Shown here in pieces: positions 1 to 64,000 of a DNA stretch of 64,000 bases. Made by a program: the position numbers and the translations under genes. The stretch is from an uncultured Opitutaceae bacterium (GTDB lineage: Bacteria > Verrucomicrobiota > Verrucomicrobiia > Opitutales > Opitutaceae), in NCBI GenBank assembly GCA_903929355.1, contig CAIYUN010000085.1:23110-87109 (forward strand). The letters are read 5' to 3'. Within the stretch, counting starts at the first letter, position 1; each line of letters begins with the position of its first letter. A model generated the notes under the pieces. That model saw nothing but the letters and a program-made list of their open reading frames with translations, had not been told where the DNA came from and did no database searches.

Positions 1-1555
1 AGCGGTAAAATATCCAGGTGGCCCGCACGCCCGCTTCCACGGGGTCACTGAACCTGGTCCCGTAGTCGTGCAGTTTCTGGCGCAGGACACCCGACGTAAA
101 GCGTCGATCCGGGGCGGCACCGACCCCGTGCAGGCTGCGGAGAAAATTCAAAGCCGAGGGATACAGAAAAACCTTGGTGACGCTTTCGTCGCGGGCGATG
201 TGAAAACCAGCGCGCACAAGTCCCGCCCGCCATTCGGCGGCGGTGCGCCAGACCAGCGGCGCATCCTCGCCGGCCACGGCCCGCCATTCGGGCAGGCTGC
301 CCTCGATGAACAGACCGGCGACAATCCGGCCCCCCTGGGAGTGTGGAATGCGGATTGCGGATTGCGGAATATCGGAATCCAGCGGGCGGCCAGACTTTGG
401 ATGGCAGGACGGATTGTCGGAAGACGGAGAGCCAACAAGCGATTGATGACCGGGCTTGAGAACCTTTCTCCAGGCGGAGAAAACCTGCGCGGGATCCTCG
501 ACCCATTGCAGCATGGCGCTGGAGAAGATCCAGTCCCAGGGGCCCGGCAGGGGATGCCCGGCCTCCATCATCCGCCAGCTGACTGCGGGCACGGCGGCAC
601 GGCCGGCTTGGGTCATCGCCGGGGAGAGGTCCGTGGCCGTCACGCCGTCTCGCCAACCGGCGAGGTGCCGGGTGAACAGGCCCGTGCCCGCTCCGACTTC
701 CAGGACCCGGCCATTGCGCTCGGTGGGCAGCCATTCTGCGAGCCATTCTGCCATGGCCAGCTGGACCAGGGCATGCCGATCATAGCCGGGGGCGGCTCGG
801 GAAAAGCTGTCGGCAACCACGGTTGAAGGCGAGGTGGAGCGCGTTGACCCCAACGCGCTTTCCGCGGCGGACCCAGGCAGCGCATTGGGGTCAACGCGCT
901 CCACCTCGGAGGCAAAAGGTTTGATCAGTCCAGCCGGGTGGTGGGTCGCGCCGGGCACGATCATGATTTCCGGCACCAGCGCGTGCAGCCGTGCGGCATC
1001 GAGCAAGGGGTCGTCCGCACCGCACCACGCGCGCCAGGCGGGGGGCATCGCGGGCGCGAGCGCGATGGTCTCGAGCTGCGCCAAGCCCCAGAGCAGGGTC
1101 TCAAGAGGCAGTTCGGCGGCGGCCGCCGCAGGCACGTCCAGCCCTGCCCGCTGGTAGAAATCCGCCAGCGCGGCCGGTCGGTCGCGGCGCAGCCAGCGGG
1201 CGAGGTATTTCACCTGGGTCAGCGCCGTCCGGCCGCCGGTACCGGCCTCGCGGGGGAAGGCATAGATCGGCGCCAGCAACGCGACCCGACCCAGACGCGG
1301 GCCGGCGGCGAGCAATAGCTGCGCGCCCAACGAGTGGCCCACCAGCCAGTCGAAGGGGCCGGCGGTGCGGAGTTTTTCCACGGTGTCAGGCGCGGCGGGA
1401 AAAAAGGTGTGGGTGGCCCCGGGAAAGGCCGCACGCGCCAGGGGCGCAAACCACCCCTCCGGCACGGCCCAGCCGAGGATCCAGGCAATCCGCAGGGTGG
1501 AGCGCGGTGAGTCCAAAGCGGATGGAACCTCCAAGGATTTCATGGCCTCGCTCAT
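1..1555 (-). CDS. bioC: BioH-like alpha/beta hydrolase fused to BioC-type malonyl-ACP O-methyltransferase (3' end runs off the window)
   Basis: Manual reverse translation from ATG at 1555: MSEAMKSLEVPSALDSPRSTLRIAWILGWAVPEGWF...WLVGHSLGAQLLL... then VLEVGAGTGLFTRHLAGW...GSLPEW...LNFLRSLHGVGA (BioC-like). No stop before position 1, so absent from the ORF track. Last gene of the bio cluster. Confidence 0.8.
   Translation of the reverse strand, partial: MSEAMKSLEVPSALDSPRSTLRIAWILGWAVPEGWFAPLARAAFPGATHTFFPAAPDTVEKLRTAGPFDWLVGHSLGAQLLLAAGPRLGRVALLAPIYAFPREAGTGGRTALTQVKYLARWLRRDRPAALADFYQRAGLDVPAAAAAELPLETLLWGLAQLETIALAPAMPPAWRAWCGADDPLLDAARLHALVPEIMIVPGATHHPAGLIKPFASEVERVDPNALPGSAAESALGSTRSTSPSTVVADSFSRAAPGYDRHALVQLAMAEWLAEWLPTERNGRVLEVGAGTGLFTRHLAGWRDGVTATDLSPAMTQAGRAAVPAVSWRMMEAGHPLPGPWDWIFSSAMLQWVEDPAQVFSAWRKVLKPGHQSLVGSPSSDNPSCHPKSGRPLDSDIPQSAIRIPHSQGGRIVAGLFIEGSLPEWRAVAGEDAPLVWRTAAEWRAGLVRAGFHIARDESVTKVFLYPSALNFLRSLHGVGAAPDRRFTSGVLRQKLHDYGTRFSDPVEAGVRATWIFYR
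340..450. repeat. Dispersed-type repeat (ATTCCGCAATCCGCAATCCGCATTCC) inserted in frame in bioC
   Basis: Minus strand GATTCCGATATTCCGCAATCCGCAATCCGCATTCCACACTCC encodes DSDIPQSAIRIPHS between KPG and the GRIVAGLFIEGSLPEW strand. Confidence 0.75.
831..907. repeat. Palindromic element: two inverted copies of GTGGAGCGCGTTGACCCCAAYGCGCT, inside the coding sequence
   Basis: Arms 831-859 and 879-907 are reverse complements over 29 nt with one mismatch. Each arm is itself a hairpin (AGCGCGTTG-ACCC-CAACGCGCT). Confidence 0.95.
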
Positions 1556-1569
1556 GGGGTGGGCCCCGG

Positions 1570-1625
1570 ACCCGGGTCTGCGACCCGGGCTACTATCAAG
1601 CAAAGTGCGCAGCAAGACTGCGCCC
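1570..1625. repeat. REP-like double hairpin upstream of the bioH/C start
   Basis: CCCGGGTC-TGC-GACCCGGG (1571-1589) followed by GCGCAG-CAAGA-CTGCGC. Confidence 0.75.
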
Positions 1626-1639
1626 CACCCATCATCTTA

Positions 1640-1815
1640 AAAAGCGCAGAAGGGTAACATAGAAAACACAGAGTCCAGCCACCGAGTTCACGGAGCAAAC
1701 CGCTTAAATAATCCAGAGAGGCGGCAAACATCGCACCGGTTGGGTGAAACCCCAGTCTTTTACCTTTCCGATGTATTTCTCTGTGAACCCCGGCTTTACC
1801 CCTGTGGTCTCTGTG
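1640..1815. repeat. Degenerate intergenic repeat of the CACAGAG/CTCTGTG type
   Basis: Contains aacacagagtccagccaccgagttcacggag, tctctgtgaacc and ctgtggtctctgtgac; similar text at 58280-58480. Confidence 0.5.
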
Positions 1816-1850
1816 ACTCACTGCTAGATCTTGGTTTATGTCCGACGGGA

Positions 1851-3632
1851 TCATGAGGCAGCCCTCCAAGCGGCCATCGCGGCGAGGAGGCGGTCGGCGT
1901 CGGCGGGGGTGAACGTGCGTTTGAGCGAGAGGCGCAGTCGGCTCGCGCCGGCCGGGACCGTGGGCGGGCGCACCGCTCCGACGAGAATGTCGGCCCCGCG
2001 CAGCGCCGCCGCCAGAGAAACCGTGGCCTGCGCGGAACCGACCGGCACCGGCACGATCGCGGAGTCACCGTCCGGCGTGTCCCAGCCGGCGGCGCGGAGC
2101 CGGGCGCGAAGGTCGCGGGACAGGGCATGCCAGGCCGGCTGCTCCGGGGCGAGGGCGCGCACGCGGACCAGCGCGGCGGAAGCGGCGGCGACGTTGAGCG
2201 GCGATAGCGCCGTGGAATAGATGAACTCGCCGGCGAAATTCACCAGATAGTCGCGCACCACCGGGTCGCGAAAGAGCGTGTAGGCGCCGCCGGAGGCGAG
2301 CGTTTTTCCGAAGGTGCCGACCAACACGTCCACGGCGTCGGCGATGTCGGCGGCGCGGACCAGACCGGCCCCCTCGGGGCCGTGCCAGCCGAGGGCATGG
2401 GCCTCGTCCACGATGAGTTGAAAACCATGGCGGCGCTTCAGCTCCGCCAACCGGACGAGGTCGGGATAGTCGCCGTCCATGCTGAACACGGTCTCGGTGA
2501 CCACGAAGACCGTGCGGCCGGCATCGGCGGTCTGGACGAGCAGTTCCTCCAGGTGGTCGAGCCGGAGGTGTTCATAGCGCTGGAGCCGCGCGCCGGAGCG
2601 CAAGAGACCGGCAATCATGCTGTGGTGCACGAGGCGGTCAGCGAGCACGAGATCGCCCCGCCGAGGCAACAGCCCGAGGACGGCGGAGTTGGCCGCGTAA
2701 CCGCTGCTCCAAAGCAGACCGCAGGGAAATCCGTGCCACGCCGCAAGGTCCTCCACCAATTGCGCATGGGGAGCCTGCCAGCCGGTGATGAGCGGCGAAG
2801 CGGCGGCCGAGGTGCCGTCCGCGCCGGCCGCCCGGGCGACGGCGGCCGCCAGCGCGGGATCGCGACTGAGGGCGAGGTAATCGTTGTCGGCCAGATTGAG
2901 GAGCCCCGGGCGCGGCGCCGTCACCCCCAAAGTGCGGCGCAAGCCGGTCCGTTCACGTTCGGCGAGGGCTTCGTGGAGACGGGAGGGAAAGGCGTTGTCG
3001 GTTTCGGAAAGCGCGTTGGGGTCAACGCGCTCCACCTTGAGATCCCCCACGTCCGACCAGAGCGGGACGCCGGCGGCGGTGAGCGCGGCCCGATTGGAGG
3101 CGGCGACAGCGAGCGGGACGGGCGAGATGGCGTTCAGCCACACGCCGGCAGGAAGGCCGACGGCGACGGCGCGCGCGTGGGCCAGACGCCCCTGGTTAAT
3201 GGCGCCGAGGCGGTCGGGGACGACGATCACCACGGCATCGACGCCGATCGCGACTGCAAAATCGGCCCAGTCGCGCCCCTCGCCGTCAACCGGGGTGGCA
3301 ATACCGCCGGCGCCCTCGAGGATCCGCCAGTCGCACGAGGGCAGCGCGCGGGCGCGCGCGATAAGATCGGCGAAGGCCAGGGCCGTGCCCTCGGCCCGGG
3401 CGGCCACGGCCGGCGCGAGCGGGGCGGCAAACGCCGCCAGGGTGAACGCGGCCGCTCCGACACCCGCGAGCCGTTGCGCGCAGGCGGCGTCGCCCTCGGC
3501 GGGCGCGCCGGTCTCGACGACCTTGACGATCTGCACCCGCTCACCGCCTGCGGCGAGCAGGCGGGCAAGCTCGGCGACCACGCGGGTTTTGCCCACGCCG
3601 GTGTCGGAGCCGCTGACGAGCACCGTGCGCAT
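1851..3632 (-). CDS. bioDF: Fused dethiobiotin synthetase (BioD) and 8-amino-7-oxononanoate synthase (BioF)
   Basis: N-terminus MRTVLVSGSDTGVGKT (BioD P-loop); C-terminal PLP domain with IVDEAHALGWHGPEGAG and LVGTFGKTLASGGAY (BioF). Start placed at internal Met 68 of the ORF (3632). Confidence 0.93.
   Translation of the reverse strand: MRTVLVSGSDTGVGKTRVVAELARLLAAGGERVQIVKVVETGAPAEGDAACAQRLAGVGAAAFTLAAFAAPLAPAVAARAEGTALAFADLIARARALPSCDWRILEGAGGIATPVDGEGRDWADFAVAIGVDAVVIVVPDRLGAINQGRLAHARAVAVGLPAGVWLNAISPVPLAVAASNRAALTAAGVPLWSDVGDLKVERVDPNALSETDNAFPSRLHEALAERERTGLRRTLGVTAPRPGLLNLADNDYLALSRDPALAAAVARAAGADGTSAAASPLITGWQAPHAQLVEDLAAWHGFPCGLLWSSGYAANSAVLGLLPRRGDLVLADRLVHHSMIAGLLRSGARLQRYEHLRLDHLEELLVQTADAGRTVFVVTETVFSMDGDYPDLVRLAELKRRHGFQLIVDEAHALGWHGPEGAGLVRAADIADAVDVLVGTFGKTLASGGAYTLFRDPVVRDYLVNFAGEFIYSTALSPLNVAAASAALVRVRALAPEQPAWHALSRDLRARLRAAGWDTPDGDSAIVPVPVGSAQATVSLAAALRGADILVGAVRPPTVPAGASRLRLSLKRTFTPADADRLLAAMAAWRAAS
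3006..3037. repeat. Third copy of the same palindromic unit, inside bioDF
   Basis: GGAAAGCGCGTTGGGGTCAACGCGCTCCACCT matches the arms at 831-907. Read on the minus strand as K-VERVDPNALS. Confidence 0.95.
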
Positions 3633-3655
3633 GGCGCGGGAGGAGCCGGCCAGAC

Positions 3656-4645
3656 TCAGGCGCCGGCCGAAACCGCGAGGGTGTCGGATTCGACGGCAGC
3701 CGGCCGCGGTCCGGCCGCCAACGGGTGCAGGCCAAGGCGCTGCATCAGCCGCAGGTCGTCGGAACGACCGGGGTTGGGCGTGGTGAGAAGCTTCTCGCCG
3801 AGGAAAATGCTGTTGGCCCCGGCGAGGAAACAAAGCGCCTGGGTCTCGTCGCTCATCTCGGTGCGCCCCGCGGACAGGCGGACCATGGCGCGCGGCATCA
3901 GGATGCGAGCGACCGCGATGATCCGCACGAATTCAATGGGGTCGACGGGCGTCGAACCGCCCAAGGGGGTCCCCTCAACCGGCACCAGTGCGTTGATCGG
4001 CACCGAGTCGGGCTGTGGGTCGAGCGCGGCGAGCTCGCCCAGGAGCTTCAGACGGTCATCCACCCCCTCCCCCAGTCCGAGAATGCCGCCGCTGCACACC
4101 TGCAGGCCGGCGGCCCGGACGCGCGCGAGCGTGGCCAGGCGGTCGTCATAGGTGCGGGTGGAGATGATCTCGGGGTAGAATTCGCGGGAAGTGTCGAGAT
4201 TGTGGTTATATACCGAGCAACCCGCCTCCTTGAGCTGTCCGGCCTGCGAGCCGGTGAGCATACCGAGGGTGCAGCACACCTCGAGGCCCAGCTCGGACAC
4301 GCCGCGCACGGCGGCAAGGACCGAGTCAAACTGCGCGCCATCGCGGACCTCGCGCCAGGCCGCGCCCATGCACAGCCGCGACGCCCCACCGGCCTGCGCC
4401 TGGCGGCCGGCGGCGACGATGGTGGCGGCGTCCATCAGCGGCTCGTCCTGGAGACCGGTGTGGTAATGCGAGGACTGCGGGCAGTATTTGCAGTCCTCCG
4501 GGCAGCGGCCGGTCTTGATGGACTGGAGGGTGCAGAGCTGCACGGCGGCCGGATCGTGGTGCTCACGGTGCACCAGTTGCGCGCGAAACATGAGCTCGGG
4601 CAATGGCAGGTCGTAGAGGGCGCGGATGGAATCGAGGTTGGTCAT
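3656..4645 (-). CDS. bioB: Biotin synthase
   Basis: Radical SAM motif [17 protein letters not shown]; start [18 protein letters not shown]. Confidence 0.96.
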
Positions 4646-4655
4646 GGGAAAAAGG

Positions 4656-6059
4656 TCAGGAGGGAAGCACATCGTCGAGCGCAAGCGCGGTGCGGTGAAC
4701 GAGCTCGCCAAGCTCGGATTCATCCAGACAGAGCGGGGGCACAAGCAGCAGCGAGTCGCCGAGCGGGCGGAGAAGCAGGCCATGGTCGCGGGCGCGGAGG
4801 CAGACTTGGAGGCCGGTGCGGCGGCCAGCAGGGAAACCCTCCGCCGAATCGCGCGACGGGGCGAGGTCCAGGGCGGCGGCAAAGCCGCGCTGGCGGAGCT
4901 CACGGACCCGGGGATGAGACGAAAACGTCTGATCAAGCAACCGGCCAAAACAGGCAAGGCGGCCGCGCAAGGTGCCGGCAGCATCGAGCGAGCGGAGCTT
5001 GCGGAGGTTGGCAAGGGCGACGGCGGCGGCGAGCGGGTTGCCGGTGAAAGTGTGGCCGTGATAAAATGCCCGGCCGCTCGCGTAGGAACCAAGAAAGGCC
5101 GAAAAAATCTCCTCGCGCGCCAACGTCGCGGCCAGCGGCAGATAGCCGCCGGTGAGCCCCTTGGCCAGACAGAGGAAATCGGGCGTCACCGCCTCCTCCG
5201 CGCACACGAGCAGCGGGCCCAGCCGACCGAAGGCGACAAACACCTCGTCCAAGATGAGATGCACCCCGTGCGCGCGGCAGAGCGCGGCGACTTCCCGCAC
5301 AAAGCCCGGCGGCTGGAGGCGCATCCCCGCCGCACCTTGGACGGAAGGCTCCAGGATGAGACAGGCCGTTCGGTCGGCCCGGGCCGCCAGCAACACGCGG
5401 AGCGCGTCCAGACTGGCGGTGGCGTCGGCCTGGCGGACCCGCCCGTCCCATTCGCGGCAGAGCGGGGCGGGAAAGTGGGTGGCGGGAAAACACCACGGGC
5501 GGAACCGCGCGTGGAAAAAGCCGCTGTCACCCACGCTCATCGCGCCAAAGGTGTCACCATGATACCCGCCGGCCAGGCCGATGACTCCGGACTTTTCCGG
5601 GCGGCCGGTGAGCTGCCAGTACTGGAAAGACATTTTCAGGGCGACCTCGACCGCCCCGGCGCCGTTGTCGCTGAAAAACACCCGGTCCAGGCCCGGCGGC
5701 GCCAGCCGCGTGAGTTCGGCCGCCAGTTCCGCACCAGGCGCGTGCGTGAGGCCAAGCATGGTCGAGTGGGCGACACGGCCAAGCTGGTCCAACAGGGCGG
5801 CGTCGAGATCGGGGTCGTGGTGGCCGTGGACATTCGTCCAGACGGAGGCATTGCCATCGAGATAGACCCGGCCCTCGGTGTCAGTCAGCCAGCCGCCTTG
5901 ACCGGACGCGATGGCGAGCGCTGGAAGGGCCAGGTGCTCCTGCATCTGCGTGAACGGATGCCAGACATGGCGGCGGTCGTCGGCATGAACCCGGACGCCG
6001 GCGTCCAAAGCGGAGCCGGTGGCAGGATCAGTAGAACATTCAGCCGCCACGGAGGTCAT
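4656..6059 (-). CDS. bioA: Adenosylmethionine-8-amino-7-oxononanoate aminotransferase
   Basis: [56 protein letters not shown]; first gene of the bio cluster. Confidence 0.95.
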
Positions 6060-6146
6060 GCCCCATGACGTTGCCGGCCAACCGCGCGGGGGACAAGCCC
6101 ATAGTTAATCAAAACAGAAAAACACTTAACCAAAACCGAGCGGGGC

Positions 6147-6383
6147 TTAGGCGTCGCCGTCGTTGCCGATGGCCTCGACCGGGCAACCCTCCAGTGCTTC
6201 CATGCACAGGGCGACCTCCTCCTCGGAGGTCGGCTGCTTGAAGACGAAGGAGTGACCGCCCTCGTCAGACCGGGTGAAAAACGCGGGCGCGGTCTCGCGG
6301 CAGAGGTCGCAGTCGATGCACTGCTGATCGACGTAAAACTTACCGGCGATGTTGGTGTTCCACTTTTCTACTTTGTTAGCCAT
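6147..6383 (-). CDS. Ferredoxin
   Basis: CIDCDLC...GCPVEAI Fe-S cysteine pattern; start MANKVEKW at 6383. Confidence 0.85.
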   Translation of the reverse strand: MANKVEKWNTNIAGKFYVDQQCIDCDLCRETAPAFFTRSDEGGHSFVFKQPTSEEEVALCMEALEGCPVEAIGNDGDA

Positions 6384-6448
6384 GCGTCGGGCAGCAAACG
6401 GCAACCGCGCCGCCTGTCAAGCGGGCAACGGACGGGGGGCAGGGGCCA

Positions 6449-6535
6449 GTGTCAGAGGTCAGAAGCCAGAGGCCTGATGCTGGAGGCAGACGGAGGACGG
6501 AAGAAGTCAGAAGTCAGAGGTCAGAAGCCGGAGCG
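6449..6535. repeat. GTCAGAGGTCAGAAGYC-type short-period repeat
   Basis: gtcagaggtcagaagccagag ... gaagtcagaagtcagaggtcagaagcc. Confidence 0.75.
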
Positions 6536-6628
6536 CATGAGTGGGAAGGAGAAGTAGAACCAGAACGATTTGGAGGCGGTGGGGGTGATACGGCTTGCGC
6601 GGAGAGGGGGGTGCGGATTGGCTGGGGC

Positions 6629-7453
6629 ATGGCCCGCATCCCCTTGGAGGACAATTTCACCGACGTGATCGGCAAGGCCCAGCGTGGCTGGAAGATTCCC
6701 GATGCCGAGCTCTGCGCCCGGACCGGAGTGACGCGGGCTGAACTCGCGGCCGTCAAGGCCGGGCAGGCTCTCGAACCGGTGCTCCGGCGAATCGCGCGGC
6801 CGCTGCGTCTCGACCCGGAGGCACTGGCGGACCTGGCGCACGGACGGTGGCAGGCAAAGGCCCCGGTGTTTCCGCGCGGTTTCGCCATGTTCAACACCGC
6901 TTTCGAGGACATGACGGTGAACAGCTACCTGGTGTGGGAGACCCGCTCCCGGATGGCGGCGGCGTTTGACACGGGGGCGGACTGCACCGGGATGCTCGAC
7001 CTCATCGCGGCGGAGCGGCTCACGGTGCGCGAGATTTTTGTCACGCACACCCACCCCGACCATATCGCCGACCTCGGGCGGCTGGCAGCCGCCACCGGGG
7101 CGCAGGTCTGGGCGAGCGAACGCGAGCCGGCCCCGCACGCCGGCGCAAAAACCTTTGCCGAAAACGCCCACTTCCACCTGGGGGAGCTTGCCATCAAGAC
7201 CCTGCTGACCTCGGGCCATTCGCCCGGGCTGACGACGTTTTATGTCACCGGCCTGGCCTGGCCGCTGGCGATCGTGGGCGACGCAATGTTTGCGGGCTCG
7301 ATCGGCGGCAGCACGGAGCATTTCGCCGAGCAGCAGCAGAACGACCGGGCCAAGATTTTCACCCTGCCGCGGGACACCGTCCTGGCCTGCGGACACGGCC
7401 CGTTGACCACCCTGGCGGAGGAACGGCGGCACAACCCGTTCTTTGCGAACTGA
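6629..7453 (+). CDS. Metallo-beta-lactamase-fold hydrolase with N-terminal HTH-like domain
   Basis: THTHPDHIADLG metal-binding motif; N-terminus WKIPDAELCARTGVTRAELAAVKAG resembles XRE-type HTH. Confidence 0.8.
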   Translation: MARIPLEDNFTDVIGKAQRGWKIPDAELCARTGVTRAELAAVKAGQALEPVLRRIARPLRLDPEALADLAHGRWQAKAPVFPRGFAMFNTAFEDMTVNSYLVWETRSRMAAAFDTGADCTGMLDLIAAERLTVREIFVTHTHPDHIADLGRLAAATGAQVWASEREPAPHAGAKTFAENAHFHLGELAIKTLLTSGHSPGLTTFYVTGLAWPLAIVGDAMFAGSIGGSTEHFAEQQQNDRAKIFTLPRDTVLACGHGPLTTLAEERRHNPFFAN

Positions 7454-7538
7454 CGGCGGTAATAACCCCGGATGTTTTTTTACATATTTTTTAATTAGAC
7501 TTGTGCCGGTCGGCCCCCATAATCGCCTCACCTCCAGA

Positions 7539-9032
7539 ATGGAATCAATGCACCGCAAGACCACTCTCATCCTTGCGCTCGCGGCCTCCCTGGTCGTTGC
7601 CCTCGGGATCGTCATCACCGATGACAACCTCCGTGAACGCCTCGGGTCGTCCTATTATGTGCTGTCGCTGTCGATGATTGGATGCGTGCTGCTGCTGCTG
7701 GCCGGTTATGTCTGGGACCGCACGCTGCTCGAACGTCTCCGCGGCCTGCGCGGCACCGCCCGCGACGCCCAAAGCGCGCAGGCCTTTGAGCCCAGCACCG
7801 AACCGGACGAAGACAGCACGGAGGCCGACCACGATGAGATCATCGGCCTGGCCCGCCAGATTGAGCGCATGGCGAGAAACCTGCAGCGGATCGAGGCCAG
7901 TTACCGGGGCATCGTGGAGGATCAGGTTGACCTGATCTGCCGCTACCGTCCCGACGGCAAACTCACCTTCGTCAACGGCGCCTATGCGGCGTTCCTCGGC
8001 CACAAGCGGCAGGAATTGATTGGCCAGCCCTTCGCGCTGCGGGCCGCCGGCCTGCTGTCCGGTCGCGAAGATATTCCCGACAACACCGCGGTGGAGCATG
8101 AGTTGACCAGCGCCACTTTGCAGCGGGTGGTTCATTCCTGGACCCAGCGCGCCATCCGGGACAACACCGGCCGGCTCCTCGAATACCAGGCGGTCGGCCA
8201 CAACATCACCGCGCGCAAAGAGGCCGAGGCGCTGCTGCGCGCGGCCAAGGAGGCCGCAGAGTCGGCCGACCGCGCCAAAGGGGAGTTTCTGGCCATTGTC
8301 AGCCACGAGCTGCGCACGCCGATCAACGGCGTGATCGGCTTTTCGCGGCTGCTCCGCGACACCCCGCTGACCGCCGAGCAACGCGGGCATGTCGAATTGA
8401 TCGCCACCAGCGGCGAGGCCCTGGAGTCGCTCATCAGCGACATCCTCGACCTCTCCAAAATCGAGACTGGGACTTTGGAGATTGAAACGGCCCCGTTTGG
8501 CCTGCGGGGCTGCGTCGAGCAGGTCTGCCAGCTGCTGCTCCCGCGCGCGCGGGAGGCCGGGCTCACGCTCGAGGCCCGCATCGCGACCGACGTGCCCGCC
8601 ATCGTCAACGGCGACGCCGGCCGGCTCCGGCAAGTCCTCCAGAATCTCGTTTGCAACGCCATCAAGTTCACCGAACGGGGCGGCGTCATGCTTACAGTGG
8701 ATTGCGCGCGCGCCGAGGCCCGGCCGGAGCAGTCCCGCCGCACCGTGCGCCTGCAGTTTGCGGTGCGGGACACAGGCATCGGCATCCCGCCGGACAAAAT
8801 CGGCCTGCTGTTCAAGCCGTTCAGCCAGGTGGACACGTCGGCCCGGCGCCGGCGGGGTGGCACCGGCCTCGGCCTCGTCATCGCCAAGCGGTTGTGCGAG
8901 CGTATGGGCGGGGCGCTCTCGGTCGAGAGCCACGCGGGCGAGGGCTCGACGTTTTATTTCACCATCAAAGTGGATTACCGCCCCGGCGACACCCGCGAGC
9001 CCTTTGTGGAAGGCACCCCGGCCATTGCCTGA
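7539..9032 (+). CDS. Membrane PAS-domain sensor histidine kinase
   Basis: N-terminal TM segments, PAS-like region, FLAIVSHELRTPINGVIGFSRLL H-box, HATPase motifs (GTGLGLVIAKRL). Confidence 0.9.
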   Translation: MESMHRKTTLILALAASLVVALGIVITDDNLRERLGSSYYVLSLSMIGCVLLLLAGYVWDRTLLERLRGLRGTARDAQSAQAFEPSTEPDEDSTEADHDEIIGLARQIERMARNLQRIEASYRGIVEDQVDLICRYRPDGKLTFVNGAYAAFLGHKRQELIGQPFALRAAGLLSGREDIPDNTAVEHELTSATLQRVVHSWTQRAIRDNTGRLLEYQAVGHNITARKEAEALLRAAKEAAESADRAKGEFLAIVSHELRTPINGVIGFSRLLRDTPLTAEQRGHVELIATSGEALESLISDILDLSKIETGTLEIETAPFGLRGCVEQVCQLLLPRAREAGLTLEARIATDVPAIVNGDAGRLRQVLQNLVCNAIKFTERGGVMLTVDCARAEARPEQSRRTVRLQFAVRDTGIGIPPDKIGLLFKPFSQVDTSARRRRGGTGLGLVIAKRLCERMGGALSVESHAGEGSTFYFTIKVDYRPGDTREPFVEGTPAIA

Positions 9033-9116
9033 GGGAGCGGCAACGCGCCCCCCGAACGTCACGCTGGCACCAGACCGGACCAACCGGTCTCCTGTGACCG
9101 CCGGACCCAGGCTGGA

Positions 9117-10550
9117 TCAGGGCCGGGCGGAGCCCCGGGGCACTTCGGGGCTGGCGAGGGCATTGACCACCTCGGCCCCGACGCGGGCCACATCGAAAGG
9201 TTTGCGGATGACGAGGTGGCCGGCCAGCAAGGGGTCGCCGACTGCGGCGGGCACGTCGTGGGCCACGGTCGTGAAGATCGGGCGGATCCCGGGCTGAAGG
9301 CGACGGGCGAGCCGGGCGAGCTCCAAACCGCCGCCGCCCTCGCGCAGATCGACCTCCGTGACCAGCGCGTCAAACGGCCGCGCACGCAGGTGGGCGACGG
9401 CATCCTCATAATGCGTGCTTTTCACGATGGCAAACTGGCGCTGCAGGATGAGCGCCAGCATGTCATTGACCGCCGGATAATCGTCATGGAGCAGCAGTGC
9501 GGGGCGCAACGCGTCGTCGGCGGAGCGCATCCGCGCGAGCGCGGCGCCGAGCACCCGCTCGGCGGCCGTGGCGCCATCCGCCGCGACGACCGCGGCCTGC
9601 AGGCCCTCGGCGGGCAGCACGGCCGTGAGCGCGCGGAGGCGGGCGAGCGCGGCCCCCTGGCCAAGGCCGGGCAGCACCAGACCGATCCGATGGGCGTCAT
9701 AAGGACCGACGATCTCGCCGGGCTGCAGCCGCGCGCGCAAATCGGGCAGACGCTGGAGCAGACCGCCGGCCAGCGGCCGGGAATCAAGGAGCACGAAGGC
9801 GAGGTCAAGGCCCAGCCAACGGCAACGCCAAAGCTCGCGCTGCAACCCGTCCACCAACAGCGCCTGCTGCGGGGTGAGGTCATAGAGCACGAAGGCCGTC
9901 GTGGCCGGCCGGTCGTCCACCATCGGGCCCGGCCGCGCCTCGCCGTAGATGAGCTTGCCCTCGACGCGGAGATGAAAGGACGGCTCGACCCGCCAGTCCA
10001 CGCCGAGGACCTCGGGCGCGAGCCGCGCGGCGACCGCGGCCGGGCCGGCGGCGCCAAGCCAGCGGCGGGCCGTCTCATTGGACAGGGCGACCCCGCCATC
10101 ACCCGACAGGGCGGCCAGCCCGGTGGGCGCAAGATCGAGGAGGAGCGAGAGCACCTCGAGGTTGCGGCGCATCTCGCCGTGACGCAAAGCGTGGTCGAGG
10201 GCGGCGGCGAGCACCGTCGAGAGCGCGGACAGCAGGTGCAGGTCCTCGGGGCCGAAAGGGCGCGACTCCGCCGTGGCGCCGGCGACATGGAGCGCACCAT
10301 GGAGCCGCGCCGCGCCGGCCAGGGGCAGGGTCAGCCGGCCGGGGGCAAACGCCGGCACGTCACCCGGACCGGCGAGGAGCCGCACCTGGGCGTCGGCAAA
10401 AAAACCCGAGCGGGCGAGCACCTGCTCCAACCCCGTGGTGAAACGCTGAAAGTCGGCGACGTGGGCCAGGGACCCCGCGAGGGCGCGCAACGCGTCGGCC
10501 CCGGAGAGGGTGACGGTGGCGGGAGCGGAAGGCAGCAGTGGGTTGTTCAT
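9117..10550 (-). CDS. GAF-domain protein with C-terminal receiver-like domain
   Basis: C-terminal ALLLHDDYPAVNDML...DALVTEVDLREGGGG...VIRKPF receiver-like; N-terminal GAF-like region. Confidence 0.7.
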   Translation of the reverse strand: MNNPLLPSAPATVTLSGADALRALAGSLAHVADFQRFTTGLEQVLARSGFFADAQVRLLAGPGDVPAFAPGRLTLPLAGAARLHGALHVAGATAESRPFGPEDLHLLSALSTVLAAALDHALRHGEMRRNLEVLSLLLDLAPTGLAALSGDGGVALSNETARRWLGAAGPAAVAARLAPEVLGVDWRVEPSFHLRVEGKLIYGEARPGPMVDDRPATTAFVLYDLTPQQALLVDGLQRELWRCRWLGLDLAFVLLDSRPLAGGLLQRLPDLRARLQPGEIVGPYDAHRIGLVLPGLGQGAALARLRALTAVLPAEGLQAAVVAADGATAAERVLGAALARMRSADDALRPALLLHDDYPAVNDMLALILQRQFAIVKSTHYEDAVAHLRARPFDALVTEVDLREGGGGLELARLARRLQPGIRPIFTTVAHDVPAAVGDPLLAGHLVIRKPFDVARVGAEVVNALASPEVPRGSARP

Positions 10551-12661
10551 CAGGACGGACAGGGCAGATGCACCAGGAAAGTGGTGCCGCCGGCAGGCCC
10601 GGACGTGACCGAGATGGCCCCACGGTGACCCTCAATGATGCGTTTGGCAATGGCGAGCCCGAGACCCATGCCCCGCTGGGCAGCCTGGCCGTCCCCCGTG
10701 GCCTTGGTCGTGACAAACGGCTCGAAAATCCGGTCGCGCAGCTCCGCCGCAATCCCGGGCCCGTTGTCGGAGATGGCCAGGACGAGCGCCCGACCCCCGC
10801 CCACCGCGCCGAGCACCTGGGCGCTCACCTCGATCCGGGCGTCCGGCCGGCCCTGCAGGGCATGGATGGCGTTTTGGAAGAGATTGAGGAACACTTGGAG
10901 CAACTGGCCATAGTTGCCGAGCACGGCGGGCAGCCCGGGTGCCGGCGGGACGAAAGCCACGCCACCCCGGACGAACTCAGGCCGCGAGATGTCATAGACG
11001 GCCTGAACCACCTCGTTCAGACTCACCAGGGTGAATTTCACGGGGCTGTTCTCGGCGAAGGCGGCGACGTGCTCGATGATGGCGCCAATGCGCTGCACAT
11101 CGCGCTCGACCACGGCGCGAAATTCCCGGCGGAACTCGGCGTCACCGCCCTGCTCGGCCATCAGGGCGCTGAAGGTGCGGATGGAGACGAGCGGGTTGCG
11201 CAGCTCGTGGGCGAGGCCGGCGGCGAGGGTGCCGAGCGAGATGAGCTTCTCCGCCTGGTTGGCGCGACGCTCGAGTTGCCGGGCGCGGAGGGTGACGGCG
11301 ATCTGCAGGCAGATGGCCTCGAGCAGGGAGAGGTCACGATCCGTGTAAGGGTCGCGGTTGCCGCGCGGACCGAGCACGAGGAGGCCGAGCAGCACCCCTT
11401 CGGTGAGAATGGGAAACGCGGCCTCGAATGGCAGCGCGGACCGCAACCGACCGAGGCCGGCCAGGTCTGCCGGCGGCAGCTCGGCCTCGGAACCATCCAG
11501 CAGCAGGGGAGCCTGAAGGCGGGTCAGCACCAGGGCCAAAACCGAGTCGGCGGGGATGGCCCGGAGGGTGAAACCGTCGCTGTCCCAGCCCGCCTGCGCC
11601 CGCAGGTCATGCCGGTCACCAAACTCGGGGCGCACGAAGAGGCCGAGGGAGACGACATCCATCGCGACGGCGATCTCGCGCGCGGTGGTCTCGAAAATCT
11701 CGTCCTCGGCGCTGATGGTGCAAATCTGGCGGGCGAGATGCTTGAGCCGGTCATTGAGGCTGCGGCGGCGGCGCAGGTAGGTTTGCTCGACGATGCGGTC
11801 GGCGCCGGCCTTGAGGCGCGGCACGGCCCAGAGGAAAAACAGGCTCACCAGCATGGCGAGGAGGAAGCTGTTGAGCAGCTCGCCCATGGCGGGGGGAATG
11901 CCCTCAAGGCTGGCGGCCACCATCTGCACGAGCAGGAAAAACACCGCGAGGGTGGCGGCCACCCCGAGATAGACGGCGGCATGGACGAAATCGTAGGCCG
12001 CCAGCGGCAGCTGGTAGCGCGAAATCGCATGCGCCATGATGACGAGGTAAAGAAAGATGAGCGCGTTGCCGACCGGGGGCACCTGGACGCCATACCAAAG
12101 CGGAAAATTCGTCGCGCCGCCCGGAAAACCCACCAGGGTGGCGACCAGAATGTAGCGCAACTGGCTCGCCCGTGCGCCAGCGGACACCCGCAACTGCCCG
12201 AGCATCAGCATCACGGCCTGCACAGTGCAGGCGGCGAACAGGAGGAGATAGGCGATGAAGAGGGGGCCCGCCTGCGGCCAGAACGGAAACTCCATCTGTT
12301 TCACCACGGTGGTCACCATCAACGGGGTAAAGTCCAGGCAGGTGAACCCCACGGCGCAGCCGTAGGCCAGCCGCAGGCGCAGCCGGGCGGTCTCGCCGCA
12401 CAGCAGCACCACAAAATGCAGGTAGAGCACCGGCACGAAATACGCCGGGAGCATCAACAGCCGGGCAAAAAACAGCGCCCGGTCCCGGTCCCCCGAGAGC
12501 TGCCACATGACATAGGCCGCCGACCAGGCCCCGACACTCAACGTAAACAGGCCGAACCGCCGGTGCAGCTCGCTGCGGCGCTCGCGCAGCATCACCGCAA
12601 AGGCGAGCAGCAGGCCCGCCGCAAAGTTCATGAACGCGGAGATGGTGAGATAGGTCGTCAC
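10550..12661 (-). CDS. Membrane histidine kinase (multi-TM N-terminus, GAF, HisKA, HATPase)
   Basis: Seven or so TM segments; SLGTLAAGLAHELRNPLVSIRTFSALM; MGLGLAIAKRIIEGHRG. Probable GTG start at 12661 overlapping the upstream stop (GTGA). Confidence 0.88.
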   Translation of the reverse strand: MTTYLTISAFMNFAAGLLLAFAVMLRERRSELHRRFGLFTLSVGAWSAAYVMWQLSGDRDRALFFARLLMLPAYFVPVLYLHFVVLLCGETARLRLRLAYGCAVGFTCLDFTPLMVTTVVKQMEFPFWPQAGPLFIAYLLLFAACTVQAVMLMLGQLRVSAGARASQLRYILVATLVGFPGGATNFPLWYGVQVPPVGNALIFLYLVIMAHAISRYQLPLAAYDFVHAAVYLGVAATLAVFFLLVQMVAASLEGIPPAMGELLNSFLLAMLVSLFFLWAVPRLKAGADRIVEQTYLRRRRSLNDRLKHLARQICTISAEDEIFETTAREIAVAMDVVSLGLFVRPEFGDRHDLRAQAGWDSDGFTLRAIPADSVLALVLTRLQAPLLLDGSEAELPPADLAGLGRLRSALPFEAAFPILTEGVLLGLLVLGPRGNRDPYTDRDLSLLEAICLQIAVTLRARQLERRANQAEKLISLGTLAAGLAHELRNPLVSIRTFSALMAEQGGDAEFRREFRAVVERDVQRIGAIIEHVAAFAENSPVKFTLVSLNEVVQAVYDISRPEFVRGGVAFVPPAPGLPAVLGNYGQLLQVFLNLFQNAIHALQGRPDARIEVSAQVLGAVGGGRALVLAISDNGPGIAAELRDRIFEPFVTTKATGDGQAAQRGMGLGLAIAKRIIEGHRGAISVTSGPAGGTTFLVHLPCPS

Positions 12662-14373
12662 TTGCCGGCCTGGATCACGACCGCCTGCTGTCCCAGCGAG
12701 ACCTGCGACCGGCGCACCTTGAACTCTGCATCCATCAGCAGGGTGGCCAGCTGGGCCGGGGAATAGAAGGTGTAGTGGCCGATCTCCTCCTTCAGCTTGA
12801 TCTTCCCGGCGGCGCGGAGCAGATTCCGCGCCGCGTCGAGATCCTCGCCATCGACCTGCTGGGCCATGAAATCGCGGTAGATGACCGACAGGTCGCTGTG
12901 CGGCTTGATGCTCGAAACCACAATCACGCCGCCGGGCCGGAGCACGCGGCGCAGCTCGGCGAGCAGCACAGGCGGACGCCGGAGGTAGGAAAGCACCAGG
13001 CTGCAGCAGATCACATCGAAAGTGTCGTCGCGGAACGGCAGGTGCTGCGCCGCAGCGCCGTCGTCGGCCAGGCCGTCGAAATCCATCACGGAATACTGGA
13101 GACCGGGGGCGGCGGGATCGGCGCCGGGCCGCGCGCCCAGATGATGGGCCATCGCGTCGGCGAGCCCCGAGGGGGTGAGATCCAGCGCCACACAGGTGAG
13201 CGGGGCCGCGCCGGCGAGCACCGCCTGGCGCCGCGCGAGGTCGCGGAGGACCCACCGGACGAACATCCCGTTGCCGCAGCCGGCATCGAGGACCAAGGCG
13301 CCGGGCCGAAACGGTCCGCACAGCTGACCCAGCAGGTCGAGATAGGTGCGGTAATCGGCCGATTTCTCCAGAATGCTGTATTTCTCAAGGTAGCTGGACC
13401 AAAAAGTCGTCTCGGCCTCCGGGAGGGCCTCGGACCGGCGGAGGCGCTCGCGCTCGCGGCGGTTTTGGGCGAGTACCAGTTTCTTGGCGGGCGCCACCAG
13501 CGGCCGGTCCGTCCCGTCGGGAGGGTCGGAATCGAGCAGGCAGGCCCGCGTCACCTGTTGGAAAACCGCCGCCGCCGCCGCCGGGTTTTCCTGGACCTCG
13601 TGCATGGCCCCGGCGACCGGTACCAGCCGGGCGAGCGGATTCATGGCCAGCACCTGCTCCACCTCCCGCCGGTCCACCCAGGCGTCCTGCTCCCCTTGAA
13701 ACTGCAGAAACGGCACCCGCAGCCGCCCCATGTCCTCCAAAGTCCCCGCCAGATCGTGCAGGCGCTCCGCCACCGCGGTACCGAGGAAGGTTTCCCCGTT
13801 GATGTCAAAGCCGATGATGTCCGTCAGGCCCCAGTGACGGCCCTCCAGGAAGGTCCCGAAGATATCCTCGCGGTAAACCTCGCGCAGTGTGGCCTGGAGG
13901 TTCACCACGCCGGCCACGCTGATCAGCCGGGTGATCCGCGGATCGAGCACGGCCGCCCGCAACAGGCAGCGCGCCGAGAGGCTGTTGGCCACCGCCACCA
14001 CCGACCGAACCCCGAAGCTTTCCGTCAGATAATCCAGCGCGGCCAGGATATCCCCCACCGCCCCGGGCAGGGTGAAGTCCACCATGCGCCCCTCGCTCTC
14101 GCCGACATGGTTGGTGTGGTCGAAGCGGAGGACGTTGGCTCCATTGGCGGCCAGCTGGTAGGCCAGCTGGAGGCTGTTCTTCTTGGTCTCCCCGTATTTC
14201 GGCGTGACGATCACCCAGGTGCGGGAGCGGGTGCTGCCGCCGGCATGGTCCAAACAGGCGGCCACACGCAAACCCGCGCGAGTGGAAAAGCTCACAAACT
14301 CGGTCTGGAGCTGCCCCGCGATGACGGGTGACAAGTCGGTGGTCGTGGGTGGGAGATGGGCCACGCGCGCCAC
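12658..14373 (-). CDS. LuxD-like alpha/beta hydrolase (acyl-thioesterase type) fused to class I SAM-dependent methyltransferase
   Basis: LRFDHTNHVGESEG, VANSLSAR, SVAGVVNLQATL, GEQDAWVD, AGAMHEVQEN resemble LuxD; C-terminus VLDAGCGNGMFV...VICCSLVLSYLRRPPVLLAELRRVLRPGGVIVVSS is methyltransferase. Confidence 0.82.
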   Translation of the reverse strand: MARVAHLPPTTTDLSPVIAGQLQTEFVSFSTRAGLRVAACLDHAGGSTRSRTWVIVTPKYGETKKNSLQLAYQLAANGANVLRFDHTNHVGESEGRMVDFTLPGAVGDILAALDYLTESFGVRSVVAVANSLSARCLLRAAVLDPRITRLISVAGVVNLQATLREVYREDIFGTFLEGRHWGLTDIIGFDINGETFLGTAVAERLHDLAGTLEDMGRLRVPFLQFQGEQDAWVDRREVEQVLAMNPLARLVPVAGAMHEVQENPAAAAAVFQQVTRACLLDSDPPDGTDRPLVAPAKKLVLAQNRRERERLRRSEALPEAETTFWSSYLEKYSILEKSADYRTYLDLLGQLCGPFRPGALVLDAGCGNGMFVRWVLRDLARRQAVLAGAAPLTCVALDLTPSGLADAMAHHLGARPGADPAAPGLQYSVMDFDGLADDGAAAQHLPFRDDTFDVICCSLVLSYLRRPPVLLAELRRVLRPGGVIVVSSIKPHSDLSVIYRDFMAQQVDGEDLDAARNLLRAAGKIKLKEEIGHYTFYSPAQLATLLMDAEFKVRRSQVSLGQQAVVIQAGK

Positions 14374-14444
14374 TCACGGTATTTTTTGCGGAAAGGCAAC
14401 GCGCAAGTGACGCACTTTGCGGTTGCATTCGGCCCTGAAGGCGG

Positions 14445-16484
14445 ATGGGCTGTGAGCACCGCCAGCAATCCGACCCACTCCAACTGCCAAAAGTGCCCCG
14501 GCTTCTCCTCATTGCAGACGACCCGGTCGCCCGGCCGCTCACCGCGGCACTGTCTGTTGCCGCCGGATTACAACTGCACAACCGGGGGCGGCTCGCGGAG
14601 GCCCGGGCCGCGCTGGCGGCGGGCGCCTTTGACGCCATCCTGCTGGCCCCCACCAATCTGGACCCGGACACGGCGGCCCAAGTCGCCGAAATCAGGACCG
14701 CAGCGCCCGGACTGCCGCTCATTGTGGTGCTGCCCGCCCACGATCCGGGCCTGACGGCCCGCCTCACCACCGCCGGCGCGGACTTGGTGCTGCTGCCGCC
14801 GCTCGACGCCGCTGCGCTGGCCGCCACCCTGCTCCGCCTCCTCCCGGCTCCGGCGGCCGCCCCGGCCGCCCCCGCGCCGGTCGCCGCCCCCTCACCCCAG
14901 CCGCCCAACGCGGCGCCGGCGGGTGGCGGCAAAACGCCGTCGGAATTGGAGGTGTTGCGCGATTTTTCCCCGGTGCTGGGCTACTCGCTCGACTACCGGC
15001 AGCTCACGCAACAGTTCGTGCTGAAGCTGCGCGAGGTGATCGGGGTGGCGCGCATCGCGATTTTTCTGGAAACGCCCGCAGGACCCGCCGCCCCGGAGCA
15101 CGCCCCGCCCTCGGAACACCTGACCTGCGCCGCGGCCGCGGGGGTCACCCGCGACCTGATCGACTGTGTCGAGCTCACGCGCCGCAGCGGCATCGGGCGG
15201 CATATCACGAGGCACGCGCAGGTGCTCCGCGGCGACGATCCCGCCGCGATGGACGATCCCCAGGCGCGGCGCGAGTTTGAGGTGCTCGGCTGCCAGGTCG
15301 CCCTGCCGGTCAACGACCGCGAACGCACCATCGGGGCCGCCCTGATCGGCGGCCGGGTGACCGGCGGGGCCTTCACCGACGCGGAGCTGCGCCTCGTGTA
15401 TCACCTGCTCGAGGAGCTCGGCCTCGCGATCAAGAACAGCTGGCTGCACGCGCAGGTGGCCGCCAGCCAGCGGCTGTTCTCCGACGTGATTGGGGCGGTG
15501 ACCAGCGGTTGTCTCGCGATCGGGGCCGACCTGGCGGTGCTGCACACCAACCGCGCCTTTTTGAACTTCCTGCGCGGCGGCCCGGGCTCCGGGGCCCGGG
15601 TGGACTTCACCGAGCTGCCCCGGCTGCTCGCCGCCGCCCTGCACGACCTGGTCGAGCGCGACCGCCTCGCGGAGCCGTTTTTTCTCACCTCCGACAAAAC
15701 CCCGGGGCGATCCTGGCGGGTGAGTCTGGTGCCGTTTCCCAACCCCGAGCGCCGCCTTCCCCAGCCGGCGCTCGCGCTGGTCGAGGACTTCACCCAGATC
15801 CAGTCGGTCCAGCGGGCCGAGATCGAGGCCTCCAACTCCCGGCTGCTGGCGCTCATCGCCAAGCGCTTCGCGCACGAGATCCGCAACGCGCTGGTTCCGC
15901 TCACCACGCACCACCAATTGCTAGACACCGACTACGACAGCCCGGGGTTCCGGGACTCGCTCAAGACCGCGCTGGGCCGCGAAACGGGCCGGATCCAGCG
16001 GTTCACCGAGCAGATGCTGTTTCTCTCGCAGCCGGCGGGCCCGGCCGAGGATCTCGTGCCGGTCGCCACGCTGATTGAGCAAAGCTGCGCCCGGGCGGCC
16101 CGGGCGCTGGGCTTGGAACCCTGGCTGGTGCTCGAAGGCGACGCCACCGCGGCGCTGGTGCGGGTCCACCGGCCCGGCTTTGCCCACGCCCTCGACGAGA
16201 TTTTCCTCAACGGGCTCCAGGCGGCGCCCGGCGCGCCCATGCGGGTGCATCTGGCCACCGACGGGGGACGGCTCACGCTGCGCTTCCGCGACGCCGGCCC
16301 CGGCCTGACCGCCGAGGTGGCCGCCCGGGCAGCCGAGCCGTTTTTCACCACCCGCGCCACCGGGGTGGGCCTCGGCCTCACCGTGGCCCGCCGCATCGTC
16401 GAGCAGCACGCCGGCCGGCTGGAGGTCCGGGCGCGCTCCGGCCCCGACGACGCGGATGTCGTGCTCGACCTGCCGCTCTGTTAA
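14445..16484 (+). CDS. Pseudo-receiver, GAF, PAS histidine kinase (soluble)
   Basis: N-terminal receiver-like fold without phospho-Asp, FAHEIRNALVPLTTHHQLL H-box, GVGLGLTVARRIVEQHAG. Confidence 0.85.
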   Translation: MGCEHRQQSDPLQLPKVPRLLLIADDPVARPLTAALSVAAGLQLHNRGRLAEARAALAAGAFDAILLAPTNLDPDTAAQVAEIRTAAPGLPLIVVLPAHDPGLTARLTTAGADLVLLPPLDAAALAATLLRLLPAPAAAPAAPAPVAAPSPQPPNAAPAGGGKTPSELEVLRDFSPVLGYSLDYRQLTQQFVLKLREVIGVARIAIFLETPAGPAAPEHAPPSEHLTCAAAAGVTRDLIDCVELTRRSGIGRHITRHAQVLRGDDPAAMDDPQARREFEVLGCQVALPVNDRERTIGAALIGGRVTGGAFTDAELRLVYHLLEELGLAIKNSWLHAQVAASQRLFSDVIGAVTSGCLAIGADLAVLHTNRAFLNFLRGGPGSGARVDFTELPRLLAAALHDLVERDRLAEPFFLTSDKTPGRSWRVSLVPFPNPERRLPQPALALVEDFTQIQSVQRAEIEASNSRLLALIAKRFAHEIRNALVPLTTHHQLLDTDYDSPGFRDSLKTALGRETGRIQRFTEQMLFLSQPAGPAEDLVPVATLIEQSCARAARALGLEPWLVLEGDATAALVRVHRPGFAHALDEIFLNGLQAAPGAPMRVHLATDGGRLTLRFRDAGPGLTAEVAARAAEPFFTTRATGVGLGLTVARRIVEQHAGRLEVRARSGPDDADVVLDLPLC

Positions 16485-16607
16485 CCCCAACCTCATCCCT
16501 TCAACCTGTCACCCCTTCACCCCCTCAACTTTCCGCCCCCGTTTGCCCCGAAACATGCACCCAGACCTAAAAACCAAGAACTCCTCCCACCCCTCAACCT
16601 GACCCAT

Positions 16608-17816
16608 ATGTCCCACCCCCCCCTTCTCCGCCTCGCCGGCCTGCTGGCCGCGCTCGCCCCCGCCGCGCTGTTCGCCTCCGGCATCCGTACCGGCTTCAAA
16701 GATGCTGGCGCCACCGCCGCCGGCAACGCCTTTGCCGCCACCGCCGACTCGCCCGCGGCCATCTATTACAACCCCGCGGGGCTCACCCAGCTCGACGGCA
16801 GCTCGATTTCCGCCAGCGTCTACGCGGTGCAACTGCAGACCGATTTCGCCAGCCCCGCCGGCGCGGGCACGCACATGAAGCGCGACACGCATTTGCTCCC
16901 TCAGTTTTATTACGCCTATGCCCCGCATGGCGCGAACTACGCCCTGGGCCTGGGCGCGTACGTCCCCTTCGGGCTCTCGACCAGCTGGTCGCCCACGTCG
17001 GGCTTTGACACCATCGCCACCGACGCCTCGATCAAGGACTACGCGATCTCGGCGGTCGGCGCGTGGAAAATCACCCCGGAACTCTCCCTTGGCGCCGGAC
17101 CGGTGTTCCACCAGATCAGCTCCAAGCTCAGCCGCAGCATCGACACCACTTCGACCGATATCTTCACGTTCGACGGCAGCAACCAGGCCGTCAGCTTCAA
17201 CGCCGGTCTCCGCTGGCAGCCGTCGGAAAAACACGCGTTCGGCCTCAGCTACCAAAGCAACTACTCCTCGAGGCTGACCGGCACGTCCACCTTCACGCCC
17301 TTCACCGGGGGCGTGCCCGCCAGCGCGAGTTTCACCCTGCCCGAGGTCATTATCGCCGGCTATTCCTACCGCCCCACCCCGGATTGGAACCTGGAGGTCA
17401 ACCTGGAGTGGACGAACTGGGACCGGGTCAACGCCATCAACATCCAAAACTCCTCGGTCGTGTTCAGCCCGGCCGAGACCCTCGTGCTCAACTGGCGCTC
17501 CGGCTTCAACTATGACTTTGGGGTCACGCGCCAGCTGGGCAACGGCCTGCATGTGAGCGCCGGGTTCACCTATTCCCAGAACTCCACCCCGACCTCGACC
17601 TACAACCCGGCCGTGCCCGACGCGAACCGCGAGCTGGTGGGTCTCGGCCTTGGCGGCCATGTCGGCGGCTGCGAGCTGCAGCTCACGCTGCAATACGGTT
17701 TCGCCGACACCCGCACCGTGACCGGCGTGCCCGTCAACTTTGCCGGCCAGACGCCCAACGGCACCTACAGCAGCCGCACTTATGCCCTCGCCTTCGCCCT
17801 CTCCCATCGTTTCTGA
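16608..17816 (+). CDS. FadL/OmpP1/TodX family outer membrane protein (hydrophobic compound porin)
   Basis: Signal peptide; SGIRTGFKDAGATAAGNAFAATADSPAAIYYNPAGLTQLDG is FadL-family N-terminal signature; C-terminal YALAFALSHRF. Confidence 0.9.
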   Translation: MSHPPLLRLAGLLAALAPAALFASGIRTGFKDAGATAAGNAFAATADSPAAIYYNPAGLTQLDGSSISASVYAVQLQTDFASPAGAGTHMKRDTHLLPQFYYAYAPHGANYALGLGAYVPFGLSTSWSPTSGFDTIATDASIKDYAISAVGAWKITPELSLGAGPVFHQISSKLSRSIDTTSTDIFTFDGSNQAVSFNAGLRWQPSEKHAFGLSYQSNYSSRLTGTSTFTPFTGGVPASASFTLPEVIIAGYSYRPTPDWNLEVNLEWTNWDRVNAINIQNSSVVFSPAETLVLNWRSGFNYDFGVTRQLGNGLHVSAGFTYSQNSTPTSTYNPAVPDANRELVGLGLGGHVGGCELQLTLQYGFADTRTVTGVPVNFAGQTPNGTYSSRTYALAFALSHRF

Positions 17817-19044
17817 CCCGCCGCCGATCGCGCCTGAGGTCAAATACACCCTTCTGGTCGTGGACGACGAGGAGGGGCCGCGGCATTCGTTGCGCATGGT
17901 CTTCCGCCATGACTTCGCCGTTCACGCAGTGGACTCGGGGGAGAAGGCGCTGCAGTTTGCGCGTGAAAACACGGTTCATGTGGCGATCCTCGACATCCGT
18001 CTGGCCGGATGCTCGGGGATCGAAGTGCTGTGCTCGCTCAAGGAGATCGATCCCAAGATCGAGATCCTCATGCTCACGGCTTACGAAACCTTGGAAACGG
18101 CCCGGCAGGCGCTCCGGCTCGGCGCGTGTGATTATCTGAGCAAACCCTTTGACCTGCCCGCCATCCGGGCCGCCGTGGCGCGCGCCCTGCATCTGCGCAA
18201 GATCTCCGAATCGCTGGCCTCCACTGCGGACCGGCTGCAGGAACTGACCGGGCGTCTGGGCGACTCGTCCCTGCGGGAAGAGATGTCGCGCACCACCACC
18301 GAGATCTACGCCGGGGTGCTCCACGACATCAACAACCCGCTGACCGTCATCAGCGGCTACGTCGAGCTGCTGGAATCGCGCCTCCAAAAGGCCACGGCCC
18401 TGCATGGCACCGACCTCGAGGAGGTCCGCGACAACGTCAATACCATCGCCAAGCAGGTCAACACCTGCACCGCGATCGCGTCCCGGTACCTGCGTTTTGT
18501 GCACCGCCGGTCCGGGGGGGGCGTGAGCCTGCCCGTCAACCAGGTCCTCGCCGATGTGCAGACGCTGCTGAAGGCCCATCCGGCGGCGAAGCGCGGCCGC
18601 CTCGCGCTCAAACCGCTCGACCACGACGCCTCGCCGCACATTGACGCGACGGATTTCATCCAGGTGTTGCTCAATCTGGTCATCAACGCGTTTCAAAGCA
18701 GCCCCGCGTCCCAGACCGTCTGGCTCATCGCCGAGCGGCTGACCGAGACGCCCGCCCTGCCCGCGACCGCCCTCTCCGGCACGGAGGCGGTGATCGGGCT
18801 GGATGTCTTTGCCAGCGCCCCGCCGCTGCTGGCGATCACCGTGCTGGACCAAGGGGCGGGCATCAGCGCGGAGAATCTCCCGAGGATTTTCGACGCCTAT
18901 TTCACGACCAAGGCCCAGACCGGCACGGGACTCGGCCTCGCGATCGTCGCCCGCCTGGTGCGCGCGCACCACGGCTTGATCCGGGTGAAAACCCGGCCCG
19001 GCGAAGGCACCAGCATCACACTCTATTTTCCGCTGAAGGAGTGA
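17782..19044 (+). CDS. Receiver domain fused to histidine kinase domain
   Basis: LLVVDDEEGPRHSLRMVF...VAILDIRLAGCSG...YLSKPFDLP; HDINNPLTVISGYVELL; GTGLGLAIVARLV. Confidence 0.9.
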   Translation: MPSPSPSPIVSDPPPIAPEVKYTLLVVDDEEGPRHSLRMVFRHDFAVHAVDSGEKALQFARENTVHVAILDIRLAGCSGIEVLCSLKEIDPKIEILMLTAYETLETARQALRLGACDYLSKPFDLPAIRAAVARALHLRKISESLASTADRLQELTGRLGDSSLREEMSRTTTEIYAGVLHDINNPLTVISGYVELLESRLQKATALHGTDLEEVRDNVNTIAKQVNTCTAIASRYLRFVHRRSGGGVSLPVNQVLADVQTLLKAHPAAKRGRLALKPLDHDASPHIDATDFIQVLLNLVINAFQSSPASQTVWLIAERLTETPALPATALSGTEAVIGLDVFASAPPLLAITVLDQGAGISAENLPRIFDAYFTTKAQTGTGLGLAIVARLVRAHHGLIRVKTRPGEGTSITLYFPLKE

Positions 19045-19122
19045 GATATCTCACAAAACTTGGCCTGACCCCCGCAGGACTCCCGGCTTGACGCCCAAGT
19101 GTGACTGGTGACACTCGCGGAC

Positions 19123-19347
19123 ATGAGTACGATTTCCATCAAGCAGCTTCACGCCGAGACCGGCCGCTGGGTGCGCGCCGCCAGGCTGCGGCCCATCACC
19201 GTGACCGACCACGGTGAGCAGGTGGCTGTCATCAACGCTTATTCGCCCGAACTCATCCCCCGCCCGGTTTTTTCCCTGCAAGGCCGCCGCCGCCCGAAAG
19301 TCCTCACCGACTCCACCGTTTTCATCTCTGAGGATCGCGACCGGTGA
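19123..19347 (+). CDS. Phd/YefM-type antitoxin
   Basis: MSTISIKQLHAETGRWVRAARLRPITVTDHGEQVAVI; overlaps downstream PIN gene. Confidence 0.8.
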   Translation: MSTISIKQLHAETGRWVRAARLRPITVTDHGEQVAVINAYSPELIPRPVFSLQGRRRPKVLTDSTVFISEDRDR

Positions 19348-19787
19348 TGCTGTATCTGGACACTTCCTGTCTCGCCAAAATCTATCTCGACGAGCCCGGG
19401 GCCGGTGCCTTTGTCGCATGGCTGGCCGGCAAGACGGGGCTGGTCTGCGCCCATCATGGTCGCCTTGAATTGGTGGCCGCCTTGAAGCGCAACCACCGAG
19501 AGTCCAGGATAACTGCTGCGGAGTTGCGCGACTTGCTCCGCCAGCTCGCCGATGACGAACGCTCGGGCCTGATCCGTTGGCTGCCCCTTGGCGCCAGCCT
19601 GATTGAATCCGCCTGCCAGCAAACCGCCGCACTCCCCCCGTCCGTTTTTATCCGAGCAGGAGACGCCCTGCACCTCGCCTGCGCGGGCGACGCGGGCCTG
19701 AAGGAGATTTACAGCCACGACCGTCACCTGCTCGCTGCCGCGCCCCACTTTGGCCTCAAAGGCCGCGACGTGATCACGGGCGCATGA
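19344..19787 (+). CDS. PIN-domain (VapC-type) toxin
   Basis: MLYLDTSCLAKIYLDEPGA ... RAGDALHLACA; acidic PIN residues. Confidence 0.87.
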   Translation: MMLYLDTSCLAKIYLDEPGAGAFVAWLAGKTGLVCAHHGRLELVAALKRNHRESRITAAELRDLLRQLADDERSGLIRWLPLGASLIESACQQTAALPPSVFIRAGDALHLACAGDAGLKEIYSHDRHLLAAAPHFGLKGRDVITGA

Positions 19788-19947
19788 ATCCTGAGTTCAT
19801 AGCCCATGATTCGGAAAACCATTACATTGTTAGCTACCCTCCTGCTGATTGCATCGGCGAAAGCCAACCAATCCCGCCGACGTGGAGTAGTATGAATATA
19901 ACCGAGGGCCTTGCCAAACGGGCTCCCGGTGCCCATCTTCGAGGCCC

Positions 19948-20604
19948 ATGTACTTCGACAACCTTCAGCCGCACCTCTCCAACCCCATCCTCCCGCGCAA
20001 TGACGACGACGACGATGAGGACGAGCAGTCCGATGCCGCCGCCAAAAAGGGCGGCGCCCCGGTGGCCCACCTGATCCAGAAAAAGTTTCTCGCTCAGCGT
20101 AAAATCTTCCTCTGGGGGGCCGTGACCGACGAGACAGCGAAGGATCTCACGGAAAAGCTGCTCTACCTCGAGGCCACCGGCCCCGGCCAGGAGATCACGT
20201 TTTACCTGAACACCCCCGGGGGCTCGATCACCGCGGGCATGGCAGTCTACGACACCATGCGGCTCATCACCTCTCCCATCACCATCGTGGTCACCGGGAT
20301 GGCGGCCTCCATGGGATCGATCCTCCTGTGCGCGACCACCAAGGGCCGGCGTCTGCTCTACCCCCACGCCCGGGTGCTGATCCACCAGCCGCTCATCTCC
20401 GGCCGCTTCATCGGCCCGGCGACCGACATCAACATCCAGGCCATGGAAATGGAGAAACTGCGCGCCGAGTTGAACGAAATCCTGGCGCACGCCTCGGGCC
20501 AGCCGCTGGAGCGGGTCAACCGCGACACCGACCGCGATTTTTATCTGAACGCGCAGGAGGCCATCGCCTACGGCCTGGCGGACAAGATTGTGGAAAAGCT
20601 GTGA
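19948..20604 (+). CDS. clpP: ATP-dependent Clp protease proteolytic subunit
   Basis: FYLNTPGGSITAGMAVYDTMR, GMAASMGS, RVLIHQP, DRDFYLNAQEAIAYGLADKI. Confidence 0.95.
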   Translation: MYFDNLQPHLSNPILPRNDDDDDEDEQSDAAAKKGGAPVAHLIQKKFLAQRKIFLWGAVTDETAKDLTEKLLYLEATGPGQEITFYLNTPGGSITAGMAVYDTMRLITSPITIVVTGMAASMGSILLCATTKGRRLLYPHARVLIHQPLISGRFIGPATDINIQAMEMEKLRAELNEILAHASGQPLERVNRDTDRDFYLNAQEAIAYGLADKIVEKL

Positions 20605-20607
20605 CCC

Positions 20608-22275
20608 TCAGCTTTTCGGCTTGGTCGCGGCTTTCAGGTCATTGATCTCCGCCTCCCAGCGGGCGGCCTGGGCGACATCCTTGGCCGCGTGCGCCGCCGC
20701 CACCGCCGACGGGAGCCAAATCGGCCGCAAATCGCCGGTCAGGATCCGACCGGTCAAAAGCAACTGCCAGGCTTGCAAAGCCCGGTCGGTCGCACCGAGG
20801 GCCTCGAACGTCCGCGCCACCACCGCGAGCAGCGGCGCGTCGCCCTCTTTCACCTGGTAGTCCGCCGCCACGCAGGGTTCGAGCGCGCCTTTGGCCCCGT
20901 CCGTGTTGCCGGCGGTCCGCATCAGGTCGGCGAGAGTCAGGGCCACTGGCAGCGAAAATGCCATGCGCTGCGCCTCCTGGCCCTCGGCAAGGGCCTCGTT
21001 GAGTTTGCCGGCCGCCGCCAGCAGACGCATGCGCCGGAGGAGCAGATATGGCAACTGCTCCGGCGGGAGCTGGGCGCGGTCCCGCCACTGGTCGTCAAAG
21101 GATTTTTTGAACGGGCGGTAGAGCGGGTCGCCGATCAGCACGCCCATCCAACTGTAGCCCGGAATCGAGTAGGCCGCCGCGTCGCCCAGGGTTTCGCCGC
21201 GCGCCAGCGCGTGCAGGAGCAACTGCGGCTCGTGCGTGAGTTGAAGGTAGGGTTCATAGACATTGCCCAAAGTGGCCGTGGCCCCGCGGGCGACCAACGC
21301 CGGGGTCCAGGTGGTGGTTGAACGCATGGTGGTCGCGGAAAAGCTGTTGATGTGGAGCGCCACGGCCCCCGGGGGGAAGCGGAAGCCCGGGCGCGCAAAC
21401 GGCCCGTCCACCCCAAAGGAATACCAGCCGAAGTAGAGCACGGACGCGTCGCACCGTGCGTCAGGCGGCATGGTGTTGGGCTTGCGATCCACCTCGCCGT
21501 CGAAACCGAGATCGGCCAGCTCCTTGATCGTCGCCTCCAGCCACTGGTCGCCGATCGGATAGGGACCGCCGAGGTCAACGTAGCTGCGGCCGACCAGGCC
21601 GGTCGCCTCGGCCGCGAGGGCCAGATCGACCAACCCGGCCGCATCCGCCGCCGTCGGACCGTCGAGCCGGCCCACTTTCACGACCAACTGCTCGGTCGCG
21701 GCGATGGGGTGGTCGTTGTGAAAAAGCGGATTGGGCACATAGCCGGTCAGCGGGTAGCCGCTTTGCGCCAGCAGCGCCAGTTCCGAGTCCACTGCGGCGG
21801 CGTTGGTGCCAAAAATGGCGTTGGCCCGGGCCTGCCGGGAGTCAACGGGAAGCGTCGGGTCGGAGTCCACGCGCAGGGGCACCCCGCGGCAGACAACGAG
21901 GTAGGCAATCCGGTGGCCCAGCATCGCGTATTTGCGGGCCGGCGGCCTGGGCGGATCGCCGGTCGGAGGGAAGACGAAACCCTGAATCCAGTCCGCCCGC
22001 ACCAGCGCATCCTGCAAGGGTTGGTAAAGTGTGGCGTTAAACTCGGAGCGGGAGATGGTCTCCGCGGTCGAAAGACTGAGCAGGAAAATATTGGCCGCGG
22101 GCACGCCGCGCCGCGCCGCATAATGATGGGCGATGGCCACCGAGTCGGGATCCTCGCGGTTGGCCAGGATGATGACGCGGGCCGCCGGGTTATCGGGAGC
22201 CGCGTCCGCACCGCGCAGCCACGCGCCCGCCGCAAAGGCGAGGACGGGGAAAAGAAGGCAACGGCGGAAATTCAT
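20608..22275 (-). CDS. TIGR03790-like secreted protein of unknown function
   Basis: Signal peptide; ARVIILANREDPDSVAIAHHYAARRGVPAANIFLL ... IAYLVVCRGVPLRV. Confidence 0.75.
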   Translation of the reverse strand: MNFRRCLLFPVLAFAAGAWLRGADAAPDNPAARVIILANREDPDSVAIAHHYAARRGVPAANIFLLSLSTAETISRSEFNATLYQPLQDALVRADWIQGFVFPPTGDPPRPPARKYAMLGHRIAYLVVCRGVPLRVDSDPTLPVDSRQARANAIFGTNAAAVDSELALLAQSGYPLTGYVPNPLFHNDHPIAATEQLVVKVGRLDGPTAADAAGLVDLALAAEATGLVGRSYVDLGGPYPIGDQWLEATIKELADLGFDGEVDRKPNTMPPDARCDASVLYFGWYSFGVDGPFARPGFRFPPGAVALHINSFSATTMRSTTTWTPALVARGATATLGNVYEPYLQLTHEPQLLLHALARGETLGDAAAYSIPGYSWMGVLIGDPLYRPFKKSFDDQWRDRAQLPPEQLPYLLLRRMRLLAAAGKLNEALAEGQEAQRMAFSLPVALTLADLMRTAGNTDGAKGALEPCVAADYQVKEGDAPLLAVVARTFEALGATDRALQAWQLLLTGRILTGDLRPIWLPSAVAAAHAAKDVAQAARWEAEINDLKAATKPKS

Positions 22276-22401
22276 GCGCGAACCTTAAGCTGTGTGAGCG
22301 AGGCCGGGATGGCGAGCCGGGGTTGAAAAATTCCGCCCGGGATGACGCGAGGTTGCAACCGTCCCGGCCATCGGGTTGACTGGGCCCAACCTGCCGCCGC
22401 C

Positions 22402-23427
22402 ATGATCTCCCGCCTGCTGCCCCTCCTCTGCGCCGTGTGCGGCCTCGCCGTGCCGGCGCTCCATGCCTGGGACTACGACGGACACCGGATGGTGAATCAG
22501 CTGGCACTGGCGGGGCTGCCGCCAACCTTTCCCGCCTTTGTGCGGACGCCCGAGGCGGCCGAGCGCATCGCCTTCCTCGCCGGCGAGCCCGACCGCTGGC
22601 GCAACGTGACCGACCTTCCGCTCCGCCAGGCCAACGGGCTCGATCACTACCTCGACCTCGAGCAGCTCACCGCCGCCGGGCTGGCGCCCGCCACGGTGAG
22701 CGCGCTCCGCTATGAGTTTGCCGCGCAGTTTGCCGCCGGGCGGGCGCAGCACCCGGAGAACTTTTCCATGGTTGATCCCGCCAGGAACGCCGACCATACC
22801 CGCGAATGGCCGGGCTTCCTGCCCTGGGCCATCACCGAGTACTACGAGAGGCTCAAATCCGCATTCTCCTACCTGCGGACTTTTCAGGAATCGGGCGGGA
22901 GGCCGGAGGAAATCGCCAACGCGCAGGCCGACATCATTTATCTCATGGGAGTGATGGGCCACTATGTGGGCGACAGCACGCAGCCGCTGCACACGACCAT
23001 CCACAACAACGGCTGGGTGGGCGCGAACCCCAAGGGCTATACAACGTGGGAGGGCTTTCACGCATGGATCGACGGGGGGTTCAACGCCAAGATCGGCCTG
23101 AAGCCGGGGGACGTCGCCCCGCAGGCGCGGGCCGCCAAAGTACTGCCGACCGCGACCGCGGCCGGGGCGAGGGACAGGCTGTTCGGCGAAATCATGGACC
23201 ATCTGGTCGCGGAAAGCGCCCGCGTCGAACCGCTCTACGAACTGGACAAGGAGAAGAAGCTCAGCGGCACGATGCCCGGCAGCGAGGAAGGCCGGGCGTT
23301 CCTTGAGGAGCAACTGCTGCGCGGGGGCGAGCTGCTGTCGAGCCTGTGGCTGACCGCCTCGCGCAACGCCCAGCCGGACACCTACCTGCGTGCGCAGCTC
23401 CTCAAACGGCAGGCCGGGGCGAAATAA
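22402..23427 (+). CDS. S1/P1 nuclease-like zinc-dependent protein
   Basis: Mature N-terminus WDYDGHRMVNQLA; MGVMGHYVGDSTQPLHTTIHNNGW. Confidence 0.8.
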   Translation: MISRLLPLLCAVCGLAVPALHAWDYDGHRMVNQLALAGLPPTFPAFVRTPEAAERIAFLAGEPDRWRNVTDLPLRQANGLDHYLDLEQLTAAGLAPATVSALRYEFAAQFAAGRAQHPENFSMVDPARNADHTREWPGFLPWAITEYYERLKSAFSYLRTFQESGGRPEEIANAQADIIYLMGVMGHYVGDSTQPLHTTIHNNGWVGANPKGYTTWEGFHAWIDGGFNAKIGLKPGDVAPQARAAKVLPTATAAGARDRLFGEIMDHLVAESARVEPLYELDKEKKLSGTMPGSEEGRAFLEEQLLRGGELLSSLWLTASRNAQPDTYLRAQLLKRQAGAK

Positions 23428-23435
23428 GACAGGCC

Positions 23436-23500
23436 TGATTATTTACAGGAGGCAAAGGAGAGAACTGAGGATCACAGCAGAACAGAATCCAGAAAAGGGG
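23436..23500. repeat. Degenerate dispersed repeat (acaggaggcaaaggagagaactgag...)
   Basis: Purine-rich acaggaggcaaaggagagaac/acagcagaacagaat text; same style as other intergenic repeats here. Confidence 0.4.
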
Positions 23501-23522
23501 CCGCCCCCACTCCAGGGCGCCC

Positions 23523-26051
<2,529 letters not shown>

Positions 26052-26063
26052 GGAAGCGGGCGG

Positions 26064-27149
26064 TTAATTCCGGCCACCCAGCATAAAGTCGGGTTTGGCA
26101 AAATTGGCAAACTCGGAACGCAACAACCGGGCGCACAGAAGATCCCGCGCCCCGGGCTCGAGCTCGTGGCGGGCGGCATGCTGCAAGTGACCCGGTTGGA
26201 CCTCGATGAGCAGCCGGTCGGTGATCGCCCGCGTGCCGGCCGGAAAGGCGCCGAGGTCGATGCCGAGCCGGAGCAACGAGAGGAGGTTCATCGCCTCGCT
26301 CGAGCTCAGCAGATGGCTTTGCTGGAGAATGCCATAGGCCCGGCCGATCTTGTCGTAGAGCTTGGCCCCGTCGGTTTCCAGAAGCTTGGCGCGGGCGTTG
26401 AGCTCGTGCTCGAGGATGGTGTCGAGCACGCTGCCGAGGCGGGAGAGGATCTGCTCCTCGGTCTCACCCAGGGTGGTCTGGTTGGAAATCTGGAAAATGC
26501 TGCCGGAGGCGTCCGAACCCTCGCCGAAAAGGCCACGCACCACCATGCCGAGCTGGTTGACGGCGCGGACCACCCGCTCCATCTGGCTGGAGATGACGAG
26601 CGCCGGCAAGTGCATCATGGCGGAGGCCCGCATGCCGGTGCCGAGATTGGTGGGGCAGGCGGTCAGGTAGCCCAGCGTGGGGGAGAAGGCGTAGTCGAGC
26701 CGCTCCTCCAGGGCGGAGTCGAGATCGTTGATGGCACCCCAGGCCTTCTTGAGCTGCAGGCCGGCCCGCAGCACCTGGAGGCGGAGGTGATCCTCCTCAT
26801 TGATCATGACCGAGACGGTCTGCTCCTTGTTGATGACCACTCCCGCCGGGCCGGCGGAACCGCTCAGCTCGCGCGAAATCAGGTGACGCTCAACCAGCAT
26901 CAGCTTGTCAAGATCGGACAGCTCGCCCACCGCCGCGCTGGCGGCGCGCCGCAGGGGCGAGGCGGATTCCAGGGCCGTGCGGCAGGTCTCCAAAGTTTTC
27001 TCGCGCTGGGCCGGCTTGGCCCAGCCGGGAAACGGCGTTCCGGCCAGGTTGCGCGCGAGACGGATGCGCGTCATCAGCACGATGGCGGTCTTGCTGCTCG
27101 CCACATCGGTGAGCTCGGACGGGGCGGCCAGAAGCGCGGAAATGGTCAT
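26064..27149 (-). CDS. mcsB: Protein-arginine kinase McsB (ATP:guanido phosphotransferase)
   Basis: VLMTRIRLARNLAGTPFPGWA, INEEDHLRLQVL, SPTLGYLTACPTNLGTGMRASAMMHLPAL. Confidence 0.93.
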   Translation of the reverse strand: MTISALLAAPSELTDVASSKTAIVLMTRIRLARNLAGTPFPGWAKPAQREKTLETCRTALESASPLRRAASAAVGELSDLDKLMLVERHLISRELSGSAGPAGVVINKEQTVSVMINEEDHLRLQVLRAGLQLKKAWGAINDLDSALEERLDYAFSPTLGYLTACPTNLGTGMRASAMMHLPALVISSQMERVVRAVNQLGMVVRGLFGEGSDASGSIFQISNQTTLGETEEQILSRLGSVLDTILEHELNARAKLLETDGAKLYDKIGRAYGILQQSHLLSSSEAMNLLSLLRLGIDLGAFPAGTRAITDRLLIEVQPGHLQHAARHELEPGARDLLCARLLRSEFANFAKPDFMLGGRN

Positions 27150-27151
27150 GG

Positions 27152-27658
27152 TCAGGATTGGGCCGGAGGTGGCTCGAAGGTCTGCCGCACCTCGTGGATT
27201 TCGTCGCGGAAGCGGGCCGCGTCCTCATAGCGCTCGGCCTTGATCGCGTCCCCGAGGTTGGACTCGAGGCGGGTGAGGCGGTCGTAAAGCGATTTTCGCT
27301 CCAAGGCCTTGCGCGGCACCTTGCCGATGTGGGTGACGCCCTTGTGCATGTTCTCCAGCAGCGGGGCGAGCATGGCCTGAAACGTTTCGTAGCAGTGTGG
27401 GCAGCCAAAACGACCGTGTTTCTTGAAGTCGCCCGGCGTGAAGCCGCACTGCTCGCACCGCAGGCCGGCGGCGGCCGAGGGGGCGAGCGAGGCCTTCAGC
27501 AGCAGGTCGGAAAGCGAAAAACCGCTGGGGTCGGTCACGCCCTTGGCCTGCGCGCAGGCTTCACAGAGATCCACCTTGTGGACCTTGCCGTCCACGATCT
27601 GCGTGAGGTGGACCGTCGCAGGCTGGGTGCAGAGGCTGCATTTGAGCGGGTTGGGCAT
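27152..27658 (-). CDS. mcsA: McsA-like zinc-finger UvrB/UvrC-motif protein
   Basis: Four CxxC motifs (CSLC, CEAC, CEQC, CPHC) and C-terminal UVR motif; adjacent to mcsB. Confidence 0.88.
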   Translation of the reverse strand: MPNPLKCSLCTQPATVHLTQIVDGKVHKVDLCEACAQAKGVTDPSGFSLSDLLLKASLAPSAAAGLRCEQCGFTPGDFKKHGRFGCPHCYETFQAMLAPLLENMHKGVTHIGKVPRKALERKSLYDRLTRLESNLGDAIKAERYEDAARFRDEIHEVRQTFEPPPAQS

Positions 27659-27730
27659 GGAGTAAATCGAGTGTGCAATATATATGCCAAGGTTTCGGCG
27701 GCTGGCAAGTCTGGCCGCCGGATGCGCCGC

Positions 27731-28597
27731 CTAAAGCCGCACGCCCTCGGTCAGCGAACGCTGGCGGAAGGCCGCGCGCACCCGGGCCGTGACGGGGCCG
27801 GGCCGGCCGGAGCCGATCTCGCGGCCATCCAGCTTGACGACGGGGATGACCTCCGCGCCGGTGCCGGTGAGGAAACACTCGTCGGCGCACCACACGTCAT
27901 ACCGGGTCAGGTCAGTCTCCCGGGTGGGCAGGCCGAGCTCCTGCGCGAGGTCGAGAACCGTGCCGCGGGTCACCCCGCGGAGCGCGCCATGCGCAGACGC
28001 CGGGGTGAGCAGCACGCCGCCCTGCACGATGAAGATGTTGTCCGCGGTGCATTCGGCGACGTAGCCCTGCTCGTTGAGCATGATGGCCTCCAGGGCGCCC
28101 GCCTGCCGGGCCTCGATCTTGGCGAGAATGTTGTTGAGGTAATTGAGCGACTTGACGGTCGGCGGCAGCGCGGCCGGGCCGATCCGACGCGTCGCCACCG
28201 TGACGATGGCGAGCCCGAGCTCATAGTGCTCGGGAGGATAAATCGCGATTTTGCCCGCGATGATGAAAACCGACGGCCGGGCGCAGGACCAGGGCGCCAA
28301 CCCGAGGTCGCCGACCCCGCGGGTGACCACCAGGCGGATGTAGGCGTCGGTCAGGTGGTTGGCGCGGCAGGTGGCGCAGACGGCCTCGCGCAGCTCGGCG
28401 CGGGAGAGCGGCAGCGTCAGGAGAATGGCCTTGGCGGAATATTCCAGCCGCACGAGATGCTCCTCGAGACGGAAGACGTTGCCCCCATACAGGCGGATGC
28501 CCTCGAACACGCCGTCGCCGTAGAGCAGGCCGTGGTCAAACACGGAGATCTTGGCGTCGGCTTCGTCGACCAATTTGCCATCAAGGTAAATCTTCAT
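27731..28597 (-). CDS. ilvE: Branched-chain amino acid aminotransferase (class IV)
   Basis: YGDGVFEGIRLYGGNVF, KSLNYLNNILAKIEA, EAIMLNEQGYVAECTADNIF. Confidence 0.9.
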   Translation of the reverse strand: MKIYLDGKLVDEADAKISVFDHGLLYGDGVFEGIRLYGGNVFRLEEHLVRLEYSAKAILLTLPLSRAELREAVCATCRANHLTDAYIRLVVTRGVGDLGLAPWSCARPSVFIIAGKIAIYPPEHYELGLAIVTVATRRIGPAALPPTVKSLNYLNNILAKIEARQAGALEAIMLNEQGYVAECTADNIFIVQGGVLLTPASAHGALRGVTRGTVLDLAQELGLPTRETDLTRYDVWCADECFLTGTGAEVIPVVKLDGREIGSGRPGPVTARVRAAFRQRSLTEGVRL

Positions 28598-28710
28598 TTG
28601 ACAAGCCTAGGAAACGCACCGGGGATTTGTCCAGACTTGCCGGAATTTCTTCTTGTCATGCCGTCCGACCTGTCCCACGTTTGCACCCTCAACTCCAATC
28701 CCCTCCCCTT

Positions 28711-29454
28711 ATGTCCAACCTCACCTCACGCCCCACCCGGGGTTTTACCCTCATTGAGCTGCTGACCGTCATCGCGATCATCGGCATTCTGGCCGCGATC
28801 ATCATCCCGACGGTCGGCGGCGTGCTCAAATCCGCCCAGCGCAATGTGGATGGAACCAGCCTGCGCACCATCTGCCAGTCCGCCATCACCTATGCGTCGG
28901 ACAACAACGGCTACCTGCCCGACCCGCTCTCCACCGCCGGTCAGCAGATCACGGGCGGCTCGCAGTATTTCATCTGGTGCGGCCTGTTGGCCAAGGGCGG
29001 CGACATGTCCGAGCCCAAGCTTTACTTCTCCAAAGTCGATGACACCAATGATCCCGGCGCCAGCCTGCCGACCGCCGTCGTCAACCCCCTGAACAAACTA
29101 CAGCTCGACGCCACTTTTGTCACGAAGATCCCCGCCTTCGAGTTTGTGGGCGGAACCCGCCAGACCGATCCGTCCACCGCGCCCATCGGTTACACCCGTG
29201 GGCTCCAGCGCGACGGCACTTGGGACCTGAACAAAGCCCCTTACAAGGATCTTGGCGGATTTATCTTCTTCCTCGGAAACAACCTCCAGTACTACAAGGG
29301 CTCCACGAACGCGGGCCTCACCCAGACCAACGGCAAGCCCACGAGCAATCTGGCGCAGTGCGTGCCCATCACCACGGGTGGCACGCAACGCTTCTACGGA
29401 CTGGTCAATGACCTGGGCACCGCCGGCGGCTCCGTGCCTGACCCCGCGCAGTAA
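28711..29454 (+). CDS. Type II secretion/pilin-like pseudopilin
   Basis: Prepilin peptidase site and hydrophobic helix RGFTLIELLTVIAIIGILAAIIIPTVGG. Confidence 0.92.
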   Translation: MSNLTSRPTRGFTLIELLTVIAIIGILAAIIIPTVGGVLKSAQRNVDGTSLRTICQSAITYASDNNGYLPDPLSTAGQQITGGSQYFIWCGLLAKGGDMSEPKLYFSKVDDTNDPGASLPTAVVNPLNKLQLDATFVTKIPAFEFVGGTRQTDPSTAPIGYTRGLQRDGTWDLNKAPYKDLGGFIFFLGNNLQYYKGSTNAGLTQTNGKPTSNLAQCVPITTGGTQRFYGLVNDLGTAGGSVPDPAQ

Positions 29455-29477
29455 GCCCTCCACCGCACCAATCCTCC

Positions 29478-29505
29478 AGCCCCGCCGACCAGCGGGGCTT
29501 TTTTG
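29478..29505 (+). terminator. Rho-independent terminator after the pseudopilin gene
   Basis: AGCCCCGC-CGACCA-GCGGGGCT followed by a T run. Confidence 0.88.
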
Positions 29506-29558
29506 TTTACCACGCCACGCGCCGTTTTGCTCCCACCACCAACGGGCTTCCCTCCTTC

Positions 29559-31292
29559 ATGACCGCCCCGGCCACCGCGCCCGTAACCTACGTCATCGGC
29601 CACAAGAATCCCGATGCCGACTCGATCTGCTCCGCCCTCGCCTATGCGGCCTACAAGGAGCGGCGGGGAGAGCCCGGCTTCGTCGCGGCCCGGTGTGGCA
29701 ATTCCAATGCCCGGATCGACGCCATCCTCAACCGTTTCCGGCAGTCTCTGCCCCTCTATCTCAATGATGTCTCACCCCGCGTGCGCGACATCATGGCCAC
29801 GGACGTCGTGTCCGTCTCCTCCGGCGCCACCTGCGCCGAAGCCCTCGAGCTGCTGGATCAGCACAACCTGCGCGTGCTGCCCGTCACCGCCGAGGCCCGC
29901 CGGGTGGTTGGCACCCTCTCGCTGGCCCACCTCGGCGGCATTTTCATCCCGCGCGCCAGCGAACCGCGGCAAATGCGGCAGGTGCACACCTCGCTCGACC
30001 ACATCGCCCGCGCGCTTTCGGCCCGGGTGCTCCATGCCGACGACGGCGGCCGGCTCGAGCAGCTGCATGTCCGTCTCGGGACCATGGCGATCCGCTCGTT
30101 TTGGAAGGTGTCCGAGCGCGAAAACATCCCTGCCGACCAATCGCTGATCATCGTCGGTGACCGCCGCAACATCCAGCTGCGCGCGATCGAACTGGGGGTG
30201 CGGGCGATGGTGATCACCAGCAACCTGCCGGTGGACGACGACATTGTCGCCCTGGCCCGCGCCCGCGGCACCGGGCTGCTGGTCAGCCCGCATGATTCCG
30301 CCACCACCGCCTGGGTCGTGCGCGCCGCTGCCACCATCGACCGGGTGATCGAGACCACATTCGCCTCCGTGCACTGCGATCTGCGGGTGACCGAAGCCCG
30401 GCGCAAACTCGCCTTTCTGCATGCGCCCGCCTTCATGGTGCTGGACGACGCCGGCGCCCTGGTGGGCGTGCTCTCCAAGGGCGATCTGCTGAAGCCCGCC
30501 CCCACCCGGCTGGTCCTGGTTGATCACAACGAACTGGCCCAGGCCGTGGCCGGTGCCGACCAGGTGACGATCACCGAGATCATCGACCACCACCGCCTCG
30601 GCGCGATGCACACCCCCCAGCCCATCCTCTTTCTCAACGAGCCCGTCGGCTCCACCTGCACGATCATTGCCGACCTCTTCCGACGTGATGGTTTCGCCCC
30701 CACCCCCGAGCTGGCCGGCCTCATGATGGCCGGTCTAATCTCAGATACGCTCAACCTCCAGAGCCCCACCGCCACGGAAAAGGATGCCCGCCTGCTCACC
30801 TGGCTTGAGGGCCATGCCGGCCTGGGGGCGCGGGCGCTGGCCGACCTCATCTTCAGCTCCGGCTCGGTCATCCTGGCCAGTCCGCCGGAAAAGGTGGTCC
30901 GGTCTGATTTCAAGATCTACGACGAGGAAGGCGTACGCTTTGCCGTCTCGCAGATCGAGGAGCTTGGCTTCGACAACTTCCGTCCGCAGGCCAAGGCCCT
31001 GGCGGCCGCACTGGCCAGCCTCCGCGCCGAGGAACGGCTCGCCTTCGCCGCCCTGCTGGTCACCGACATCAACACCCAGAACTCGCTCCTCCTGGTCAAG
31101 GGGGACCCCGCCTTCATCCATCGGATCAGCTACCCGCACCTTGAGCAGGATGAGATGTTCGACCTGCCCGGCATCGTCTCGCGGAAGAAGCAGCTCGTGC
31201 CCTACCTCACCGGGCTGGTGCGCGAGATGGGCGCGGACGGGGCCACCCCGCGGCCGGCCACGACCGCACCGTTCACCCCGGCAGCGGATTAG
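29559..31292 (+). CDS. ppaC: Manganese-dependent inorganic pyrophosphatase with CBS and DRTGG-like regulatory domains
   Basis: VIGHKNPDADSICSALAYA, EIIDHHRLG, GSTCTIIAD, SDTLNLQSPT; internal CBS-like VRDIMATDVVSVSSGATCAEALELL. Confidence 0.9.
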   Translation: MTAPATAPVTYVIGHKNPDADSICSALAYAAYKERRGEPGFVAARCGNSNARIDAILNRFRQSLPLYLNDVSPRVRDIMATDVVSVSSGATCAEALELLDQHNLRVLPVTAEARRVVGTLSLAHLGGIFIPRASEPRQMRQVHTSLDHIARALSARVLHADDGGRLEQLHVRLGTMAIRSFWKVSERENIPADQSLIIVGDRRNIQLRAIELGVRAMVITSNLPVDDDIVALARARGTGLLVSPHDSATTAWVVRAAATIDRVIETTFASVHCDLRVTEARRKLAFLHAPAFMVLDDAGALVGVLSKGDLLKPAPTRLVLVDHNELAQAVAGADQVTITEIIDHHRLGAMHTPQPILFLNEPVGSTCTIIADLFRRDGFAPTPELAGLMMAGLISDTLNLQSPTATEKDARLLTWLEGHAGLGARALADLIFSSGSVILASPPEKVVRSDFKIYDEEGVRFAVSQIEELGFDNFRPQAKALAAALASLRAEERLAFAALLVTDINTQNSLLLVKGDPAFIHRISYPHLEQDEMFDLPGIVSRKKQLVPYLTGLVREMGADGATPRPATTAPFTPAAD

Positions 31293-31413
31293 GAGGAGGA
31301 AGGCAAGCGACAGACCGGGGTCGACGACCCCGGCGACATTTTCAAAACAGGCCACCCCCCCACTTGATCCTGGCCTTGCCTCGGCGCGCCGGCCCCACAG
31401 AATGTGCCGCTGC

Positions 31414-33207
31414 ATGTCCTCCGACTCCGTCCCGACCGAGCCCTCTGATTTCATCCGCGACCTGGTCGCGCGGCATGTCACGGAGCAACGCTACCCCAAG
31501 ATCGTCACCCGCTTCCCGCCGGAACCCAACGGCTATCTCCATATCGGGCATGCGAAATCCATCTGCCTCAACTTTGGGATCGCCCGGGAGAACGCCGGCC
31601 AGTGCAACCTGCGCATGGACGACACCAACCCGGCGAAGGAGGAGGTCGAGTATGTCGAATCCATCACCACGGATGTGCAGTGGCTCATCGCCGGCTGGGC
31701 CGACCACTGCCTCGGCCTCAAGCCCAAGGGGGCCACCCCCGCCGCCCAGACGGTCAACGGCCAACCTGATTTCCACCTGGCGCCAGCCGATCAATCCAAA
31801 TTCCAAAATCCAAATTCCAAAATCGCGGTCGAGCCTTTCTTCGCCAGCGACTATTTCGACCAATTGCACGGGTATGCGCTCACCTTGATCGAGCGGGGGC
31901 TGGCGTATGTCTGTGATCTCTCGCCCAAGGAGACTGACGAATACCGGGGCGCGCCCGACCGGCCCGGCCGCGACTCGCCCTACCGTCATCGCCCGGTCGC
32001 CGAGAACCTCGATCTCTTCGCCCGGATGCGGGCCGGGGAGTTTCCCGACGGGGCCCGCAGCCTCCGCGCCAAGATCGACATGGCCTCGCCCAACGTCTGG
32101 CTGCGTGATCCGCTCCTCTACCGCATCCGTCACACCGCCCACCACCACACCGGTGACGTCTGGTGCACCTACCCGCTCTACGACTACGCCCACTGCCTCA
32201 GCGATTATCTTGAGGGCATCACGCACAGCATCTGCACCCTTGAGTTTGTGGACCATCGTGCACTTTACGACTGGATCCTCGGCGCGCTGGACCTCCCGCG
32301 CCCCCTGCCCCACCAATACGAGTTCGCCAAGCTCAACCTGGGCTACACCATCGTCAGCAAACGGCGCCTGCTCCAACTGGTGCAGGAGAAGATTGTCACC
32401 GGTTGGGACGACCCGCGGATGCCCACCCTGTCCGGCCTGCGCCGCCGCGGGGTGCCCGCCGCCGCGCTGCGCCGGTTCGTGACGGGGGTCGGGGTCACAA
32501 AATTCGACAGTCTCACCGATGTCGCCGTCCTCGAACACGCGATCCGCGAGGAGCTCAACGCCGCAGCGCAACGCCGCCTCGCCGTGCTTCGTCCCCTCAG
32601 GCTGGTTCTCACCAACCTGGCCCCCGGAGAGAAGGTGGAATGTGCCGCCACCAACGACCCGCAGAGCGAGCTCCCGACGACCCGCCAGATCGCGCTGACG
32701 CGCGAAGTCTGGATCGAAAGCGAGGACTTTGCCGAGGTGCCGCCGCCAAAGTTCTTCCGCCTGAAGCCGGGCGGCGAGGTCCGGCTCAAATACGCCTGCA
32801 TCATCAAGTGCGATGAAATGGTGAAGGACGCGGCCGGCCACCTCGTCGAGTTGCGCTGTACGGCGGACCTCACCACCCGCCATGGTCAGCCCAACGCCGA
32901 CAAAAAGGTCAAAGGCACCATTCACTGGGTCAGCGCGATCGAAGGGGTGGAGGCTGAAGTGCGGCTGTATGACCGGCTTTTCACGGTGCCCGAGCCCGCC
33001 GCCGAGGAGGATTTCCTCAAGGTCGTGAACCCAAAATCCCTCGAGGTGGTCACGGCCAAACTGGAGCCGGCGCTGGCCGCCGCCCGTCCAGGCGAGCTTT
33101 TCCAATTTGAGCGGCTCGGCTACTTCACGCCGGACGCGAAGGAGAGCGCCGCCGGCCGAGTGGTCTTCAACCGCACGATCACGCTCCGGGACACCTGGGC
33201 GAAGTGA
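31414..33207 (+). CDS. glnS: Glutaminyl-tRNA synthetase with a ~40-aa repeat-containing insertion
   Basis: RFPPEPNGYLHIGHAKSICLNFG, GWDDPRMPTLSGLRRRG, RRLLQLV...IHWVSAIEGVEAEVRLYDRLF...FNRTITLRDTWAK. Confidence 0.95.
   Translation: MSSDSVPTEPSDFIRDLVARHVTEQRYPKIVTRFPPEPNGYLHIGHAKSICLNFGIARENAGQCNLRMDDTNPAKEEVEYVESITTDVQWLIAGWADHCLGLKPKGATPAAQTVNGQPDFHLAPADQSKFQNPNSKIAVEPFFASDYFDQLHGYALTLIERGLAYVCDLSPKETDEYRGAPDRPGRDSPYRHRPVAENLDLFARMRAGEFPDGARSLRAKIDMASPNVWLRDPLLYRIRHTAHHHTGDVWCTYPLYDYAHCLSDYLEGITHSICTLEFVDHRALYDWILGALDLPRPLPHQYEFAKLNLGYTIVSKRRLLQLVQEKIVTGWDDPRMPTLSGLRRRGVPAAALRRFVTGVGVTKFDSLTDVAVLEHAIREELNAAAQRRLAVLRPLRLVLTNLAPGEKVECAATNDPQSELPTTRQIALTREVWIESEDFAEVPPPKFFRLKPGGEVRLKYACIIKCDEMVKDAAGHLVELRCTADLTTRHGQPNADKKVKGTIHWVSAIEGVEAEVRLYDRLFTVPEPAAEEDFLKVVNPKSLEVVTAKLEPALAAARPGELFQFERLGYFTPDAKESAAGRVVFNRTITLRDTWAK
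31793..31825. repeat. AATCCAAATTCCAAAATCCAAATTCCAAAAT dispersed-type repeat inside glnS
   Basis: Two direct copies of aatccaaattccaa; A/T-rich and unlike the surrounding codons; read as QSKFQNPNSKI. Confidence 0.88.
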
Positions 33208-33296
33208 GACCGGTCAGGCCGGGCTTGCCCCCGCCCAAAGGAAGCCTGCTTGCCGAGAACGCCGTGAGGTGTCTCTCGGCCAAGCTGACGTCCTCC

Positions 33297-33716
33297 TCAC
33301 CGCCAGGCCAGCACCACGGCTCCCGCGGTGATGAGGGCGCCACCCAAACCGGTCCGCCAGGTCAGCGGCTCGCCGAGGAACATGGCGGCGAACCCGAGCA
33401 CGAACACCACGCTCAGTTTGTCCACCGGCGCCACCTTGGCCACGGGACCAAGCTTTAGAGCGCGAAAGTAGCACAGCCAGGACAGACCCGTCGCCAGCCC
33501 CGACAGAACGAGAAACAACCACGCCCGCCGAGGCAGGGCTGTGACGGCCGACAGCGGGCTGCTCAGGAGCGCGACCCCCCAGGCAAATACCAGCACCACC
33601 GTGGTGCGCACGACCGTCGCCAGATTGGAATCAATGTCTTCAACGCCGGTCTTGGCGAGCACGGCTGTCGCACCGGCAAACGCCGCCGAAAGCAAAGCCC
33701 AGGGAAGCCAGTTCAT
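33297..33716 (-). CDS. EamA-like membrane protein (small, four TM)
   Basis: MNWLPWALLSAAFAGATAVLAKTGVEDIDSNLATVVRT ... CYFRALKLGPVAKVAPVDKLSVVFV. Confidence 0.85.
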   Translation of the reverse strand: MNWLPWALLSAAFAGATAVLAKTGVEDIDSNLATVVRTTVVLVFAWGVALLSSPLSAVTALPRRAWLFLVLSGLATGLSWLCYFRALKLGPVAKVAPVDKLSVVFVLGFAAMFLGEPLTWRTGLGGALITAGAVVLAWR

Positions 33717-33768
33717 CGCCCCAGCAAACCAGCGTCGGGGAGCGAAGCAAGCCGGGGCGGCGCCAGAT

Positions 33769-33868
33769 GGTGGGTCAGTTTGGCTATATCGTAGGTTGCG
33801 AGCTTGCCTCGCAACGTGGCGCGACAAGCGCGCCACCTACCCCGGCAAAGGCAAACTGTCCCACTACC
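33769..33868. repeat. REP/MITE-like element: two perfect hairpins flanked by imperfect inverted repeats
   Basis: GTAG + GTTGCGAG-CTTGC-CTCGCAAC (33795-33815) + GTGGCGCG-ACAAG-CGCGCCAC (33816-33836) + CTAC; outer GGTGGGTCAGTTTGGC / GGCAAACTGTCCCACTACC imperfect inverted repeat. Confidence 0.85.
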
Positions 33869-33920
33869 CAGCGCCCCAGCCCGACCATTCCCCCGTACCA
33901 GGCCGGGAGGAAGACCGGGC

Positions 33921-34493
33921 CTACTTTTGGAGCTTGGCGCGCATGGCGGTGAGATCCTTCAAGGCCTCCTGAAAGGCGGCGGCGTTGACCGCGTCCATCG
34001 CGGCGGGAGCGACCCGTTCGATCAAGGCGATCCGGCTCTCAATCACCGGCAGGTCGTCCGCCATCGGATTCTGCGGATTGGACAACCCGTCCTGGTTCAG
34101 ATCCTCGATCAAATTCTTCCGGGTGGCGGCGGACAGCACCGGATTGTCGATGGCGAAGAGCCAGACTTTCTCGGCGTTGGGATTGGTGCCAACGGCCGCC
34201 AGCGCGACCCGCCCGATGCGCTCGAGATTCTGGGGATCATTCAGCGCGTCGGCCAGGTCGGCCGGCGCCGGGCCGTCGGCCGCAACCGGGGTCACCGCAG
34301 CGGCTGAAGGTGCCTCCCCGGGCGGCATCGCCGGTTCCTCCGACGGTGGCGGGCCAAGGCGGGCCGGAACGGACGGCGGCGCGACCTGACGGACATACGA
34401 CCAATAGCCGACCGCGATGCAGACAAAAGCGAAAATCAGTCCGATCAGCAACGGACTGTTCGCCGGATTGTGGGTGGAACGGGTGGTTTTCAT
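33921..34493 (-). CDS. Hypothetical single-TM protein
   Basis: ORF with N-terminal TM segment LLIGLIFAFVCIAVGYWSYV and Pro/Ala linker. Confidence 0.6.
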   Translation of the reverse strand: MKTTRSTHNPANSPLLIGLIFAFVCIAVGYWSYVRQVAPPSVPARLGPPPSEEPAMPPGEAPSAAAVTPVAADGPAPADLADALNDPQNLERIGRVALAAVGTNPNAEKVWLFAIDNPVLSAATRKNLIEDLNQDGLSNPQNPMADDLPVIESRIALIERVAPAAMDAVNAAAFQEALKDLTAMRAKLQK

Positions 34494-34636
34494 CGGGTGG
34501 GGACAATTTCAAGCTACCGATGCCAGACTTGTTGCAGGTTTTGGGCCATCAGTGGGGAAAGCAAACCAAAAACAGCGTGACCCCAATGAGTCACAAGTAG
34601 CTTGCCATCCGTCGGCCGTCCCCCTTGCCTAGGGGT

Positions 34637-34702
34637 GGCGATGGATTCCGCCAGTCCCGCAAGGGCAAACCGCCGGCAAGGTGCCGGCTGATGACTCCTG
34701 GT
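34637..34702 (+). promoter_or_regulatory. Fluoride (crcB motif) riboswitch
   Basis: GGCGATGGATTCCGCC ... AAACCGCCGGCAAGGTGCCGGCTGATGACTCCTGGTG, close to the crcB-motif consensus (GGCGAUGG..UUCGCC.., ..CUGAUGACUCCU), directly 5' of a CLC gene. Confidence 0.93.
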
Positions 34703-34730
34703 GTTCAACGTTTTTTTCCGTCCTGACGCC

Positions 34731-36062
34731 ATGAGCCATCTCCTCAATCCCCGCACTTATTGTGGCAGCCTGCGCCAACTCGGCCTGTGGCTTCTGCTGG
34801 TCGCGCCCGTGGGTATGCTCGCGGGCTCTGCCAGCGCCCTCTTCCTGTGGGCGCTCGACGCGGTCACACGGGTGCGCTTCGACCACGGCTGGCTGCTCTG
34901 GCTGCTGCCGGTCGCCGGTGGCTGTCTGGCCTGGGTGTACCAGCGGCACGGCAAGTCATCAGATCGCGGCAACAACCTGCTCATCGATGAAATCCACCAG
35001 CCGGGCGGCGGCGTGCCGGCGCGGATCGTTCCGCTCGTGCTGGGGGCGACGCTCGTCACCCATCTTTTGGGCGGCTCGGCGGGCCGCGAGGGCACGGCGG
35101 TGCAGATGGGGGGCGGGATTGCCAGCGCGTTTGCCCGGCTGGCCCGGATCCCTGCGCAGCACCTGCGGCTGCTGCTGATGGCCGGGGTGGCCGCCGGTTT
35201 TGGCTCGGTGTTCGGCACGCCGCTGGCCGGCGCGGTGTTTGCCATGGAGGTGCTGACCATCGGGCGGATCCAGTACGAAATGCTCATCCCCTGCCTGCTG
35301 GCGGCGCTCATTGGCGACCTCACATGCGCGGCCTGGGGCATCCACCACACCGGCTACCTCATCGCGGCCCACCTTGCACCGACTGGTTTCACCTTTGGGC
35401 ACCTTAACCTGCTGCTGTTGGCCAAGGCGGCGGTGGCCGGCGCGGCGTTTGGGTTGTGTGCCCGGGGTTTTGTCGAGCTCACCCACGGTGCCGACACGGT
35501 GCTCAGGCGGTGGTCCGGTCCGTTCTGGCTGCGCCCGGTGCTGGGCGGCGCGGCCGTGATCGGCCTAACGTATGCGCTCGGCACGCGGGAATACCTCGGC
35601 CTCGGGACGCTGGCGGAGCACCCCGGCGATGTGACCCTTTTCAGCGCCTTCCAGCCCGGGGGCGCCGCCACCTTCAGCTGGGGCTGGAAACTGCTTTTCA
35701 CCGCCCTGACCCTGGGCGCCGGTTTCAAGGGTGGCGAGGTCACCCCGCTGTTTTTCGTCGGCGCGACGCTGGGCAACACGCTCGCCGGCCCGCTGGGAAT
35801 GCCAACGGATTTATGCGCGGGGTTGGGGCTGATCGCCGTTTTCGGCGGCGCGAGCAACACGCCGCTGGCTTGCACGCTGATGGGGGTGGAGCTGTTCGGA
35901 TCGGAGCACGCGGTGCTGTTCGCCGTGGCGTGTTTCACGAGCTACTATTTCAGCGGACATGCCGGCATCTATTCCGCGCAACGCATCGGCACCCGCAAAC
36001 ACGGTGCCGGCCCGGTGGAGGTCACGCTGGCGGAAGCCCAAAAAATGCGGCCGCACTACTGA
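34731..36062 (+). CDS. CLC-family transporter, probable fluoride/H+ antiporter
   Basis: GSAGREGTAVQMGGG, FGTPLAGAVFAMEV, GFKGGEVTPLFFVGATLGN; downstream of fluoride riboswitch. Confidence 0.9.
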   Translation: MSHLLNPRTYCGSLRQLGLWLLLVAPVGMLAGSASALFLWALDAVTRVRFDHGWLLWLLPVAGGCLAWVYQRHGKSSDRGNNLLIDEIHQPGGGVPARIVPLVLGATLVTHLLGGSAGREGTAVQMGGGIASAFARLARIPAQHLRLLLMAGVAAGFGSVFGTPLAGAVFAMEVLTIGRIQYEMLIPCLLAALIGDLTCAAWGIHHTGYLIAAHLAPTGFTFGHLNLLLLAKAAVAGAAFGLCARGFVELTHGADTVLRRWSGPFWLRPVLGGAAVIGLTYALGTREYLGLGTLAEHPGDVTLFSAFQPGGAATFSWGWKLLFTALTLGAGFKGGEVTPLFFVGATLGNTLAGPLGMPTDLCAGLGLIAVFGGASNTPLACTLMGVELFGSEHAVLFAVACFTSYYFSGHAGIYSAQRIGTRKHGAGPVEVTLAEAQKMRPHY

Positions 36063-36087
36063 GCGGTCCCGCGTTCCGCGGGGCGGA

Positions 36088-37422
36088 TCATTTGGATTTG
36101 GATAACCCCGCCAGTTGCGCCGCATAGGCCTCCACGCCATTGGCGATGCTCTCGGCAATTTGCTGGCGGAAGGCGGGCGTGGCCACCTTTCGGGCCTCCG
36201 CATCGTTGGAGAGAAACGCCGACTCGATGAGCACGCCGGGGCAGTTGAGACCTTTGAGCACAGCCCAATGGGCGATTTTCTGGCCCCGGTCAAAAGTCCC
36301 GAGCTTCGCAAGCAAGGCACGATGCAGAGCGTTGGCAAACACCACGTTCCATGCGTCGAAACGGTTTGACGGGTCGGGCTGGGCGTCACTGTCATCCTTC
36401 TCGCCGGAGCTCCAAGAGCGGGTGGATCGCTCAAACTGCGGGGGAAAGGTGTATATCTCCGTGCCGGTGGTCCTGGTGTCCCCGGGCACCGTGTTAAAGT
36501 GAATGCTGATGAACAAGTCGGCGTGGGCCGAATTGGCCATGACCGGGCGTTGAGGCAGCGGGATGAAGCGGTCGTCCGCACGTGTGAGCACGATCTGCCA
36601 GCCTTTGGCCTCGAGGAGCGGCTTGAGCAGCAATGCCACATCGAGCGCGAAGGTTTTCTCAAAAACCCCCAGGTTGGTGTTCACCGCGCCGGAGTCCTGC
36701 CCGCCATGGCCGGGGTCGAGGACGATGATACGCGGCACGGGCGGGGCCGGGGACGCGATTCCGGAGGGCGCGAGGATCGGGCCAAGCAGCCGCTCCGCGT
36801 CGGTGCGCGAGACCAGGATCGCGCGCCCCCGGACCAAGGCGGGCTCGCCCAGAAACACGCGCAGGCCGTTGATCGCCATGTCGCGATCGTTCGCCACGAG
36901 CTCTAGCCGGTTGCCGCCACCCGCGAGGGTGAACCGGAGATCGCCCGCCGCCGCCGTGGTCCGCAGCCCGTAACGGGCGAAAAAGGCCGCCGCGTCCACA
37001 TAATCCACGTTGCTGATGCGCTGGCCCGGCACCGGCACAGTCGCCACCACACGCGGCGACGCGGCCGCGGTCGGTGGTCGCGGGCTGGGAGCAGGCCGGG
37101 CGGAGGGAAACTCCGCGTTGGCACCCGGGGGCAGTCGCGATGACAGGGGTGGATTGGAGGCGGGAAGGGAGGGCGCCAAATTCGCCGCCACCGGCGGAAG
37201 CATGACCGCCGCAGTCGGCGGCGGTTCGGGGGGAATCGCGGTGGACGGCGAGTGGCAGCCGGCGAGGAACAGCGCGCCGGCCAGGCCCGCGAGCCCAAGC
37301 AAAGGCGGCCGGTTGCGCGTGACGCAACCTGTCCCACGCGCCCGGAGGTCGCGTTCCACCGCAAGGCCACCGGGAGTGCCCGCCTCAGTGCGCCGACGGG
37401 GGCTCGGTCGCTTCGGGCTCAT
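36088..37422 (-). CDS. N-acetylmuramoyl-L-alanine amidase (amidase_3), possible lipoprotein
   Basis: IIVLDPGHGGQDSGAV, LFISIHFN, PGVLIESAFLSN. Confidence 0.9.
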   Translation of the reverse strand: MSPKRPSPRRRTEAGTPGGLAVERDLRARGTGCVTRNRPPLLGLAGLAGALFLAGCHSPSTAIPPEPPPTAAVMLPPVAANLAPSLPASNPPLSSRLPPGANAEFPSARPAPSPRPPTAAASPRVVATVPVPGQRISNVDYVDAAAFFARYGLRTTAAAGDLRFTLAGGGNRLELVANDRDMAINGLRVFLGEPALVRGRAILVSRTDAERLLGPILAPSGIASPAPPVPRIIVLDPGHGGQDSGAVNTNLGVFEKTFALDVALLLKPLLEAKGWQIVLTRADDRFIPLPQRPVMANSAHADLFISIHFNTVPGDTRTTGTEIYTFPPQFERSTRSWSSGEKDDSDAQPDPSNRFDAWNVVFANALHRALLAKLGTFDRGQKIAHWAVLKGLNCPGVLIESAFLSNDAEARKVATPAFRQQIAESIANGVEAYAAQLAGLSKSK

Positions 37423-38071
37423 CGTGGCCGTGGTCGGAACCGGTGTCGTCCACCGCCTCCTCGCCGTGGGCGAGCGTGTACTTGCGCTTGCGCTTGTTGA
37501 CCGGGTGAGGGGAGAGCATGACGTTGATCTGCTTGCCCATCAGCCGGGGGGTGGAGTCGGCGTGGCCCATCCCGGCGAGCTCGGCCAGCGCGCGGGTGAT
37601 GACCTCGAAGCCGATCTCCGTGTGCGCCAGCTCGCGGCGGATGAACTTGAGGCGCAGCTTCACCTTGTTGCCATGGTCGAGAAACTCCTCGGCGTGGCGG
37701 ATCTTGGTTTCAAAGTCGTGTCCGGCGATGCGCGCACTGAACTCAATCTCCTTGATGCGGCTCGCGGTGGACTTCACATGGGAGTGCTTCTTCGACTCCT
37801 CATAGACATACTTGCCAAAATCCATGATGCGGCAGACCGGCGGGGTGGCGGTGGCCGCCATCTCGACGAGGTCGAGGTTGAACTGCATGGCGAGCGCGAG
37901 CGCCTTCTCGGTCTGCATGATGCCGAGTTGCTTGCCCTCGGGCGAGATCACCCGGATCTCGGGGACCTTGATGCGCTGGTTGCGCTTGATGTGCGCAAAC
38001 GGGTCGTGGTTGCGACGCTGGTAGTAGCCGGAGCGGTTGCCGCCGGACGAGGGGAATGGACTGGCCATCAA
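37385..38071 (-). CDS. infC: Translation initiation factor IF-3
   Basis: NQRIKVPEIRVISPEGKQLGIM, DLVEMAATATPPVCRIMDFGKYVYE, KVKLRLKFIRRELAH. Confidence 0.95.
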   Translation of the reverse strand: MMASPFPSSGGNRSGYYQRRNHDPFAHIKRNQRIKVPEIRVISPEGKQLGIMQTEKALALAMQFNLDLVEMAATATPPVCRIMDFGKYVYEESKKHSHVKSTASRIKEIEFSARIAGHDFETKIRHAEEFLDHGNKVKLRLKFIRRELAHTEIGFEVITRALAELAGMGHADSTPRLMGKQINVMLSPHPVNKRKRKYTLAHGEEAVDDTGSDHGHDEPEATEPPSAH

Positions 38072-38188
38072 TTAATGGGTTGCATAGTTGCTTCGGTCAG
38101 CCGGATTTGTGGCGAGGGGCCGGCCGCTTGACAACAACGAATTGACGCCCGCCACCCGCCATCCGTTTCACCGGTCCGGCGGCGGCCC

Positions 38189-38584
38189 TCACATGCTGAA
38201 GCTCTCGCCACAGGAGCAACTCGCCTTGGCGTTGGGGTTGGTAAACTTGAAACCGCCCCCGATCAGGCGGTTCGAGTAGTCCACCTCGGTGCCCTTGAGA
38301 TAAAGGGCGGTCTTTGCATCCACCACCACCCGGGCGCCGCCGGTCTCGACGAGAATGTCGCCGCGACGCGGCGCGGGGGTGAAGCGCAGCTTGTAGCTGA
38401 GGCCGTTGCAACCCCCACCCGTGATGGCGACGCGCAGCAACTCCCCCTGCTGCTCGCGGACGGCCAGGGCGCAGGCTTTCTCCCCGGCCGCCGGGGTCAG
38501 ACGCACGAGTTGCTCGTTGCCCATGCGCACCCCTTCAGGGAGGACAGAGGGAGCCGGAGCCACAGAGGATTCCACCAATGACAT
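38189..38584 (-). CDS. IscA/ErpA-type iron-sulfur assembly protein
   Basis: GGCNGLSYKL ... NPNAKASCSCGESFSM. Confidence 0.9.
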   Translation of the reverse strand: MSLVESSVAPAPSVLPEGVRMGNEQLVRLTPAAGEKACALAVREQQGELLRVAITGGGCNGLSYKLRFTPAPRRGDILVETGGARVVVDAKTALYLKGTEVDYSNRLIGGGFKFTNPNAKASCSCGESFSM

Positions 38585-38633
38585 GGGGGAAGCAAAGCCC
38601 GGCCGGCGTGGGATGCAAGCCGCACGATTCTAT

Positions 38634-39590
38634 TCAACCGACCCGGGCCGGGGAGGCCGCGCGAGCCAAAACGAGCCGACGAGCCACCGCCACCGCGTTG
38701 GCGAAACTGAGCGGGTTTGCCTTCCCCTGCCCCGCCAGGCCGAACGCCGTGCCGTGGTCGGGGCTCGTGCGCACCCGGGGCAGGCCCAACGTGACATTCA
38801 CCGCCGTGTCGAAATCGACGGTTTTCAGCGGCGCGAGCCCCTGGTCGTGATAGAGGGCGACAATCACATCGAACTCGTCCTTGAGCATGCGCCCAAAAAC
38901 CGTGTCGCCCGGCAGCGTGCGGGACAGACCGGGAAACCTGCTGCGCAGTCCGTCCAGGATCGGGTCGATGAGGTCGCGCTCCTCGTGGCCGAGCAGACCG
39001 GCCTCGCCCGCATGCGGGTTGAGCCCGCACACGGCGATCCGTGGGGCGCGGACGCCCTCGGCCAGTGCGAGCTCGGCGGCGGCACCCACCGTGCGCGCGA
39101 AATTCGCCGCCGTCAGCGCCGCCGGAACCTCCCGCAGAGGGATATGCCAGGTCAGCAAGGCCACGCGCAGCCGGCCGCCGCAAAATGCCATGGTCGGCTC
39201 GCCCCCCCAGCGGGCCGCGAAGAACTCCGTCTGCCCCGGAAATGGATATCCCGCCCGTGCCAGCCATTCTTTGCTCACGGGTCCGGTGACGACCCCGGCA
39301 AAGTCGCCCCCGGCGGCCCGCTCCATTGCGTCCCAGGCGACGCGGGCTCCCGCCACCGTGGGCTGGCCGGGAACGGCGTCAAAATCCGGCGCCCCGACGG
39401 CGAGTCGCTGCGCGTTCGTGAGCGGCAGGGTCGCCAGCCAGCGCGCCGGGCCGATCACCGCCACATCGCGCGCCTGCGCCGGATGCGCGGCGAGCCAGGC
39501 CACGATGATCTCGGGGCCAATTCCCGCCGGGTCGCCGCAGGTGAGGGCAAGCTGGATTGGAAAATTAGGATTCAACGCAAAGTTCGCCAA
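38634..39590 (-). CDS. pdxA: 4-hydroxythreonine-4-phosphate dehydrogenase
   Basis: LALTCGDPAGIGPEI, VTGPVSKEWLARAG, CGLNPHAGEAGLLG, YHDQGLAPLK. The 39590 start would be TTG. Confidence 0.93.
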   Translation of the reverse strand: MANFALNPNFPIQLALTCGDPAGIGPEIIVAWLAAHPAQARDVAVIGPARWLATLPLTNAQRLAVGAPDFDAVPGQPTVAGARVAWDAMERAAGGDFAGVVTGPVSKEWLARAGYPFPGQTEFFAARWGGEPTMAFCGGRLRVALLTWHIPLREVPAALTAANFARTVGAAAELALAEGVRAPRIAVCGLNPHAGEAGLLGHEERDLIDPILDGLRSRFPGLSRTLPGDTVFGRMLKDEFDVIVALYHDQGLAPLKTVDFDTAVNVTLGLPRVRTSPDHGTAFGLAGQGKANPLSFANAVAVARRLVLARAASPARVG

Positions 39591-39665
39591 GGGTGAGGAC
39601 GTGGAGGGCGCAAAGAAAACCGAAGGGGCGGATGCGTTTTATCGCGTGCCCGGAGATCTTCGCCT

Positions 39666-40424
39666 TTATTCATGGCCGGCCTCGCTGCCACCGCGTCGCG
39701 GGCGGGCGAAGCCGCGGGTGCCACCGGCGAAGAACTCCAGGAACCGCCGCGCCTCCGGCATGGCAAAGGTGGGGCCCGCGCCGCCCGCCAGAGCCGCCGC
39801 CGCCACTGCGCGAATGTTGCCCGGCGTGAAATAGACCGCGCGAAACGCCGCCTTCAGCTCCCGGATGGCCTCCCGCGAGACACCCCGCCGCTTGAGGCCG
39901 ACCAAATTGAGCCCGATGACCTGGCTGCGCTCCGCCACCATCACGAACGGCGGCAGGTCCAGTCCCGCCCGGGTCATGCCACCGACCATCACGCTCTCGC
40001 CCACCCGCACAAACTGATGAAACTCCGCCCCTCCGCCGACAAAGGTATGGTCGCCGATGCTCACATGGCCGGCCAGCTGCACGGCGTTGGCCAGCACCAC
40101 GCCCTGCCCCACCACGCTATCATGCCCGACGTGGCTGGCGGCCAGAAGGAAGCAGCCGGAGCCGACCATCGTCTCGCCCCCCGCCTTGGTCGCCCGATTG
40201 ATGGTGACATACTCGCGGATCGTGGTGCCGGAGCCGATCCGCACCCCCGACTCGGTCGCGCGGTCGAACCGCAAATCCTGCGGGTCGCCGCCGAGCACGG
40301 CGTAGGGATGGACCGTGACCCGGTCGCCCAACACGCAATGGCGGGTGACGATGGCGCCGGCCATGATCTCGCAGTCCGCGCCCAGGCACGCGCCGGGTTC
40401 AACGATGGCGGTGGGATGGATCAT
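39666..40424 (-). CDS. lpxA: Acyl-ACP--UDP-N-acetylglucosamine O-acyltransferase
   Basis: Left-handed beta-helix hexapeptides; IHPTAIVEPGACLG, HPYAVLGGDPQDLRF, HVGHDSVVG. Confidence 0.92.
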   Translation of the reverse strand: MIHPTAIVEPGACLGADCEIMAGAIVTRHCVLGDRVTVHPYAVLGGDPQDLRFDRATESGVRIGSGTTIREYVTINRATKAGGETMVGSGCFLLAASHVGHDSVVGQGVVLANAVQLAGHVSIGDHTFVGGGAEFHQFVRVGESVMVGGMTRAGLDLPPFVMVAERSQVIGLNLVGLKRRGVSREAIRELKAAFRAVYFTPGNIRAVAAAALAGGAGPTFAMPEARRFLEFFAGGTRGFARPRRGGSEAGHE

Positions 40425-41050
40425 GGGGCTTTGGAGGATTTTGCCCGAGGGGCCGGAACCAGGTCCAGCTGGGTCGTCTTGAGCAGATCGTAATTCTTGA
40501 GCAGCCGGATGACCTCGAGCGGGTCGCTCTTGCGGTAGCTGCGGTTGACCTCGACCTTGTCCACCAGGTCGAGCAGCATCGCCCGGAAGGAGATGATCGC
40601 ATCCACCCCGTGTTCCCGGAGCAGCGCGACGCTTTGCGAGCGATAGGGCTCCTGCGTGGGCAGGCCCGGCAGCACGAGGATCTTGGTGAGCGGGTCGTCC
40701 GGGCCGTCGTCGGGCGCGGCGGGAAACGCCCGCGCGGCCTCCTTCAGCACGCCGGTCTCAAGGAAACGGAAAATCTCCGGCGAGCTCTTGAGGATGGCCG
40801 GGCTGAAGACGTCCGTATGCCACGGTTTGACCGCCACAACTGCGCGGTGGACATAGGCCAGCTCGTTGGCAAAAAGGAAAAACTCGGGCCGGCGCGCCTT
40901 CCGGTCCCAGGCGGGATTATACACGAGCAGGTCCACCTCCTCGTCGCTGGTCTTGGCGCGGGCGGTGACCTGGTATTTGCGGACCTGGCGGACAAGGAAG
41001 CCGTTTTGCTCGAAGTATTCGCGGACGATGGATTCGTCGATGGCGGACAT
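40421..41050 (-). CDS. Conserved hypothetical protein
   Basis: Start MSAIDESIVREYFEQNGFLVRQ at 41050; 4-bp overlap with lpxA. REEDVDLLVYNP-type text suggests nuclease-like fold but not diagnostic. Confidence 0.6.
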   Translation of the reverse strand: MSAIDESIVREYFEQNGFLVRQVRKYQVTARAKTSDEEVDLLVYNPAWDRKARRPEFFLFANELAYVHRAVVAVKPWHTDVFSPAILKSSPEIFRFLETGVLKEAARAFPAAPDDGPDDPLTKILVLPGLPTQEPYRSQSVALLREHGVDAIISFRAMLLDLVDKVEVNRSYRKSDPLEVIRLLKNYDLLKTTQLDLVPAPRAKSSKAP

Positions 41051-41314
41051 GGTGGAAGGAAAAGCGAAGCAGGCCGGCGGTGGCAGGGCAATGTTCGATT
41101 CACCCTGCCCTGCCACCCCCAGCCCACTGCTGATTATCGAAGAAAATAATTTCGAGGCTACAAGGTCATGGCGGTGTCTCCGGCAGATACCGGCTTCGGA
41201 TGGATCGGACGAATCAGACCAATTGGGGGTCAGCCACATGGGTCATGGCTTGATTCTGGACTGAGCCTTCTTCGATCCGTCTGGCCCGCGATCAAATCGG
41301 ACCCACTTCCCGTC

Positions 41315-42199
41315 TCAGAACAGCTCTTGCTGGGTGGAATAGCGGGTTCGGGCCTCGATCAGGGTAGAACGCATTTCCAACTCCTCCAGCAGCCGGAACA
41401 GCTCGACGGGATGCGCGGGGGGCTTTACGGCCGGCACCGCCGGCAGTTCGAGGTTCAACGTGGTGAGCCGGCGGTTTAGACGCAGCCGTACTTGGTCGGC
41501 GGCCACCAAGGCGCGGAAGCGATCGGGCCGCAGCTCACCCGCGTGCGCGATCACCCCCTCGAGACTCCCCCACTCCGCCAGCCACTTGGCCGCGGTCTTC
41601 GGGCCCACCCCGGTGACGCCGGGGATATTGTCCGCCGTGTCCCCGACCAACGCCAGGTAGTCGGCGATCTGCACAGGGGACACGCCAAACTTTTCCCGCA
41701 CGCCGGCCGCATCCAACCGCCGCCAGCCGCCGGCCGCATTCCCCGGCGCGGGCGGCAGGAGGATAGCGATCCGGTCGTCCACCAATTGCGCGAAATCCTT
41801 GTCGGCGCTCACGATCAGCACGTCGTGGCCGGCGCGGGCCAGGGACACTGCCGTGGACGCCAGCAGGTCGTCGCTCTCGACGCCGTCCTGCTCGATCCCC
41901 GCGCAGCCCATCGCCCGGGTGAGGGCCTTCAGCGGGGCGAGCTGCTTTTCCAGCGCCTCGGGCATCTCCGCGCGGTGCGCCTTGTAGGTGGGATGCAGCG
42001 CCAGACGGTCCTGCGAGCCGCCGAGGTCGAAAAAGACGAGTGTGGCGACCGGCTGCTCCTGGTCCGCGAGCCGCCAAAGCGACTTCATCCAACCGTGCAG
42101 GGCGTTGGTGGGAAATCCATCGCTGCGGGTCAGTTCCGGGATCGCGTGAAAGCAGCGATACGCCAGATTAAAACCGTCAACGAGAAGCCATTGAGCCAT
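41315..42199 (-). CDS. 5'-3' exonuclease/FEN-like (PolI N-terminal type)
   Basis: LLVDGFNLAYRCFHA, GVESDDLLAS, VSADKDFAQLV, GDTADNIPGVTGVGPKTAAKWL. Confidence 0.9.
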   Translation of the reverse strand: MAQWLLVDGFNLAYRCFHAIPELTRSDGFPTNALHGWMKSLWRLADQEQPVATLVFFDLGGSQDRLALHPTYKAHRAEMPEALEKQLAPLKALTRAMGCAGIEQDGVESDDLLASTAVSLARAGHDVLIVSADKDFAQLVDDRIAILLPPAPGNAAGGWRRLDAAGVREKFGVSPVQIADYLALVGDTADNIPGVTGVGPKTAAKWLAEWGSLEGVIAHAGELRPDRFRALVAADQVRLRLNRRLTTLNLELPAVPAVKPPAHPVELFRLLEELEMRSTLIEARTRYSTQQELF

Positions 42200-42246
42200 G
42201 GGGCGGGCACCAAACCGGAGGCATCCGGGCAACAAGCCCGGTCAGC

Positions 42247-42930
42247 TCACGGTGTCGTGGGCAGTTCCTTCATCGTCCACTCCACCTTGCGGTCGGCGAT
42301 TTTGGCGTGAACAGCGGAGACCTGATCTGCGGTGATCGGGTCGGCCTTGTTGGCGAAATCCTGGCGGATGTAGGTCAGGACGTAGGAAATCTTGGCGTCG
42401 CTCCAGTTGTAGAGCCCACCGGGCATGCCGGGGGCAAACGCCGGCATCTTGTTTGGAGTTACGAACTGATTTCCGTTCAACATGATCGGATCCTTCAAGC
42501 CGTCCAAAATAATCCGAATCAGACGCTCCGGGTCACCCTGGACAATGTCGGAGCCGGCCAGCGGTGGATAAGAGCCAGGGACCCCTAGACCCGTCGGCTG
42601 GTGGCACTGGATGCAGGTCTGGCCGTAGAGCGACTTGCCGCGCGCGATGATTTGCGCGGGCGTGAGGTCAGCCGAGACCACGCCGGCACCGTTCAGCTGG
42701 CCGTTGTAGACCAGCGAGTCAAAGCCACCGCGGTTGTGTACAAAGAAAATACAGCAGGCGAGAATCAACCCGGACATGAAGCCCAAGAGCAGCAGCGGGG
42801 TTAGCTCATAGCCGCCCGGCTCGGGTTCGGGCTTCGTGTGCAGCAGCCCGGCGTGAACGCGCTGGATGCTTTCGTCCGAGGCGCCGGCCGGCTCGAGGCG
42901 GGGGTCAAAATCGGAGGGAATCTCGCTCAT
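42247..42930 (-). CDS. Monoheme cytochrome c, CcoP-like
   Basis: One TM, CIQCH heme motif, MPAFAPGM. Confidence 0.85.
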   Translation of the reverse strand: MSEIPSDFDPRLEPAGASDESIQRVHAGLLHTKPEPEPGGYELTPLLLLGFMSGLILACCIFFVHNRGGFDSLVYNGQLNGAGVVSADLTPAQIIARGKSLYGQTCIQCHQPTGLGVPGSYPPLAGSDIVQGDPERLIRIILDGLKDPIMLNGNQFVTPNKMPAFAPGMPGGLYNWSDAKISYVLTYIRQDFANKADPITADQVSAVHAKIADRKVEWTMKELPTTP

Positions 42931-43664
42931 GGTTTCGCGGCGGCCGGTTTGGCCGCGTCGGTTGCCGCCGAGGCGGGGCTCTTGACGGAGGTCGCGCCCA
43001 CGGGCGGGCCGCCCTTGGCCGGAGCAGCCGTCTTCGGGGGCGCCGGGGGCGTGTTCATCTGCGACTCATCCGGGTAATCGTAAGTGTCCTTCAAGCTGAG
43101 CAGGTAGGCCACGAGCGCCACGGCGCGCGGCGTCGGCAAAACCTCGAAACCCGCCGCGACCGGAACCTTGAGGGCCAGAGGCGACGGCTCGCCCGTGATC
43201 GGGCGCTGCTCGAAGAGGAAATTGTAGGACGGCATCGTCCAGGCGGGATTGGCGTGCGCCGGATCGTAGAGGTGCAGGTAAAGCGCGGTGGAGTCCGTGT
43301 CGCGGGCGCCGACATTGCGCAGATCGGGGCCGACCCGCAGGTCACCGAGCTGGACCCGCGTGTCGCGCAGGTAGTCGCGCGCGTAGCTGTCGCGCTCGCC
43401 CCACTTGGGCAGGCGGGTGAGATCGGCCCCCTGCGCGCCGCCGCGCACCTGCTGGGTGTGGCAGTAGGCACAGCCGAGGTCCTGATAAACCGCCGCGCCT
43501 TGGGCGGCGGGTCCGGCCATCTGGGCGGGATAGGCCTTGTTCTCGGTGTCGTCAAAGTGGGGCGCCAGACTGCCGTAGCCGACCTGGTTCGTGAGCACGA
43601 GGCCCGCCCACGAAAAGGCCAGGACCAGAAAGGCACCAAGGAATATGAGCGGGGCGCGGTTCAT
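42927..43664 (-). CDS. CcoO-like monoheme cytochrome c
   Basis: CAYCHTQQVRGG heme motif, WTMPSYNFLFE; N-terminal TM. Confidence 0.85.
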   Translation of the reverse strand: MNRAPLIFLGAFLVLAFSWAGLVLTNQVGYGSLAPHFDDTENKAYPAQMAGPAAQGAAVYQDLGCAYCHTQQVRGGAQGADLTRLPKWGERDSYARDYLRDTRVQLGDLRVGPDLRNVGARDTDSTALYLHLYDPAHANPAWTMPSYNFLFEQRPITGEPSPLALKVPVAAGFEVLPTPRAVALVAYLLSLKDTYDYPDESQMNTPPAPPKTAAPAKGGPPVGATSVKSPASAATDAAKPAAAKP

Positions 43665-45127
43665 CGGGCGGGAGCCTGGAGTTCAGGGGAAGGCCGGAGC
43701 AGCACCGCCGGGACCGGGGCGGCGGCAGCAGCGGAGCGGTGGCGCGGGCAGAGCACCAGCTTGAAAAAATTCACGAAAAACGCGAGGTGCCCGAGGGTGA
43801 GCAGGATTCCCGCAAACGTCGCGAGATGGAGCCAGAAAACCATGCCGGTGTTGATCTCGGCCATCGGGACCTTGGCGTTGGCCAGGCCAATCCCCTGTAC
43901 GAAGATGCCGCCACAGGAAAGCGCAACGACCCCGAGCACCAAACCGGTGGTGGCGAACCAGAAATGGGCCTTGATCAGGATCGCCGACGGCCACGCGCGG
44001 CGCAACAGGCGCGGCGCGAGGTAATAGACCGCCCCAAACGCGGCCATCGAGAACATCCCATACACCACGGCGTAGTCGCCGGCCGTGTTGAACCAGGTCA
44101 GCCCAGTGAGCTCGGTCAGGCCGGGCAGCGCACCAACCACCCCCCGCAACATCCAGAGGGTGAAGACCACGGCCGCCACCGCCATGAAGCGGAGGACGAT
44201 GCTGTGGCGGAGTGCGCGGAGGCCGCCAGCGCGGAGGGTGCCGAAGAAATTCACGGCAAAAATCGCCAGCGGCACCAGCAGCATGAAGTTCGCGGCGCGG
44301 CCGGCCGTCTGGGTCCACGCCGGGACGGGCGCGCCGGCCAGCCGGGCGGCGCCGGCCCAGGTGGTGAAAATCGCGAACAGCCAGAAGGCCATCGAGGACA
44401 GATAGTAACCGCGGATGGGCCGACCGAGCACCTTGGGAAGGAAATAATACACCAAGGCCAGGCCGAGCGACGCAAACCAGAGGGACAGAAAATTATGGGC
44501 AAACCACGCCGCGACGACTGCCTGCACCGTGCCGCGCACCGGGGCGAAAACCAGCATCAACTGCGCGGCCGACCAGAGCCAGGGGAACCAGAACAGCGAC
44601 GCGAGCACATACCATTGTGAGGCGTAAAGCCAACGTGCCACGCCGCGGCACTGCACGGCCACCACCCACGCGGCGATGAGCGTGTAGGCGATCAGGAGGA
44701 ACGGCCCGACATAACGCGGCATTTCCAACCAGGCAAAAGTCGTCGAATCCCCGGCGAGGATGCCGAGCACCCCCAGCTTCACCCCTAGGTTCCAGAACAC
44801 GATGGCGACCACCAGCAACCCGCCCTGCGGGACAGTGCCCCGCGCCAGGCGGGCGGTGAGCCAGAGCGCGACGGCCAGGCCGGCGTTCACGCCCCACCCG
44901 TAGGCCAGCTCGTTGATCGCCGCCGGATAGACCCGGCCAAAGGTGACATACTCGCAGCCGGCGAAGAAACCGGGCGTGTGCAACTGGATGGCCGCGATGA
45001 GACCCAGCGCGGAGGCCGCGAGCAGATGGAGCAACGCAAAGGCCAGCAGCACCAGCAGCGGCACCTTCAACGAGGTGTGGATTGGTCCGGCTTCACCGGG
45101 GGAAGTCTGGGAGTGGGCGTCGGACAT
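43661..45127 (-). CDS. cbb3 oxidase subunit I-like (CcoN homolog), ligand-deficient
   Basis: Overall CcoN-like (VTFGRVYPAAINE, WFAHNFLSLWF, VYYFLPKVLGRPI, IKAHFWFATTGLVL) but canonical ligands missing; see findings. Confidence 0.8.
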   Translation of the reverse strand: MSDAHSQTSPGEAGPIHTSLKVPLLVLLAFALLHLLAASALGLIAAIQLHTPGFFAGCEYVTFGRVYPAAINELAYGWGVNAGLAVALWLTARLARGTVPQGGLLVVAIVFWNLGVKLGVLGILAGDSTTFAWLEMPRYVGPFLLIAYTLIAAWVVAVQCRGVARWLYASQWYVLASLFWFPWLWSAAQLMLVFAPVRGTVQAVVAAWFAHNFLSLWFASLGLALVYYFLPKVLGRPIRGYYLSSMAFWLFAIFTTWAGAARLAGAPVPAWTQTAGRAANFMLLVPLAIFAVNFFGTLRAGGLRALRHSIVLRFMAVAAVVFTLWMLRGVVGALPGLTELTGLTWFNTAGDYAVVYGMFSMAAFGAVYYLAPRLLRRAWPSAILIKAHFWFATTGLVLGVVALSCGGIFVQGIGLANAKVPMAEINTGMVFWLHLATFAGILLTLGHLAFFVNFFKLVLCPRHRSAAAAAPVPAVLLRPSPELQAPAR

Positions 45128-45132
45128 CGCGG

Positions 45133-45438
45133 TTATTTTTGCGCGGCGGCTAGTTCGTCGGCCGTCAGTTGCATGGCGCGGGCAATAGGCAGGCGCACGA
45201 CGCCCTTGGACTTGTCGCCCACCCAGCCGTAGGTCGTAGAGAGTTTGGCCTCATTATCCCGCAGCTTTTGGAGGGTCGCCGCGCGTTGCTCCGTGGTATG
45301 CACGCCATCGCCAAGTGGGGTGCGCGGAAACTGCTTCACATAGGCGAACCAGAGCACCCCGAGGAACAGGGCGCAGCCGACCAACGTGGCAAAAAACGCC
45401 ACGCCGCCGGAGGAGGGCTGGGAGGATTCGTCACTCAT
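45133..45438 (-). CDS. Small single-TM protein of the actABCDEF/cco-like operon
   Basis: FATLVGCALFLGVLWFAYVKQFPR; between actF and ccoN-like. Confidence 0.7.
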   Translation of the reverse strand: MSDESSQPSSGGVAFFATLVGCALFLGVLWFAYVKQFPRTPLGDGVHTTEQRAATLQKLRDNEAKLSTTYGWVGDKSKGVVRLPIARAMQLTADELAAAQK

Positions 45439-46711
45439 GGTGGGTCAGGCATTCGCCGATGCGCGGGTCTTGCACCGGGATGAGCTTGGCGGTCGGGAAG
45501 CTGCGCAAATAGGCCCACAGACACACCCCGCCGACGCCCACCGCGGAGGTGGCTGACCAGAACAGGGCCGGGCCAAGGAACGGCAGCGGGTCGCCCGACG
45601 CATCCTTGAGCGCCGGCAGCACGTTGTAGCAGATGTCGACGAAGATCGTCAGCAGGATCCACACCGCGATGCGACGGAGAATGAGCGGCGTGACCTTGAA
45701 GCGGTAGGACAGCAGCAGCAGGAACGGCACAAAGAAATGGCCGAAGAGGATGAAGAACCCGACAAACTTCCACTGGTTGTCCGAACCGTCGGCGTTCACC
45801 TCGCGGAGATTGTACCAGAAGGTCTCCTCGGGCACATTGGCGTTCCAGATCAGGAAATACTGGGAGAAGGTCACATAACCCCAGAACACCGTGAAGGCGA
45901 ACATGAGCTGACCGATGCTGTGCAGATGGTTCTTGTTGACGATGCCGCGGTAGTCGCCGCGGTGGAGCAGCCAGACGGTGATGAGCACGCCGCAGGACAG
46001 CGCGGCGCGCGCGCAGTTGGCGAAGAACCACACGCCGTACATCGTCGAAAACCAGTGATACTCGAGGCTCTTCACCCAGAAGATCGCGGCAAACGTGAGC
46101 GAGAGGGCGGCCATCGGGATGCCAAAGGCAGCCGTCTTCCGGCTCATGGTCGTCCACTTGGTATCGCCGTCGGTGTCCTGGGTGAACGAGGCCCGGCGCA
46201 GCCGGGCGGAAAGCCAGATCCAGACCAGGAAGAACACGATCGTCGCGCCGAGGAACATCGGTACATTCAGGAAGGCGGACTTTTTCTGGTAAAGAAGGTC
46301 CGAGGCGACGGACTTGTGCTCGGGCAGGAGATGCGCCGGGTTCATCCACGGCCACACCAGATCCGTTTGGTAAAACAGGGAGGCGAGCACCAGCGGGAGG
46401 AACAGGAGCGCGAGCCACTTGAAGGCCGCGAGCCCATGCTCGAACTGGCGACGGAGCACCACCGACCACGAGGCGTCAAAAATATGGTGGATCAGGACCC
46501 ACAGCAGCATCCCGATGGCGACCGCGGTCCAATAGGTCACGCCGACCAGCCAGGCCGAGGCCACGATCCGGGCGCCGGAGACGAACAGCCCCGCGGCAGT
46601 GACAGCGATGCCGGCCAGGCCGACCATGAGCGCCCGGTTCGCGCACGCGTCGGTGCCCGGGACGGCGGCGGCGGCCGGCGCAAGGGGGAGAGTGGTGGCG
46701 GGCGCGCTCAT
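45431..46711 (-). CDS. actF: Alternative complex III subunit ActF-like membrane protein
   Basis: Multi-TM; position after actE; start MSAPATTLPL at 46711. Confidence 0.82.
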   Translation of the reverse strand: MSAPATTLPLAPAAAAVPGTDACANRALMVGLAGIAVTAAGLFVSGARIVASAWLVGVTYWTAVAIGMLLWVLIHHIFDASWSVVLRRQFEHGLAAFKWLALLFLPLVLASLFYQTDLVWPWMNPAHLLPEHKSVASDLLYQKKSAFLNVPMFLGATIVFFLVWIWLSARLRRASFTQDTDGDTKWTTMSRKTAAFGIPMAALSLTFAAIFWVKSLEYHWFSTMYGVWFFANCARAALSCGVLITVWLLHRGDYRGIVNKNHLHSIGQLMFAFTVFWGYVTFSQYFLIWNANVPEETFWYNLREVNADGSDNQWKFVGFFILFGHFFVPFLLLLSYRFKVTPLILRRIAVWILLTIFVDICYNVLPALKDASGDPLPFLGPALFWSATSAVGVGGVCLWAYLRSFPTAKLIPVQDPRIGECLTHHE

Positions 46712-47358
46712 TTGGTCTTTAGCAACGCCTCCTTCGCGGCGGCGTCGGTCACATCCTTGAGGGTGCCGGTCTGGGTGCGCTGGAGGGCGCGGACATAGGC
46801 GACGACCGCCCAACGGTCCTCCACGGCGAGTTTGTCGGCGTAGGGCAGCATGTTCTGTTTGCCCTCGGGGGTCTTGACCGAGCCGTTGGTGATGGTGCTG
46901 AACAGCTCTCCGACCGTCAGCTTCAGCCGGCGGTCGTCAAAATAGCTGGGGGTGGTGGTCATGCCGTATTGCTTGGTGATCCCCTGCCCGTCGCCCAGCG
47001 CCCCGTGGCAGGGCTGGCAGTAGATGGTGAAGCGGTCCTGGCCGCGCGCGAGCAGCCGGGCGTCCACCTTGATCGGGGCGGGGAGCGCCGTGAGGAAGCT
47101 GCCGTCGGCCGCCTTGCCGCGGAAGAGCCCGTCGTCGTCGTCGAGCGGCAGGCCCGCCGCGACCGTATGCGGCGGGATCGGGCGGTCGGCGCGGCCGTCG
47201 GCAAACAGCGCGCTCGTCGCCATCGGTTTCAGGTGCGCCTGATGGTCCATGTCCGGGAAAAGCTCCAGCGGCGGATGGGTGAAGCGCGTGCCCCGCAGCC
47301 CCAGCACCGAGACGGCGAGGGCGACGACAAAGAAGGTGGCGAAATAGACGTAGCGCAT
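46708..47358 (-). CDS. actE: Alternative complex III monoheme cytochrome c ActE
   Basis: FTIYCQPCHGALGDGQGI, single CxxCH, signal anchor. Confidence 0.88.
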   Translation of the reverse strand: MRYVYFATFFVVALAVSVLGLRGTRFTHPPLELFPDMDHQAHLKPMATSALFADGRADRPIPPHTVAAGLPLDDDDGLFRGKAADGSFLTALPAPIKVDARLLARGQDRFTIYCQPCHGALGDGQGITKQYGMTTTPSYFDDRRLKLTVGELFSTITNGSVKTPEGKQNMLPYADKLAVEDRWAVVAYVRALQRTQTGTLKDVTDAAAKEALLKTK

Positions 47359-47361
47359 GGC

Positions 47362-47895
47362 TCAGGGCTCCAGCTCCGTGATGTTGCGGCCGCCCGCCTT
47401 TTCCAGCAGGGCGCGGGTGGCGGTGCGGTCGTACTTGGGGTCGCTGGCCTCGATGACGACGAAGAACTGGTCGTCCAGGCCGCGGGTGATGTGCTCGTAT
47501 TTCAGCACCGGGTGGTAGTGCATCGGCAGGCCGTTGGTGACAAAAATGCCGAAGATGGTGGCGAACGCGGTGAAGAGAATGGTCAGCTCGTAGGAGATCG
47601 GAAAGGCGAACATCGGGCTGAACAACGGCTTGCCGCCCACCGTCAGCGGGTAGGCCACCGCGCCGGTCCACCAGATGAGGGTCATCCCCGTGCAGAAGCC
47701 GGTGATGCCGCCGCAGAGCGAGATGCGCGGGACGATGGAGCGTTTCAGGCCCATGGCGGTGTCGAGGCCGTGCACCGGGCACGGCGTGATGCAGTCCCAC
47801 CGCCGGTAGCCGGCGTCGCGCACCTGCTCCGCCGCATGGTAGAGCGACGAGGCGGTGTCGAAGGTGGCGATGAGGCCGTAGGGTTGGGCGGACAT
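47362..47895 (-). CDS. actD: Alternative complex III subunit ActD (DUF3341)
   Basis: GLIATFDTASSLYHAAEQVRDAGYRRWDCITPCPVHGLDTAMGL. Confidence 0.9.
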   Translation of the reverse strand: MSAQPYGLIATFDTASSLYHAAEQVRDAGYRRWDCITPCPVHGLDTAMGLKRSIVPRISLCGGITGFCTGMTLIWWTGAVAYPLTVGGKPLFSPMFAFPISYELTILFTAFATIFGIFVTNGLPMHYHPVLKYEHITRGLDDQFFVVIEASDPKYDRTATRALLEKAGGRNITELEP

Positions 47896-47905
47896 GGCGG
47901 GAAGA

Positions 47906-49372
47906 TCAGTGGTGGCCGTCGGCCCCGGCATGCGGGTCGGCCGCGGGCGTGACCGACTTCAGCTCGGCCATCGGCATGATGGGGAGGAAGCGGATGAACA
48001 GCAGGAACAGGACGCTGAAGACCCCGAACGTCCCGAAGAACGTGAAGATCTCCACGATGCTGGGCGAGTAATAGCCCCAGCTCGAGGGCAGGAAGTCGCG
48101 GGCCAGGGAGGTCACGATGATGACGAATCGCTCGAACCACATGCCGACGTTCACGAAGATCGAGAGGATCCAGACCAGCGCGGTGTTGGCGCGGATTTTT
48201 TTGAACCAGAACAGCTGGGGTGTGATCACATTGCACGACACCATGATCAGGTAGGCCCACCAGTATTCGCCAAAGGCGCGGTTGATGAACGCGAAGCCCT
48301 CGTTGGGGTTCGCGCCATACCAGGCGATGAAGAACTCCATCGCGTAGGCGTAGCCGACCATGGTGCCGGTCGCCAGGGTGATCTTGCACATGCAGTCGAT
48401 GTGGTACTGCGTGATGAGGTCCTCCAGCTTGTAAATGGCGCGCAGCGGCAGCATGAGCGTGAGCACCATGCCGAAGCCCGAGAAGATGGCGCCGGCCACG
48501 AAATAAGGGGGGAAGATCGTGGTGTGCCAGCCGGGGATCAGCGACACCGCGAAGTCGAACGAAACGATGGTGTGCACCGAGAGTACCAGCGGCGTGGAGA
48601 CGCCGGCCAGGATCAGGTAGCCCATCTCGTAGTTGCTCCAGTGGCGGTTTGAACCACGCCAGCCCATCGCGAACAGCCCGTAAAGGAAGGAGCGCAACTT
48701 GTGGCCCGAGGCATAGAACCGGTCGCGCAGGATCGCCAGGTCGGGGATCAGGCCGATGTACCAGAACAGCACGGAGACCGTCCCGTAGGTCGAGACGGCG
48801 AACACGTCCCACTCCAGCGGCGACCGGAAATTCTGCCAGATCTCGTTGCCATTGGGGAACGGGAACAGCCAGCCCGGCAGCACCGCGAACCAGATGCGGC
48901 CGACGTGGAAGACCGGAAAGATCGCGGCGCACACCACCGCAAAAATCGTCATCGCCTCGGCGGCGCGGTTGATCGACGTGCGCCACTTCTGGCGCAGCAG
49001 GCACAGGATGGCCGAGATGAGCGTGCCGGCGTGGCCGATGCCGATCCAGAACACGAAGTTCACAATGTCCCACGCCCAGTTGATCGGGTTGTGATGGCCC
49101 CAGACCCCGACGCCCGTGGCGACCAGGTAGGTCAGGCCCATGACCGTCCACGACGCGACGAAGGCGGCGACCGCGAAGCATACCCACCACCAGGTCGGCG
49201 TCGGCTCCTCGATGATGCCGCAGATTTTCTCGGTGATCCACGAGAAGCTGCGGTTGTTGGCCACGAGCACGGCACGCGGCAGCACGGCGGGCCGGACCTC
49301 GTGAAGGATGGCGGGGGTCTCGACCCCGCCCAAGGCGTTGGCCCCGGCGGCGGATTCAGCGGCGTGCGACAT
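47906..49372 (-). CDS. actC: Alternative complex III subunit ActC (NrfD/PsrC family)
   Basis: Multi-[34 protein letters not shown]...; start [15 protein letters not shown] at 49372. Confidence 0.92.
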
Positions 49373-52300
49373 CAGGAAAGCCCTCCCAGCATCTGGCCCG
49401 GCGCAAGCGCGGTCTTGCCGGTGACGGGTTTCGCCTCCGGCGCCTTGGGTTCGGGCGCCTCTTCCTTGAAGCCGGGCGGATGATTCTTGGCGTTGAACTC
49501 CTGGCGGCTGAACGGCAGCGCCGCATAGCCGGGCATAGCCGGATTCGGGTTGCGCAGCTTGCCGAGGTAGGTCGTGCGCGGACGGATGTTGAGGTAGCCG
49601 AGGAGCGCGTAGTCCTGCTCGCGGGCCTTGGCCTGCGACACGGCGCTCTTGGGATCCTTGATGTTGCCGAAGACGATGGCCTCGACCGGGCACACCTGCT
49701 GGCAGGCGGTCTTGATCGTGCCGTCCGGCACCTCGACCTCGTCCGTGGAGCCGGCAACCCGTTTCTGCGCGATCTTGGCGAGCTGCACGCGCTGGATGCA
49801 ATAGGTGCACTTCTCCATCACGCCGCGCATGCGGACGGTGACCTCGGGGTTCTTGGCGAGCTTGGCCAGCTCCGGCATGCCCGACGGGCCGAGCGGTCCG
49901 AGGTAGAGGCTGTCGATCGAGCGTTTGTTGAAGTCAAAGTAGTTGAACCGACGCACCTTGTAGGGGCAGTTGTTCGCGCAATAGCGCGTGCCGATGCAGC
50001 GGTTGTAGGCCATGGTGTTGATCCCCTCGGGATCATGGACGGTGGCGTTGACCGGGCAGACCATCTCACAGGGGGCGAGCTCGCAGTGCTGGCAGGCGAC
50101 AGGCTGGACGATGGACTGCGGATCCTCCGGGATCTCGCGATTGCCTTCGCCGCCGAAGGCGGCGGCCGAGGCGTCGCCGTCGGCATAGTAGCGGTCAAGC
50201 CGGATCCAGTGCATCACCCGGCCGCGCATGACCTGGTCCTTGCCGACGATCGGGATGTTGTTCTCGGCCTGACAGGCGACCACACAGGCGTTGCAGCCGA
50301 TGCAGGTGTTGAGGTCGATGCTCATGCCCCACTGGTGGACGCCGTCAAACTTGGGCGTGACGTAGAGGGAGTTGCCGCGGGGAATCTCGGTGGCTCGTTC
50401 CGCCGGCGTCAACTTCTCACCCACCTCACCCAGAATGGCACCCGGCTCCTCGAGGCTTTCGCGCTTCACAAAGGCCAGACCGGCGCCACCCGCCTGGGTC
50501 ACCTCCTCAAGATTCGCCTCGCGCACCAGGTCACGGCCTTCCATGGACCAATGCTCCTGCGTGGTGCCGAGCTCGTAACGCTCGCCGGGCACGACCGCCA
50601 GCTTCGCCCCCGCCACAAAATGCGGCGCGGCCCCGGTGCGGGCGGGATAAAAATTGTGGCCGGTGTCGTTGCCGACGCGACCCGCCGCGGTGCGGCCGTA
50701 GCCCAGCGGGAGGATCACGGTCCAGTTGGCCAGGCCGGGCTGGATGTGGAGGGGGCCCTTGATTTTCTTGCCGTCGGCCAGCGTCAACTCGCCCACAAAA
50801 GCGAACTCGCGGCCGCGGTCCATCTCGGACAGCTCAACCCGGGCCACCTGCAACAGCGTGCCCTTGGGGTCGATGCCGAGCGCTTTGCCCAGCTTCGGGC
50901 TGATGCTGATCGCATTGTCCCAGGTGAGCTTGTTGATCGGGTCCGGGCACTCCTGCAGCCAGCCGTTGTTGGCAAATCGGCCGTCATCCACCTTGAGGTC
51001 CGCGACAAAACGAACCTCCAAGTTGCCCTCCGAGAGGGCGGCGGGGGCCTTGAATCCTGACACCAGGTCGGTCACCGCCACCGTGTCGACGGCGGGCACC
51101 TCGGCCGGCAACCAGTAGGTGTTCTCCTGCATCCCATCGTGGAGGAACTTGCGAAACGCCTTCTCGGCGTCGCCGCCCACCCGCTGTTGGAATGACTCGC
51201 GGACAATCGCGTAGGGGTCGGTCACCGGCTCGCCAGCGATCCGAGCGATCACCTCAAGCTCGGTCAGGCCGTTGAAAAGCGGAAGAATCATCGGCTGCAC
51301 CGGCACGATGGTGCCGTCCGCCGTGCGGGCGTCGCCCCACGACTCCAGATAATGCGCGGCGCCGAGGTGCGTGCCGGCGACCTGCGATGTTTCGTCCGCA
51401 TAATAGCCCAGGCGGACCACGTCCGGCACCTTTTTGGCGAGGGTGGCAAAGGCGAGGTCGGCGGGCGCGTTGTAGGCCGGGTTGCCGCCGAGAATCACCA
51501 AGGTCTTCACGGACCCGGCAGTGATGGCCGTGGCCAGATCACCAATCGCCGCCGGCAGATCCTCCCCTGGGAGCTGGGCCAGATTCACCGTGTGGCCGTA
51601 GTTGCCCAGCGCAACGTTGAGCGCATGAACCAGATGGTGGACCTCCGCCGGCTGGTGCGCGCCCGCGATGACGAGGCTGGCCCCTTTGTGCTGCATCAGG
51701 TCCTGCAAACAAACGTCGATCCAACCGGAGAGGTTCTGGAAAGCCGCCGGCAACGTGGGCTTGGCAAACGGGTCGATGGCGACCTTGCCCGCCAGACCGG
51801 CCGCGACCATCAGGATCTCGCCGCTGGCGACGCGCAGCCGGTGATCGGCCATCGAGCCGGTGATCGTGAAATTGCTCTCCACGACGTAGAGGCGGTTCAT
51901 GTTCGGCGCGTCGTCCTGGCTGGTCACCCGGCGGCCTTTGGCAAAGTCCCGCGCATAGGCGAGCGCATGCGGGCCTTCCTGGAGGAAATCGGCGTCGAGG
52001 CTGAGAATGCGCCGCGCCTTGTCCAAGTGATAGACCGGTTTGAGGCTCGGCCGGCCATAGATCGCCGCCGCGGATGCGGTCGACTCATCGGGCGTGGGGT
52101 CGTATTCGGCCCAGACGGCCGAGGGGAATTTCTGCCTCAGCACCGCGACCATCCGGGCGCGCGACGGCGAGGTGGACGGCTCGGCCAGGAAGGCCAGGCC
52201 CGCGCCCTGGTTGGCCGCGTAGGTCGTGTTGATGGCCGCCAGGAGCTGGTTGACCGCGGCGAGGTCGGCCGGGGCCCCCTTGAGGGTGTGCGCGGTCGCC

Positions 52301-52764
52301 CGGTCGGGGTCGTAGAGCTCCAGCAACGACGCCTGCGCCCTGAGCGTGGTCGCGCCGCCATAACGGGCGTAGGACGGGTTGCCCTCGAGCTTGGTGGGTC
52401 GGCCCTGGTGGGTCTCCGCCAGCAGCGGAATGGCTCCACGGCGCAGCGGCATGGCGGTGGCAAAATACTGGGGCAGGCCGGGGATGATGCCCTCGACGGA
52501 CTTGCCGTAGGGCAGGATGTTTTCCTCCGGCCGGCGGCAGCCCGCAGCCAGGCCGATACCGCCCAGCGCGAAAGAAGCCGCCATCAGCTTGAAAAAGTGG
52601 CGCCGATCCACCCCTTGCAGACTCGCGGCCCCCTCGGGAAACTCGCGCTCCACCTGCGCCCGGAAGCCCGGCGTGTCGGCCAGCTCGTCCAAGCTGCGCC
52701 AGTAGCGCGGACCGGTGGTCAGCTCGCTGGCGGGGGCGGCGGGATGTTCAAATTTGCGTTTCAT
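49372..52764 (-). CDS. actB: Alternative complex III subunit ActB (molybdopterin-like and Fe-S domains)
   Basis: [73 protein letters not shown]. Confidence 0.95.
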
Positions 52765-53501
52765 CAGCGATGGCAGCCGGAACAGCTGGTGGGCGGGCGG
52801 ATGTCCAGTTTCTTCACGAGGTCAAGGCCTTGCTTGAGCTGGCCGGCCTCGCCGCTGGGATGGGTCCAGTCGAGTTTTGTGACCATTTGGGCGGGGTCGC
52901 CGAGGTCGCGCAGGTGTTCCTCGGGCGCCCGGTGGCAGTCCAGACAGAAGCCCATCGAGAGCGACTTCGCCTGCCCTACCACGTCCATCTGGTCAATCCG
53001 TCCATGGCATTCGACGCATGAGATGCCCCGGGTCACATGCACCGAGTGGTTAAAATAAACGTAATCCGGGAGCATGTGGATCTGCACCCACGGAACGGTC
53101 TCGCCGGAGGCCGCGGCCTTTCGGTCGGCGGGCAGGCTGGGCACCACCTCTTCCCGCCGCCAGGTGGATGAATCGGTCTCGTAGCTCTTGCGCACCACCG
53201 CCAGCAAGGGGCTGTCGGCCTTGACCTGGGTGTGGCAGTTCATGCAGGTCTGCGCCGTCGGGAGATTGGCGAAGCCCGACTTCTCCACATTGCTGTGGCA
53301 GTAACGGCAGTCGATGCCCAACTGGCCGGCATGGAGCGCGTGGCTGTAGGGCACCGGCTGCACCGGCGCATAGCCCACGTTGGCGTACTTGTTCGTCGCG
53401 TAGTAATTAATCCCCGCCGACGCGATCCCCCCGAGCACCCCCAGATAGATGACAAGCTGCAGGGGCAGCCGGTTGGCTGACTTGGGGAAAAGTTTCGACA
53501 T
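52764..53501 (-). CDS. actA: Alternative complex III multiheme cytochrome c ActA
   Basis: Five CxxCH motifs (CRYCH, CMNCH, CVECH, CLDCH, CSGCH). Confidence 0.93.
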   Translation of the reverse strand: MSKLFPKSANRLPLQLVIYLGVLGGIASAGINYYATNKYANVGYAPVQPVPYSHALHAGQLGIDCRYCHSNVEKSGFANLPTAQTCMNCHTQVKADSPLLAVVRKSYETDSSTWRREEVVPSLPADRKAAASGETVPWVQIHMLPDYVYFNHSVHVTRGISCVECHGRIDQMDVVGQAKSLSMGFCLDCHRAPEEHLRDLGDPAQMVTKLDWTHPSGEAGQLKQGLDLVKKLDIRPPTSCSGCHR

Positions 53502-53994
53502 GGGCCAGAGTTCTCCGAGGGCGGGGTTCGGGCGGCGCGGGGCGCGGCGGCGTCAAACCTCGCGGGCAACAGCGCGGGCTTCAGGGCGGATGGCGAAGGG
53601 CGCAGGCCGCGAAACGGGCGCGCCGAAGGACGGCACGAGTTTCGCTGGCAGTTTCGGGGCAAGGCCGACGACGGCGAAAAGGCCCAGGAGCTGGGCGAGA
53701 AAGGTTTTGCGGGTGGGTGGGTGGCTCACGGGTTGGTCGTCGAATCTGGTTAAAGTCGGTCCGAGGGAAAGGGGCGTCTTTTCCGATGTAAAACAAAATT
53801 TGGGCGGCCTCTGGGTTTTTCGCGGAACATTAGCTGGCGGAAAGCCATCGCCCATCCCTGCTAATTCCGTGCCAACGAGGGTCCGATTGAGGGTGCCGAC
53901 CGAAGCCAAACCACGCGGAAGGAAAACACCCTACCCCTTCCCGCCTAAAGGTCCCCTTCCCTCGTGCCGCTATCTAGCGGATCGCCCCGTTGCC

Positions 53995-54264
53995 ATGAGC
54001 CCTCATATCACCAGCGTAAGCCAGTCCGACGCCATGATCCAATACCAAGAGTATCTGGCACGGCGCGAGGCTGCCCGCAAGGCGGAGCGGGATGAGCAGG
54101 TGCGCCGGGAGGCCCGGATGAAGGTTTTTGACGCCATGATCAACACTCGCCAAAAGCTGGACGAAGACTCGCGGCAAAACGAGGCCGGCGGACAAAATCA
54201 GAAGGCACAGGGCGAGGAAACCGAGGAAGATCCCGGCAACGGTCTCGGCACCTATTGGGCCTGA
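53995..54264 (+). CDS. Small charged hypothetical protein
   Basis: MSPHITSVSQSDAMIQYQEYLARREAARKAERDEQVRRE...; start chosen by text, weak support. Confidence 0.45.
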   Translation: MSPHITSVSQSDAMIQYQEYLARREAARKAERDEQVRREARMKVFDAMINTRQKLDEDSRQNEAGGQNQKAQGEETEEDPGNGLGTYWA

Positions 54265-54297
54265 TCGAGCGCGCAGGAGGGTTGCAGACAATTGGCA

Positions 54298-54325
54298 GTA
54301 GCGCGACAAGGCGGTCGCGCCCTAT
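54298..54325. repeat. Diverged REP-like hairpin
   Basis: GTA-GCGCGAC-AAGGCG-GTCGCGC-CCTATCCCGG, related to hairpin 2 and its flank at 33816-33850. Confidence 0.55.
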
Positions 54326-54342
54326 CCCGGTAACCATACCAC

Positions 54343-55923
54343 TCAACTGCCGGGCGGCGCGGGGATCTCGGCCAAGGGGGCCGGAGGCACGTTGTCGAGC
54401 GTCTGGCGCACCACGGCAAGCAGGGACTCGGTCTGAAACGGCTTGGCCAGAAACACCTTGGTGAACTCCAGATGGGCCGAGTCGGTCTGGCTGGAGGTGG
54501 CGCTCGTGGCGACAATGGGCAAGGTCGGGTTCAGCCGGCGCAAGGCGGTGGCCAGTGCCGCACCGCCCATCACGGGCATCAACATGTCAGTGATGACGAG
54601 CCGGACCTGCTCGGCATGGGTCGCAAACTGCACGATCGCGTCCGCCCCGTCGCAGGCCGTGATGACCCGGTAGCCATAGCCGGTGAGAATCTGCGCCACG
54701 ACCAGACGCACCGCCTGGTCGTCGTCCGCCACCAAGACCAGCTCCCCTTTGCCCCGGGCGTACATGGCGATCGGGGACCGGGAGACGCTCACGTTCCCTT
54801 CTTCCGCCGCCGGCAGATAGACAGTGAAAGCCGTGCCCCGGCCCGGCTGAGTCTGCACCGTCACGAAACCTGCATGCTGCTGCACGATTCCCCGCACCGT
54901 CGAGAGGCCGAGCCCGGTGCCCCGGCCCTTCTCCTTGGTGCTGTAAAACGGGTCCCAGATTTTTGCCAGCACGTCGGGGGGGATGCCCGTGCCGGTGTCC
55001 CGCACCTCGACGGCGAGAAACGATCCCGAGCGCCCGTCGGCGATGCCGGCCGCCGCCGCCGCGTCCAGGGTGCGGTTTTCCGCCGTGATGGTCAGGTCCC
55101 CGCCCTGCGGCATCGCGTCGCGCGCGTTGACGCAGAGATTCAGAAACACCTGGTGAATCTGGGTGGGGTTTGCCAGGATGGGCCAGATGTCGGGAGGCAG
55201 GATCGCCCGGACACGGATCGACTTGGGGAAGGTGGACTGCACCAACTCGTCCAGCTCCTTCAGGATGTGGCGGGCCTGCAGGAGCTCGCGCTTGTCGCCC
55301 GTGCCCCGGGCGAAGGACAGCAACTGCCGCACGAGGCCGGAGCCGCGCTCGGCGCAGCTTTCCACGATGCCGAGGAGACGCTGGCCGCCGGGGTCGGTCA
55401 CATACGTCCGCATGACCGGACCGGACAGGATGATGGGCAGGAGCGCGTTGTTGATGTCGTGGGCGATGCCGGCCGCGAGCATGCCGACGTTTTCCAGCCG
55501 CTGTGATTGTAGCAGCTGCGCCTGCGTCTTGGTCAGCCGGCGGTAGCGGTTCAGCCGGGTGATGGTGCGCACGCGCGCCCGCAGCTCGACCCGGTTGAAA
55601 GGCTTGGTGATGAAGTCGTCCGCGCCCGCCTCAATGCCGGTGAGCCGGGCGGTCTGGTCGTCGAGCGCGGTGACGAGGACCACCGGAACCTCGGCAAGGC
55701 GAGCGTCGGCCCGCAGGCGCCGGCAGACCTCGAAGCCGTCCATCCCGGGCATCATCACGTCGAGGAGGATGAGGTCGGGCGGCATGGCGGCGGCGAGCTC
55801 CAGCGCCTCGGGGCCGTCGGCGGCCTCGATGATTTCGAAGCCGTTGGCGGCCAGCAGCTCGACGAGCGTCAGACGGTTGGCGGCCAGGTCGTCGACGATG
55901 AGAAGGGTGGGGGGGCGCTTCAT
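54343..55923 (-). CDS. Receiver-histidine kinase-receiver hybrid protein
   Basis: LLIVDDLAANRLTL...LILLDVMMPGMDGFE; GIAHDINNALLPIILSGPVM; GRGTGLGLSTVRGIV; C-terminal LVADDDQAVRLVV. Confidence 0.92.
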   Translation of the reverse strand: MKRPPTLLIVDDLAANRLTLVELLAANGFEIIEAADGPEALELAAAMPPDLILLDVMMPGMDGFEVCRRLRADARLAEVPVVLVTALDDQTARLTGIEAGADDFITKPFNRVELRARVRTITRLNRYRRLTKTQAQLLQSQRLENVGMLAAGIAHDINNALLPIILSGPVMRTYVTDPGGQRLLGIVESCAERGSGLVRQLLSFARGTGDKRELLQARHILKELDELVQSTFPKSIRVRAILPPDIWPILANPTQIHQVFLNLCVNARDAMPQGGDLTITAENRTLDAAAAAGIADGRSGSFLAVEVRDTGTGIPPDVLAKIWDPFYSTKEKGRGTGLGLSTVRGIVQQHAGFVTVQTQPGRGTAFTVYLPAAEEGNVSVSRSPIAMYARGKGELVLVADDDQAVRLVVAQILTGYGYRVITACDGADAIVQFATHAEQVRLVITDMLMPVMGGAALATALRRLNPTLPIVATSATSSQTDSAHLEFTKVFLAKPFQTESLLAVVRQTLDNVPPAPLAEIPAPPGS

Positions 55924-58169
55924 GCGGGGAGGAGTCGTTTGACCATCGCGGCGAGCGCCTTAACGCTCACGGGCTTGCTCATGTAGTCGGAGGCGCCGGC
56001 GGCGAGGCAGCGTTCCCGGTCGCCGGGCATGGCGAGGGCGGTGAGGGCGATGATGGGGATGCCCTGCAGCCCGGGATTCGTGCGGATTTCCTTGATCGCC
56101 GTCAGCCCGTCCATCACGGGCATCTGGATGTCCATGAGGATGAGCGCGGGCTGGTTTTTCCGCGCGAGCTCCACGGCCACCAACCCGTTGCGCGCATAGT
56201 CCATGGTGTAACCGTTGTCCGCGAGATAGCCGCCGATGGTCTCGATGTTCGCCTCGTTGTCCTCCGCCAGCAGGAGGCGCGGTCCGCCCCCGGGCGCGGA
56301 CGCCGGGGTGGAGGCCGCAGGCCGCGCGACCTCCACCGTGGAGCGCTGCAGGAAGCCCGCCAGTTGCGTGCGGGTGATCGGCTTGATGAAATGCGCCGCC
56401 GCCCCCAGGGCCTGGGATTTTTGCGGCTCGTCCACCACGGAGATCACGGCGACCGGAATGTTCCGGGTGTCGGGGTGCTCCTTCAGCTTGGCCAGCAGCA
56501 CCCAGCCGCTCTCCTTGGGCAGCAGGACGTCCAGCAGGATGACATCAGGACGTTCGCGCAGCGCCACCTCCACGGCATGCTCGCCGCGGTTGTGTATGAC
56601 GCTGGTGAGGTTCAACTCAGAGAGATAGCGGTCGAGCTGTTCGCTGGTCGTGGGGTCGTCCTCGATGACCAGCGCGCGCCGGAAACGCTTGGGCGTGGCC
56701 GACAGGGCCTCGAACGGGGCCGGCGCCGGCTTCTCGGCCGACGGGGGCGCCTCCGTGGGCAGAGGCAGCGTCACCATGAAACGGCTGCCCTGGCCAGGCT
56801 CGCTCTCCAGCGTGATGCCGCCGCCATGCAGCTCCACGAGTTTCGCCACCAGCGCAAGGCCGAGGCCCGTGCCCTCCTGCGAGCGCGTGAGGCCCGAGTC
56901 CACCTGGGTGAAGGATTGGAACAGCTTGGGCGCGTCGGTCTTGGAAATGCCGATGCCCGTGTCCCAGACGGTGAAGCGCACCACCCCCGCCCCCTTGGGG
57001 GCGTCCACCCGCAGCCCGATGCGTCCGCCGTTGGGCGTGAACTTCACGGCGTTCGTCAGCAGGTTCACCAAGACCTGCTTGAAGCGCCGGGGGTCGGCCA
57101 CGAACTGCGTGGCGCTGCCGTCGTCCTCAAAGGCGATGCCGATGTTCTTCTGCATGGCCTGGGTCCGCACAAAGATCAGGCAACCGTCGCAGAACTCCTG
57201 CACAAACAGCGACTCGGTGCTCAGCTTCAGCTTGCCGGCCTCGATCTTGGACAGGTCGAGCGTGTCGTTGATCAGCGTGAGCAGGTGCTGGCCGCTGGTG
57301 GAGATGGTGGAGATGGACTTGATCTGCCGCGGGGTGAGCGTGCCGCTGACCTGCTCAAGCAGCGCCTCGCTCAGACCGAGGATGGCATTGAGGGGGGTGC
57401 GGAGCTCGTGGCTCATGTTGGCGAGAAACTCGCTCTTGGCGCGGTCGGCGGCCTCGGCGGTGTCCTTGGCCTCGCGGAGGAGCTTCTCGGCCGCACTGCG
57501 GGCGGTGATATCGTGGCCGACGGCCTGGTATTCGAGGATGTTGCCCTGGTCGTCCTTGACCGCCCGGTGGTTCCAGGCGACGACCACAGGGCGCTGGTTG
57601 GCGTCGGGCAACAGGTGCTCAAACGTGGCGCTCTCGGGCAGGGTACCGGTGGCGGGCAGCAGTCCGGCGGCCACCAAGGCCGAGGGCTGCCCGAGCAACT
57701 CGGAGCGTTTGCGGCCCAGGTGGGTGGCGTAGGCGGCGTTGATGAAGGTGAGGTTGCCGTCGGCCCGGTAGCGGCAGATGAGGTCCACCTGGTTCTCGAC
57801 GATGCAGCGGTAACTGGCCTCGACCTTTTGGAGCGAACGGGCCATGCGCTCAAACTGGCGGGCGAGCCCGATAAATTCGTCATGGTCGGTGTCGTCGGTC
57901 TCCGGCCCATATTCGGGCGAGGCCTCCGCCTCCGGCTGCGCCGTTTGGGTGGAGCTGCGGAGATTTTTCAGCCGCTGGATCATGGTGCGGTCCCAGACAT
58001 AGCCGGCCAGCAGCAGCAGCACGCACCCGATGATCGACAGCGCTAGAATGTAGTAGGAGGCCCCGAGACGCTCCGCGACCTCGGAGTCCATGATGATCAT
58101 GGCCAGCGCGACCACGAGGGCGGAGGCGAGCGCGAGGATGAGGACGGTTTTACGGCGCAGTTGGTCCAT
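55920..58169 (-). CDS. Membrane PAS hybrid histidine kinase with two C-terminal receivers
   Basis: FLANMSHELRTPLNAILGLSEALL; GTGLGLALVAKLV; two receiver domains (VILLDVLLPKESG; LILMDIQMPVMDG). Confidence 0.93.
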   Translation of the reverse strand: MDQLRRKTVLILALASALVVALAMIIMDSEVAERLGASYYILALSIIGCVLLLLAGYVWDRTMIQRLKNLRSSTQTAQPEAEASPEYGPETDDTDHDEFIGLARQFERMARSLQKVEASYRCIVENQVDLICRYRADGNLTFINAAYATHLGRKRSELLGQPSALVAAGLLPATGTLPESATFEHLLPDANQRPVVVAWNHRAVKDDQGNILEYQAVGHDITARSAAEKLLREAKDTAEAADRAKSEFLANMSHELRTPLNAILGLSEALLEQVSGTLTPRQIKSISTISTSGQHLLTLINDTLDLSKIEAGKLKLSTESLFVQEFCDGCLIFVRTQAMQKNIGIAFEDDGSATQFVADPRRFKQVLVNLLTNAVKFTPNGGRIGLRVDAPKGAGVVRFTVWDTGIGISKTDAPKLFQSFTQVDSGLTRSQEGTGLGLALVAKLVELHGGGITLESEPGQGSRFMVTLPLPTEAPPSAEKPAPAPFEALSATPKRFRRALVIEDDPTTSEQLDRYLSELNLTSVIHNRGEHAVEVALRERPDVILLDVLLPKESGWVLLAKLKEHPDTRNIPVAVISVVDEPQKSQALGAAAHFIKPITRTQLAGFLQRSTVEVARPAASTPASAPGGGPRLLLAEDNEANIETIGGYLADNGYTMDYARNGLVAVELARKNQPALILMDIQMPVMDGLTAIKEIRTNPGLQGIPIIALTALAMPGDRERCLAAGASDYMSKPVSVKALAAMVKRLLPA

Positions 58170-58259
58170 GCAGGAAGCAACTCGACCCTGCCGGGCCGCC
58201 GCGGCAATGTCTAATTAAAACGACGGGGAACGCACGCATGGCGCGTTGCACGGGAAAGC

Positions 58260-58480
58260 CCCCTCCTCGGCGCCTTCGCCCTTTGCGCCTTTGCACTAAT
58301 GTATTCTGTAAACTCGGTGTTCTGCTTGTGCCCTGTGTATTGGGAGACTTGAGGCTTGAGGTGGAAGCCATGAAGCCAGGAAAAGAAACTCTGAATGCTG
58401 GATCGGTTCCTGGTTTCCTGGTTTCCCCCTTAAAAACTCTGCGTCCGACCTGTGTGGTCTCTGTGACCAACCGCCGAATT
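58260..58480. repeat. Composite degenerate intergenic repeat
   Basis: cctttgcgcctttgc, tttcctggtttcccc, gtgtggtctctgtgacc; last part shared with 1796-1815. Confidence 0.5.
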
Positions 58481-58513
58481 TAGAATGAAATGTTGGTGCA
58501 ACGAACTCGCCCT

Positions 58514-58894
58514 TCAGGCCGCCGGTGGCACCCCGACCGGGGCCATGGGCGGGTGGCTGCCCTCCTCGCTGCGGGGGATGGTCGCCTTCATGAGCAGCCG
58601 GAGGCGTTTCGTGGACACCCGCACGCGCATTTGGTTGTGCCAGAAACCGCCGCTGGCGGGATGATGTTTGAAATCGGCCACCTCGTCCGAAAAATAACGG
58701 AGACGGTTCAGTCGGCCAACCGCGCGGATGAGGTCGATGTCGGCGGCAAAGTGATGCCGGTTGAACAGCTGACACAACGGTGCGAGCAGGCGGGCGTGAG
58801 GAGGAAGAACGCGAAGAAGGACAGCGATTTCAAAGTCCGCCGGTGGCACCCGGTGGCGTCCGCAATAGATCTCGGCAAAGGTGGATGTGTTCAT
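58514..58894 (-). CDS. Hypothetical protein
   Basis: Intact 126-aa ORF MNTSTFAEIYCGRHRVPPADFEIAVLLRVLPPHARLL. Confidence 0.5.
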   Translation of the reverse strand: MNTSTFAEIYCGRHRVPPADFEIAVLLRVLPPHARLLAPLCQLFNRHHFAADIDLIRAVGRLNRLRYFSDEVADFKHHPASGGFWHNQMRVRVSTKRLRLLMKATIPRSEEGSHPPMAPVGVPPAA

Positions 58895-58990
58895 GGGAGC
58901 CCAGACCGGCCAGCAAGGCAGGCCCCCATGCGAAAGCGACCAGAAGACCGGACGCCGAGGTTAAATCGTGGTGACGCCGCCACCCAACCG

Positions 58991-59917
58991 TCACAATTTT
59001 GTCAGCCAGCCGTGGGCCTTCAACCAGTCGGCGGCGCGCAGCGTCCAAGTGGAGGCGGGCCCGAGGTTCGACTTCATGCCAAAGCCGTGTCCGCCTTTTT
59101 CAAAAACATGCAGTTCCGCCGGGACCTTGGCCTTCCGCAGCGCGAGATAAAACTGGATCGTGTTCTCGATCGGCACCGTACGGTCGTCCTCGGCGTGAAC
59201 CAGAAAGCAGGGCGGCGTGGTGGCGGTGATCTGCCGCTCCGTGGAGTAGAGCGAGACCAAGTCGGGCGCCGGGTTGGCCCCCAGCAGCGCGGTGCGCGAG
59301 CCCAGATGCGCAAACGCCGGATCCATCGTGATGACGGGATAGAGCAGGAGGGCGAAATCGGGACGGGCGCTCACCGCGTCCAGAGCCGCCCCGGTCCGGC
59401 CGGCGGGATTGTCGTAGAGGGTGGCGGCGCAGGAAGCCAGATGGCCGCCGGCGGAAAACCCAATCACGCCCACCCGCTGCGGGCTGACCTTGAACCCGGC
59501 AGCCTGCGAGCGGACCGTCCGGATGGCCCGGAGCACGTCCTGGAGCGGCGCGGGCTGCCCGCACTCCGGGCCAAGCCGGTATTTGAGCACAAAAGCGGAC
59601 ACCCCGAGAGAGTTCAGCCAGGTGGCGACCGCGGAACCCTCGTTTTCCATCGAGAGATGGACGTAACCGCCGCCCGGACAGATGATGACTGCGGCCCCGC
59701 CGGCCAAGGCCTCGGGTGCGGCATAAACGGTGAGCGTGGGGTGGCTGACGTGGGCCGCGCTGGTGTTCGTCAACGTCTCCGGGGGCAGGCCCGGCTTGAG
59801 ACCGGGCACGCCTTCCGGCCACAAATCGATGACGGGCAGGTCGGCCGCCCCCTTCATGGCGGAGACCATCATCGCGAGAAAGATCAGCGGGAGCAGGGCG
59901 GGGAGCAGCGGTTTCAT
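58991..59917 (-). CDS. Secreted alpha/beta hydrolase (BD-FAE/acetyl esterase type)
   Basis: Signal peptide; VIICPGGGYVHLSMENEG, GVIGFSAGGHLAS, HAEDDRTVPIENT. Confidence 0.9.
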   Translation of the reverse strand: MKPLLPALLPLIFLAMMVSAMKGAADLPVIDLWPEGVPGLKPGLPPETLTNTSAAHVSHPTLTVYAAPEALAGGAAVIICPGGGYVHLSMENEGSAVATWLNSLGVSAFVLKYRLGPECGQPAPLQDVLRAIRTVRSQAAGFKVSPQRVGVIGFSAGGHLASCAATLYDNPAGRTGAALDAVSARPDFALLLYPVITMDPAFAHLGSRTALLGANPAPDLVSLYSTERQITATTPPCFLVHAEDDRTVPIENTIQFYLALRKAKVPAELHVFEKGGHGFGMKSNLGPASTWTLRAADWLKAHGWLTKL

Positions 59918-59931
59918 AATGGTAGAGGGGA

Positions 59932-61044
59932 TCACTTCTGCCCGCCCGGACCGTCCTTCCCCATCCGCGTCTGATAGGTCTTGGTGTGGCCGGTGGACGG
60001 GATCGTGATGGTGTAGGACTTGCCGTCGGGCGCGACAGAGAGCTTGATGATGTTGCCCGGGATGGTCGGGGGGCGCGATGTGCTTGCCAGGTTGGCGCAA
60101 AACTCGTCGGGCGTGTTGTTGGCAAGATGATCCGCGCGGAGATCCTTGTGAACCTGGTACATGTCCAAGATGCCGGGGGACGACTTGAGCCCTTCGACCG
60201 TGGACTTCTCGGTCCCCTTGCCGGAGCCGTTGTTCATCACCGAGACGGTGGGCGCGAAGCTATGGATGAGCACCGGGTTGTTGCTGAAGGCGAGCCCATG
60301 ATGGTCCACCTGATACACGTCCACCTGCCCGACCAGATTAACCGGAACGACCACCTTCGTCTCAAAGTTCCAAGTCAGGTCCCCGCCGTCCCAGAAGCGA
60401 AACGGGCCGAAATCGAGCACGAACGCAGCGCTATTGTCGTTGTCGGTCGGCACCAGCTGATGCACCACAATTTGATCGGCGAGCGGGTTTTTGACCGCGC
60501 CGGCTGGCGGGTCGACAAATTTCTGATCGGCCACGATGCACCGCAGCGCGAGCGGCAGACTGCCGGGACCCGGGACAACCTTGAGTGGGATCACCGTCCC
60601 GGCTTGAAGATGGTTGCGCTGGTCCGAAGCAAACGTGCGGTAGGCCTTGCTGGATATCTGCCAACGGCCGTCGGCCGAAGCTCCGCCACCATCCGGGTCG
60701 TGGCCGGGGACGGTGCGCTCATAGACCTGGCCGATCGGCATGAGCGCGGCGAGCTCCCCGACGCCGCCGATGTGGTCCATGTGAAAATGGGTCTGGAGAT
60801 AATAGTCGATCTTCTTAACCCCGGCCACATTGACCGCCGTGTCGTGAATGCGGGCCGAGTCGCGGCCGCCGGGACTGCCGGAGTCTATCAGGATGGATTC
60901 GCCGGCCGGCGTGATGATGAGGGTCGAGCCGCCACCCTCGACATCATTCCAATAGATGTCCAAGGTGTGGTCGGAAAGGCCGGCGTGGGCCCGGGCGGCG
61001 AGCAAGAACAGGCCGCAGGCGGCGAGGCAGGGGCGAAGTTTCAT
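59932..61044 (-). CDS. Secreted MBL-fold hydrolase (ComEC-type MBL domain)
   Basis: Signal peptide; LQTHFHMDHIGGVGEL, STLIITPAGESILIDSGSPGGRD. Confidence 0.85.
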   Translation of the reverse strand: MKLRPCLAACGLFLLAARAHAGLSDHTLDIYWNDVEGGGSTLIITPAGESILIDSGSPGGRDSARIHDTAVNVAGVKKIDYYLQTHFHMDHIGGVGELAALMPIGQVYERTVPGHDPDGGGASADGRWQISSKAYRTFASDQRNHLQAGTVIPLKVVPGPGSLPLALRCIVADQKFVDPPAGAVKNPLADQIVVHQLVPTDNDNSAAFVLDFGPFRFWDGGDLTWNFETKVVVPVNLVGQVDVYQVDHHGLAFSNNPVLIHSFAPTVSVMNNGSGKGTEKSTVEGLKSSPGILDMYQVHKDLRADHLANNTPDEFCANLASTSRPPTIPGNIIKLSVAPDGKSYTITIPSTGHTKTYQTRMGKDGPGGQK

Positions 61045-61195
61045 CAAGGGAAGGGGGTGCAGGGGGAGGAAGCGGCATGAGAGGCAACCTGAAGCTGGAA
61101 CACAAGCCCGCAGGCAGCAAAAATTCAGCCTTGACCCGCCCCACCCCTCCCGCTGAAACTGACCCTTCACCCGCCCAATTCATCCCACGCCCGCC

Positions 61196-61393
61196 ATGAG
61201 AGACGACTACCTGCGAGAAGCGCACAAAATCATTCCCGACGCCAACGTACTCATCAACGTCGTTTCGCGCCGGGTGAAGCAGCTCCGCCGCGGGGCCCGC
61301 GCCCTGGTGGAGTCGCTGGAGAAGCTCTCACCCGAGGATATCGCCCTGCGCGAGATCATCGAGGGCAAGATCTCCTACGAACTGGCCTCCTGA
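61196..61393 (+). CDS. rpoZ: DNA-directed RNA polymerase omega subunit-like
   Basis: IPDANVLINVVSRRVKQLRRGARALVE ... EDIALREIIEGKISYE. Confidence 0.82.
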   Translation: MRDDYLREAHKIIPDANVLINVVSRRVKQLRRGARALVESLEKLSPEDIALREIIEGKISYELAS

Positions 61394-61450
61394 GCGGGCC
61401 CGGCCGGCGGCTTTTTCCTTTCATCGCGCGGCTGCCGCGCGCGCCCTGCC

Positions 61451-61927
61451 ATGGCCGCCAACCCGAAAGACTCCGCCCGTTACACGGAAATCCGCAACGC
61501 CAAGGCGCGGCACGACTATTTTGTCGAGGAAAAGTTCGAGGCCGGCGTCGCGCTCAAAGGCACCGAGGTAAAGTCCATCCGGGCTGGACGAGCCCAGATT
61601 GGCGACGCGTTCGGGCGGTTCGAGAAGGGCGAATTGTGGCTGATCAACGCGCATATCGACACCTATGCCTTTGCCAGCACCTCCAACCATGAGCCGCGCC
61701 GGAGCCGCAAGCTCCTGCTCCACACCCACCAAATCCGCAAGATCGCGCAGGCGCTGGCGGTCGGCGGCAACGCCCTGATTCCCCTGCGGATGTATTTCAA
61801 GGAGGCCTTGGTGAAGGTCGAGATCGCGCTTTGCTCCGGCAAAAAAAGCCACGACAAGCGCGAGACCCTCAAGCAACGCGTGGTGTCGCGCGAGCTCGAC
61901 CACGAAATGAAGCAGCGCCGGCGCTGA
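61451..61927 (+). CDS. smpB: SsrA-binding protein
   Basis: RNAKARHDYFVEEKFEAGVALKGTEVKSIRAGRAQIGDAF ... CSGKKSHDKRETLKQR. Confidence 0.96.
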   Translation: MAANPKDSARYTEIRNAKARHDYFVEEKFEAGVALKGTEVKSIRAGRAQIGDAFGRFEKGELWLINAHIDTYAFASTSNHEPRRSRKLLLHTHQIRKIAQALAVGGNALIPLRMYFKEALVKVEIALCSGKKSHDKRETLKQRVVSRELDHEMKQRRR

Positions 61928-62089
61928 ACTTAGAATCAGCGGTAGGTCAAGGAGACCGCAGAGAAGACCCGCGGTCACAACGCAGCATCGAACGGCGAGA
62001 CGGTTTGGGTGTCACACACCAGGTGCGTGGCTGCAGACACGAGGCTTGGTCAACAACAGGCCACGTGACAATTCAGTGGGGCCACCATG

Positions 62090-62320
62090 CATTGATCGCC
62101 GCTCGCTCGCAGGGCGTTGAGCCAGGCCAGGATTTTGGGGCCGCGCTCGCTGTCATCGAGGCGACGATTGAGTTCCTCGCGGACCGATTTGGGCAGGCAG
62201 GCGATCTTGCCGTTGGAGAGGAGAGAAGGCGGGGGAGGTGTGGAGGTGGGCATGGGGGGGGAAGGGGGGGGGGGGAAGGGTTCCTCGTTCTTGGTTCTTG
62301 GTGCGGGTGCATTGTGGTGG
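62090..62320 (-). pseudogene. Fragment of small NGKIACLPKSVREELNRRLDDSERGPKILAWLNAL-type protein
   Basis: Recognisable segment, then text degenerates after LNALRASGD; low-complexity C-rich 5' end. Confidence 0.4.
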
Positions 62321-62718
62321 TTGGGTGCGCGGGTGGGATGATAGAGGGGTTTGGGTGCATTGGCGTGGCTGGCACGCGAGGCAGGAAACAAACCCAGACT
62401 TGCAGAATTTAGGGCATGAGCCGAAACGACCGGCACCGACGGGGTGAGCCGCCGCACCCGGATACAGTTGAGGAAAAGAAAGCCGCAGCGCATCTCTGGG
62501 CTGATCAACTCTACCAAGCCGGGGCCAGGGCCGTGGATGGGTTCGACTTCGCCGGGGTGGTATGCCGCGACGGCCGTCCCGTCGGGGACTTGGCTGACTT
62601 TGCCACCTTGCTTGACGAGGAAGCTCCCGCCGTGGTTCGCGTGCTCGCTGGCCTGCAAATCTGATGTCCCGAAGGAGCCAAGTTTTCCCTAGCGGCAGCC
62701 GCACTGAAAGGACGCGAG

Positions 62719-62884
62719 GCCATCCGTCTCCGGCGGACCGGTAGCTGATATCGCACTGGCCGACCGCAAATGGCGCGATTACGCGGTGGGCTGCCGCTCC
62801 GCGTACCGGGGCGGGTCCGGTCCGATCCTACGCGACTTCAGTGTTGGCTTCCGCCTCGCCTTTGAATCGGCGCTGACGAAATGA
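62719..62884 (+). pseudogene. C-terminal fragment of a formylglycine-generating-enzyme (FGE-sulfatase) family protein, frameshifted
   Basis: RLRRTGS then (other frame) WRDYAVGCRSAYRGGSGPILRDFSVGFRLAF*, which matches the usual RGGSW...CRSAYR...GFRLA ending. Confidence 0.6.
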
Positions 62885-62959
62885 GTCACGCAAAAAACGA
62901 TGGCGATCCATCTTCATGTAATTTGGACCACCCGTTGGGCCAGCTCCGGTAGGTACCGG

Positions 62960-64000
62960 TTATTTCCCAATAGCCTGGGCTTTTTGGAGTGCGGCCACAG
63001 CGTCATTGAGATTAGTTGTAATGAGTTCGTGATCCTCTGGATAATCGGTCGAATTAAGAACTTCCAGAGCGGAACTAAAGTCGGCCACCGCTTCGGCGAG
63101 GAGTTGATTGTTTTCGGGCCGTCCACTTTCAACAGCCCGATCTTTTAGGACGCTGGCGAGTATACCCTCAGTCTTGGCCCAATGATATGGCCGCGTCTTG
63201 CGAGTCTGGATTTCTAGAGCGGCATGGGCGGCGGCTTCAGCTTCGGCCAGGATCTCCGCGCGGTCGGCCCCCGTGCTCGCGTTGGCCTGAGCTTGAAGTG
63301 CGCTGGCGAGATTCGTCTGGGTATCGGCCCAGTCCGAGGGCAGCGCCTCATGGGTGTAGACTTCAAGGGCCGTGCGAAAGGCGGCCACCGCTTCGGCGAG
63401 CAGCCGAGTTCTCTCGGCACCCGTGCTGGCCTTTGCCTGGTCTTGAAGCACGCTGGCGAGATTGGTCTGGGTCCAGACCCAGTCCAGAGGCAGCGCCTCG
63501 CGGGTGCGGACTTCAAGCGATGCGCGATAAGCGCTCACCGCATCAGCGAGCAGCCGCGCTCTCTCGACCCCGGAACTAGCGTTGGCCTGGTCGCGAAGCG
63601 CTGCAGCGAGATTATTCTGAGTCCGAGCCCAGTACTCGGGCAGCGTTTCACGGGAATAGACTTCAAGGGCCGCGCGATAGGCGGTCACCGCATCGGCCAG
63701 CAACCGCGCTCTCTCGGCCCCGGAGCTCGCGTCGGCCTGGTCGCGAAGCGTATTGGCGAGATTGAACTGGGTCCGGGCCCAGTCCTGGGGCCGCGCCGCA
63801 CGGGTGTAGACTTCAAGGACCGCGCGATAGGCGGTCACCGCTTCAGCGAGCAGCCGCGCGCTCTCAACCCCAGAGCTGGCATAGGCCTGAACTTGAAGCG
63901 CGTAAGCGAGAATGGACTGAGTCCGGGCCCAGTCCTGGGGCAGCGCCTCACGGGTGTAGACTTCAAGGGCCGCGCGACTGGCGGCCACTGCTTCAGCGAG
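62960..64000 (-). CDS. TPR-like protein made of near-identical 50-aa repeats (5' part outside the window)
   Basis: Repeated (L)AEAVTAYRAxLEVYTRxxxPQDWARTQxNLAxxLRDQAxASSGxERARL. Confidence 0.88.
   Translation of the reverse strand, partial: LAEAVAASRAALEVYTREALPQDWARTQSILAYALQVQAYASSGVESARLLAEAVTAYRAVLEVYTRAARPQDWARTQFNLANTLRDQADASSGAERARLLADAVTAYRAALEVYSRETLPEYWARTQNNLAAALRDQANASSGVERARLLADAVSAYRASLEVRTREALPLDWVWTQTNLASVLQDQAKASTGAERTRLLAEAVAAFRTALEVYTHEALPSDWADTQTNLASALQAQANASTGADRAEILAEAEAAAHAALEIQTRKTRPYHWAKTEGILASVLKDRAVESGRPENNQLLAEAVADFSSALEVLNSTDYPEDHELITTNLNDAVAALQKAQAIGK

Follow-up and report, generated by a model that had tools for sequence, protein, structure and literature searches.

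In-frame REPs are already published for this bacterial group: the passages of the 2013 report on Opitutus terrae that concern them describe a GTGG-headed REP family and suggest that linkers and loops are tolerant of such sequences (PMC3733652). Among biotin genes, a BioG-BioC fusion of Bacteroides fragilis has been found to replace both activities in E. coli, with the sister species unfused (PMC3494674). For gene fusions caused by MITEs or REPs we found no match in the open-access literature, and the text of PMC3733652 contains no word beginning 'fus'.

Here we examine the biotin operon of a freshwater Opitutae genome (G000, a 3.8 Mb draft in 91 contigs) that carries ~100 scattered copies of a palindrome. 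The window is the 64-kb stretch of this genome that was analysed; G-numbers denote genomes and L-numbers denote loci in the comparison sets. The named relatives are uncultivated Opitutae, and their isolate names suggest a lake origin for many of them.

Results

The repeat in the biotin operon

The minus-strand bio genes of the window are bioA and bioB, both named from sequence, and the two fused genes bioD-bioF and bioH-bioC (Table 1). The bioD-bioF gene is a single open frame running from an ATG at 3632 to a stop at 1851-1853, with matches to TIGR00347 (E=1.2e-22) and TIGR00858 (E=4.6e-100). The longest frame of bioH-bioC begins at a TTG at 1615, with its first ATG at 1555, and is open to the window edge; its BioC part matches TIGR02072 (E=5e-27, residues 270-389), and its BioH part, which is without a Pfam match, is assigned by its conserved GHSLG and HH together with operon position.

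Exact matches to GTGGAGCGCGTTGACCCCAAYGCGCT are found at three places in the window (the two REP arms and the single REP of Table 1) and no further copies are found in the 64 kb, even allowing 3 mismatches; the chance expectation from 100 dinucleotide shuffles is 0, versus 3 observed. The original prediction, that the three copies all lie within the bio operon, as an inverted pair between BioH and BioC and a single copy between BioD and BioF, is borne out, as is its account of the translations: the minus strand reads VERVDPNAL in the same frame at both junctions and ESALGSTRST in the inverted arm (834-859). The inverted block extends to 830-859/879-908 (97% complementary), and a longer block of 33 nt is common to both junctions (832-864/3005-3037, 100%). 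A decayed fourth copy, GTGGAGCGCGGTGAGTCCAAAGCG, probably lies near 1498-1524 (+), where, compared by eye, the minus strand reads SALDSPRST at the BioH N-terminus; such a decayed REP would give BioH the N-terminal extension VPSALDSPRST.

The BioC part of G000 has a second in-frame insert (window 340-470, minus strand) of ~37 residues, HQSLVGSPSSDN...PQSAIRIPHSQ, which interrupts the BioC alignment to most relatives. It is partly coded by a 7-nt tandem-like repeat, GCGGATT, and a 26-nt pattern matches 84 times in the genome.

Table 1. Features of the fused biotin genes and their repeats (window coordinates)
Feature	Position	Strand	Description
REP arm 1 of the bioH-bioC REPIN	834..859	+	exact match; GTGG head and 9-bp stem, 4-nt loop
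REP arm 2 of the bioH-bioC REPIN	879..904	-	one substitution (CAAT); reads VERVDPNAL
Complete REPIN	834..904		71 nt, two REPs head-out, 19-nt spacer; in relatives the bioH stop/bioC start overlap lies here
Single REP, bioD-bioF junction	3010..3035	-	exact match; reads VERVDPNAL
Probable decayed REP near the bioH N-terminus	1498..1524	+	by-eye sequence comparison
bioH-bioC fusion ORF	2..1615	-	pimeloyl-ACP methyl ester esterase-like and malonyl-ACP O-methyltransferase
bioD-bioF fusion ORF	1851..3632	-	dethiobiotin synthase and 8-amino-7-oxononanoate synthase
Predicted REPIN-spanning peptide of BioHC			VERVDPNALPGSAAESALGSTR

Identity of the element and its candidate transposase

A genome-wide count, put forward with the original prediction as a check, shows that the repeat is not confined to the bio operon: G000 contains it at 103 places at ≤3 mismatches, 29 of them exact, on dozens of contigs, and the reversed-sequence control gives 0 places. 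The element is found to consist of a GTGG head and, after it, a hairpin whose 9-bp stem is perfect and whose loop is 4 nt long. More than 50 sequence variants occur, compensatory stem variants (AGCGGG/CCCGCT, AACGCG/CGCGTT and AGCCGG/CCGGCT) among them, and both sides of the stem vary together, which suggests that structure, not an exact sequence, is conserved. Of 82 elements examined in fetched stretches of G000, 54 are singles and 28 contain two or three REPs, and the total lengths of the inverted pairs cluster at 55, 70-74 and 90-92 nt. Most copies are extragenic (58 of 75 classifiable G000 elements are intergenic, and 74 of 82 in five other genomes lie outside a coding frame). With its tetranucleotide head and palindrome, dispersed high copy number, non-random doublet distance and mainly extragenic location, the repeat can be identified with near certainty as a GTAG/GTGG-class REP, and the inverted pairs as REPINs.

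G000 has four Y1_Tnp genes, only one of which has REP-like neighbours, and these are of the GTAG type; the draft has no close counterpart of the cognate RAYT, and its best homologue (40% identity) has GTAG REPs beside it. These flanks first suggested that a cognate transposase was lacking altogether, an idea dropped when eight related, REP-rich genomes were searched and the cognate was found among relatives. In G087, a 165-aa Y1_Tnp protein (PF01797, E=5.8e-6) is encoded between two copies of the GTGG REP. Its closest homologues are also REP-bordered (G106, G102, G121, G125, G043, G117, G116, G096 and G097), and the REP beside them retains the TTGnCC...CAA core. A RAYT bordered by the GTGG REP is found in ten genomes of the family, two of them, G102 and G121, congeners of G000. 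The less similar homologues checked are mostly without a GTGG REP, with single or variant copies in G015, G140, G132, G010 and G093. The REP-bordered RAYT genes (L177 1346-1966; L274-L283) are candidates for the transposase of the GTGG REP: the REP would be non-autonomous and most probably moved by the IS200/IS605-type RAYT that it borders in sister genomes, a predicted role. G000 may have lost its RAYT, or the gene may fall in a part that the draft does not cover.

In-frame copies within genes

Using fetched or listed copies and a simple codon-usage test, we found 14 of the 75 classifiable G000 elements in frame within coding sequence, and 8 of 82 elements pooled from G050, G024, G017, G061 and G102. 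By Pfam, most of the G000 in-frame copies lie between or beside domains, in genes for a sugar ABC ATPase (RbsA-type), OGG, a glycosyltransferase, altronate dehydratase, LMF1, NuoG, ABC-F and a chromate transporter (ChrA). Copies within domains are found in SufD, ValS, a carboxylase (PYC_OADA) and an aminotransferase. G001, G050 and more distant relatives have a ValS that is intact around this site but lacks the insert. Insertion would be widespread, with intragenic copies surviving where the frame is kept and a linker or loop is hit.

A new gene fusion accompanies only one of 22 in-frame elements across six genomes, that of bioH-bioC, and the idea that the repeat marks fusions in general is rejected. 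The suggestion that it marks fusion points does not hold: most other in-frame elements occupy linkers or loops within single genes of an ordinary kind.

The reading VxRVxPNA is used by 9 of the 14 in-frame G000 elements (binomial p ~4e-4 versus equal use of five open frames), a bias that may stem from selection for a hydrophilic linker or from an insertion-site preference. That five of the six frames are open makes a weak case for any special aptitude for fusion, a random 26-mer of the same G+C being about as open.

Several sites recur between genomes. The SufD REP of G000 recurs at an identical position in G017, a member of another genus (L129 1583-1608; L243), and the REP sites in ABC-F and the RbsA-like ATPase are common to G000 and G050, which suggests insertion hot spots or old copies. 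BioH of G050 carries a REPIN in frame in mid-protein, VARVDPNAWWGCAATESALGSTRST (L194 341-1225), so that bioH has been struck repeatedly in this genus. In G109, from another genus (L076/L046), bioH contains one REPIN-like family in frame, MGILPM...HGRDARAT, and a second twice in frame, VGRVIPNAP...RRVKDNPPYL, which is also present at the bioD-bioF linker of that genome.

The bioD-bioF junction

The bioD-bioF pair is a single frame in all six members of the genus and in several other genera. The GTGG REP is absent from the fused junction in G079, G024, G094, G097, G134, G035, G028 and G135, and in a set of named genomes that overlaps the first, bioD and bioF are fused at 15 of 36 loci, most of them without the repeat. 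With at least eight genomes fused in its absence, the repeat was rejected as the cause of this fusion; because the fusion is widespread without it, the fusion came first and the repeat later. The original prediction held that the fusion was caused by, or fixed with, the repeat, and it named as evidence against this precisely what is found, relatives with the same fusion and no repeat.

The same linker holds complete REPINs in G050 and G121, a decayed one in G102 and the single REP in G000, together with a different inverted repeat in G001 and a REPIN of another family in G109. The two genes would already have been fused, their linker serving as a tolerant landing site for a later REP.

The bioH-bioC junction

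Among the relatives, 18 keep bioH and bioC as separate genes whose frames differ and which in most cases overlap at ATGA. A common frame is confined to G000 and G121, both of which carry a 71-nt REPIN where the genes meet, and a GTGG-family REPIN is not found at this junction in any unfused relative examined. In the named-genome set, the genes are separate at 32 loci and fused at one, L371 (=G121). The correlation of fusion with REPIN at bioHC rests on these two fused genomes. The HH of BioH and the SFS of BioC, both conserved, are 132 nt apart in G121 versus 59 nt in G079; the difference of 73 nt is about one element and, being 1 mod 3, turns the overlapping genes into one frame. Read from the alignment, the junction length differences between G000 and G121 are multiples of three. 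In G109, where the genes are unfused, a REPIN of another family immediately precedes the bioH stop, so a nearby insertion is insufficient for fusion.

These observations make it likely that the bioHC fusion was caused by REPIN insertion, in what we infer to be one event. The REPIN would have landed on the bioH stop/bioC start overlap, removing both stop and start, and by shifting the frame +1 mod 3 would have joined bioH to bioC through a linker of ~24 residues. Of the original proposal that the repeat replaced a stop/start region and fused the genes, the bioH-bioC half stands, fusion and REPIN coinciding in all genomes examined, and the bioD-bioF half does not.

An account in which ordinary stop loss or deletion had joined the genes of both pairs before any REPIN settled in the tolerant linkers is the strongest competitor, and we consider it unlikely. 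It holds for bioD-bioF and agrees with the finding of most in-frame REPs between domains of ordinary proteins and of other palindromes in the bioD-bioF linkers of G001 and G109; for bioHC, however, it would call for REPIN-free fusions, of which none is found among the relatives examined, and the one-element excess of the G121 junction over that of G079 means that insertion alone supplies the frame change.

One fusion event or two

For the bio genes, G000 branches outside the other five members of the genus and G121 groups among those five; a clade uniting G000 with G121 is rejected (AU p=0.038). An independent tree of ValS and ABC-F gives the same placement and again rejects the two as sisters (AU p=0.0125); with the bioH and bioC genes alone, the sister relationship is not rejected (p=0.126). 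The REPIN arms differ from the consensus by 1+0 mismatches in G000 and 6+3 in G121. The coding flanks of the two junctions are ~68% identical, no closer than those of other pairs, and a recent transfer of the junction between the two genomes is for this reason unlikely.

A single REPIN-linked fusion of bioHC in the ancestor of the genus, later lost and re-split in G079, G001, G050 and G102, would explain why the two REPINs share their place, their length and a spacer start of GCCTGGG, but we judge it more doubtful still than later settlement. It requires one gain and ~3 exact reversals to a clean stop/start overlap, four steps, compared with two for two insertions; the G000 arms are near perfect in spite of the divergence of their flanks; and another G000 REPIN (L003) also has GCCTGGG in its spacer. 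With non-sister species and unequal REPIN decay, the simplest reading is of two REPIN-linked fusions that occurred independently, and the fusion would most likely have arisen twice, in the G000 and G121 lineages. We put repetition in two lineages at about even or somewhat better; that one REPIN family made the same fusion independently in two species, its palindrome acting as a stop-free linker, strikes us as evenly balanced.

A misjoining of contigs at the repeat is hardly credible: the genome is a draft in which several contigs end in the repeat, but the gene order is that of repeat-free relatives, the 71-nt element is short versus usual reads, and a separate assembly (G121/L371) has the same fusion in diverged sequence.

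Discussion

Taken as a whole, the REPIN/RAYT account, in which a mobile REPIN fused bioHC, most likely twice, and the bioDF linker was colonised later, is in our view probable. What is new is the replacement of a stop/start overlap by a REPIN, yielding a gene fusion. The DNA changes by which bacterial genes fuse are seldom observed directly, and here one genus contains overlapping genes that are still separate, the inserted element, a likely transposase for it and two cases of fusion; with all stages present in one genus, the step from operon neighbour to fusion becomes datable and testable. REPINs, usually deemed extragenic, appear able to write protein linkers, and the comparison corrects the attractive but wrong view of the element as a general marker of fusion points.

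Ribosomes are predicted to read through the REPIN, since it contains no stop, the bioC start has been removed and two diverged species both preserve the frame; an internal GTG start in or just after the REPIN may also be used. By analogy with B. fragilis, a full-length, working BioHC protein is plausible. In that BioG-BioC protein the corresponding functions are fused through a 10-residue linker, NLAPAAAASS, which is not described as a mobile element (PMC3494674).

In its GTRG-type head, short hairpin, compensatory stems, spaced inverted pairs and Y1 (IS200-like) neighbour, the element resembles REP/REPIN systems with their RAYT (TnpA-REP). It departs from the usual pattern in that nearly all copies here have the GTGG head, a sizeable minority (14 of 75 classifiable) lie in coding frames and one pair sits at a gene fusion. 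The original prediction likened it to Rickettsia palindromic elements, and the likeness holds insofar as both are mobile palindromic DNA found in frame within proteins; it is not itself such an element, those being described as ~150 bp long or as CGTC-tagged REPs, whereas the G000 element has a GTGG head in place of the CGTC tag or Rickettsia family sequence and is RAYT-associated. A further counterpart is GTAG-20 of Opitutus terrae, from related bacteria, which in the passages describing it has mostly a GTGG head and many intragenic REPs and dimers that add 20-30 residues (Di Nocera et al. 2013, PMC3733652). The likeness is one of head and intragenic placement, and the insertions described in those passages differ in lying within single genes (PMC3733652).
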